From contig WRBL01000022.1 of NCBI GenBank assembly GCA_009784565.1, forward strand, positions 1 through 35,114: DNA of 35,114 nt. Direction: 5' to 3'. The DNA is from Streptosporangiales bacterium. Lineage in GTDB: Bacteria > Actinomycetota > Actinomycetes > Streptosporangiales > Streptosporangiaceae. Position numbers and translations under genes: made by a program. Below the pieces are notes generated by a model, which was given only the letters and a program-made list of their open reading frames with translations, searched no databases and was not told the origin of the DNA. This document shows, piece by piece, positions 1 through 35,114 of this stretch (position 1 is the first letter of the stretch; the number at the start of each line of letters is the position of its first letter).

Positions 1-192
1 CCCGGGGGCCCCGGCGTTCCGGGAGGTCCCCCCGGACCAATGGGACCCGGAGGCCCGGGCGGCCCTGGCGGCCCCGGCGGTCCGAGAGGCCCGCGCGGTC
101 CGCGGACCGGCCTGATCGGCGGTCCGCCGCCCCGCGAAGGCGACCCCCGGATGCGTCCGAGGCCCTTCCGCCGCCCGTTTGACGACTTCTAG
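1..192 (+). CDS. C-terminal fragment of a protein with a collagen-like Gly-Pro tail
   Basis: The first reading frame is open from the window edge to a TAG at 190-192 and gives 63 residues. The first 35 or so are Gly-Pro-X-like, with runs such as GGPGGPGGPGGPRGPRGPR. A short basic/aromatic tail follows, ending RPFRRPFDDF. The start and any folded domain lie outside the window, so the function cannot be assigned. Gly/Pro-rich tails of this kind are usually disordered; a true collagen helix would need strict G-X-Y periodicity, which holds only in part here. The frame is supported by its clean stop and by the low-complexity repeat staying in phase. The next gene is convergent, 31 bp away. Confidence 0.6.
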   Translation, partial: PGGPGVPGGPPGPMGPGGPGGPGGPGGPRGPRGPRTGLIGGPPPREGDPRMRPRPFRRPFDDF

Positions 193-223
193 CCGGCCCG
201 TTCCGGCGGCTGCTTCCCGCCGG

Positions 224-1258
224 TTACGAGACCTCGGCGCGCACCTGGGCGGCCGCGGCGGCCAGCGCCGTCAGCTTCCCGAACGCCGACGCCCGCGGCA
301 GGTACTTCATCCCGCAGTCCGGGGCCAGCACCATCTGGGACGCCGGAACGTGCGCCCGCGCCCGCCGGATCCGTTCGGCCACCACGTCGGGGGTCTCCAC
401 CTCGGGGGTGCTCAGGTCGAGCACGCCGAGGATGACCGTCTTCCCGGCGTCCGCCAGGGTCGCCAGAACCGAAGTATCCAGGTTCGACTGCGCGGTCTCG
501 ACCGAGACCTGGTCACAGGAGCATTCGGCCAGCTCGGGCAGGAACGAGTAGCCCGACGGCCGTTCCCGGACCATCGCCGGGTAGCCGAAGCACAGATGCA
601 CCGCGGTCGTGCCGGACACGCCGTCCAGCGCCCGGTTGACCACGTCGACCCCGTACTTCGCCGCCTCCTCCGCCCGGGCCTGCAGCCAGGGCTCGTCCAG
701 CTGCACGATGTCGGCTCCGGCCGCGAAGAGATCACGCACCTCTTCGTTCACGACGTCGGCGTAGGCCCGGGCCAGCGCCTCCCGGGATCCGTAGTGGTCG
801 TCCTGTGCCTGCTGGGCCATCGTGAACGGGCCGGGCACGGTGATCTTGACCTGCTTGCTGTCGGACACATGGGCCCGGAGGTACTCCAGGTCCGCCACCT
901 CGACCGGGTGCCGCCGGCGGAGGGGGCCGGTCACCCGGGGCACCGGGATGGGCTCACCGCTGCGGTTCAGCGTGGTGCCGTGGTTGTCGAGATCCAGCCC
1001 GTCCAGCGCGGTGGCGAACCGGTTGGAGTAGCTCTCCCGGCGGATCTCTCCGTCGGTGATGATGTCCAGGCCGGCTTCTTCCTGGTCGCGGAGGGCCAGC
1101 AGAGTCGCGTCGTCCTGGGCCTGCGCGAGGTACTCAGGGGCGACTCGCCACAGTTCCCGGGCCCGGACCCGGGGAGGGAACCGCCCGGCGAGGCGTTCCC
1201 GGTCGATCAGCCAGTCCGGCTGCGCGTAGCTTCCGACGAGTGATGTGGGGAGCAGCAT
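224..1258 (-). CDS. MetE C-terminal-domain-like (cobalamin-independent methionine synthase family) methyltransferase
   Basis: This 344-aa protein matches the catalytic TIM-barrel half of cobalamin-independent methionine synthase, without the N-terminal half of full MetE (about 750 aa). All four zinc ligands of the family are visible: H221 and C223 (in HLCFG), E254 (in SVETAQ) and C315 (in PDCGMKYLP). The IxxDGE segment (DIITDGE, 65-71) and IVQLDEP (184-190) are also typical. It probably transfers a methyl group to a thiol acceptor such as homocysteine. Short stand-alone members often use a methyl donor other than the triglutamyl folate, so the donor is uncertain. The ATG at 1258 lies 6 bases after a TAGCGT box and has no Shine-Dalgarno sequence, which fits leaderless expression. 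A UROD/MetE-like protein of other function is the main alternative. Confidence 0.88.
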   Translation of the reverse strand: MLLPTSLVGSYAQPDWLIDRERLAGRFPPRVRARELWRVAPEYLAQAQDDATLLALRDQEEAGLDIITDGEIRRESYSNRFATALDGLDLDNHGTTLNRSGEPIPVPRVTGPLRRRHPVEVADLEYLRAHVSDSKQVKITVPGPFTMAQQAQDDHYGSREALARAYADVVNEEVRDLFAAGADIVQLDEPWLQARAEEAAKYGVDVVNRALDGVSGTTAVHLCFGYPAMVRERPSGYSFLPELAECSCDQVSVETAQSNLDTSVLATLADAGKTVILGVLDLSTPEVETPDVVAERIRRARAHVPASQMVLAPDCGMKYLPRASAFGKLTALAAAAAQVRAEVS

Positions 1259-1264
1259 GATGGC

Positions 1265-1293
1265 ACGCTACAGCCGGAATTTTCCCGGCGGAA
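1265..1293 (-). promoter_or_regulatory. Putative leaderless promoter of the MetE-like gene
   Basis: On the minus strand a TTCCGC (1293-1288) and a TAGCGT (1270-1265) are separated by 17 bases. The ATG follows 6 bases after the -10 box. This places the transcription start at or next to the start codon. The -35 match is weak. Confidence 0.45.
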
Positions 1294-1297
1294 GGCC

Positions 1298-1903
1298 CTA
1301 CCCGGCCGGGGCTTCCCCGGCGGCTCCTCCCGCGGTTCCGGCGGCCTGGCCGGCGATGGCCTGGAGGAGCTCGGTCCGCAGCTGCCCGATCTCCGCTCGC
1401 AGTTCGTGGATCGTGACGTCCCGGGACTCGTCGGTGAGGGTGACCGAGATGGTGCCGCCGGGGGTCAGGGTGGCTTCCTTGATTTCCTCGAGGTCGTCGG
1501 CGCCCTGCTGACGGCAGGCGGCGATCACGTCGGAACGGCGTAGCCCGAGCTTGCGGAGCGCCACGTTGTCGGGCCGCCCGTTGCTGACCAGGACGGTGGG
1601 GGAGCCCTCGAAGAGCCGGAGCAGGCGCGGGTAGCGGTTGCTCACCCGCACGACCCCGGAGTTGAGCAGGATCAGCACGACGGCGCCGAGCAGGCCGCCG
1701 GTCAGGCTGTTGTCGGGGCCGATCACGGCGTTCTGCACCACGTTGGACAGCAGCAGCATGACCACGAGGTCGAAGCTGTTGAGCTGGGCCAGGTCACGCT
1801 TGCCGGCCACGCGCAGCAGGATCGCGAGGCCGGCGTAGACGAGCACGGTGCGCAGCACCTTGTCCAGCAGCGGGATCTGGACGTTCATCATGTCGGCCCA
1901 CAT
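1298..1903 (-). CDS. DUF421 (YetF-like) membrane protein
   Basis: A protein of about 201 aa with the DUF421 layout: two to three N-terminal membrane helices ([18 protein letters not shown], then [17 protein letters not shown], then [13 protein letters not shown]) and a cytosolic alpha/beta domain with the hallmark [23 protein letters not shown] and [14 protein letters not shown]. The role of this family is poorly known; Bacillus members have been linked to spore or stress phenotypes. The frame also has a TTG at 1948. The ATG at 1903 is preferred because it begins [14 protein letters not shown] just before the first helix and has GGAAGGGG 10 bases upstream. The C-terminal tail is Gly/Ala-rich. 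The gene is followed 39 bp later by the MetE-like gene on the same strand. Confidence 0.85.
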
Positions 1904-2000
1904 TTTCCGGGGTCCCCTTCCGGCGTGTTCGGCTAGATCGGTACACAATAATGCCGAACGGATCTTCGCTGCTGTCCCGCTCTTAGCGTTACTGTTACGT

Positions 2001-3446
2001 TTAGTGCGGAATGCCGGAGATGAGGTCGCCGACCCGGGCCAGCGCCTCGCCCGTCGTGACCCTGGTGCCGTTCCCGGGGCCGCCGTCGCCGTCGCCGGAC
2101 TCCAGCTGGTCGGCCAGCCGGTAGAGCGCGTACAGTCCGCGTACGCCCGCCCAGCGGGCCGGCTCGGGCTCCCAGGAACGCCAGCGGTGCCCGGCCCAGG
2201 GCAGCGCGGTCAGTTCCGAGTCGCGGCCCGTGACCAGGTCGGCCAGGGTGCGCCCGGCCAGGTTGGCGGCGGCGACGCCGTGCCCGGTGTAGCCGCCGGC
2301 CCATCCGATTCCCGAGGCGGGATGGTAGGTGACCGACGCGCACCAGTCGCGCGGCACCCCGAGCACGCCGCACCAGGCGTGGGCGACCGGCGTCCCGGCC
2401 GCGGCCGGGAAGAGCCGGTCCAGGGCCGTCCTGAGCGCCTCGACGGTCCCTCCGTCGATGACCCCGCGCTGGTCGGTCGCCGATCCGAACCGGTACGGGA
2501 CCCCGCGGCCGCCGATGGCGATCCGGCCGTCCGCGGTGCGCTGCGCGTAGACGTAGGCGTGGGCCTCGTCCGACAGCGTCTCGGCGTTCTCCCAGCCGAT
2601 CTGGTCCCAGGCCGCCTGGGGGAGGGGCTCGGTGACGATCATGGAGCTGTTCATCGGCAGCAGGTCCCGCCGGTGGCCGGGCAGCGCGGCGGTGAAGCCC
2701 TCGGTGCAGCGCAGCACGCTGCGGGCCCGCACGTCCCCGAACACGGTCCGGGCTACCGCGCCCACGCCCGGGTGAGGGTGGGATCCGGGCGGCAGGATCT
2801 CGGTGACCGGCGTCGCCTCGTAGATCTCGACGCCCCGCCGCTCGGCCGCCGCGGCCAGCCCGGCCGCCAGCGCCGCGGGCTGGATCCGGGCGGAGTGCGG
2901 CGCGTACAGGCCGCCGAGGGCTCCGCTGACGCGGATGCGGTCGCTGAGGTCGTCGCGGCCGAGGAACTCGTAGACGTCGCGGCCGTCGCCGGCGTCCCGG
3001 CGGTGCTTCAGTCCGGCGCGGAGCCGGGCCAGCTGAGACGGCGTGGTGGCCACGGCCAGCCGCCCGCCCCGGGTGAAGTCGGCGGGGATGGCCTCGGCCT
3101 CGATGACCGAGCCGACCTCGTCGACCGTGTCCCGGAGCGCGGCCTCCAGCGCCCGGACCCCCTCAGGTCCCCGCGGCCCGCGGGCGTAGCGGTCGGCGGA
3201 CCCGGGAAGCTCGGAGGTGACCCAGCCGCCGTTGCGGCCCGAGGCTCCGAACCCGGCGAACGCCGCCTCCAGCACGATCACGCGCAGTTCGGGGCGCAGG
3301 CCCTTGAGGTAGTAAGCGGTCCACAGTCCTGTGTACCCGCCGCCGACAATGCAGACATCGGCCTGGTCCGGCCCGGGCAGCGACGGACGCCGCGCGGGAA
3401 ATCCCCCGAGTGCCTGCCACCAGTAGGAAACGTCGCCATTACGCAT
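2001..3446 (-). CDS. FAD-dependent amine/amino-acid oxidoreductase (DAO family, PuuB-like)
   Basis: A 481-aa flavoprotein of the DAO superfamily. Near the N-terminus is the GxGxxG dinucleotide motif ([17 protein letters not shown]), then the FAD-contacting ASGRNGGW segment typical of gamma-glutamylputrescine oxidase-like enzymes. The C-terminal part has [20 protein letters not shown], the second FAD-binding element. It likely oxidises an amine or amino acid with FAD and releases an aldehyde or imine; the substrate cannot be told. The open frame continues upstream to 4274, but that part is only the antisense of the ppx gene. The ATG at 3446 ([10 protein letters not shown]) is chosen because that N-terminus is typical and because a TACAGT box ends 6 bases before it. 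The gene is divergent from ppx. Confidence 0.88.
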
Positions 3447-3452
3447 GATCGG

Positions 3453-3458
3453 ACTGTA
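3453..3458 (-). promoter_or_regulatory. Putative leaderless -10 box of the FAD oxidoreductase gene
   Basis: TACAGT on the minus strand is followed by 6 bases and then the ATG at 3446. No Shine-Dalgarno sequence is seen. No convincing -35 box is found at 16-18 bases. Confidence 0.4.
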
Positions 3459-3563
3459 CCTGTCCGGGGTCAGCGACCCTGTGACCAGGCGTGCGTCATC
3501 CCATATGCCCAGTTGGAGTGCAGGGTGTCCCGTTGCGGGTACCTTGAACACGGAGGAAACAAC

Positions 3564-4490
3564 ATGCGACTTGGGGTGCTGGACGTCGGCTCCAACACGG
3601 TTCACATGCTGGTGGTTGATGCGCACCCGGGCGCACGGCCTCTGCCAGCGTTCTCCCACAAGGTTGACCTGCGCCTGGCCGCCCAGATCGAGGATGACAA
3701 CCGGTTGTCCGAGGATGGCGCCAAGCGGCTGGAAGAGATCGTCGCGGAGGCGGTAGGCATCGCCGAGGACAAGGGCGTCGAGGACTTCCTGTCCTTCGCC
3801 ACGTCCGCGGTGCGGGACGCCGTGAACGGCGAGGAAGTGCTGGCCGGAATCGCCGAGCGGACCGGGGTAGAGACCCGGGTGCTGTCCGGCGAGAGCGAGG
3901 CGCGGCTTACCTTCCTGGCGGCGCGGCGCTGGTTCGGCTGGTCCTCGGGGCGGCTGCTGCTGTTCGACATCGGCGGCGGCTCGCTGGAGGTGGCCGCCGG
4001 CCAGGACGAGGAGCCGGAAGTGGCGATGTCGCTGCCCCTGGGCGCCGGGCGGCTGACCCGGGACTGGCTGAGCGACGATCCGCCGTCGTCGGACGAGGTG
4101 CGGGCGCTCCGCCGGCACGTGCGGGCGGAGATCGCCCGGTACGCCGGGCAGTTCCTGCGCGGCGGGAGCGCCGACCACGCGGTCGGGACGTCCAAGACCT
4201 TCCGGCAGCTGGCCCGGATCGCCGGCGCGGCCCCGTCGAGCGAGGGCTTCTACACCAAGCGCTTCCTGAAGCACAGCGACGTCAGCCTGTGGGCCGAGCG
4301 CCTGGCCGCCATGACGCGCGACGAGCGGGCCCGGCTCCCCGGAGTTTCCGAGGGGCGCGCCGGACAGATGGTCGCCGGCGCGATCGTGGCCGACGCCGTC
4401 ATGGACCTGATGGGCGCCGAACGCCTGGAAATCTGCCCCTGGGCCCTCCGTGAAGGCGTCATTCTCAAGCGCCTGGACACTCTCAGCTAA
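3564..4490 (+). CDS. ppx: Ppx/GppA family exopolyphosphatase
   Basis: A 308-aa actin-fold phosphatase that cleaves terminal phosphate from polyphosphate or removes the pppGpp gamma-phosphate. It shows the phosphate-1 motif [14 protein letters not shown] (6-19), the catalytic glutamate region [10 protein letters not shown] (E112) and the phosphate-2 motif DIGGGSLEV (135-143). At about 308 aa it is the short, Mycobacterium Ppx1-like form, without the C-terminal HD domain of E. coli Ppx. The ATG at 3564 is fixed by GGAGG at 3552-3556. The frame extends upstream to 1848, but that region is antisense to other genes. Its presence in a window with phoU and pst genes suggests phosphate homeostasis, though it is 10 kb away. 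Confidence 0.92.
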
Positions 4491-4510
4491 CGATTCGCCC
4501 CTAGCAGCGG

Positions 4511-4550
4511 ACGAGGGCCCTTCCAGGCGCTGACCCGAAAGAACCCTCGT
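4511..4550. terminator. Putative bidirectional terminator between convergent ppx and the DivIVA-like gene
   Basis: ACGAGGG (4511-4517) pairs with CCCTCGT (4544-4550), and one further G-C pair lies outside. The 26-base loop is long and there is no T-run, so the call rests mainly on position between two convergent stop codons 79 bp apart. Confidence 0.35.
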
Positions 4551-4568
4551 CTACGCGGGTGATGCCGG

Positions 4569-6659
4569 TTACCCCGTGACGTTGTAGCCGCCATCCGGGA
4601 AGCCCGGAGGGTTGGGGGTACGCCGGGGGAGGGGCTGGCCGTTGCTGTCCGGCCGGCTGTCCCGGGCTCGCGTCCCGTCCGAGGCGACCGAGCTGTCGCT
4701 GGGGAGCGGCAGGCCGCTCGGGATGGGCAGCGAGTTCCGGGGACTTTCGGTGGACTGGCCGCTGGTCCGCTGCGGCATCGCGGGCGACGCCGGGGCGGTG
4801 GCCGGTGCCGGGGGCGCCGGTGCCGCCGGGGGCATGGAGGTGGCGGTGGGCTTGGAGGTGGCGTGCCGGCCGCTGGCCGTGGGCAGCTGGGCGTGAACCG
4901 GGCTCGACGAGGTGCTGCGCATGATCTGCCCCTCGCGGCCCTTCGGTTCCTCGTCCTGCCCGGGCCGGTCGCCTGAGGAGGACGTGCCGCCGGCCGGCGC
5001 ACCGCTGGAGGACGGGGCCCCGGACGAGGAGTTGCCCGGCGAGGAGCTGCCTGTCGAGGGGCTGCCTGTCGAGGAGTTGCCGGCGATGGTCGGGCTCACC
5101 GTGCCCGGGCCCGCGATTCCCCGCGGGGCCCGCTGGGGGAGTCCGACGCCGGACGGGGCCCCGGACGAGGACCCGTTGGCGGCGGGTGCCGATCCGCTGG
5201 CGGACGGCGCGGGCCCGCTGGCGGACGGTGCCGGGGACGAGGGCTCGCTGGCGCCGGGCGACGTGAACGGCCGGGGTCCGCTGCTGGAGCGGGAGTAGCC
5301 GAACGGGTCGTTGCCGGGCGGGGCCGGGGGCAGAGGCCCGGTGCTGGTGTTCCGCGACCGGGACAGCGGCCCGACCCCGAGGGGCATCGGGCCCGTGTCC
5401 GCGTTGTCGTGGTAGCTGCTGTCCCCGCCGGACGACGCGGACGCCGACATCGTCGTCTGAGACGGCGGAATCGTCCGGCCGGAGACCGGCAGGGTGCTGT
5501 CGGAATCGGCGGTCGAGAGGGTCCGGTACAGATGCGAGCCGGACCCGGGGAGGGGCAGGGTGCTGTCGGAGACGGGCATGGTGGACTCGGAGTCGGCCTG
5601 CCGGGGCGGCGCGGGAGCCGGGGCCGGAGCCGACAGCGGGGTCGACGGCACGGATGGCCCGGACGGACCGGAAGACGCCGGCGGAGCGGAAGACGCCGAC
5701 GGCGCTGAGGACGACGGCGGCGCTGAGGAGGACGGCGGGGTGGAAGGCGTCGGCGGCAGCGGCCCCGACGAGGAGCCCGAGGCCGGGGGCACGGGCGTAG
5801 CCGGCGACGCGGGAGGCGCAGGGGGCGCGGGTGTCGCCTGACCGCGGTCGCTGGGCGCGCTGCCCAGGGCGGCGGGCCCGGCGTTCTCGGTCCGCTTGAC
5901 CGGCTCCAGCGCGGCGATCGCCGCGGAGGCGGACTGGCTGACCTCGTCCTCCAGCGACATCCGGGACGATTCCGCGGAGATGAGCCCCTGAACCCCTTCG
6001 AGGATGTCGTTGAGCCGGCGGACGGTGTCCCCGTGCCGCGTGCTGAGCAGGCTGAGCCTGCGCTCCGCGCCGTCGTGGATGGCCGCGGCCCGGGCCGATG
6101 CCTCGTCTACGATCCGCTTGCCCTTGGACCGGGCGTCGCTGAGGATGGCGTCGGCCTGCTGGCGGCTCTCGGCGGTGAGCCGGTCAGCGTCGGAGTGGGT
6201 GGAGCTACGCAGGCTGTCGGCCTCGGAGCGGGCCGCGGAGATCGTCCGCTCCGCCTGCTCCTGGGCGGCGGTCAGCATGCGTTCCGCCTGCTCGCGCGCG
6301 TCGGTGCGGACCACGTCCGACTCCCGCTGGGCCTCGGAGCGGAGGTCGGTGACCTCCTTGTCCGCCTTGCCCTTCTGGGCCTTCGCCTCGTCCTCGGCCA
6401 GCCGCAGGATCTCGCTGATCCGCTCGCTGACTTCCTCGTGCGCGGGCCGGCCCGCGAGGGCCTGCTGGCGCACGACGGAGATCTCCCGGCGCAGGTGCTC
6501 GGACTCGTCCAGCGCGCGGGCCAGTCGTGCCTCTAGGTCCCTGATCTGGCTGGCGGAGCGAGCCACGTACTCGTCGACCTGACGGGGGTTGTAGCCGCGC
6601 ATCTGCCTCTCGAATTGTTCGTGGTGAAAATTCGGGAGAAAATCACTGTTTTCGTTCAT
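4569..6659 (-). CDS. DivIVA-like coiled-coil protein with a long disordered Ser/Pro/Ala C-terminus
   Basis: A 696-aa protein. Residues 10-35 contain FERQMRGYNPRQVDEYVARS, the DivIVA-type N-terminal membrane/curvature-binding motif. About 200 residues of heptad-rich coiled coil follow (EARLARALDESEHLRREI, then repeated AEDEAK, AREQAERML and AQEQAERTI). From about residue 255 to the end the protein is low-complexity: Pro/Ser/Ala/Thr/Gly tracts, DSTLP-type repeats and SSxG repeats. DivIVA proteins (Wag31 in mycobacteria) organise polar growth and septation. This one is more than twice the usual length because of the tail, so a scaffold or cytoskeleton-associated role is likelier than being the main DivIVA. 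The ATG at 6659 has no strong Shine-Dalgarno sequence. Confidence 0.8.
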   Translation of the reverse strand: MNENSDFLPNFHHEQFERQMRGYNPRQVDEYVARSASQIRDLEARLARALDESEHLRREISVVRQQALAGRPAHEEVSERISEILRLAEDEAKAQKGKADKEVTDLRSEAQRESDVVRTDAREQAERMLTAAQEQAERTISAARSEADSLRSSTHSDADRLTAESRQQADAILSDARSKGKRIVDEASARAAAIHDGAERRLSLLSTRHGDTVRRLNDILEGVQGLISAESSRMSLEDEVSQSASAAIAALEPVKRTENAGPAALGSAPSDRGQATPAPPAPPASPATPVPPASGSSSGPLPPTPSTPPSSSAPPSSSAPSASSAPPASSGPSGPSVPSTPLSAPAPAPAPPRQADSESTMPVSDSTLPLPGSGSHLYRTLSTADSDSTLPVSGRTIPPSQTTMSASASSGGDSSYHDNADTGPMPLGVGPLSRSRNTSTGPLPPAPPGNDPFGYSRSSSGPRPFTSPGASEPSSPAPSASGPAPSASGSAPAANGSSSGAPSGVGLPQRAPRGIAGPGTVSPTIAGNSSTGSPSTGSSSPGNSSSGAPSSSGAPAGGTSSSGDRPGQDEEPKGREGQIMRSTSSSPVHAQLPTASGRHATSKPTATSMPPAAPAPPAPATAPASPAMPQRTSGQSTESPRNSLPIPSGLPLPSDSSVASDGTRARDSRPDSNGQPLPRRTPNPPGFPDGGYNVTG

Positions 6660-7427
6660 GGCTTCGAGAGAATCTGGTCCAAGGTGTGCGGGCGGTATGT
6701 CCGGAGTCTAACTGGGAGCTGGCCTGTGCCCGTCAAGGTGAACGAGTCGCCCTGACAGCCACTGTCCCCCCTGACGGTCAGTGTTCAGTGTGGCGCCGGA
6801 CGGGCTGCCACGGCCCGGACCGCCTACTAGCATGCGGCGGCGCGGCTGGCGCGTCCTTCTAGGTAACGGTTCCATAGCTGACTCTTCCCTCGAAGGGTAC
6901 CCTCCGCAACCGAAACTACCGATTGTCCGTATATGTGATGAATCACGGGTGCCCGTCCCAGGCCGATGACCAGGGGATTCACGGGAATGATCACTCCCCC
7001 GCGGCCCGGGGTGTCCCGCTGGCGCGCGATGCCGGGGGCGCGGCCGTGGCGCGGCTGTGGCGCGGGTGCGGCCCGGTGGCGACGGCGGCGGGCGAGAGCC
7101 GGGGGAGCGGCGAGAGCAACGGGCCGGATGAGGGGCAGGGGGTCCGGGAGGGCCGGGGACCGGGACGCCGGAGGGGCGAGAGTAACGGAAGAGAATGCCT
7201 AAAGGGCTCATAAGTCTATTAACGGGGCAATAGTTAGACAAAGTAATTGACGGGATAATGTTCCCAAAGTTGCAGATGTCCGATACCAGGGTTAGGCCCG
7301 ATTTGATGGTCAGTTCCCGGAATCGTTACCCCGAACCCGGGTAAAACCGTACGTAAGGGTGGTATGCGAATGACCCCGTTGGGCCATGCGCAGGAATGGC
7401 GTCCGGTCGTAACCTGGAGGGCGGGAC
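6660..7427. other. Gene-poor region of about 770 bp
   Basis: I see no convincing gene here. 6660-6975 holds the upstream region of the DivIVA-like gene and includes a 12-bp palindrome GTGATGAATCAC (6935-6946). 6976-7190 is extremely GC-rich and repetitive, and its reading frames look like shadows. 7200-7350 is unusually AT-rich for this genome, with promoter-like elements (TTGACG at 7247-7252 and GATAAT at 7254-7259), and probably holds the promoter of the following 63-aa gene. Confidence 0.5.
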
Positions 7428-7619
7428 ATGCAGGGTCGCCGGCCAGCGGAGGTGAGCACGATTTCCAGGCAGTTGGATCTTCGTGTTCACGACGATGTCG
7501 CGCTGGACGAGATCGAACTCTACGCGGAAGTGCTGAGCGCGGTAGCCGCGAGCGAGGGCCCGCTGTCCAGAACCGAACTTGACGCGGTACTCGGCGTCAG
7601 TCCCGTTTGCCCGGCTTAA
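7428..7619 (+). CDS. Small acidic conserved-looking protein, 63 aa, unknown function
   Basis: ATG at 7428 is preceded by GGAGG with 7-base spacing, so translation is credible. The middle is a plausible short helical domain (ALDEIELYAEVLSAVAASEG, then PLSRTELDAVLGV) resembling the small 'ELELYxELxxAAxxxxxPLxxxEIDxALGV' proteins I recall from other actinomycetes. I cannot name a family or function with certainty. The tail PVCPA ends inside a perfect palindrome that covers the stop codon. An alternative GTG start at 7452 would remove the first 8 residues. It stands alone and is convergent with mshD. Confidence 0.6.
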   Translation: MQGRRPAEVSTISRQLDLRVHDDVALDEIELYAEVLSAVAASEGPLSRTELDAVLGVSPVCPA

Positions 7620-7626
7620 GCCGGGC
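7609..7626. terminator. Palindromic terminator-like hairpin over the stop codon of the 63-aa gene
   Basis: GCCCGGCTTAAGCCGGGC is an 18-bp perfect palindrome with the TAA stop at its centre. It lies between convergent genes (the 63-aa gene and mshD). No T-run follows, as is usual for actinomycete terminators. Confidence 0.5.
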
Positions 7627-7655
7627 CTCGAACGCGGTTGAGGCGTCTGAAGACG

Positions 7656-8597
7656 TTAGCGGGTTCCGGGGCGGTGGTACATGACGTCGGTGTGCCAGGA
7701 AGTGAATCCGAGGCGTTCATACAGCCGCGTGGCGGGCGTGTTGTCGCCGTCGACGTAGAGCATGACCTCCGGCAGGCCGCTGTCGCGGAGGTGAGCCAGT
7801 CCGGCGATGGTGAGGGCCTTGCCGAGGCCGCCGCCCTGCCCGGCGGGGTCGACGCCGACGACGTACACCTCGCCGATGGGGCCGCCGTCGGTTCCGCCAG
7901 AGGGGTGGACCTTGGTCCAGTGGAAGCCCGCCAGCGAGCCGGAACGCTCGGCCAGGAAAAAGCCGGCCGGGTCGAACCAGGGCTCGGCCTGGCGCTGCTT
8001 CAGGTCGGTGAGGGTCATCCGGCCCTGCTCCGGGTGGTTCGCGAACGCGCGCGCGTTCACGGCCAGCCACGCTTCGTCGTCCTCGCCCGGCACGAAGGGA
8101 CGCAGCGTCACCCCGTCCGGCAGCGACACCGGCGGGAGCGAGGCGTCCCGCACCGGCAGCAGCATCTGCCACAGTTCGCGGGCCCGGGTGAAGCCGGTGG
8201 CCTTGGCGAACTTCGCGGACTCGGGCCGGTCGCCGTGGGCCCAGATCCGGATGCCGTAGCCGTGGCCGGAGGCGTCGGCCGCGTCGGCCAGCGTGGCCAC
8301 GAGCCCGGTGCCCACGCCCTGGCGGCGGTGAGCCGGGTGGACGACCAGCTCACCGCTCAGGTCCGGCTCCGAAGGGTCGGGCGAGTCCAGGTGCGCGTAC
8401 CCGGCGATCCCGCCGTCGTGAGGCGAGGCCACCACCCAGTCGAGCCCGGTCCCGGTTCCCGAGGAATCGGAACCGTGCCGGACATGCAGGATCGTCTGCT
8501 CCGACAGCGGCGCGACGCCGTCGGCCGCCTCGGCGGCCGACGCCAGTTCGAGGACGAGATCGGCCTGGGCGGGAGTAAGGGATGGCGGCACGGTCAC
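7656..8597 (-). CDS. mshD: Mycothiol synthase (acetyl-CoA:Cys-GlcN-Ins acetyltransferase)
   Basis: A protein of about 311-313 aa built of two GNAT domains, the MshD layout. The N-terminal half has LVVHPAHRRQGVGTGLVATL. The C-terminal half has EVYVVGVDPAGQGGGLGKAL, an acetyl-CoA pyrophosphate-binding loop. MshD-specific segments are visible: FANHPEQGRMT, WFDPAGFFLAE and GFHWTKVH. The enzyme performs the last step of mycothiol synthesis in the cytosol. It lies 16 bp downstream of glnR on the same strand. The GTG at 8597 directly abuts GAAGAG. The second GTG at 8591 has GAAGAGG at better spacing and may be the true start. Confidence 0.95.
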   Translation of the reverse strand: MTVPPSLTPAQADLVLELASAAEAADGVAPLSEQTILHVRHGSDSSGTGTGLDWVVASPHDGGIAGYAHLDSPDPSEPDLSGELVVHPAHRRQGVGTGLVATLADAADASGHGYGIRIWAHGDRPESAKFAKATGFTRARELWQMLLPVRDASLPPVSLPDGVTLRPFVPGEDDEAWLAVNARAFANHPEQGRMTLTDLKQRQAEPWFDPAGFFLAERSGSLAGFHWTKVHPSGGTDGGPIGEVYVVGVDPAGQGGGLGKALTIAGLAHLRDSGLPEVMLYVDGDNTPATRLYERLGFTSWHTDVMYHRPGTR

Positions 8598-8613
8598 CTC
8601 TTCGTCGGGATTT

Positions 8614-9396
8614 TCAGCGGCGGGTCTCGGTGGGAGAAACGGGAGGAACGACGGGGGAAACGGCCCCGGAAGGGTCGTCGGGCACCGCGTCGGAAGCCTC
8701 GGGGGCGGAGTTGTCCGCCCCGCCCTTGACCGGCACGAACCGGTAGCCGACGTTGCGCACGGTGCCGATCAGCGCCTCGTGCTCGGGGCCGAGCTTGGCC
8801 CGCAGGCGGCGGACGTGCACGTCCACGGTCCGGGTGCCGCCGAAGTAGTCATAGCCCCAGACCTCCTGCAGCAGGTGGTCGCGGGTGAAAACCCGGCCCG
8901 GGTGCTGGGCCAGGAACTTCAGCAGCTCGAATTCCTTGAAGGTCAGGTCGAGAGCCCGGCCGCGCAGCCGGGCGGAGTAGGTGGCCTCGTCGATCGAGAG
9001 GTCGCCGGAGCGGATCTCGTCCGGGGCGTCCGCCGCCGACGCCTGGGCGCGGCGGCCGAGGGCAAGGCGGATCCGGGCCTCGACTTCCCCGGGGCCGGCG
9101 GTGTTCAGGATGACGTCATCGACGTTCCAGTCGGCGCTGATCGCCGCGAGGCCGCCCTCGGTGACGATGGCCATCATCGGGCAGTCGAGTCCCGTGGTGG
9201 CCAGGAGGCGGCAGATGCTCTTGGCGTGAACCAGGTCGCGGCGGGCGTCGACCAGGACCACGTCGGCGGGCGGAGCCTCGACGAGGGCGGACGCGTCCGC
9301 CGGGAGAACCCGCACGGAGTGCAGCAGGAGGCCTAGCGCCGGCAGGACCTCTGATGAAGGTTCCAGGACCCCGGTCACCAGCAGTAGCTCGCTCAT
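8614..9396 (-). CDS. glnR: GlnR-type OmpR-family response regulator (nitrogen regulation)
   Basis: A 260-aa response regulator. Residues 1-115 form a receiver-like domain with D50 in [10 protein letters not shown], but the usual acidic pocket and the conserved Lys are not evident (MAIVTEGG at that place), which fits the atypical, probably unphosphorylated receiver of actinobacterial GlnR. Residues 130-225 are the winged helix ([56 protein letters not shown]). Adjacency to mshD is the conserved actinobacterial order (glnR-mshD, as Rv0818-Rv0819). No histidine kinase is next to it. ATG at 9396 is supported by GGAGG 9 bases upstream. The C-terminal 35 residues are a disordered Pro/Ser tail. Confidence 0.9.
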
Positions 9397-9550
9397 CTGT
9401 TGCCGCCTCCAGGTAGGCCATACCCATCTGCGTGCCCGGTATCTTGCTTTTCCACCGGGCGCGCGCCGGGGGTCCGGGGGGCGTCCCCCCGGGTCAACTC
9501 TGTCTCAACGCAACCGGAACCCGGTGGCAACGTCGCCCGAGGTCCCGGTG

Positions 9551-9569
9551 ATGTGAGAATAACTCACAT
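9551..9569. promoter_or_regulatory. Inverted repeat overlapping the start codon of the MoaD-like gene
   Basis: ATGTGAG and CTCACAT form perfect 7-bp arms around AATAA. The right arm contains the first two bases of the ATG at 9568. A GAGAAT at 9555-9560, seven bases before the ATG, could be a -10 box, so a protein bound here would block transcription and, in RNA, the stem would hide the start. Confidence 0.5.
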
Positions 9570-9819
9570 GAGCGAGGTGACAATCAGGTACTGGGCCGCG
9601 GCGAAGGATGCCGCGGGAGTGCCAGAAGAGACCGTGGCCGCGGCCACGCTGGGCGAGGCGCTTAAGGTCGCCGTCGCGAATCGGGCGTCTGATGATCGCC
9701 TGCGTAACGTGCTGAAACGCTCGTCTTTTCTGGTAAATGGCACCCGGATCAAGGCGGAGGAGACTCCTCTCGCCGACGGCGCGGTGCTCGAGATCCTGCC
9801 CCCCTTCGCCGGGGGGTAG
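9568..9819 (+). CDS. MoaD/ThiS family sulfur-carrier protein
   Basis: An 83-aa beta-grasp protein. It begins with the typical VTIRYWAAAKDAAGV strand-helix and ends with LPPFAGG, the di-glycine tail that is adenylated and thiocarboxylated in MoaD, ThiS and related carriers. It could supply sulfur for molybdopterin or another sulfur-containing product; no partner moeB/moaE gene is adjacent. A thioredoxin, a DUF4395 protein and a sulfurtransferase lie 2-4 kb downstream, which fits a sulfur-handling neighbourhood. The ATG at 9568 is chosen from family length. It has no Shine-Dalgarno sequence and may be leaderless. Confidence 0.88.
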   Translation: MSEVTIRYWAAAKDAAGVPEETVAAATLGEALKVAVANRASDDRLRNVLKRSSFLVNGTRIKAEETPLADGAVLEILPPFAGG

Positions 9820-9843
9820 CCGGGTGATACTAAGTGGCTAAAC

Positions 9844-9859
9844 CGTGAAGAACTTCACG
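9844..9859. promoter_or_regulatory. 16-bp palindrome between the MoaD-like and sigma factor genes
   Basis: CGTGAAG-AA-CTTCACG has perfect 7-bp arms. It lies 25 bp after the stop of the MoaD-like gene and 86-101 bp before the GTG of the sigma factor. It could be a small terminator or an operator. Confidence 0.4.
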
Positions 9860-9915
9860 AGTTGGCATCCCAAGGTTTAACGAGGACTTAACACTTCCCC
9901 GGATACGCAGGGTAA

Positions 9916-9933
9916 TAGATTGATCGCAATCTA
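9916..9933. promoter_or_regulatory. 18-bp inverted repeat upstream of the ECF sigma gene
   Basis: TAGATTG-ATCG-CAATCTA has perfect 7-bp arms and lies 12 bp before the GTG at 9945. This is the usual place for an operator, or for a hairpin controlling translation. The bound factor is unknown. Confidence 0.4.
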
Positions 9934-9944
9934 GTTGCTAAGCC

Positions 9945-10676
9945 GTGCTCGACGGGGTACATAAGCGACATAGCGAGTTGCCGAACCCCCGTCCGCCCCC
10001 GCGCCCCCTTGGTGGTCCCGTCGTGACCATAGACCCCGCGAAGCCCGGCCCGGCCGAGCCGGAACGCCCCGGGAAGACCGACCGTCCGGAGAAAACTTCC
10101 CCGGGCCTGAACCGCCCGCCCCGGCAGTACGTACCACCAGATGTGCCGGACGCGCAGACGGCCGCCCGCGGAGGCGTCGCCGATGAAGCGTTTATCCGGG
10201 CGCTGTACTCCGAACACGGCGGCGCTCTGCTCCGGTATGCCCTGCATCTGACCGGGGGCGACCGGCAAAGGGCGGAGGACCTGGTGCAAGAGACGATCGT
10301 GCGGGCCTGGAAGCATCCGCAGGCGGTGGCCGACCGGCCGCCGCGGCCATGGCTGTTCGCGGTCGCGCGCAACCTGGCGGTCGACCAGTACCGGGCCCGC
10401 CGGTCCCGGCCGCCCGAGGTGGGCCAGGCGGTGCTGGACACGATGCCCACCGACGACGACCCCGACCGCACCCTGGAGTCGTGGGCGGTGGCGGAGGCCC
10501 TGTCCAGCCTCCGGCCGGACCATCGCAAGGTCATCGTGGAGACGTACTATCGAGGGCGCTCGGTCGCCGAGGCGGCGGCCACCCTCGGCATACCGGCAGG
10601 CACCGTGAAATCTCGCACCTTCTACGCGCTGAAGGCCCTCAAGCTGGCCCTTCAGGAGCGAGGACTGGCGCCATGA
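9945..10676 (+). CDS. ECF sigma factor, SigL-like
   Basis: A 243-aa (from GTG 9945) extracytoplasmic-function sigma factor. The first 75 or so residues are a Pro-rich unstructured extension. Region 2 spans about 82-145 (ALYSEHGGALLRYALHLTGG, then RAEDLVQETIVRAWKHP and WLFAVARNLAVDQYRARR). Region 4 spans about 185-240 (LSSLRPDHRKVIVETYYRGR, then SVAEAAATLGIPAGTVKSR). The wording of region 4 strongly resembles mycobacterial SigL. The gene overlaps the downstream anti-sigma gene by 4 bp (ATGA), the usual sigma/anti-sigma arrangement. The start is uncertain; the in-frame GTG at 10023 would remove 26 residues of the extension. Two palindromes precede it. Confidence 0.9.
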   Translation: MLDGVHKRHSELPNPRPPPRPLGGPVVTIDPAKPGPAEPERPGKTDRPEKTSPGLNRPPRQYVPPDVPDAQTAARGGVADEAFIRALYSEHGGALLRYALHLTGGDRQRAEDLVQETIVRAWKHPQAVADRPPRPWLFAVARNLAVDQYRARRSRPPEVGQAVLDTMPTDDDPDRTLESWAVAEALSSLRPDHRKVIVETYYRGRSVAEAAATLGIPAGTVKSRTFYALKALKLALQERGLAP

Positions 10677-11461
10677 CCGAGGCGATGGACTGCGGCGCGA
10701 CCCGGATCTGCCTGGGGGTCTACGTGCTCGGCTCTATCGACCCGGCCGAGCGGTCGCTCGTGGACGGCCACCTGGCGACCTGCCGGGACTGCCGGGACGA
10801 GCTGGCCGGCCTGGCCGGGATCCCCGCGCTGCTGGCCCGGGTCAGCACCCCGGAGGCCATCGCCCTGGCCGACGACGTCCCGGCCGAGGGCGAGCCGAAG
10901 CTCGAAGGCGTGCCCGGGCTGGGAGACGACCTCGAGGCGGTCGCGCCGCCGCTGGACCCGCGGCCCCCGAAGGAACTTCTCGGCACCGTCCTGGACCTCA
11001 CCGCCGCCCGGCGCCGCCGTCGGCGGTGGCGCGTCGCCGGCCTCTCCGCGGCGGCCGCGGTGATTCTCGCGGCCGGGGCGTTCGCGGGAACGGAAGCGGC
11101 GGCGGGCCACCTGGCCTCCGATCCCCCCGAGGCCAGCGCCACGGGCCTGGACTACGGCTCGGCGATCTCGGGCTGGACCACGACGCACGGAAACGCCGAC
11201 GGCATGTACGGCACCGTCACCTTCCGGAGGATGGGGTGGGGCACCCAGGCCGGGGCCAAGGTCGTCGGAGTTCCGGTCGGCACCTACTGCACGCTGGTGG
11301 CGGTGGGGAAGGACGGCGCCCGCCGGGTGATCGGCGGCTGGACGACCGACACGGCCGAGGGCACGATCTGGTACCCGGCCTCGTCGGGACTGCCGGCGAC
11401 CCAGCTGCGCGAGTTCCAGATCACGGTCGCCGGCCACGGGGCGATCACGGTCCCCGCCTAA
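10673..11461 (+). CDS. Zinc-binding membrane anti-sigma factor, RslA-like
   Basis: A 262-aa protein. The N-terminal zinc-binding anti-sigma domain has H33-x3-C37-x2-C40 (HLATCRDCRDEL), and the helix CLGVYVLGSIDPAER precedes it. An acidic linker follows, then an Arg-rich stop (ARRRRRRWR) and one membrane helix at 121-140. The extracytoplasmic domain (150-262) carries WTTTHGNADGMYGTVTFRRM and ends FQITVAGHGAITVPA, the anti-sigma-K/RslA-like C-terminal fold. It probably holds the ECF sigma factor at the membrane and releases it on oxidation or proteolysis. The ATG overlaps the sigma stop codon. Its own TAA is part of the TAAACT -10 box of the next gene. Confidence 0.88.
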   Translation: MTEAMDCGATRICLGVYVLGSIDPAERSLVDGHLATCRDCRDELAGLAGIPALLARVSTPEAIALADDVPAEGEPKLEGVPGLGDDLEAVAPPLDPRPPKELLGTVLDLTAARRRRRRWRVAGLSAAAAVILAAGAFAGTEAAAGHLASDPPEASATGLDYGSAISGWTTTHGNADGMYGTVTFRRMGWGTQAGAKVVGVPVGTYCTLVAVGKDGARRVIGGWTTDTAEGTIWYPASSGLPATQLREFQITVAGHGAITVPA

Positions 11462-11464
11462 ACT
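11459..11464 (+). promoter_or_regulatory. Putative leaderless -10 box of the thioredoxin gene
   Basis: TAAACT lies 7 bases before the ATG at 11472 and overlaps the TAA of the anti-sigma gene. There is no Shine-Dalgarno sequence. Confidence 0.5.
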
Positions 11465-11471
11465 GACCGGC

Positions 11472-11942
11472 ATGACCGGAGTCATCGTCCTGATCGTCGC
11501 GCTGCTGGTGGCGGTGGCGGCAGGACTCGTGCTGAAGGCCCGCTCGGGGAAAGTCCAGTCCTTCGACCGAACGGATCATGGCGATTCGCCCGGGATATCG
11601 ACCTCTGTGAATGTAATCACAGGGGATGACCTTGGCGAGCCCCTGGGGGAGCGGGCGACCCTGGTCCAGTTCTCGACGGAATTCTGCGCGTTCTGCCCCC
11701 AGACCCGGGTGCTGCTGACCGGGCTGTCGGCCGAGCATCCCGGGGTGAAGTTCGTCGAAGTCGACGCTGCGGAAAACATGGACCTGACCAGGCGTTTCAA
11801 GGTTTTCAGTACTCCGACGGTGCTGGTGGTGCGCCCGGGCGGCGACATCGCGGCCCGCTCCTCGGGGAAGCAGCAGAAGGCCGAGATGAGCCAGGCGCTC
11901 CAGTCGGTCCTGGATGACGCAGGTCACGGGGCCAGGTGGTGA
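11472..11942 (+). CDS. Membrane-anchored thioredoxin-family protein
   Basis: A 156-aa protein with an N-terminal membrane helix (VIVLIVALLVAVAAGLVL, residues 4-21) and a thioredoxin domain from about 44. The redox motif is C72-A-F-C75 within STEFCAFCPQTR, instead of the WCGPC of classical thioredoxin. The cis-proline loop is FSTPTVLVV (P115). Because the motif is CAFC rather than CGPC, an electron relay to a partner rather than general thioredoxin activity is likely. The neighbouring DUF4395 protein with CLGC and the sulfurtransferase resemble the mycobacterial ThiX (Rv0816c) neighbourhood. The membrane topology depends on the single helix and could place the domain on either side. Confidence 0.85.
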   Translation: MTGVIVLIVALLVAVAAGLVLKARSGKVQSFDRTDHGDSPGISTSVNVITGDDLGEPLGERATLVQFSTEFCAFCPQTRVLLTGLSAEHPGVKFVEVDAAENMDLTRRFKVFSTPTVLVVRPGGDIAARSSGKQQKAEMSQALQSVLDDAGHGARW

Positions 11943-11967
11943 CAGAAGCGTCCCGGACGCATAACAT
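11939..11967 (+). promoter_or_regulatory. Promoter of the cysteine-rich leader and sulfur operon
   Basis: GTGACA (11939-11944, five of six to TTGACA) and TAACAT (11962-11967) are exactly 17 bases apart. The GTG of the leader peptide begins 7 bases after the -10 box, so the transcript should start with the start codon. The -35 box overlaps the thioredoxin stop codon. Confidence 0.65.
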
Positions 11968-11974
11968 CTGGGGT

Positions 11975-12157
11975 GTGTCTCCCCGAATCCCGCAGTTGCT
12001 GACCAAGCGTCGCGCTGTGGACTTCTGCCTGGTCGCCACGGCCATTTGTTGCGCCGTACGCGGCGCCGCCGTGTTATCCGGGGACACACATCCGGCCCCG
12101 GAGCCTGGGCGGCGCATACGTGTCCGTTACCAGTGTCCGGGAGCATTCACTTCATGA
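11975..12157 (+). CDS. Cysteine-rich leaderless leader peptide of the sulfur operon
   Basis: A 60-codon ORF starting at a GTG that sits 7 bases after a good -10 box. Its N-terminal part, QLLTKRRAVDFCLVATAICC, matches the pattern of actinobacterial 'putative leader peptides' ahead of sulfur genes (LLTxRRxVDLCRVxxAIC). The Cys codons, including a tandem pair TGT TGC, come about 20-30 codons in. In mycobacteria, leaderless polycysteine ORFs upstream of cysA2-type operons act as cysteine-responsive attenuators. Here the ORF runs further than usual, and its TGA overlaps the ATG of DUF4395 (ATGA), which suggests that downstream translation is coupled to it. A longer frame from 11936 lacks start support. 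Confidence 0.72.
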   Translation: MSPRIPQLLTKRRAVDFCLVATAICCAVRGAAVLSGDTHPAPEPGRRIRVRYQCPGAFTS

Positions 12158-12564
12158 TTGATTCGCGCGGCCCGCGCTTCGGCGCGGCCATCACCACTGT
12201 GGTGCTGGCGATCGTGCTGGCTACCCAGAGCGGGTGGCTGCTCTTCGCCCAGACGCTGGTGTTCGCCGTAGGGGCGATCGCCGGCCTGCGCTACGCGCCC
12301 TACGGCCTCATCTACCGCAATCTGGTCCAGCCCCGGCTCGGACCGCCCGCTAAGACAGAAGCCGAGGCCCCGCCCCGCTTCTCCCAGGGCGTAGGCATGG
12401 TGTTCGCCGGAGTCGGCTCGCTGGGCTTCGCCCTCGGAGTACCCCTGGTGGGGCTGATCTTCGCGGCGTTCGCGCTGATCGCGGCGTTCCTGAACGCCGT
12501 GTTCGACTATTGCCTCGGCTGCCAGATGTACCTGATTATCCAGAGGTTCCGTACGGCCGCCTGA
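12154..12564 (+). CDS. DUF4395 membrane protein with CxxC
   Basis: A 136-aa membrane protein of the DUF4395 family. It starts IDSRGPRFGAAITTVVLAI, a family signature, has about four hydrophobic helices (11-30, 31-46, 80-97, 98-116) and ends with DYCLGCQMYL (C120 and C123). The CxxC at the membrane edge next to a thioredoxin-family gene suggests thiol transfer, an inference. The ATG at 12154 overlaps the stop codon of the cysteine-rich leader. There is no strong independent Shine-Dalgarno sequence, so it probably depends on re-initiation. It is followed 24 bp later by the sulfurtransferase gene. Confidence 0.87.
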   Translation: MIDSRGPRFGAAITTVVLAIVLATQSGWLLFAQTLVFAVGAIAGLRYAPYGLIYRNLVQPRLGPPAKTEAEAPPRFSQGVGMVFAGVGSLGFALGVPLVGLIFAAFALIAAFLNAVFDYCLGCQMYLIIQRFRTAA

Positions 12565-12588
12565 CGGCCGCGAGGAGGTTAAAACCCA

Positions 12589-13431
12589 ATGAGCCGCACC
12601 GACGCCTTGGTCGACGCTGACTTCGTCGAGTCCAAGATCGGGCAGTCCGGTTTCGTCATCGTCGAGGTCGACGAGGACACCAGCGCCTACGAGAAGGGCC
12701 ACATCCCGTCGGCCATCCGGATTGACTGGAAGAAGGACCTGCAGGACCCGGTCCGCCGCGACTTCGTGGACCAGACCGGCTTCGAGCAGCTGCTGTCCGA
12801 GCGTGGCATCGGCAACGACGACACCGTCATCCTGTACGGCGGCAACAACAACTGGTTCGCGGCCTACGCGTACTGGTACTTCAAGCTGTACGGGCACCAG
12901 AAGGTCGTCCTGCTCGACGGCGGCCGCAAGAAGTGGGAGCTGGACGCCCGCGAGCTGACCAAGGACGTCCCGCCGGTGGCCAAGACCAGCTACACCGCCC
13001 AGCCGGAGGACTCCTCGCTCCGCGCCAAGCGCGACGAGGTCATCGAGGCCATCGGCAAGCGCAACCTGGTCGACGTCCGCTCGCCCGACGAGTTCTCCGG
13101 AAAGCTGCTCGCCCCGGCGCACCTGCCGCAGGAGCAGTCGCAGCGCGGCGGGCACATCCCGACCGCCAAGAACGTTCCGTGGTCGAAGGCCGCGAACGAG
13201 GACGGCACGTTCCGGTCCGACGAGGAGCTCACCCAGCTCTACAAGGATGAGGCCGGCGTCGACACCAGCAAGGACACGATCGCGTACTGCCGGATCGGCG
13301 AGCGCTCCGCTCACACCTGGTTCGTGCTGCACGAGATCCTGGGCTTGGCGAACGTGAAGAACTACGACGGTTCCTGGACCGAGTACGGATCGCTCGTCGG
13401 CGTGCCGATCGAGCTTGGAGAGGGCAGGTAA
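12589..13431 (+). CDS. Thiosulfate sulfurtransferase (rhodanese), CysA2-like
   Basis: A 280-aa tandem rhodanese. The inactive N-terminal domain (about 8-125) contains AYEKGHIPSAIRIDW and LLDGGRKKWELD. The catalytic C-terminal domain (about 145-278) contains VDVRSPDEFSGK and the active-site loop with C234 in AYCRIGERSAHTWF. It transfers sulfane sulfur from thiosulfate to cyanide or a thiol acceptor in the cytosol. The close match to mycobacterial CysA2/CysA3 and the following sseC gene support the call. ATG at 12589 is preceded by GAGGAGG. It ends 2 bp before sseC. Confidence 0.94.
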   Translation: MSRTDALVDADFVESKIGQSGFVIVEVDEDTSAYEKGHIPSAIRIDWKKDLQDPVRRDFVDQTGFEQLLSERGIGNDDTVILYGGNNNWFAAYAYWYFKLYGHQKVVLLDGGRKKWELDARELTKDVPPVAKTSYTAQPEDSSLRAKRDEVIEAIGKRNLVDVRSPDEFSGKLLAPAHLPQEQSQRGGHIPTAKNVPWSKAANEDGTFRSDEELTQLYKDEAGVDTSKDTIAYCRIGERSAHTWFVLHEILGLANVKNYDGSWTEYGSLVGVPIELGEGR

Positions 13432-13433
13432 AC

Positions 13434-13742
13434 ATGGCTAACGACGGTTGCGGCGCGCCCGCGGGCGGCGTCACTATCACCGCCGACGCGGCCAGCAAGG
13501 AAGCGGTCATCGAGGGACGCGTCCTGTCCGGCGACAGCCCGGTGACGACCGGCTACGCGCGGCTGAAGGGAACCGGCGACGAGTTCGTCGCCGAGCTTCC
13601 GCTCGGCGAGGACGGCGGCTTCCGCTTCTTCGCCGCCCCCGGCGACTGGACCCTGGTGGTCCTGGCCCCGGGCGGCGTTCGCGAGGAGCGCTCGGTCTCG
13701 GCGGACATCGGCCAGGTCACCAAGGTCGAAGTCACGGTCTGA
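13434..13742 (+). CDS. sseC: DUF1416 / SseC sulfurtransferase-associated protein
   Basis: A 102-aa protein with the DUF1416 hallmarks: NDGCGAPAGG at the N-terminus and a small beta-sandwich (EAVIEGRVLSGDSPVTTGYARL, GGFRFFAAPGDWTLVVLAPG). It is always found next to CysA-type sulfurtransferases; its exact biochemical role is not settled. The Cys in the N-terminal motif is conserved. It is 2 bp downstream of the rhodanese gene, so they are co-translated. Confidence 0.9.
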   Translation: MANDGCGAPAGGVTITADAASKEAVIEGRVLSGDSPVTTGYARLKGTGDEFVAELPLGEDGGFRFFAAPGDWTLVVLAPGGVREERSVSADIGQVTKVEVTV

Positions 13743-13781
13743 GCCGGAGCCGCCGTCGGAGGACGGCTGGCGTTCATAGTG

Positions 13782-13817
13782 ACGGCGGGCGGCGCGCGCA
13801 GGCGTGTCGCCCGCCGT
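13782..13817 (+). terminator. Terminator of the sulfur operon
   Basis: A 10-bp stem (ACGGCGGGCG pairing with CGCCCGCCGT) with a 16-base loop, followed by TTACGTT. A smaller hairpin (GCCGTC/GACGGC) lies just upstream at 13752-13767. The stem sits immediately upstream of the phoU -10 box. Confidence 0.55.
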
Positions 13818-13831
13818 TTACGTTGGGTCGG

Positions 13832-13837
13832 TAGGGT
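13832..13837 (+). promoter_or_regulatory. Putative leaderless -10 box of phoU
   Basis: TAGGGT is followed by 8 bases and the ATG at 13846. There is no Shine-Dalgarno sequence and no clear -35 box. The same TAGGGT-N8-ATG arrangement recurs at 27837. Confidence 0.5.
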
Positions 13838-13845
13838 TCTGTCTC

Positions 13846-14493
13846 ATGACGGAGCCGCGCCGGGAATTCGAACGGTCCCTGGAGAGCATCGAGGCCAAGG
13901 TCATCGAGCTGTTCGCCATGATGGCCGAGGACCTTCCCAAGGCGACCGAGGCACTGCTCTCGGGCTCTCCGGAGATCCTGGCCCAGCTGGCCGAACGGGA
14001 GAGCGCCATCGACGCGCTCTACCCCCAGATCGAGGAACTGGCGGCCCGGGAGATCCTGCTGCAGGCGCCGGTCGCCTCCGACCTCCGCTACCTGCTGACC
14101 GTGCTCCGGGTCGTCCCGGAGATCGAACGGTCCCACGACCTCATCATGTCGATCGCGTCCCGGGCCGGGCACCTGGTCGCCCAGGACCTGCCGGGGCGGG
14201 TCCAGGGCCTCGTCCGGCTCATGGGGGACCGGGCCACGTCGATGTGGCGCCGGGCCACCGACGCCTGGTACCAGCGCGACCGCGAGGCCGCCGGCCGGCT
14301 GGTCCGGAGCGACGAGGAGATCGACGACCTCTACTCCAGCCTGGTCGCGGAACTCGCCTCGGGCGGGGTCCGGATCCCGGTGGCGATGGAGATGACGCTG
14401 GCCGCCCACTCCTACGAGCGCCTGGCCGCCCACGCCGTCAATATCTGCCGCCGCGTCACCTACCTGGCCGGCACGGGACCCTCGACCCCGTGA
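13846..14493 (+). CDS. phoU: Phosphate transport regulator PhoU (PhoY)
   Basis: A 215-aa all-helical protein with two PhoU repeats. The first begins REFERSLESIEAKVIELFAM and has the metal-binding type segment ERESAIDALYPQIEE. The second (from about 125) has RSDEEIDDLYSSLVAEL and ends with ERLAAHAVNICRRVTYL. PhoU proteins tie the Pst transporter to the phosphate two-component system and lower phosphate uptake in rich conditions. It is convergent with the pstSCAB operon, as phoY2 lies near phoT in mycobacteria. Confidence 0.94.
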   Translation: MTEPRREFERSLESIEAKVIELFAMMAEDLPKATEALLSGSPEILAQLAERESAIDALYPQIEELAAREILLQAPVASDLRYLLTVLRVVPEIERSHDLIMSIASRAGHLVAQDLPGRVQGLVRLMGDRATSMWRRATDAWYQRDREAAGRLVRSDEEIDDLYSSLVAELASGGVRIPVAMEMTLAAHSYERLAAHAVNICRRVTYLAGTGPSTP

Positions 14494-14500
14494 AACACGT

Positions 14501-14534
14501 CCGCCCCCGGGGTCGCGGAGACCCCCGGGGGCGG
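14501..14534 (+). terminator. Strong hairpin terminator after phoU
   Basis: CCGCCCCCGGGGTC (14501-14514) pairs with a nearly exact complement (14520-14534, one bulged C) around GCGGA. It begins 7 bases after the phoU stop. No T-run follows. Confidence 0.7.
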
Positions 14535-14575
14535 GAGCGCAGGCTCTATCCGTTACGGATAAAAGGGCCGGGTCC

Positions 14576-14615
14576 GCGCGCCTGATAAGATCGCGATCTT
14601 TGCGATCAGGCGCGC
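14576..14615. repeat. Large nested inverted repeat between convergent phoU and pstB
   Basis: GCGCGCCTGAT (14576-14586) pairs with ATCAGGCGCGC (14605-14615). Inside it is a second perfect palindrome, AAGATCGCGATCTT (14587-14600). It can form a 40-base cruciform or RNA stem and probably ends transcription from both sides. A smaller hairpin (ATCCG-TTA-CGGAT, 14548-14560) lies next to it. Confidence 0.6.
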
Positions 14616-14649
14616 ATCGGGGGTTCCGGGGGTCGCCCCCCGGGCTAAC

Positions 14650-15513
14650 TCAGCCCATGCGGCCGGTGACGTAGTCGCCGGTGAGGGGGTTGGAGGGGTT
14701 CTCGAAGATCTTGGCGGTCTGGTCGTACTCGACCAGCACGCCGGTCCGCGTGTCGCTCTCCTCGTTCCGCTCAACCGAGTAGAAGGCCGTCCGGTCGCTG
14801 ACCCGGGTGGCCTGCTGCATGTTGTGCGTGACGATCACGATCGTGTACTGGGACTTGATCTCCTGCATGAGATCCTCGATGCGGCCGGTCGCGATCGGGT
14901 CCAGGGCCGAGCAGGGCTCGTCCATGAGGACCACGTCCGGCTCCACGGCCAGCGTCCGGGCGATGCACAGCCGCTGCTGCTGGCCGCCGGACATGCCCAG
15001 GGCCGACTTGTTCAGCCGGTTCTTGACCTCGTCCCACAGGGCGGCCTGCTTCAGGGAGCGCTCCACGATCCCGTCGAGGTCGCTCTTCTTCCGGATGCCG
15101 TTGATCCGCGGGCCGTAGGCCACGTTGTCGTAGATCGACTTCGGGAACGGGTTGGCCTTCTGGAAGACCATGCCGATCCGGCGGCGAACGGCCGTGGGGG
15201 ACACCTGCTTGGCGTACAGCGACTGTCCGCGGTAGGTGATGTCGCCCTCCACCCGGGCCCCGGGGATCAGGTCGTTCATCCGGTTCAGGGTGCGGAGAAC
15301 GGTGGTCTTGCCGCATCCCGAAGGGCCGATGAACGCCGTGACCTCGTTCTCGTGGATGGTCAGCGACACGTTCTTGACGGCCTTGAAGTTCCCGTAGTAG
15401 GTCGAGACGTCGCGGACGTCGAAGACCGGGTTGCCCGGCTCGGCCGCCGCCTTGTCCTTGACCGTCTCGGGAACCTCGAGCTTGGCCATGGCTTTCTGGT
15501 CCTGCTGTTCCAT
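14650..15513 (-). CDS. pstB: Phosphate ABC transporter ATP-binding protein PstB
   Basis: A 287-aa ABC ATPase powering phosphate import at the inner face of the membrane. It carries Walker A (GPSGCGKTT), the Q-loop ([21 protein letters not shown], PstB-typical), the ABC signature ([12 protein letters not shown]), Walker B ([13 protein letters not shown]) and the H-loop (IVTHNMQQA). A 30-residue N-terminal extension precedes the domain. The ATG at 15513 (MEQQDQK) has AGGGAAA upstream and lies 11 bp after the pstA stop. The open frame continues into pstA, but that is a shadow. It is the last gene of pstSCAB. Confidence 0.97.
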
Positions 15514-15524
15514 GAGGTATTTCC

Positions 15525-16436
15525 CTAGTGCGAGTATCGGGTGAAGCGGGCGGTCACGATGCGGGCGACGATCATCAGGATGAATGTAATCGCGATGAGC
15601 GTCAACGCCGCTCCCCACGCCCGCTGTTCCGCGCCGACGTACGGCGACGTGGCGTTGGCGAAGATCTGCGTGGACAGCGCCGTGTTGGCCCCGCTGAACA
15701 GGTTGCTGTTCGTCTGCTCCACCGTGAGGATGGTGAACAGCAGCGGAGCCGTCTCGCCCGCGGCGCGGGCCACGGCCAGCAGGGCGCCGCTGACGATGCC
15801 GCCGACCGCGGACGGCAGCACGACGGTGAGGATGACCCGGGCCTTGCTGGCGCCCAGGGCGTAGCTGCCCTCGCGGAGGCTGTTGGGCACCAGGCGGAGC
15901 ATCTCGTAGCTGGACCGGATCACGACCGGCAGCATCAGGCAGGCCAGGGCGAACGACCCGCCCATGCCGGAGTAGCCGAACTGCAGGGTCCAGATCGTGT
16001 AGATGAACAGGCCCATGACGATCGACGGGACGCCGGTCATCACGTCCGACATGAAGGCGATGACCTTGGCCAGGATCCCGTTGCCGCCGTACTCGTTCAG
16101 GTAGACAGCGCCGAGGACCCCGACGGGAATGGCGATGAGCGCGGCGAAACCGGTGATCTCCAGCGTGCCGACGACCGCAGGCCCCATGCCGCCGCTGCCC
16201 AGGGGCATGATGTTCGGCGGGATCGTGGGGCTGGACAGGAACTGCCAGTTGATCGCCGCCGCGCCCTTGCTGACGACCGTGTAGAGCACGAGGACCAGCG
16301 GGACCAAGACGATCAGGAACGCGAGCCACATGAGCCCGGTCATGAGGCCGTTCTTGGTCCGGCGCCAGCCGGCCGGCTCCCTCAGGTTGACGGGGCCGGC
16401 GGAGCCGGGTGCCGGCTGCTGGGTGACGGCTGCCAT
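15525..16436 (-). CDS. pstA: Phosphate ABC transporter permease PstA
   Basis: A 303-aa permease with about six membrane helices, an extended periplasmic loop after helix 1 ([20 protein letters not shown]) and the EAA-type coupling loop ([20 protein letters not shown]). The helix [20 protein letters not shown], then [15 protein letters not shown], is PstA-typical. It pairs with PstC to form the membrane channel. The ATG at 16436 overlaps the pstC stop by one base. Confidence 0.95.
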
Positions 16437-17419
16437 TAGGCCCCCCTAGCGCGGCGGGCGGAGCGCTCCACGATGCCCCGGGCCACCAGGTTGATGACGA
16501 TGGTGATGGCGAACAGGAACAGGCCGAGCCCGATCAGGGCGGAGCGCATCGTGCCCGCCGCCTCGCCAAACTGGTTCGCGATGACCGCCGGGATGGAGTA
16601 CCCGGTGTAGAACAGGTGCGAGGTGACCTGGGCAGAGGCCCCGATCACCAGCGCGGCCGCCATGGTCTCGCCCATCGCGCGGCCGAAGCCGACGAGCACG
16701 GCGCCGACGACGCCGCCCTGGCTGTGCGGCCAGACCGCTCCGCGGATCATCTCCCAGCGGGTGGCGCCGAGCGCGTACGCGCCCTCCTTGTCGATCGCGG
16801 GCACGGTCGCGATGACCTCGCGCGCGAGGGAGGTGATGATCGGCGTGACCATGATGGCCAGGACGATGCCGGCGGTGAAGAACGAGGAGCCGTCCGTGCT
16901 GGGGCCGCCGAAGAGCGAGTCCAGCACCGGGATGCCGTTAACCCCCGAGGAGATCGACCCGTAGATGCCCTGCAGCCACGGGGCCAGGACCAGGATGCCC
17001 CACAGGCCCCAGACGACCGACGGCACCACGGCCAGCAGGTCGATCACGTAGACGATGGGGCGGGCGATCTTGCCCGGTACGACCTGCGTCAGGAGGAGGG
17101 AGACGCCGATGCTGATCGGGACGGCGATGATGATGGCGATGACGGAACTGATGACCGTTCCGTAGACGAAGGCCATCGCGCCGAAGCGGTTGGAGGCCGG
17201 GTCCCAGTGCGTGGAGAAGATCCCGTTGAGACCGGACGTCGAGAACCATGAGACGGACTGCTGCGCGGTCGAGACGGCGATGAGCACGAGGACCACGAGG
17301 ACCAGCAGGCCGGCGATGAGCGCCAGCGCCTGGAATCCCCGGTCCCCGAATCCCCGTCGCTCCGTAAGCGGGGAGGGCCCGGCCGTGGCGGCCGGGCCCG
17401 TCTGCGTCACGGTACTCAC
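16436..17419 (-). CDS. pstC: Phosphate ABC transporter permease PstC
   Basis: A 327-aa permease with six predicted helices. It has the PstC-typical periplasmic segment [20 protein letters not shown] and [20 protein letters not shown], and the EAA loop [18 protein letters not shown]. The start is a GTG at 17419 with no good Shine-Dalgarno sequence. It overlaps the TGA of a 12-codon upstream ORF (GTGA), so translation is probably coupled. The upstream ORF peptide resembles the PstC N-terminus. Confidence 0.94.
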
Positions 17420-17454
17420 GAGACCAGGCCCGTCTGAGTTACGTGCTGCATCAT
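17416..17454 (-). CDS. 12-codon upstream ORF overlapping the pstC start
   Basis: [12 protein letters not shown] begins at 17454 with GAGG nine bases upstream and ends with a TGA that overlaps the pstC GTG. The DNA of its second half is an imperfect direct copy (17 of 20 bases) of the first codons of pstC, so the peptides MQHVTQTGL and MSTVTQTGP look alike. It probably serves to load ribosomes for pstC, or marks a duplicated start site. It could also be chance. Confidence 0.5.
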   Translation of the reverse strand: MMQHVTQTGLVS

Positions 17455-17511
17455 TAGTGAATGCCTCTTAATGCCTTCGCTTGGTTGCTTCTGGCTTGGC
17501 GGGGTTCAGCG

Positions 17512-18609
17512 TCAGCCGGAGATCTGGCTCAGCTGAGCCTTGGCCTTGGCGTCGATGCTCGAGGGCAGCGGCGCCAGGTTGATCTGGCTGAGCAGGCTCT
17601 GGCCCGAGCCGAGGAGGTAGCCGAGGTAGGTCTTGAGGATGGCCGCGTCGTTGGCGTTCGGCTGCTTGGCGTAGACCAGGTCCCAGGACTGGTAGGTGAG
17701 CGGGTAGGACGCGGCGCCCGGCTCGTCCACCGTGCTGAAGGTCAGGTCCGACTTGGGGGTGACCTTGGTGCCAGCCGCGGTCGCGCCCTTGGTCGACGGA
17801 GCGAGGAACGAGCCGTCCTTGCTCTTGATCGACGCGGCGGACAGGCCGGAGGCGGTGGCGGTGGAGAAGTCCACGTAGCCGATCGCGCCCGGCGTGTTCT
17901 TGACGATCTGGGCCACGCCGCTGCCGCCGTTGCCGGCGTGCGCGGTGGACGGGAAGCTGATGGTGCCGGAGGTGCCGAGCTTCCAGTTCTTGGCCGCGTC
18001 GACCAGGTACTGCGAGAAGTTCGCGGTCGTGCCCGAGGAGTCAGAGCGGACGGCCAGGGTGATGGGGGTGCTCGGAAGCTTGGCGCCCGGGTTGAGCTTC
18101 GCGATCTCCGGGTCGTTCCACTTCTTGATGTTGCCCTGGAAGATGTCGGCCAGCGTGGTGGCGTCCAGCTTCAGGCCCTTGACGCCCTTGAGGTTGTAGG
18201 CCATCGCGATCGGGCCCATCTGCACCGGGAAGTACAGGACCTTCTTGCCCTTGGGGACCTCGCTGGCCTCCTTGGACGGGATCGGGGAGTCCGAGCCCGC
18301 GAAGAGCACGGAGTTCTTGTAGAAGTTGCTGCGGCCGGTGCCGGAGCCGACGCCCGCGTAGTTGACCTTGATGCCCGGGTTCGACTGCTCGAACTCCTGG
18401 ATGGCGGCCTGCTGGAAGTTCAGCTGGAAGGTCGAACCGCCGGCGTTGATGGTGCCCTTGGCGGAGCTGCTGCTCGCGCCGCCACCAGAGCTGCTGCCGC
18501 CCGAGCTGCTCCCCGGGGGGTTCGAGTTGGACGAGCACGCGGCCACACCCGCGGTCATGGCGAGCACGGCTCCCGCCGCGGCGAGCTGCCCTCTGGATGG
18601 AAGTCGCAT
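17512..18609 (-). CDS. pstS: Phosphate-binding lipoprotein PstS
   Basis: A 365-aa extracellular phosphate-binding lipoprotein. The signal peptide ends in the lipobox GVAAC (C25). A Ser/Gly linker follows to about 50. The binding domain has INAGGSTFQLNFQQAAI, then YAGVGSGTGRSNF (phosphate-binding SGTG) and FAGSDSPI. Later, RSDSSGTTANFSQYL and PGAIGYVDF are family-specific. The ATG at 18609 has GGGAG 10 bases upstream. It is the first gene of pstSCAB. A 57-bp gap before the pstC upstream ORF allows differential expression of the binding protein. Confidence 0.96.
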   Translation of the reverse strand: MRLPSRGQLAAAGAVLAMTAGVAACSSNSNPPGSSSGGSSSGGGASSSSAKGTINAGGSTFQLNFQQAAIQEFEQSNPGIKVNYAGVGSGTGRSNFYKNSVLFAGSDSPIPSKEASEVPKGKKVLYFPVQMGPIAMAYNLKGVKGLKLDATTLADIFQGNIKKWNDPEIAKLNPGAKLPSTPITLAVRSDSSGTTANFSQYLVDAAKNWKLGTSGTISFPSTAHAGNGGSGVAQIVKNTPGAIGYVDFSTATASGLSAASIKSKDGSFLAPSTKGATAAGTKVTPKSDLTFSTVDEPGAASYPLTYQSWDLVYAKQPNANDAAILKTYLGYLLGSGQSLLSQINLAPLPSSIDAKAKAQLSQISG

Positions 18610-19100
18610 ATCGGATTTACTCCCTTGGTCGTTCTACGTCGTATCGGGTTCATCCGGCCGGGATTTCCCGAGCCAGCCCTATCCGCAGCGTTGAGCGGCC
18701 CAGTCCCCATGGCTGTTGGATATCCCCACGCGATCCCGGGTCGCTCGCGTATAGTTTGGCCGTAATTTCCTGACGTATCGGTCAATCCAAGGTGTCTGCA
18801 GGCAGTCCATAAGGTTAACTTCTGGTGTCTTGCAGCTGAGGGCGCCGATTTCAGTGGCGTGGCTCACGCCCGGTGGGGAAATTTGTTGCTCTCGGGCGCC
18901 TCTTGTTGCCCCCGAGGGGACCTCGTTCCGGTCCGCCGGGCCGGGCCGAAAGTTGTTTAGCCAGGTCAGTGCGGGTTTCGCCGGGTTTCTCCGGGCGTCG
19001 CTGGTCGCGGCAGTGCCCGGTGCCGGGGGTATTGGCGCACGTCGCAGTGGGCGGTCACAGCTGCCTCAGAGGGCGTGATGATCTCCATTCGGTGACCGTT

Positions 19101-19116
19101 TCTTTACATGAAAAGA
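19101..19116. promoter_or_regulatory. Near-perfect palindrome TCTTTACATGAAAAGA
   Basis: Seven of eight positions pair between the half-sites. It lies in the AT-rich part of the pstS-GntR region, 250 bp before the GntR gene, and could be an operator for it or for another dimeric regulator. Confidence 0.35.
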
Positions 19117-19141
19117 AGTGGATGCTTTAAATATCTTTGCC

Positions 19142-19185
19142 GTTCAACTTTTGTTAACCAAGCGTGAATATCAAGTTACCTATGT
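19142..19185 (+). promoter_or_regulatory. PHO-box-like array of four 11-bp direct repeats
   Basis: The units are GTTCAACTTTT, GTTAACCAAGC, GTGAATATCAA and GTTACCTATGT, contiguous. The first two match six of seven bases of the actinomycete PhoP core GTTCACC; the last two are degenerate. It is 530 bp upstream of pstS and 180 bp upstream of the GntR gene, so which gene it serves is open. Confidence 0.5.
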
Positions 19186-19366
19186 GCGGAGGCAATGAGC
19201 AGGTACGCGGGGGAATGGCCCGGGGTGCGACGCGACGGGAGAGAGCCGCGTCCCGCCCGCTGCTTTTTCATTGTCTATTCAGAGGCGGAACACCGGCCGC
19301 GGGCGTCGGCCCGGCGATGGCACGGCCCGGCCGGCAGGCCCGGGTCCTCTTCCCGCGGCATGCCGA

Positions 19367-20221
19367 ATGACGCCGGGCTCCGGGGGGAGCGGCGAGCCTT
19401 CGCCATCCAGGTCCCCGGGCACCGGAGTTTCTGACGTCACCGTCGGCGACGCCGCCGGGGCGGACATCCCGCGGCCGAGGGCGGCCACCGGCGTTCTCGC
19501 GGACCGGATCGCGGCGGCCCTGGTCCACCGCGAGCCGGGCTGGAGGCTGCCGAGGCGCAGCGCGCTGGCCCGGCGGTACAACGTCAGCATGGCCGAGATC
19601 GACGCCGCGATCAGCGAACTCGCGCGGCGGTCGCTGATCCGGAGACTGCCCGACGGGCAGCTGTACCGGGCCAGCCCGGCGGAATACCTCATCCCGGTCG
19701 AGGGGATCGGAGAGCTCTCCACCCGTCTTGACCCGATGGGCGGCGAGGTGACCTGCCAGGCCTGGCACATCTCCCAGCGGGACGCCCCCCAGGACGTGAC
19801 CTGGGCGCTCGGGGCCGAGGGCGAGGGACAGGTGCGGATCGTCCGCAGCGTCTGGGCTACCGACGGCGAGCCGGTGGCCATCGCCACCTCCTACGTACCG
19901 GAACAGTTCGCGGGCACCCTGGACGACACCGAGAACCGGCCGCTGACCGGCCTGCTCGTGGCCGGCCCGTCCGGAGGCCCGGCCCGCGCCACCGCCATCG
20001 ACCTTGAGATGGTGCCCCCGCAGCCGTCGGTCGCGCGCAGCCTCGGACTGGTGCCCGGGCAGTCGGCGGTGTCGGTGACCATCAGGTTCGACGACACCGC
20101 CACGGGAACCCCCGCCGGGCTGACCGTCCTCAGCCTCAAGCCCGAGCATTTCCGGGTCGTCGTCCACGCGGGCACCGGGGTGCCGCGGGCGGCGGATCAG
20201 GAGCACGACACGCGAGGATAG
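19367..20221 (+). CDS. GntR-family regulator with UTRA domain (HutC-like)
   Basis: A 284-aa regulator. Residues 43-101 form a winged helix (LADRIAAALVHREPGWRLPR, then RSALARRYNVSMAEIDAAIS and LIRRLPDGQLYRAS). Residues 120-270 form a UTRA effector domain (VRIVRSVWATDGEPVAIATS, then SVTIRFDDTATGTPAGLTVL). A 40-residue disordered N-terminus precedes it. The ligand is unknown. The ATG at 19367 is the best internal start; the frame extends to a TTG at 19271 without support. It is 58 bp ahead of the coupling-protein-like genes on the same strand and may control them. Confidence 0.83.
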   Translation: MTPGSGGSGEPSPSRSPGTGVSDVTVGDAAGADIPRPRAATGVLADRIAAALVHREPGWRLPRRSALARRYNVSMAEIDAAISELARRSLIRRLPDGQLYRASPAEYLIPVEGIGELSTRLDPMGGEVTCQAWHISQRDAPQDVTWALGAEGEGQVRIVRSVWATDGEPVAIATSYVPEQFAGTLDDTENRPLTGLLVAGPSGGPARATAIDLEMVPPQPSVARSLGLVPGQSAVSVTIRFDDTATGTPAGLTVLSLKPEHFRVVVHAGTGVPRAADQEHDTRG

Positions 20222-20279
20222 CGCCGGATACCCGGCGATCTCTGGACACCTTCCGTCTCCTGCTGGCAACCTTTAGTCG

Positions 20280-22301
20280 ATGCCGGCTGAGGTAGGACCA
20301 GGGACCGGGCCTGCGCCGCGGCGGGCTGCTTACCTTATCCCTGAGCAGCTTCCGCGCCGCGGCGAGATCGTCGCGGCCTGCGTGGTGGCGCTGCTCCTCG
20401 TCCACCTGGTTTTCGCTCAGCTCACCTTCGTGCTGGCGGTCATTTTCGCCGTGACCAGCAAGGTGAGCCGGTGGCGGCTGCCCTGGCTCGCGGTTCCCGC
20501 CGCGGCGGGCGCTGTGTGGACGCTCGTCATCGGCCCGGCCGCCGCGGCGGCCGGATTCGCCGCCGGGCCCGCCCAGATCATCGGCTACCTCGGCGCGCAC
20601 GGGCTCCTCCACGTCGACGGGGCCGTCAGCGGTGCCTTCCGCGGGGCGTTCTCCGGCCCGGGCGGCGGCTGGATGCCCCGGCAGTTCCCGGTCGCGCTCA
20701 TCGCCGCCGCCGCCGAGGCCGCCGTGGCCGGATGGCTCGACTGGCTGCACACCGACGAATGGGCGGTGCCTCCGTCCCGGCCCGGACTGGTCGCCGCGGC
20801 CCGGCGGGCCGCCACCACCCGGGCGATCCGCGGCGGTGCCGTGGTCACCCGGAACGGGGCCACGCTCGGCACGGTACCCGAGACCGGAGCCCGGGCCGCT
20901 CTGTCCTGGGACGAGGTGACGGCCGGGGTGCTGATGACCGGGGCGGCGGGCCGCGACATCGCCTCCACCGGGTTCCAGGTGGTGCATGCCGCGCTGCGCC
21001 TGCGCAAGCCGGTCATCGTCCTCGACCTCACCGGTGACCCCGCGATGGGCAGCGCGCTGACCACGGCCTGCTCGGCCGCGGGAACCCCGCTGCGGACCTT
21101 CGGCACGCGGGACGGGAGTTACGAGCCGTTCCGGGGAGCCGGACCCGGCCGCCGCACCGAGCTCGCGCTGGCCCTCCTCGGCGGGAACGCCCGTGACGCG
21201 GAGCCCTGCCTGCGCGCGGCGTTCGAGCTGATGACCGCGGTGCCCGCCGACGCTCAGACGCCGGTCCTCGACGACGCGGCCCACCTGCTCAACCCGATGG
21301 CCGCCCACGCGCGCCTTCGTCTCGTATCCCCCGATGGCCCGCTGGCGGGCCGGCTCGCCGGGCAGGTGGAGGCCGCCGCCCGGCTGGCCCAGGCCGAACC
21401 GGAGACCGTAGCCGGGATCGCCCGCCAGCTGTCGGAGGTCCGCGGCTCCCCGGCGGGCGGATGGCTCCGGCCCGGCAGCGCCGGACGCCCGGACATCGAC
21501 CTCGCCCGGGTGATCCGGGACCGGTCCGCCGCGCTGTTCCGGCCGGAATCGCAGGCCATGGCCCGCCTGATCGTGGCCGACCTCCTGGCCCTCGGCGACG
21601 ACCTGCGCCGTCTCGAGGTCGACGGCGACGCGGTCGTGGTCGTGTGCGGCTGCGAGAAACTGCCCGCCCCCGCGGTGACCCGGCTGGCGGAAAGCGGAGC
21701 CACGGCCGGGCTGCCCGTCCTCGCGACCACCACGTCGGCGCCCGCCGCGGCCGCGCTGGCCGACTCCTTCGGGACAGTGGTAGTCCATCGTCTCGCCGCC
21801 GCCGACACAAGGATCGCCCCTCCCGGCCCGGCCGCTCCCGGCCCGGGCCAGCCGTCCCCGGACGGGCCCGCCAGCGCCGCCGCGGTCCTGGCCGCGCGCA
21901 CCGGGACCCGGCTGGTGCCCCCGTCGGTGGCCGCCGCTGAGGCCGGCCCGGGCGGACTGAACGGCCCGGGCGGCTCCGGCGCCGCGGCCGTGCCCCTGGC
22001 CGGGGCCTTCGAGCCCCCGGCGACCGGCACCATCGGACTGGTGCCGCAGCCGGCGGTGCCGGTCCGCGCGCTGCTGTCACTGGGCACCGCGCAGTTCACC
22101 GTCGCGGTACGGACGCCGAGGCCCCGGCTCGTTCCGCTGGGCCAGACTGTCCCGGCCCGGCTGCCCCGGCCGGCCGAGGGCGGCTCGCCGGCGGCCGAGA
22201 CCAGGGCCATCGCCCGGCTGCGGGCGAGCATCACCGGACCGGGCGCCCGATTCGCCCTGGAATCGCCGGAGACCCCGGCCGCGCCGGAAGGGGTTCGCTG
22301 A
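20280..22301 (+). CDS. Membrane protein resembling a type IV coupling protein (TraD/VirD4) with a degenerate P-loop
   Basis: A 673-aa protein. Two membrane helices lie at about 29-58 and 69-95, and a third hydrophobic stretch at 138-150. The cytosolic part has an ATPase-like core. At the Walker A position is LMTGAAGRDIASTG (218-231), with no GKT/S. A strand KPVIVLDLTGD follows (243-253). The Walker B position reads DAVVVVCGCEKL (450-461), without the usual Asp-Glu. Then LPVLATTTSAPAAAALADSF and GTVVVHRL (498-505) copy the C-terminal T4CP pattern. The last 165 residues are Pro/Gly/Ala-rich. I infer a degenerate HerA/FtsK-superfamily protein; the real function is unknown. No relaxase or integrase is nearby. 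It overlaps the next gene by one base. Confidence 0.7.
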   Translation: MPAEVGPGTGPAPRRAAYLIPEQLPRRGEIVAACVVALLLVHLVFAQLTFVLAVIFAVTSKVSRWRLPWLAVPAAAGAVWTLVIGPAAAAAGFAAGPAQIIGYLGAHGLLHVDGAVSGAFRGAFSGPGGGWMPRQFPVALIAAAAEAAVAGWLDWLHTDEWAVPPSRPGLVAAARRAATTRAIRGGAVVTRNGATLGTVPETGARAALSWDEVTAGVLMTGAAGRDIASTGFQVVHAALRLRKPVIVLDLTGDPAMGSALTTACSAAGTPLRTFGTRDGSYEPFRGAGPGRRTELALALLGGNARDAEPCLRAAFELMTAVPADAQTPVLDDAAHLLNPMAAHARLRLVSPDGPLAGRLAGQVEAAARLAQAEPETVAGIARQLSEVRGSPAGGWLRPGSAGRPDIDLARVIRDRSAALFRPESQAMARLIVADLLALGDDLRRLEVDGDAVVVVCGCEKLPAPAVTRLAESGATAGLPVLATTTSAPAAAALADSFGTVVVHRLAAADTRIAPPGPAAPGPGQPSPDGPASAAAVLAARTGTRLVPPSVAAAEAGPGGLNGPGGSGAAAVPLAGAFEPPATGTIGLVPQPAVPVRALLSLGTAQFTVAVRTPRPRLVPLGQTVPARLPRPAEGGSPAAETRAIARLRASITGPGARFALESPETPAAPEGVR

Positions 22302-24385
22302 TGCCGCCGCCCGGGCTGCCCCGCCCGCCCGCCGGCCGGATGTACCTGGGCTGGCAGTACGCGATCCTGCACCCGGACCCGGGCCCGCCGCCGCGCCGCC
22401 CGGTTCCCCTGGAGCACCAGCAGTTGTCCACGGAGTGGCTGGCCGCGCAGCGGCGCGAGGAGAACCTGCTCGGCCGGCCGCTGAGGATGGCGGCCGGGGC
22501 CGCGACGGTGGTCGCGGTGGCGGCGATCGCCGTGGCCGTCGCCGGGTGGGTTCCGTTCCTCCCCGTGATCCCGGTGCTGATCGTCTGCGCGGTGGCCGGC
22601 GGGTTCGCCGGCTACGGGCTCTGGCGGGGCGGCCGGGCGCTGCGGGCCCGGGTCGCCGGAGAGCAGGACCGGGTCGAGCGGTTCCGGGCCGACGCCGAGC
22701 GGCAGCTATTCGAATGGCAGGCCGATCACGCCCGTCAGGTGACGGAGTGGCAGGGCCGCCGGTTCGCCTACGAGAGCCAGAAGCGCTGGTACGCCGTTCC
22801 CCTTCCGGGCGGGGTCGACCGGGTGGACGTCGCCGGGGGCACCCTGCCGGGCTGGTCGGCCCTGCTGACCATGGCGGGTGCCTACCGCCTGGCCGCCGAC
22901 GCGGAGGTGACCGTGCTCGACCTGTCCGGCGGCGCCGTCGCGGCCGATCTCCTGGCGGTGGCCGGGTCGGCGGGCATGAACCCGAATACCTGGGTCCTCC
23001 CGGGCGACCTGCCCCGCCTGGACCTCACCGCGTCGCTGTCCGCGGGCGCGCTGGCCGACGTCCTGGCCGTGTCGGCCGGCGCGGCGTCCGGGCCCGCCGA
23101 TGACTCCGGCGGCGCTTCGGCGCTAGCGGTCGACAACGGGATCCTCGAACGGGTCCTCGACGTGCTCGGCGCCGACATCTCGATGCCGCGGGTGGCGGCC
23201 GGTCTCCGCTCGCTGGGCCAGGTCGGCGACGTCCACGACGACATCGCGGCGGGCCTGCTCACCGAGGAGGAGGCCAGCAGGCTGAGCACCCTGTACGGGA
23301 AGGGCGCGGCCGACCGGGTGGTGCTCGAGCGGGCACTGTCCCTGGAAGCCCAGGTCCGCAGGCTCGCCACGGCGGCCACCGACCCCCGGCCCCTCCCGCG
23401 CAGCGGGCTGAGGGTCGTCGCGATCGACCGGCAGGCCGGCGCGGCGAGCGGCGCCATCCTCGGCGCCTTCACGGTCACCGCGCTGACGCACCTGCTGGCC
23501 GAGGCGTCGCCCGGCCCGGGCGCCGCCGGCTGGGGCCACACCGTGTTCGTGCTGGGAGCCGAGCGGCTCAACGACGCCGTGCTGGACCGGCTCACGGACG
23601 CCTGCGAGACCTCCCGCACCGGCCTGGTGCTCGCCTACCGGTCCATTCCGCAGCGGGTCCGGCAGCGCATCGGCCGGGGCAACAGCGCGGTGGCGTTCAT
23701 GCGCCTGGGCAACGCGGAGGACGCCAAGGCGGCCAGCGAGCAGATCGGCACCCAGCACCGGTTCGTGCTCTCCCAGCTCACCGAGACGGTCGGTTCCTCG
23801 GTGACGGACACCGCCGGGACCTCCTACACCAGCACGGTCGGGGACAGCACGTCCGCGTCGGCCTCGGACTCGGCGAGCGACTCCGTGTCCGCGGGCCGGG
23901 GCAGGAACACCGGCAGCGGATTCCTTCCGCTCGACTCGACCGCGTCCCGCAGCCGGGAGAAGGGCCGCTCCCGCGGCACCTCGCAGACCGAGTCGTTCAC
24001 CGCGGGGATCTCCGGCAGCACCGCCTGGGGAACGTCCACGTCCCTGGCGACCGGCAGCAACGAGTCGCTGGCCCGGTCGCTGCAGCGGTCCCGGGAGTTC
24101 CTCGTCGAGGCGAGCGAATTGCAGCGCCTCCCGGTAACCTCGATGATCCTGAGCTACGCGACCCCGGCGGGCCGCTCGGTGCTGATGGCCGATGCCAACC
24201 CGGCGATCGGCGGGCTCGCCGCCGCCACCATGTCCCCGGTCGCCGAGGCGGGGCGGTTCAAGGCCGCCGCGCCGTCCGAACCGCCTCCCGCCGCGGAGCC
24301 GGAGTCGTCGGGCCCCGCGGGGCCCGACCTCGAGCAGCCGAATCTCGGTCCGCCCGCCGCCCGCCTCGACTGGCGCCGCCGGTGA
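22301..24385 (+). CDS. Second coupling-protein-like membrane protein, no P-loop, Ser/Thr-rich insert
   Basis: A 694-aa protein, translationally coupled (TGATG) to the gene before it and with GGAAGGGG 8 bases upstream. Two membrane helices (64-85, 87-107) and a short coiled segment (117-160) lead to an ATPase-like domain without Walker A (LPGWSALLTMAG at 182-193; EVTVLDLSGG at 202-211). At 412-493 is a TraG-C-terminal-like block (TVFVLGAERLND, GLVLAYRSI, AVAFMRLGNAEDAKAASEQI, GTQHRFVLSQLT). Residues 495-590 are an unusual Ser/Thr/Asp-rich insert. The end (SREFLVEASELQRLPVTSMI) repeats a motif I know from actinobacterial TraG-like proteins. Probably it forms a hetero-oligomer with its neighbour. 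Confidence 0.68.
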   Translation: MPPPGLPRPPAGRMYLGWQYAILHPDPGPPPRRPVPLEHQQLSTEWLAAQRREENLLGRPLRMAAGAATVVAVAAIAVAVAGWVPFLPVIPVLIVCAVAGGFAGYGLWRGGRALRARVAGEQDRVERFRADAERQLFEWQADHARQVTEWQGRRFAYESQKRWYAVPLPGGVDRVDVAGGTLPGWSALLTMAGAYRLAADAEVTVLDLSGGAVAADLLAVAGSAGMNPNTWVLPGDLPRLDLTASLSAGALADVLAVSAGAASGPADDSGGASALAVDNGILERVLDVLGADISMPRVAAGLRSLGQVGDVHDDIAAGLLTEEEASRLSTLYGKGAADRVVLERALSLEAQVRRLATAATDPRPLPRSGLRVVAIDRQAGAASGAILGAFTVTALTHLLAEASPGPGAAGWGHTVFVLGAERLNDAVLDRLTDACETSRTGLVLAYRSIPQRVRQRIGRGNSAVAFMRLGNAEDAKAASEQIGTQHRFVLSQLTETVGSSVTDTAGTSYTSTVGDSTSASASDSASDSVSAGRGRNTGSGFLPLDSTASRSREKGRSRGTSQTESFTAGISGSTAWGTSTSLATGSNESLARSLQRSREFLVEASELQRLPVTSMILSYATPAGRSVLMADANPAIGGLAAATMSPVAEAGRFKAAAPSEPPPAAEPESSGPAGPDLEQPNLGPPAARLDWRRR

Positions 24386-24515
24386 TCTCCGAACCGGTCG
24401 CTTATGTCCGGGATGGGCAGGGCGGGAACAGAGAAAACCGCGAAGTTACCTTCAAGAGGGGCTGGGTTGCGGCGATTCACTAGCGCGACTTACGGTTACC
24501 TGATATCTACAGAGC

Positions 24516-25328
24516 GTGACTACTCTGCGTGTCGCAACGGCCCCGGTCCCGACCGCGGTGCCACGGGCGCCCGGTCTCGGGACCCTGGTTCCGGGGCAGG
24601 TCAGGAAGCCCGGCCGGCCGCACCTGGCCGTCGGCCGTGACGCCGCCTGGCTGCGGCTGTGGACGACCGTGCTGGGCCTGTCGTTCCTGGCGGGCCGCCC
24701 GCTTCCCTCGCCCCCGCCGGCGGTCCGGGCCGCAGCGCTCTACCAGCCCCGCCGGACCGACCGCCTGACCGGGTCGCTGGCCGAGCGGTTCGCGGCCGAA
24801 CGGGGCGCCGCGCTGCGCGGGTGCTACCCGCCGGGCGCGCTGGCCCGGGCGCTGACCAGCACCGGCCGGCGACTGCTGGACGACCGGCCGGCTCCCCCGC
24901 ACGCGGGCCAGGTCTGGGTCATCCCGCAGCTCCGGTGGGCCCACGAGGCCGCCAGGGTCGGCTGGGAGTCCGGGAGCGCCCGCCCGGACGACCTCGCGCC
25001 GCCGCTGGACTTCGCGATCGCCGGGCTCCCCGACTGGCCCGGGATCCTGGCCGGGCAGCGCCTCGACCTGCTGGAGCGCCACCCGGTATCGCTCACCGTC
25101 CCCGCGAACCGCGCGCTGGCCGTGACCGCGCTCTACGGCGCGGACGGGAAAACAGCGTTCCGCGGGACACTCGCCGCCGACCTGGCCCTCATTTTCCCGG
25201 CGGCCTTTCTTTCCTCCCGAACGGATAATCCTGTTTGTCCCGTCTATGAACCCAAGCCGGAAATCCTGGTGGAAGCTATGAGATTGATGGATGTCCCTCC
25301 GGACTCGCTCATCGAGGCCTTCCGGTAG
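24516..25328 (+). CDS. Unrecognised 270-aa protein downstream of the coupling-protein-like pair
   Basis: I do not recognise a family. The protein is soluble, Arg/Pro/Ala-rich in the first 110 residues, and becomes more conserved-looking after that: AGQVWVIPQLRWAHEAARVG, FAIAGLPDWPGILAGQRLDL and the ending KPEILVEAMRLMDVPPDSLIEAFR-like helix. It has no Cys pairs or nucleotide motif. The GTG at 24516 has no Shine-Dalgarno sequence. The last 40 codons use more A/T at third positions than the rest. It lies 130 bp after the second coupling-like gene and 26 bp before murT, so it may belong to either group. Confidence 0.6.
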   Translation: MTTLRVATAPVPTAVPRAPGLGTLVPGQVRKPGRPHLAVGRDAAWLRLWTTVLGLSFLAGRPLPSPPPAVRAAALYQPRRTDRLTGSLAERFAAERGAALRGCYPPGALARALTSTGRRLLDDRPAPPHAGQVWVIPQLRWAHEAARVGWESGSARPDDLAPPLDFAIAGLPDWPGILAGQRLDLLERHPVSLTVPANRALAVTALYGADGKTAFRGTLAADLALIFPAAFLSSRTDNPVCPVYEPKPEILVEAMRLMDVPPDSLIEAFR

Positions 25329-25340
25329 CAGGCGACCGGA

Positions 25341-25346
25341 TAGCAT
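25341..25346 (+). promoter_or_regulatory. Putative leaderless -10 box of murT
   Basis: TAGCAT is followed by 8 bases and the ATG at 25355. There is no Shine-Dalgarno sequence. Confidence 0.45.
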
Positions 25347-25354
25347 CAGCGACG

Positions 25355-26614
25355 ATGGACAACAGCTACCGCGCGGGCGGCCCGGGCCGGCTGCCGATGC
25401 GCGCCAAGTTCGCCACCACGGTGGGCGGTGCCGCCGCGAAAGTGTCGCGGCTCGCCGGACGGGACGGTTCCGTGATCAGCGGAATCGTCGGCCTCCGGCT
25501 CGAGCCCGAGCTGCTCTCAATGCTCGCGCAGGGCCGCCACATCGTGCTGGTCACCGGGACCAACGGCAAGACCACCACGACCCGGCTGATCACGGCCGCG
25601 CTGAAGACGCTCGGCCAGGAGATCGCCTCCAACAGCTTCGGCGCGAACATGGACGCCGGGCTGACGGCCGCGCTCAGCCGTCAGCCGGACGCCCAGCTAG
25701 CCGTGCTGGAGACCGACGAGAAGTACATCCCGGCGACGATCCGGGCGACCCAGCCCAAGGTCGTGGTGCTGCTCAACCTGAGCCGTGACCAGATGGACCG
25801 CGCCGCCGAGATCTGGCTGCTGGCGCGGCGCTGGCGCGAGGCCCTGGAGAACGCGCCCGGCACCCGGGTCGTGGCCAACGCCGACGACCCCCTGGTGGCG
25901 TGGGCGGCCAGCGGGGCCAGCGAGGTCACCTGGGTCGCGGCCGGCCAGGCCTGGCGGGAGGACTCGTGGTGCTGCCCGCACTGCGGATCCCACCTGTACC
26001 GGGAAGGCGACGACTGGAACTGCCACGAGTGCCCCAACCGGCGGCCGCCGGTCAGCTGGGTACTGGCGGGCGAGAACATGATCGACCCGTCCGGGCAGAC
26101 CCGCCCGATCGAACTGGCCCTGCCGGGGCGGGCCAACCGTTCGAACGCGGTGGTCGCGATGGCCGTGGCCGACGCCTTCGGCGTCAAGGTCCCGGAGGCC
26201 ATGCGCGGCCTGGTAACCGTCACCTCCGTGGCCGGCCGTTACACGCAGGTGACGCGGAACGGCACTGACCTCCGTCTCCTGCTGGCCAAGAACCCGGCCG
26301 GATGGCTGGAGGCCCTGGACGTGATGGCCCCGGACGTGCCCGTGCTGCTGGCGGTCAACGCGCAGGGCCCGGACGGCCGGGACACCTCCTGGCTGTGGGA
26401 CGTGGACTACCGGCGGCTGCGCGGCCGCCCGGTGCTGGTCGGGGGCGAGCGCCGGATGGACCTGGCCGTCCGCCTGGAGGCGGACGACGTGCCGTTCCGC
26501 CTGGTGAACGACCTTGACGAGGCGATCAGCCTGGCCCGCTCGCCGCACATGGAAGTGCTGGCCAACTACACCGCGTTCCAGCAGTACCGAGCCGTAGTGG
26601 GAAGGACCGAGTAA
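25355..26614 (+). CDS. murT: Lipid II isoglutaminyl synthase subunit MurT
   Basis: A 419-aa Mur-ligase-like protein that activates the alpha-carboxyl of D-Glu in lipid II for amidation. The ATP loop VTGTNGKTTTTRL lies at 66-78. A zinc ribbon with C207-C210 and C223-C226 (CPHC, CHEC) is the MurT-specific insert. The C-terminal DUF1727 domain has the catalytic block GRDTSWLWDVDY (D343 and D349). It forms a complex with GatD, whose gene follows with a one-base overlap. The ATG at 25355 is 8 bases after a -10 box. Confidence 0.96.
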   Translation: MDNSYRAGGPGRLPMRAKFATTVGGAAAKVSRLAGRDGSVISGIVGLRLEPELLSMLAQGRHIVLVTGTNGKTTTTRLITAALKTLGQEIASNSFGANMDAGLTAALSRQPDAQLAVLETDEKYIPATIRATQPKVVVLLNLSRDQMDRAAEIWLLARRWREALENAPGTRVVANADDPLVAWAASGASEVTWVAAGQAWREDSWCCPHCGSHLYREGDDWNCHECPNRRPPVSWVLAGENMIDPSGQTRPIELALPGRANRSNAVVAMAVADAFGVKVPEAMRGLVTVTSVAGRYTQVTRNGTDLRLLLAKNPAGWLEALDVMAPDVPVLLAVNAQGPDGRDTSWLWDVDYRRLRGRPVLVGGERRMDLAVRLEADDVPFRLVNDLDEAISLARSPHMEVLANYTAFQQYRAVVGRTE

Positions 26615-27339
26615 TGAAGACGCTACGGCTGGTATGGATCTACCCGGACCTGCTCAGCACCTACGGCGACCGGGGCAACGTGCTCATCCTGGAGCGCCGG
26701 GCCCGCCTGCGCGGCATCCCGGTCGAGACCGTCGAGGTGAAGTCCGACGAGAAGGTGCCGGCGGACGGCTCCATCTACCTGATGGGCGGCGGCGAGGACC
26801 TGCCGCAGACCCTGGCCGCGCGGCGGCTGCTGGCCGACGGGGGTCTTCACGAGGCAGTCCGCGCCGGCGGCGTCCTGTTCGCGGTGTGCGCCGGCTACCA
26901 GATGCTGGGGCACGACTTCGGCGGCAGCGACGGCGCGACGGTCCAGGGCCTGGGCCTGCTGGACATGCGCAGCGCCCGCGCGGAACCGAGGTCGGTCGGG
27001 GAGATCGTCGCCGACGTCGACCCGGCGCTGCGGGTGCCCCGCCTCACCGGGTTCGAGAACCACCAGGGCCAGACCCAGCTCGGCCCGCGGGCCAGGCCGC
27101 TGTCCCGGACGCTCCTCGGGGTAGGGAACGGCGACGGCACCGAGGGCGCGTACCAGGGCAAGGTGCTCGGCACCTACCTGCACGGCCCGGCGCTGGTCCG
27201 GAACCCGGGCCTGGCGGACCTGCTGCTGCGCTGGGCGACGGACAGCGAGCTTCCGGCCCTCCCGCCGGAGGCGGAAACCCTTTCCGGCCGCCTCCGCGAC
27301 GAGCGCCTGGCGGCCGTCAGCACCGCGGCCGCCCAGTAA
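26614..27339 (+). CDS. gatD: Lipid II isoglutaminyl synthase glutaminase subunit GatD
   Basis: A 241-aa class I glutamine amidotransferase-like (CobB/CobQ-type) protein that supplies ammonia to MurT. The nucleophile is C92 in FAVCAGYQMLG, and the catalytic His is H190 in GTYLHGPALVRN. The N-terminus LVWIYPDLLSTYGDRGN is GatD-typical. The ATG overlaps the murT stop (TAATG) and GGAAGGACC lies upstream. Confidence 0.96.
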   Translation: MKTLRLVWIYPDLLSTYGDRGNVLILERRARLRGIPVETVEVKSDEKVPADGSIYLMGGGEDLPQTLAARRLLADGGLHEAVRAGGVLFAVCAGYQMLGHDFGGSDGATVQGLGLLDMRSARAEPRSVGEIVADVDPALRVPRLTGFENHQGQTQLGPRARPLSRTLLGVGNGDGTEGAYQGKVLGTYLHGPALVRNPGLADLLLRWATDSELPALPPEAETLSGRLRDERLAAVSTAAAQ

Positions 27340-27382
27340 GGGGCACCACCGCTACCACCGCCGCCCACTCTCAGCGGCACCA

Positions 27383-27424
27383 GCGGGACCGGTGCGGGCG
27401 CTATGGCGACACCATCGGTCCCGC
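27383..27424. terminator. Bidirectional terminator between gatD and the DsrE-like gene
   Basis: GCGGGACCG (27383-27391) pairs with CGGTCCCGC (27416-27424). Inside, GGTG and CACC can extend the stem. It lies between two convergent genes. Confidence 0.5.
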
Positions 27425-27449
27425 CGCGGTCCCGCCGACGACGGTGGGG

Positions 27450-27812
27450 TCAGTACACCAGCGCCTGGGCGCCTTCGGCCATGATCTCGGCGATGAAGGT
27501 GGTGGCGCCGGAGATGCGGATGCCCTCGATGACGTCGGCCTCCGTGATGCCCCGGCGGGCGGCGCACTGGGTACACAGGCTGACAGTTCCGCTGGCCAGC
27601 ACCGAGGCCAGCATGTCGCCCAGCGGGATGGCGTGGGGGAGCGCGAAGTCGCCGGCCCGGCCGGGCATCGCGTACCAGGAAGCCTCACCGGTAAGCCACA
27701 GCGAAACGGGAACGCCGCTCGCCGCGGCGGCGGTGGCGACCATGAACGCCTGGTTGCAGCGCTCGGGTTCCTCCTTGCCCGCCGTCACCTTGATGACGAG
27801 AGTCCTTGCCAC
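27450..27812 (-). CDS. DsrE/DsrF-like family protein
   Basis: A 120-aa protein with the DsrE alpha/beta fold: LVIKVTAGKEEPERCNQAF, then GVPVSLWLTGEASWYA, and the cysteine motif LCTQCAARRGI (C80 and C83). DsrE-type proteins bind or relay sulfur on a conserved Cys. The function here is not established. The GTG at 27812 lies 6 bases after TACAGT on the minus strand. The gene is divergent from the small membrane protein/nitrobindin pair, with only 38 bp between start codons. Confidence 0.85.
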   Translation of the reverse strand: MARTLVIKVTAGKEEPERCNQAFMVATAAAASGVPVSLWLTGEASWYAMPGRAGDFALPHAIPLGDMLASVLASGTVSLCTQCAARRGITEADVIEGIRISGATTFIAEIMAEGAQALVY

Positions 27813-27842
27813 AGTTGAACTGTAACCCGACGACGATAGGGT
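27811..27842. promoter_or_regulatory. Overlapping divergent leaderless promoters with a central palindrome
   Basis: Plus strand: TTGAAC (27815-27820), 16 bases, TAGGGT (27837-27842), 8 bases, ATG at 27851. Minus strand: TACAGT (27824-27819), 6 bases, GTG at 27812. The palindrome ACAGTT-G-AACTGT (27811-27823) covers the plus -35 and the minus -10 box. Confidence 0.55.
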
Positions 27843-27850
27843 CGCGAGGT

Positions 27851-27961
27851 ATGCACGGGATGCTGAGCGCGTCGATCCTGATTCTCGCCTACGCTGTTGT
27901 GGCCGCGGTTGGCGGCTATACGGCGTTCAAGGTGTTCAGGGGAGGCCCGCATGACGGATAA
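27851..27961 (+). CDS. 36-aa single-pass membrane protein
   Basis: The ATG follows a good promoter by 8 bases. The peptide starts MHGMLSASILILAYAVVAAV and ends with a short basic/glycine tail (YTAFKVFRGGPHDG). Residues 5-24 are one hydrophobic helix, and the positive tail suggests N-out/C-in. It overlaps the nitrobindin start by 11 bp and contains that gene's GGAGG, so the two are co-translated. I know of no family name. The arrangement, promoter and helix all support a real product. Confidence 0.6.
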   Translation: MHGMLSASILILAYAVVAAVGGYTAFKVFRGGPHDG

Positions 27962-28490
27962 GGACGAGCTGCCGGAGGCTCATCCGGCGATCGAGCCGCT
28001 GGAGTTCCTCCTTGGCCGGTGGGAAGGGTTCGGCAAGGGCGATTACCCGACGATCGAGGCCTTCGACTTCATCCAGGAAGTCACCTTCACCCACAACGGG
28101 AAGCCGTTCCTGATCTACAACAGCAGGACCTGGCTCAAGGAGACCGACGCCGAGGGCAACGTCGCCAAGGGGCGGCCGCTCGGGATGGAGACCGGCTTCT
28201 GGCGGCCGCAGCCGAACGGCGAGGTCGAGGTGATCCTCGCGCACCCGACCGGGATCAGCGAGATCTACCTGGGCCGCATCAGCGCCAACCGGGTCGACCT
28301 GATCACCGACGCCGTGGCCCGCACCTCGTCGGCGAAGGAAGTGACCGGGGGCAAGCGCCTGTACGGGCTGGTCGACTCGCCGAACCGCCCGGGCGAGAAG
28401 GACCTCGCGTACGCCTACGACATGGCCGCGGTGGACCAGCCCCTCCAGCCCCACCTGTGGGCCCAGCTGGAATGGTCCTGGACCGAGTAG
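27951..28490 (+). CDS. Nitrobindin-like heme-binding protein (THAP4 heme domain / DUF1794 family)
   Basis: A 179-aa beta-barrel protein. It has GRWEGFGKGDYPTIEAF (22-38, the GxWxGxG nitrobindin motif), RPLGMETGFWRPQPNGEVEV and the C-terminal heme-ligand region with H168 in QPHLWAQLEW. Nitrobindins bind ferric heme and can isomerise peroxynitrite. The mycobacterial counterpart Rv0813c lies in the same wider neighbourhood (near cysA2 and sseC). The ATG at 27951 has GGAGG 5 bases upstream, inside the small membrane ORF. Confidence 0.93.
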   Translation: MTDKDELPEAHPAIEPLEFLLGRWEGFGKGDYPTIEAFDFIQEVTFTHNGKPFLIYNSRTWLKETDAEGNVAKGRPLGMETGFWRPQPNGEVEVILAHPTGISEIYLGRISANRVDLITDAVARTSSAKEVTGGKRLYGLVDSPNRPGEKDLAYAYDMAAVDQPLQPHLWAQLEWSWTE

Positions 28491-28506
28491 ACGTAGACAT
28501 GTAAAA

Positions 28507-28568
28507 ACCCCCGGGCGACTCCGCTTCTGCAGCGGGACCGGCTGGACAAGGCCGGTCAGCCCGGGGGT
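28507..28568 (-). terminator. Three-way-junction hairpin with T-run, minus-strand intrinsic terminator
   Basis: The outer stem ACCCCCGGGC (28507-28516) pairs with GCCCGGGGGT (28559-28568). Inside are two perfect hairpins, CCGCT/AGCGG and ACCGGC/GCCGGT. On the minus strand the closing stem runs directly into TTTTTAC, a true T-run, so the minus strand is the likely sense. On the plus strand it lies 16 bp after the nitrobindin stop and may also end that transcript. Confidence 0.65.
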
Positions 28569-28628
28569 CCGGTGCATGCCTTGGATTAGCCCGCCGCCCG
28601 GCTCAAGCCTGCTGGCGGGACGGGCGGC

Positions 28629-28667
28629 CTAGCTGGCAGCCACCTCGCAAGTCCGATCGCTATGCAT
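28629..28667 (-). CDS. 12-codon ORF with a near-perfect Shine-Dalgarno sequence, antisense to flanking genes
   Basis: On the minus strand AAAGGAGGTGG (28686-28676) matches the anti-Shine-Dalgarno tail of 16S rRNA almost completely. An ATG follows 8 bases later at 28667. The ORF reads MHSDRTCEVAAS and stops at TAG. Downstream on the same strand come a GC-rich stem (GCCGCCCG/CGGGCGGC) and the terminator at 28568-28507. The whole unit of about 180 bases looks like an independent short transcript. I cannot name a family. Confidence 0.5.
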   Translation of the reverse strand: MHSDRTCEVAAS

Positions 28668-28760
28668 ACTTCGGACCACCTCCTTTCCGCGTACCTGGAA
28701 CGTTACGCGGAGGTCCCCGGAGCCCGCAAGGTATTTTTTCCCGTCGATCCAGAGCCGAAC

Positions 28761-28766
28761 TAGACT
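28761..28766 (+). promoter_or_regulatory. Putative leaderless -10 box of ygfZ
   Basis: TAGACT lies 7 bases before the ATG at 28774. There is no Shine-Dalgarno sequence. Confidence 0.5.
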
Positions 28767-28773
28767 CGGTCCC

Positions 28774-29787
28774 ATGCTTCATATCGACGGGGCCGTCGAG
28801 GCCACCGCACCGGACGAGGGCATCGCCGCGCACTACGGCGACCCGGCGCGCGAGCAGCGCGCCATGGCCTCGGGCCGGGTAGTCATCGACCGTTCCAACC
28901 GCGGGGTCGTCAGGGTCACCGGAGCGGACCGGCTCACCTGGCTGCACAGCCTTACCAGCCAGGACCTGGAACGTCTCGCCCCCGGAACCACGGCCCAGGC
29001 ACTGATCCTCAGTCCCCAGGGGCACCTGGAGCATCACCTCACCCTCGCCGACACCGGCACCGAGACCTGGATTCACGTCGAGCCGGGCGAGGCGCCCGCG
29101 CTGGTGAAGTACCTGGACTCGATGCGGTTCATGATGCGGGTCGAGGTCAGCGACTCCACCGGCGACATCGGCGTCCTGACGCTCACCGGGGCCCAGGGGG
29201 AGGAAATCCCGGAGGCGGTCGCGGTCGCCGAAGACCCGTTCGGAATCAGCGTTTTCGTACCCCGGGACCAGGTCGAGACGGTCGCCGGGCGCAGCGAGGC
29301 GGCCGGGATCTGGGCCTACGAGGCCGCGCGGATCGCCGCGCACCTGCCACGGCCGGGGACCGACACCGACCACCGGACCCTGCCGCACGAGATCGGGCTG
29401 ATCGAGACGGCCGTCCACCTGAACAAGGGCTGCTACCGGGGCCAGGAAACCGTCGCCCGCATCCACAACCTGGGACACCCGCCCCGCCGCCTGGTCTTCC
29501 TGAACCTGGACGGCAGCGCCGACCGGCTTCCCGCCCACGGAGCCCCGGTGACCACTCCCGACGGGACCGAGGTCGGGTTCGCCGGGTCCTCGGCCCGGCA
29601 CTACGAGGACGGGCCGATCGGGCTGGCGCTGATCAAGCGTTCCGTCCCGGTGGACACGGCGCTCCAGGCCGACGGGATCGCCGCCGCCCAGGAGGTTATC
29701 GTCGCGCCGGACGCCGGCGCCAACGTGAAGGTCGCGCCCCGCAAGAACTTCCTGCCCCCGCCCCCCGCCTCCCGCAAGATGCTGTAA
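28774..29787 (+). CDS. ygfZ: YgfZ/GcvT-domain folate-binding protein
   Basis: A 337-aa protein of the GcvT/YgfZ fold. Residues 40-70 (IDRSNRGVVRVTGADRLTWL, HSLTSQDLERL) match the folate-binding domain. The family signature KGCYRGQE is at 218-225 with C220. YgfZ proteins support iron-sulfur cluster enzymes and repair, such as MiaB-type proteins, through tetrahydrofolate. The ending NFLPPPPASRKML is disordered. It is 21 bp ahead of the proline-dehydrogenase-like gene, so the two are probably co-transcribed. Confidence 0.92.
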   Translation: MLHIDGAVEATAPDEGIAAHYGDPAREQRAMASGRVVIDRSNRGVVRVTGADRLTWLHSLTSQDLERLAPGTTAQALILSPQGHLEHHLTLADTGTETWIHVEPGEAPALVKYLDSMRFMMRVEVSDSTGDIGVLTLTGAQGEEIPEAVAVAEDPFGISVFVPRDQVETVAGRSEAAGIWAYEAARIAAHLPRPGTDTDHRTLPHEIGLIETAVHLNKGCYRGQETVARIHNLGHPPRRLVFLNLDGSADRLPAHGAPVTTPDGTEVGFAGSSARHYEDGPIGLALIKRSVPVDTALQADGIAAAQEVIVAPDAGANVKVAPRKNFLPPPPASRKML

Positions 29788-29808
29788 CGGCAAGGAAGGG
29801 TCACTCAC

Positions 29809-30696
29809 GTGCTGCGCAGAGCCCTGCTGGCGGCCACCCCCACGTCGGCGGCCCGCGCGGTCGCCGGCCGATTCGTGGCGGGCGAGACCATAGCCGACGC
29901 GGTGACCGCCGTCGGCAAGCTGAGGGACGCCGGGCTGCTGGCGACCCTGGATTACCTCGGAGACGGGGTCGCCGACGGGCTGCACGCGGCGGCCAACGCG
30001 ACCCAGTACATCCACCTGCTGGACGACCTGGCGGCCGAAGGGCTCACCGACGGCGGCGCGGCCGAGGTGTCGGTCACGCCCACCGCGGTCGGGCTGCTGC
30101 GGAACCGGCAGACCGCCACCGGGAACATCGAGCGGATCGCGGCCGCCGCGGAACGCCACGGCACCACCGTGACGCTGGCCGCCGAGGACCACCGGACCGC
30201 CGATGACACGCTGCGGATCGCGGCGGAGCTGAGGAAGTCGCGCCCGGCCGTGGGCAGCGTGGTCCAGGCGGCGCTGCGGCGGACCGAAACCGACGTGCGG
30301 GACCTGGCGGCCGTGGCGGGAGCCCGGGTCCGGCTGGTCAAGGGCGCCTACGCCGAGCCGCTGTCGGAGGCCTTCACCGAGCGGCACGACGTGGACAAGG
30401 CGTTCGCGCGCTGTCTCCGGGTTCTCATGAACGGCCCGGCCTATCCGATGATCGCGACTCACGACCCGCGGCTCATCGATATCACCCGGGCGCTGGGGCT
30501 GGAGCGGGAACCCGGCAGCTTCGAGTACCAGATGCTGTACGGGGTCCGCGAGGACCTGGCGCGGCGGCTGGCCTCGGAAGGGGCCCGGGTGCGGATCTCC
30601 GTGCCGTACGGCCCCGGCTGGCAGGCGTACCTGCGGTGGCTGGTGGAACAGCGGCCGGTGAGCGTGGCGTCGGCCGTCCGGACCATCGTGCGCTGA
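29809..30696 (+). CDS. Proline-dehydrogenase-like flavoprotein with altered substrate residues
   Basis: A 295-aa TIM-barrel protein of the PRODH family. FAD-side motifs are kept: TLAAEDHRTADDT (122-134), RLVKGAYAEP (175-184), MIATHD (214-219), FEYQMLYGVR (238-247) and VPYGPGW (265-271). Substrate-side residues differ. The usual lysine in VSxKLTxLG is replaced (VSVTPTAVG, 87-95), and the usual YxxRRLAERP reads YLRWLVEQRP (274-283). These are the carboxylate ligands in known enzymes, from memory of T. thermophilus and E. coli structures. Another amine substrate or loss of activity is possible. GTG at 29809 has GGAAGGG upstream. Confidence 0.8.
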   Translation: MLRRALLAATPTSAARAVAGRFVAGETIADAVTAVGKLRDAGLLATLDYLGDGVADGLHAAANATQYIHLLDDLAAEGLTDGGAAEVSVTPTAVGLLRNRQTATGNIERIAAAAERHGTTVTLAAEDHRTADDTLRIAAELRKSRPAVGSVVQAALRRTETDVRDLAAVAGARVRLVKGAYAEPLSEAFTERHDVDKAFARCLRVLMNGPAYPMIATHDPRLIDITRALGLEREPGSFEYQMLYGVREDLARRLASEGARVRISVPYGPGWQAYLRWLVEQRPVSVASAVRTIVR

Positions 30697-30738
30697 CCGC
30701 CCGGGCCGGTCGCGCTGAGAGCCCGGAGCGGGTTGCAC

Positions 30739-30744
30739 TAGTGT
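30739..30744 (+). promoter_or_regulatory. Putative leaderless -10 box of proC
   Basis: TAGTGT lies 7 bases before the ATG at 30752. There is no Shine-Dalgarno sequence. Confidence 0.5.
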
Positions 30745-30751
30745 CGGGCGC

Positions 30752-31546
30752 ATGATCGCGATAATCGGCGTCGGGAAGATGGGCGAGGCACTCCTGTCGG
30801 GTCTGCTCCGGGCGGGGCACGAACCGGAGGACGTCGCCGCGGTGGAGAAGGTGACCACGCGTTCGGCGGATATCGCCGCGACATACGGAGTGCGGGAGCT
30901 GACTCTGGCGGAGGCCGCCGAGGGGGCGGACACGCTGGTGATCGCGGTCAAGCCGCAGGACATGGAGGAGACGCTCTCCGCGCTGGACGGGCTCACCGAC
31001 CAGCAGCTCGTGATCTCGATCGCGGCGGGGATCACCACCGCGTTCATCGAGCGGTGCCTGGCCCCGGCGCGGGTCCCGGTCGTCCGGGTCATGCCGAACA
31101 CGCCCGCCGTGGTGAACGAGGCCATGTCGGTGATCTCGGCGGGTTCCCACGCCGGCTCGGGCCACCTGGACCGGGCCGGGGAACTGCTGTCGGTGGCGGG
31201 CAAGGTGCTGCGGATCCCCGAATCCCAGCAGGACGCGGCGACGGCGCTGTCCGGCAGCGGCCCGGCCTACGTGTACTACCTGGCCGAATCGATGATCGAC
31301 GCGGGCGTCTTCGTCGGGATGCCCCGCCCGGCCGCCCGGGAGCTGGTCATCCAGGCCATCTACGGGGCGGCGACCATGCTGCGGGACTCCGGGGAGCACC
31401 CGGTGGTTCTCCGCGAGAACGTGTCGTCGCCGGCCGGCACCACGGTCGCCGCCATCGGCCAGCTGGAGTCCCACGGTGTCCGGGCCGCGTTCCAGGCCGC
31501 GATCGAGGCGGCCCGTGACCGGGGGCGGGAACTGGGCGGCGGCTGA
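30752..31546 (+). CDS. proC: Pyrroline-5-carboxylate reductase
   Basis: A 264-aa NAD(P)H enzyme for the last step of proline synthesis. The N-terminal Rossmann motif is AIIGVGKMGEALLSGLL (3-19), then LVIAVKPQDM. Next come VVRVMPNTPAVVNEAMSV and the dimerisation/substrate domain with ALSGSGPAYVYYLAESMIDA. The C-terminal helix ENVSSPAGTTVAAIGQLESH is the family signature. It sits 55 bp after the PRODH-like gene and upstream of acuC and the HTH/bS22 genes, as in the proC-Rv0500A-Rv0500B order of mycobacteria. Confidence 0.96.
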   Translation: MIAIIGVGKMGEALLSGLLRAGHEPEDVAAVEKVTTRSADIAATYGVRELTLAEAAEGADTLVIAVKPQDMEETLSALDGLTDQQLVISIAAGITTAFIERCLAPARVPVVRVMPNTPAVVNEAMSVISAGSHAGSGHLDRAGELLSVAGKVLRIPESQQDAATALSGSGPAYVYYLAESMIDAGVFVGMPRPAARELVIQAIYGAATMLRDSGEHPVVLRENVSSPAGTTVAAIGQLESHGVRAAFQAAIEAARDRGRELGGG

Positions 31547-31594
31547 CGTTCGTGGGATTGTTAGGGGATCCGCGACTAAACGGAGGTTGCCTGC

Positions 31595-32776
31595 ATGAGC
31601 GGCGGTTCGCTGGCGGTGGCGTGGGATGACGCGCTGACCCACTATGACTTCGGGCCGGGGCATCCGATGGCGCCCGTCCGGGTGGCGCTCACGATCGCGC
31701 TGGCCCGGTCGCTGGGAGTGCTCGACGAGCCCTCGGTGACGATGGTGCCGCCGCCGCCCGCGACCGACGCCGAACTGGAGACCGTCCACGACGGCGAGTA
31801 CATCGAGGCCGTCCGCCGGGCCGGGCGGGAGCTGAGGCCGGAGCCGATGTTCGGCCTCGGCACGCCGGACGACCCGGTCTTCGAGGGGATGCACGAGGCG
31901 TCCGCCCTGGTCGCCGGGGCCACGCTGGCGGCGGCCCGCGCCGTGTGGAGCGGGTCGGCGCTGCACGCCGCGAGCATCTCCGGCGGCCTGCACCACGCGA
32001 TGCGGCGAGCGGCCAGCGGATTCTGCGTGTATAACGACCCGGCGATCGCGATCAAGTGGCTTCTGTCCGCGGGGGCGGAGAGGATCGCGTACGTCGATAC
32101 CGACGTTCATCACGGGGACGGCGTGCAGGCCGCCTTCTACGACGATCCCCGCGTCCTGACGATCTCGCTGCACGAGCACCCGGCGACGCTGTTCCCCGGG
32201 ACAGGGCTGCCCGGGGACATCGGGACCGGTGCCGGCGAGGGCTACGCGGTAAACGTGGCGCTGCCGGCCGGCACCGGCGACCGGGGCTGGCTGCGCGCCC
32301 TCGGCGCGGTGGTCCCGGACCTGGTCCGCGCGTTCCGCCCGACGGTGCTGGTTACCCAGCACGGCTGCGACAGCCACGCGCTGGACCCGCTGGCCCACCT
32401 GGAACTGTCGGTGGACGCCCAGCGGGAGGCCGCGGTCATGCTTCACGACCTCGCGCACGAAGTGTGCGACGGGAAATGGCTGGCCACCGGGGGAGGCGGG
32501 TACGCCGTGGTCCAGGTGGTGCCCCGGACCTGGACCCATCTGCTCGCGATCGCGGCGGGGTCGCCCGTGGACCCGTCGACGGAGATTCCGGAGCGGTGGC
32601 GGGACATGGCACGCACGCTTACCGGTGAAACGGCTCCTTCGACGATGACCGATGAAGCCTGGACTGGGTATCCGTCATTTAGTTCCGGCTACGATCCCGG
32701 TGATCCTGTGGACCGGGCCATCATGCGAACTCGCAGTGCCGTGTTTGCCCATCACGGACTGGTGGCACACCTGTGA
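31595..32776 (+). CDS. acuC: AcuC-type class I histone-deacetylase-like amidohydrolase
   Basis: A 393-aa arginase/deacetylase-fold enzyme that removes acetyl groups from lysine, classically reactivating acetyl-CoA synthetase. The active site is complete: H133-H134 in SGGLHHAMRR; the zinc ligands D170 and H172 in YVDTDVHHGDGVQ and D259 in QHGCDSH; and the catalytic tyrosine Y303 in GGGGY. The N-terminal segment HYDFGPGHPMAPVRV is AcuC-typical. The ATG has GGAGG at about 8 bases. The last 50 residues are extra and poorly conserved. Confidence 0.93.
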   Translation: MSGGSLAVAWDDALTHYDFGPGHPMAPVRVALTIALARSLGVLDEPSVTMVPPPPATDAELETVHDGEYIEAVRRAGRELRPEPMFGLGTPDDPVFEGMHEASALVAGATLAAARAVWSGSALHAASISGGLHHAMRRAASGFCVYNDPAIAIKWLLSAGAERIAYVDTDVHHGDGVQAAFYDDPRVLTISLHEHPATLFPGTGLPGDIGTGAGEGYAVNVALPAGTGDRGWLRALGAVVPDLVRAFRPTVLVTQHGCDSHALDPLAHLELSVDAQREAAVMLHDLAHEVCDGKWLATGGGGYAVVQVVPRTWTHLLAIAAGSPVDPSTEIPERWRDMARTLTGETAPSTMTDEAWTGYPSFSSGYDPGDPVDRAIMRTRSAVFAHHGLVAHL

Positions 32777-32817
32777 CGTGGTTCTTTCCGTTTTTTCTCG
32801 CAAACTCCAGGCGGCTG

Positions 32818-32832
32818 TAGCGTGCTCCGGGA
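32818..32832 (+). repeat. First copy of a 15-bp promoter/start repeat
   Basis: TAGCGTGCTCCGGGA, identical to 33593-33607. It begins with a -10-like TAGCGT, and the expected transcription start lies within the shared GGGA. It is 45 bp after the acuC stop. Confidence 0.55.
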
Positions 32833-32857
32833 TGCTCCTGTCGGAAGGGTAACAACA

Positions 32858-32917
32858 ATGAGGCTATTAAGGGGGTTGCTCTTTTCTGTGCGGGTCTTAC
32901 CCTGGATACGTACGTGA
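32858..32917 (+). CDS. Possible 19-aa leader ORF with two TTA codons
   Basis: MRLLRGLLFSVRVLPWIRT starts at an ATG with GGAAGGG nine bases upstream. It contains CTA, TTA and a second TTA. TTA is the rarest Leu codon in high-GC actinomycetes and is read by the bldA-type tRNA. It lies just after the first copy of the 15-bp repeat and ahead of the HTH gene. It may be a chance ORF. Confidence 0.3.
   Translation: MRLLRGLLFSVRVLPWIRT
32876..32903 (+). promoter_or_regulatory. Putative promoter of the HTH gene
   Basis: TTGCTC (32876-32881), 16 bases and TACCCT (32898-32903). A start at about 32910 would give a 60-base leader with GAGGG before the HTH ATG. Confidence 0.4.
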
Positions 32918-32972
32918 CTGGTGCGCTGAATCCGGTCGGGCGTGCTTGGCTTCGCGCGGAATGAGGGCAATG

Positions 32973-33173
32973 ATGGCAAGCGAAACCCCCCTAAGCGACA
33001 TGAGGTTTCTTACTGTCGCCGAAGTAGCCACGATCATGCGGGTGTCGAAGATGACCGTGTACCGGCTCGTTCACTCGGGTGAGCTAGAAGCGATCCGGGT
33101 GGGCCGATCGTTCAGAGTTCCCGAGCATGCGGTTAACCAGTACCTGCGAGCCGCCTTCGTCGGCACCGGCTGA
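32973..33173 (+). CDS. Excisionase-family (MerR-like) helix-turn-helix protein
   Basis: A 66-aa DNA-binding protein. It has the winged HTH of the excisionase/BldC type: RFLTVAEVATIMRVSKMTVY, then RLVHSGELEAIRVGRSFRVP. It matches the conserved actinobacterial proteins (as Rv0500A) that sit between proC and bS22. The target is unknown. The ATG at 32973 has GAGGG five bases upstream; 32961 and 32970 are alternatives. Confidence 0.9.
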   Translation: MASETPLSDMRFLTVAEVATIMRVSKMTVYRLVHSGELEAIRVGRSFRVPEHAVNQYLRAAFVGTG

Positions 33174-33185
33174 GCACTGGACGCC

Positions 33186-33220
33186 GGGCCTGCCGCGCGA
33201 GACCGGATCGCGGCGGGCCC
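33186..33220 (+). terminator. Terminator after the HTH gene
   Basis: GGGCCTGCCGCG pairs over all 12 positions (one T-G) with CGCGGCGGGCCC around an 11-base loop. It starts 13 bases after the stop codon. Confidence 0.7.
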
Positions 33221-33292
33221 GGAGACCTGTGCTGCCGGCCCAAGCGCCGATGTTGGTGGGGAAGCACGTAACTAGCGCTGTGCGAGAGCGGG

Positions 33293-33298
33293 TAGGCT
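33293..33298 (+). promoter_or_regulatory. Putative -10 box of the bS22 gene
   Basis: TAGGCT, with an expected start at about 33305, would give a 125-base leader beginning with the hairpin at 33309-33327. Confidence 0.4.
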
Positions 33299-33308
33299 AG
33301 AAGACTGC

Positions 33309-33327
33309 GCGAGCGGTAGGCGCTCGC
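33309..33327 (+). terminator. Hairpin followed by a T-rich tract in the bS22 leader
   Basis: GCGAGCG-GTAGG-CGCTCGC followed by ACTGTTCTTTTCT. It has the form of an intrinsic terminator, rare for this genome. It could end read-through from the HTH gene or act as a 5' hairpin or attenuator of bS22. Confidence 0.5.
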
Positions 33328-33428
33328 ACTGTTCTTTTCTACACTTCGGGCGTGTGCCCAGCCCTCCCGTTTCGGGTGAGCGTGATGGCGTGCCCGTCTG
33401 CCGTTGTGCCGAGGAGGTTGGTGGCCTG

Positions 33429-33527
33429 ATGGGCTCTGTTATCAAGAAGCGCCGCAAGCGCATGGCCAAGAAGAAGCACCGCAAGCTGCTGAAGAAGACG
33501 CGCATCCAGCGTCGTAACAAGAAGTAG
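33429..33527 (+). CDS. Small basic ribosomal protein bS22 (AURKAIP1/COX24 domain)
   Basis: A 32-aa, very basic peptide beginning [20 protein letters not shown] and ending RIQRRNKK. It is too short for most gene finders. It matches the actinobacterial 33-aa protein seen in mycobacterial 30S subunits as bS22 (Rv0500B). It binds rRNA near the decoding region. GAGGAGG lies about 12 bases before the ATG. Its position after proC and the HTH gene is conserved. Confidence 0.93.
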
Positions 33528-33532
33528 CTCTG

Positions 33533-33548
33533 CCCGCCTGGCGGCGGG
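33533..33548 (+). terminator. Short hairpin after bS22
   Basis: CCCGCC-TGGC-GGCGGG, six pairs, five bases after the stop codon. Weak but well placed. Confidence 0.35.
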
Positions 33549-33570
33549 GGCCGGTGGCTCTCCGCCGCTT

Positions 33571-33598
33571 TTGGCGTGCCCGGGGGATCTGTTAGCGT
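33571..33598 (+). promoter_or_regulatory. Promoter of the structured leader / ABM-domain gene
   Basis: TTGGCG (33571-33576), 16 bases, TAGCGT (33593-33598). The predicted start at about 33605 lies in the 15-bp repeat shared with 32818-32832. Confidence 0.5.
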
Positions 33599-33607
33599 GC
33601 TCCGGGA
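33593..33607 (+). repeat. Second copy of the 15-bp promoter/start repeat
   Basis: TAGCGTGCTCCGGGA, identical to the copy at 32818-32832, 775 bp away. The flanks differ. Confidence 0.55.
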
Positions 33608-33846
33608 GCGTTCCCTCTCTGGGTGGCGGAACGGACGTGGCGTATCAGATGTGGCGATACCCACACCGTCCGCAGAGAGGGCGCGGCTCGCGCGCCACGG
33701 GCTCGAATACCGGGGCCAGCCAGGCGATCTCCGCGGCCTGGCGGCCCGTCTCCCGGGCGTTTGCGGGGTCCAGGGTGGACCGCTGCCCGTCTGTCGACGG
33801 CACCTGTTTACGGCAAGAGCCGGTCAGAACAGGCAAAATGCCTGAC
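33605..33846 (+). ncRNA. Highly structured leader RNA or small RNA upstream of the ABM-domain gene
   Basis: From the predicted start, a long stem is formed by CCCTCTCTG (33613-33621) and CAGAGAGGG (33673-33681). On the 3' side it stacks directly on CGGACG/CGTCCG (33632-33637 with 33667-33672), and then on TGG/CCA and GTATC/GATAC closed by a 9-base loop. Further hairpins follow: GCGCG/CGCGC, GCCAGGC/GCCTGGC (33719-33742), GTCCA/TGGAC (33768-33780) and CAGGCA/TGCCTG (33830-33844). Reading frames here are poor. A strong GAGGGG lies before the next ATG at 33903, so this is probably a 300-base 5' leader with possible regulatory function. Confidence 0.5.
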
Positions 33847-33902
33847 AATGGGGAGAAGCGACATCGACTTCACCGACAGCGGAGCGGATGTGAGGGGCAC
33901 TA

Positions 33903-35114
33903 ATGCGCCGACGCGATGACGGTTGGGACGACGGTCGCCGGGACTGGGGGAACGACGGTGGCTGGCAGGACAGCCCCGGCGGGAACGTCTACGGCGGTAA
34001 CGGCTACAACGGCGGCGGGTATAACGGCGGCCAGGCTGGCCAGCCTGGCCAGGCATATGGCCGCGCGGCGGACTACCCGGGGTACCCCTCGGCGGCCGGA
34101 GCGGCAGGCGGGGCGTCCGCGGGCGCCGCGCCGGGATACGACGGTGCCTCGTCGGGCTACGACCCGTCGGGGTACGACGCCCCGACGCAGTTGCACCCCG
34201 GGGGCGGCCAGCCGCCGCGCGGCGGTGCCCGGTCCGGAGCCAATGGCGGGGGCGCGCGCAACCCGCAGGCCGGCGAGATGACGAGCGTCGATATGAGCGC
34301 CGTCCCCGATTACCCGCAGGCCGGCGCGGCTTCTTCCGGCGCGGCTTCTTCCGGCCGGTCTCAAACCCCTCGGCCGTACGGGCGCCTTTCAATTTTCACC
34401 CTTCACGACGACATGACCGCGGAATTTGACCGGATTGCCGAGGAAGCCGCGGAAGGTGTCCGGACTTCGGAGCCGGATACGCTGGTTTATGTCATGCACG
34501 TGGTCCCGAAGGCGCCAATGCAGCGCATTATCTACGAGATTTACCGGGACCGGGCGGCATTCGAGAGTCACGAAAGCCAGCCCCATATTCTTCGGTTTAC
34601 CGAGGCCCGCAAGTCGTGCGTCATGGCGACGAACATCATCGATCTCCGGCTGAAGTACGCCAAGGTGGCCGCGCTCTTCCAGGGTGACCAGGCGGGCACT
34701 CCCGCCGACCAGGTCCCGTGGCGCGATGACGAGGCCGGGATGCCCGAGCCCCAGCCCCAGACCCAGACCCAGACCCAGGGCCAGGCCGGCTGGGCCGCCG
34801 GGGGCCGCGCCGCCATGGGCGCCGGGGCCGCCGCCGGGGCCGCCGCGGGCCAGAACGCCGCCGCCCGGCAGGCTCAGGCCCAGCAGGCTCAGACGGCCGC
34901 TGCTCAGGGGGGCGCGGGTTACGGGGCCAACGGTTACGCCGCCGGCTACGGGGCCGACGGGCAGTACGGGGCGAACGGGTACGGAGGCGGCTACGGCGCC
35001 AACGGCTACGCCGCGAACGGCTACGCCGCGAACGGCTACGGGGCCAACGGCGCCGCTGCGGCCAACGGAGCGGCGGCCAACGCGGCCAACGCGGCTGGCA
35101 CGGCCAACGCGGCC
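33903..35114 (+). CDS. ABM-domain protein with long low-complexity flanks (truncated by window end)
   Basis: The frame is open from the ATG at 33903 to the window edge (404 codons). GAGGGG lies 5 bases before the ATG. Residues 1-158 are disordered (Arg/Asp at the start, then Gly/Tyr/Asn-rich, such as GGNGYNGGGYNGGQAGQ). Residues 161-262 form an antibiotic-biosynthesis-monooxygenase (ABM) type domain: RLSIFTLHDDMTAEFDRIAE, YVMHVVPKAPMQRIIYEIY, then AFESHESQPHILRF. The domain is AT-richer at third positions than its flanks. From about 280 the protein is Gln/Ala-rich, then NGY/ANG repeats. ABM domains oxidise quinol-type or heme substrates as dimers; the substrate here is unknown. Confidence 0.82.
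   Translation, partial: MRRRDDGWDDGRRDWGNDGGWQDSPGGNVYGGNGYNGGGYNGGQAGQPGQAYGRAADYPGYPSAAGAAGGASAGAAPGYDGASSGYDPSGYDAPTQLHPGGGQPPRGGARSGANGGGARNPQAGEMTSVDMSAVPDYPQAGAASSGAASSGRSQTPRPYGRLSIFTLHDDMTAEFDRIAEEAAEGVRTSEPDTLVYVMHVVPKAPMQRIIYEIYRDRAAFESHESQPHILRFTEARKSCVMATNIIDLRLKYAKVAALFQGDQAGTPADQVPWRDDEAGMPEPQPQTQTQTQGQAGWAAGGRAAMGAGAAAGAAAGQNAAARQAQAQQAQTAAAQGGAGYGANGYAAGYGADGQYGANGYGGGYGANGYAANGYAANGYGANGAAAANGAAANAANAAGTANAA
34911..35114 (+). repeat. Tandem coding repeat (GYxANGYAANGY)
   Basis: Units of 15 bases such as AACGGCTACGCCGCG recur and encode ANGYA. The repeat extends to the end of the window, so its length is unknown. Confidence 0.7.

Follow-up and report, generated by a model that had tools for sequence, protein, structure and literature searches.

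Positions 11975 to 12052 of the analyzed stretch of DNA (35,114 nucleotides, here referred to as the window) are likely to encode a leaderless, cysteine-containing regulatory leader of the Ms5788A kind, which would control the translation of a DUF4395-rhodanese-DUF1416 operon via charged Cys-tRNA. The leader is real and conserved and belongs to a known kind of bacterial control switch; that its stop codon overlaps the next start codon is probably the accident of one species. The cysteine response of the window leader and its sign are putative; in mycobacteria such leaders respond to cysteine according to the literature. The features of the locus are listed in Table 1.

Table 1. Position of the leader, its control elements and the downstream genes within the window
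Feature	Position	Strand	Remarks
Promoter	11939-11967	+	-35 GTGACA (11939-11944) and -10 TAACAT (11962-11967), 17-nt spacer; position of the -10 box conserved in relatives
Leader peptide core, 26 codons, VSPRIPQLLTKRRAVDFCLVATAICC	11975-12052	+	matches to NF042933 and NF042934; motif kept in relatives
Tandem Cys codons TGT TGC (C25-C26)	12047-12052	+	putative ribosome stall site
Tail of the leader ORF, 34 codons	12053-12154	+	probably not functional as coding sequence
Hairpin pairing most of the DUF4395 SD (GGGAG, 12138-12142)	12095-12145	+	-30.7 kcal/mol
ATGA, leader stop TGA (12155-12157) overlapping DUF4395 start ATG (12154-12156)	12154-12157	+	read from the sequence
DUF4395 protein (PF14340)	12154-12564	+	E = 2.3e-46
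Rhodanese-type sulfurtransferase (PF00581, two domains)	12589-13431	+	E = 4.2e-33
DUF1416 protein (PF07210)	13434-13742	+	E = 1.2e-27

Promoter and putative leaderless start

The promoter that a preliminary description of this DNA had placed ahead of the GTG at 11975 was present and was the sole sigma-70-like site in the scanned kilobase (11500-12600), where shuffled sequences contained 0.1 sites on average. Genome-wide, the pattern GTGACA-N16-18-TANNNT-N5-8-RTG was found three times, compared to none for a reversed control pattern. The stop codon of the upstream thioredoxin-like gene (11940-11942) lies within the -35 box, and the leader GTG follows 7 nt after the -10 box. A second GTG, located slightly earlier at 11973, is not in frame and gives VCLPESRSC followed by a stop. 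Further upstream, ahead of the thioredoxin gene, the segment 9945-11461 contains a gene for a sigma-70-family factor with regions 2 and 4, followed by a zf-HC2 anti-sigma-type zinc-finger gene.

For comparison, a survey identified DUF4395 in 98 genomes of the order, on 13 named contigs and, within the genus, in 7 of 8 genomes; the DNA ahead of it was read for the loci fetched. Removal of duplicates left 95 loci in which LT[KR]RRxVD is followed by Cys; nearly every close relative had this motif upstream of DUF4395. All of these 95 distinct loci, which are akin to each other and thus not independent observations, carried a TANNNT box 6-7 nt ahead of an in-frame ATG or GTG. The spacing between the -10 box and the start codon, together with its conservation, gives strong comparative support to a putative leaderless start at GTG 11975.

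The upstream sequence of one genus member (G151, L108) was identical to that of Trebonia kvetii (L095), so that the window probably derives from a Trebonia-like representative of the Streptosporangiales. Another genome (G155, L190) carried the leader and an ATG with an SD ahead of the rhodanese gene, yet the DUF4395 profile search matched nothing in it; here DUF4395 may be broken or lost.

The leader core and its family

The ORF starting at GTG 11975 comprises 60 codons (VSPRIPQLLTKRRAVDFCLVATAICC...) and ends in a TGA overlapping the DUF4395 ATG, both as initially described. Its core holds three Cys codons only, namely C18 (12026) and the tandem pair that had also been pointed out before; this pair is followed by 34 more codons, with a further cysteine, C54, in the tail (12134). 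Position C25 is a Cys in nearly all relatives.

The best library match of the leader was the NCBIfam family NF042933, "Ms5788A family Cys-rich leader peptide" (E = 2.8e-9), with a score of 36.5 bits, which falls below the curated cut-off of 45 bits. NF042934 (cis_reg_atten, "putative leader peptide") was also matched below its cut-off (E = 1.6e-4, score 21.2, cut-off 27). However, leaders with equal downstream genes in other genomes scored below the NF042933 cut-off as well (37.1-44.4 bits), and hence this cut-off does not separate orthologues. Despite the low score the window leader is, judged by motif and synteny, an orthologue of the described mycobacterial leader kind, since it carries the motif and is situated directly upstream of the DUF4395/rhodanese/DUF1416 operon as expected for the Ms5788A family. 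The proposal that the leader is leaderless, Cys-rich and similar in kind to those of mycobacteria is thus supported by the NCBIfam match, the conserved -10 spacing and the synteny. In the operon a single sulfurtransferase gene is present, not several as described initially.

The reference for the Ms5788A family of Cys-rich leaderless leaders is Canestrari et al. 2020 (doi 10.1111/mmi.14498), as cited in PMC9031893 and PMC13236596. Its members share with the window leader the core LTKRRAVD-x-C-x-VA, a start codon just past the -10 box, Cys codons toward the end of the core and the location upstream of DUF4395, rhodanese and DUF1416 genes. Unlike the mycobacterial versions, the window leader has fewer Cys codons, and its ORF runs 34 codons further until its stop overlaps the next start. 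Outside the order, in other actinomycete families, matches to NF042933 preceded rhodanese and DUF1416 genes whether or not DUF4395 was present; one of these leaders (L117) ends in CCCCCC.

The putative actinomycete leaders of NF042934 have the RR-x-VD ... C motif in common with the window leader. The genome of the window holds another leader of this general type, VRRHVDFARVRSAMC, upstream of a sulfite/nitrite reductase gene (L111, 1498-1572; G000:C123, around 3600-3720), reading MDPMLVVRRHVDFARVRSAMCRTVR and then TAA. It recurs in several members of the genus (L183-L185, L187 and L188).

Seliverstov et al. 2005 (PMC1262725) predicted leader peptides for mycobacterial cys operons but found no mechanism for them. 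Like the window leader these are short ORFs with Cys codons ahead of sulfur genes and without a conserved terminator. Their Cys runs are located near the stop codon, whereas the Cys codons of the window leader precede a tail.

Predicted pairing of the DUF4395 SD in relatives

In many relatives the nucleotides directly past the last Cys codon show complementarity to the DUF4395 SD, with different pairs in different genera (GCUUCCC/GGGAAGC, GUUUCCC/GGGAAAC). Native pairs were stronger than swapped pairs in a permutation test over 41 dissimilar lineages (p = 0.004), compared to p = 0.98 for a mid-leader control; thinning to 41 representatives lowers phylogenetic dependence without removing it. 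In a folding model of 93 loci a ribosome placed on the last Cys codon raised the mean accessibility of the SD from 0.17 to 0.26. The effect was uneven by genus, being large in some (a rise from 0.01 to 0.44 upon stalling in L071) and absent in others.

RNAalifold gave no useful consensus for the 36 sequences of cluster A1, the only alignable cluster. A helix drawn by hand on this cluster paired 88% of cells, with almost no two-sided changes and a covariation slightly above shuffles, and by itself is weak evidence for pairing. The support for SD pairing therefore is its specificity across lineages and not classical covariation.

An anti-SD beside the Cys codons fits translation attenuation, and these results on the relatives agree with the mechanism summarized for M. 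smegmatis (PMC9031893, PMC13236596). Spacing and conservation suggest that the RNA would begin on the GTG and that ribosomes would initiate directly there. Under cysteine shortage ribosomes would stall on the Cys codons. The segment directly past the last Cys codon is computed, for most relatives, to pair with the DUF4395 SD, and a stalled ribosome would uncover the SD so that the operon is translated. In the window this pairing has drifted, and the usual early stop is missing from the ORF. Against this reading speak the results in the window itself, where a ribosome on the Cys codons leaves the SD no more accessible in the folding model (0.28 free, 0.27 stalled) and neither the post-Cys nor the 5'-end pairing with the SD beats shuffles, as well as the NCBIfam scores below cut-off, the small number of core Cys codons and the scant covariation in cluster A1.

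Alternatively, translation of the leader might control an intrinsic or Rho-dependent terminator between the Cys codons and DUF4395. Rho was proposed for mycobacterial cys leaders, terminators being unseen (PMC1262725), and one weak terminator-like site is present at 12030-12044. This site falls within the leader core, though, and has no proper run of U; none of the intrinsic type was found in the spacer, the Rfam search matched no known element, and the coevolving feature in the relatives is the SD pairing. We consider such transcription attenuation very unlikely.

In this genus the anti-SD could also reside in the first nucleotides of the RNA, where initiating or queued ribosomes would uncover the SD. 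Long helices between the 5' end and the SD were predicted in L104, L106, L107 and L091 (-19 to -26 kcal/mol), and in the swapped-pair test over the 41 lineages this pairing reached p = 0.013. However, independent species are few, between 0.4 and 11% of the shuffled 5' ends match the observed energy, and the window itself shows no such pairing (p = 0.42). As an explanation of the switch this arrangement is highly doubtful; the folding hints at a relocation of the anti-SD within this genus, with no 5'-end pairing in the window. In the same four relatives the first 27 nt of the leader RNA can pair within the 30 nt before DUF4395, and the helices include the leaderless start codon (GUG with CAC, AUG with CAU). 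The 5' end TGTGTCTCCCCG can also pair almost perfectly with CGGGGACACA (approximately 12078-12088); this pairing was dismissed as specific to the window and absent in the nearest relative.

The ORF tail and the TGA/ATG overlap

Control by coupling through the long ORF and its overlapping stop had been suggested initially. The overlap does exist, but among approximately 95 distinct relatives it was found in the genome of the window only, and the tail is neither coding-like nor conserved in frame. In 90 of 93 relatives the leader frame contains a stop between the last Cys codon and DUF4395, usually few codons past the Cys, compared to just 21-22 of 93 in each of the other two frames. Since stops are enriched in the leader frame only, the relatives appear to select for an early stop there.

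The exceptions are the window and the near-identical pair L106/L107 (G153 and G154), in which the leader ORF extends 77 nt past the DUF4395 start, out of frame, so that leader ribosomes would translate across this start. In the nearest relative (L105) the leader stops 43 nt ahead of DUF4395, and in neighbouring genera stops before DUF4395 are always kept. Conservation of the overlap across the genus was thus ruled out, as the leader ORFs of the other members either end between -43 and -81 or extend 77 nt beyond the start.

The tail had a GC3 of 0.62 compared to 0.88-0.96 in the operon genes. Dinucleotide shuffles left its frame open in 66% of cases, and chance would therefore be expected to give an open tail. 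Additionally, the comparison with the nearest relative (L105/L091) revealed a 5-nt indel and other frame-breaking indels. On these grounds selection on the tail as coding sequence was rejected. An accident of the lineage is the best reading of the overlap, and the 34-codon tail together with the TGA/ATG overlap is most likely incidental.

The tail contains a rare TTA leucine codon at 12074-12076. In streptomycetes TTA is read by the bldA tRNA. Here the codon probably is incidental, as the tail looks non-coding.

A coupling of inverted sign, specific to this species, was weighed against this reading. The SD would be locked in the hairpin at 12095-12145 inside the leader ORF; it would be opened only by ribosomes that have passed the Cys codons and translate the tail, and upon terminating at the overlapping TGA/ATG these would be handed to DUF4395. 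If true, the operon would be on under cysteine sufficiency and off under starvation. The hairpin is indeed more stable than expected (z = -3.06; none of 200 shuffles as stable), the 4-nt ATGA overlap is present, and the folding model predicts a free SD only with a ribosome at codons 52-58. On the other hand the overlap occurs in no other relative, with L105 stopping short and L106/L107 overrunning the start, the tail is not coding-like, and the sign is reversed compared to the expectation from relatives. Furthermore, the hairpin is not a general feature of relatives. Because tail, overlap and hairpin are all unconserved, we retain inverted coupling at low weight and regard it as unlikely; that the switch of the window changed from stall-activated to a coupling switch of opposite sign in this species appears very improbable.

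Implications

The preferred reading of a conserved, stall-activated leader extends the mycobacterial cysteine-leader mechanism to actinomycetes of the Streptosporangiales type. That the anti-SD next to the Cys codons is specific to native pairs constitutes comparative evidence for translation attenuation. Additionally, one genus shows drift in both the length of the leader and the position of its stop.
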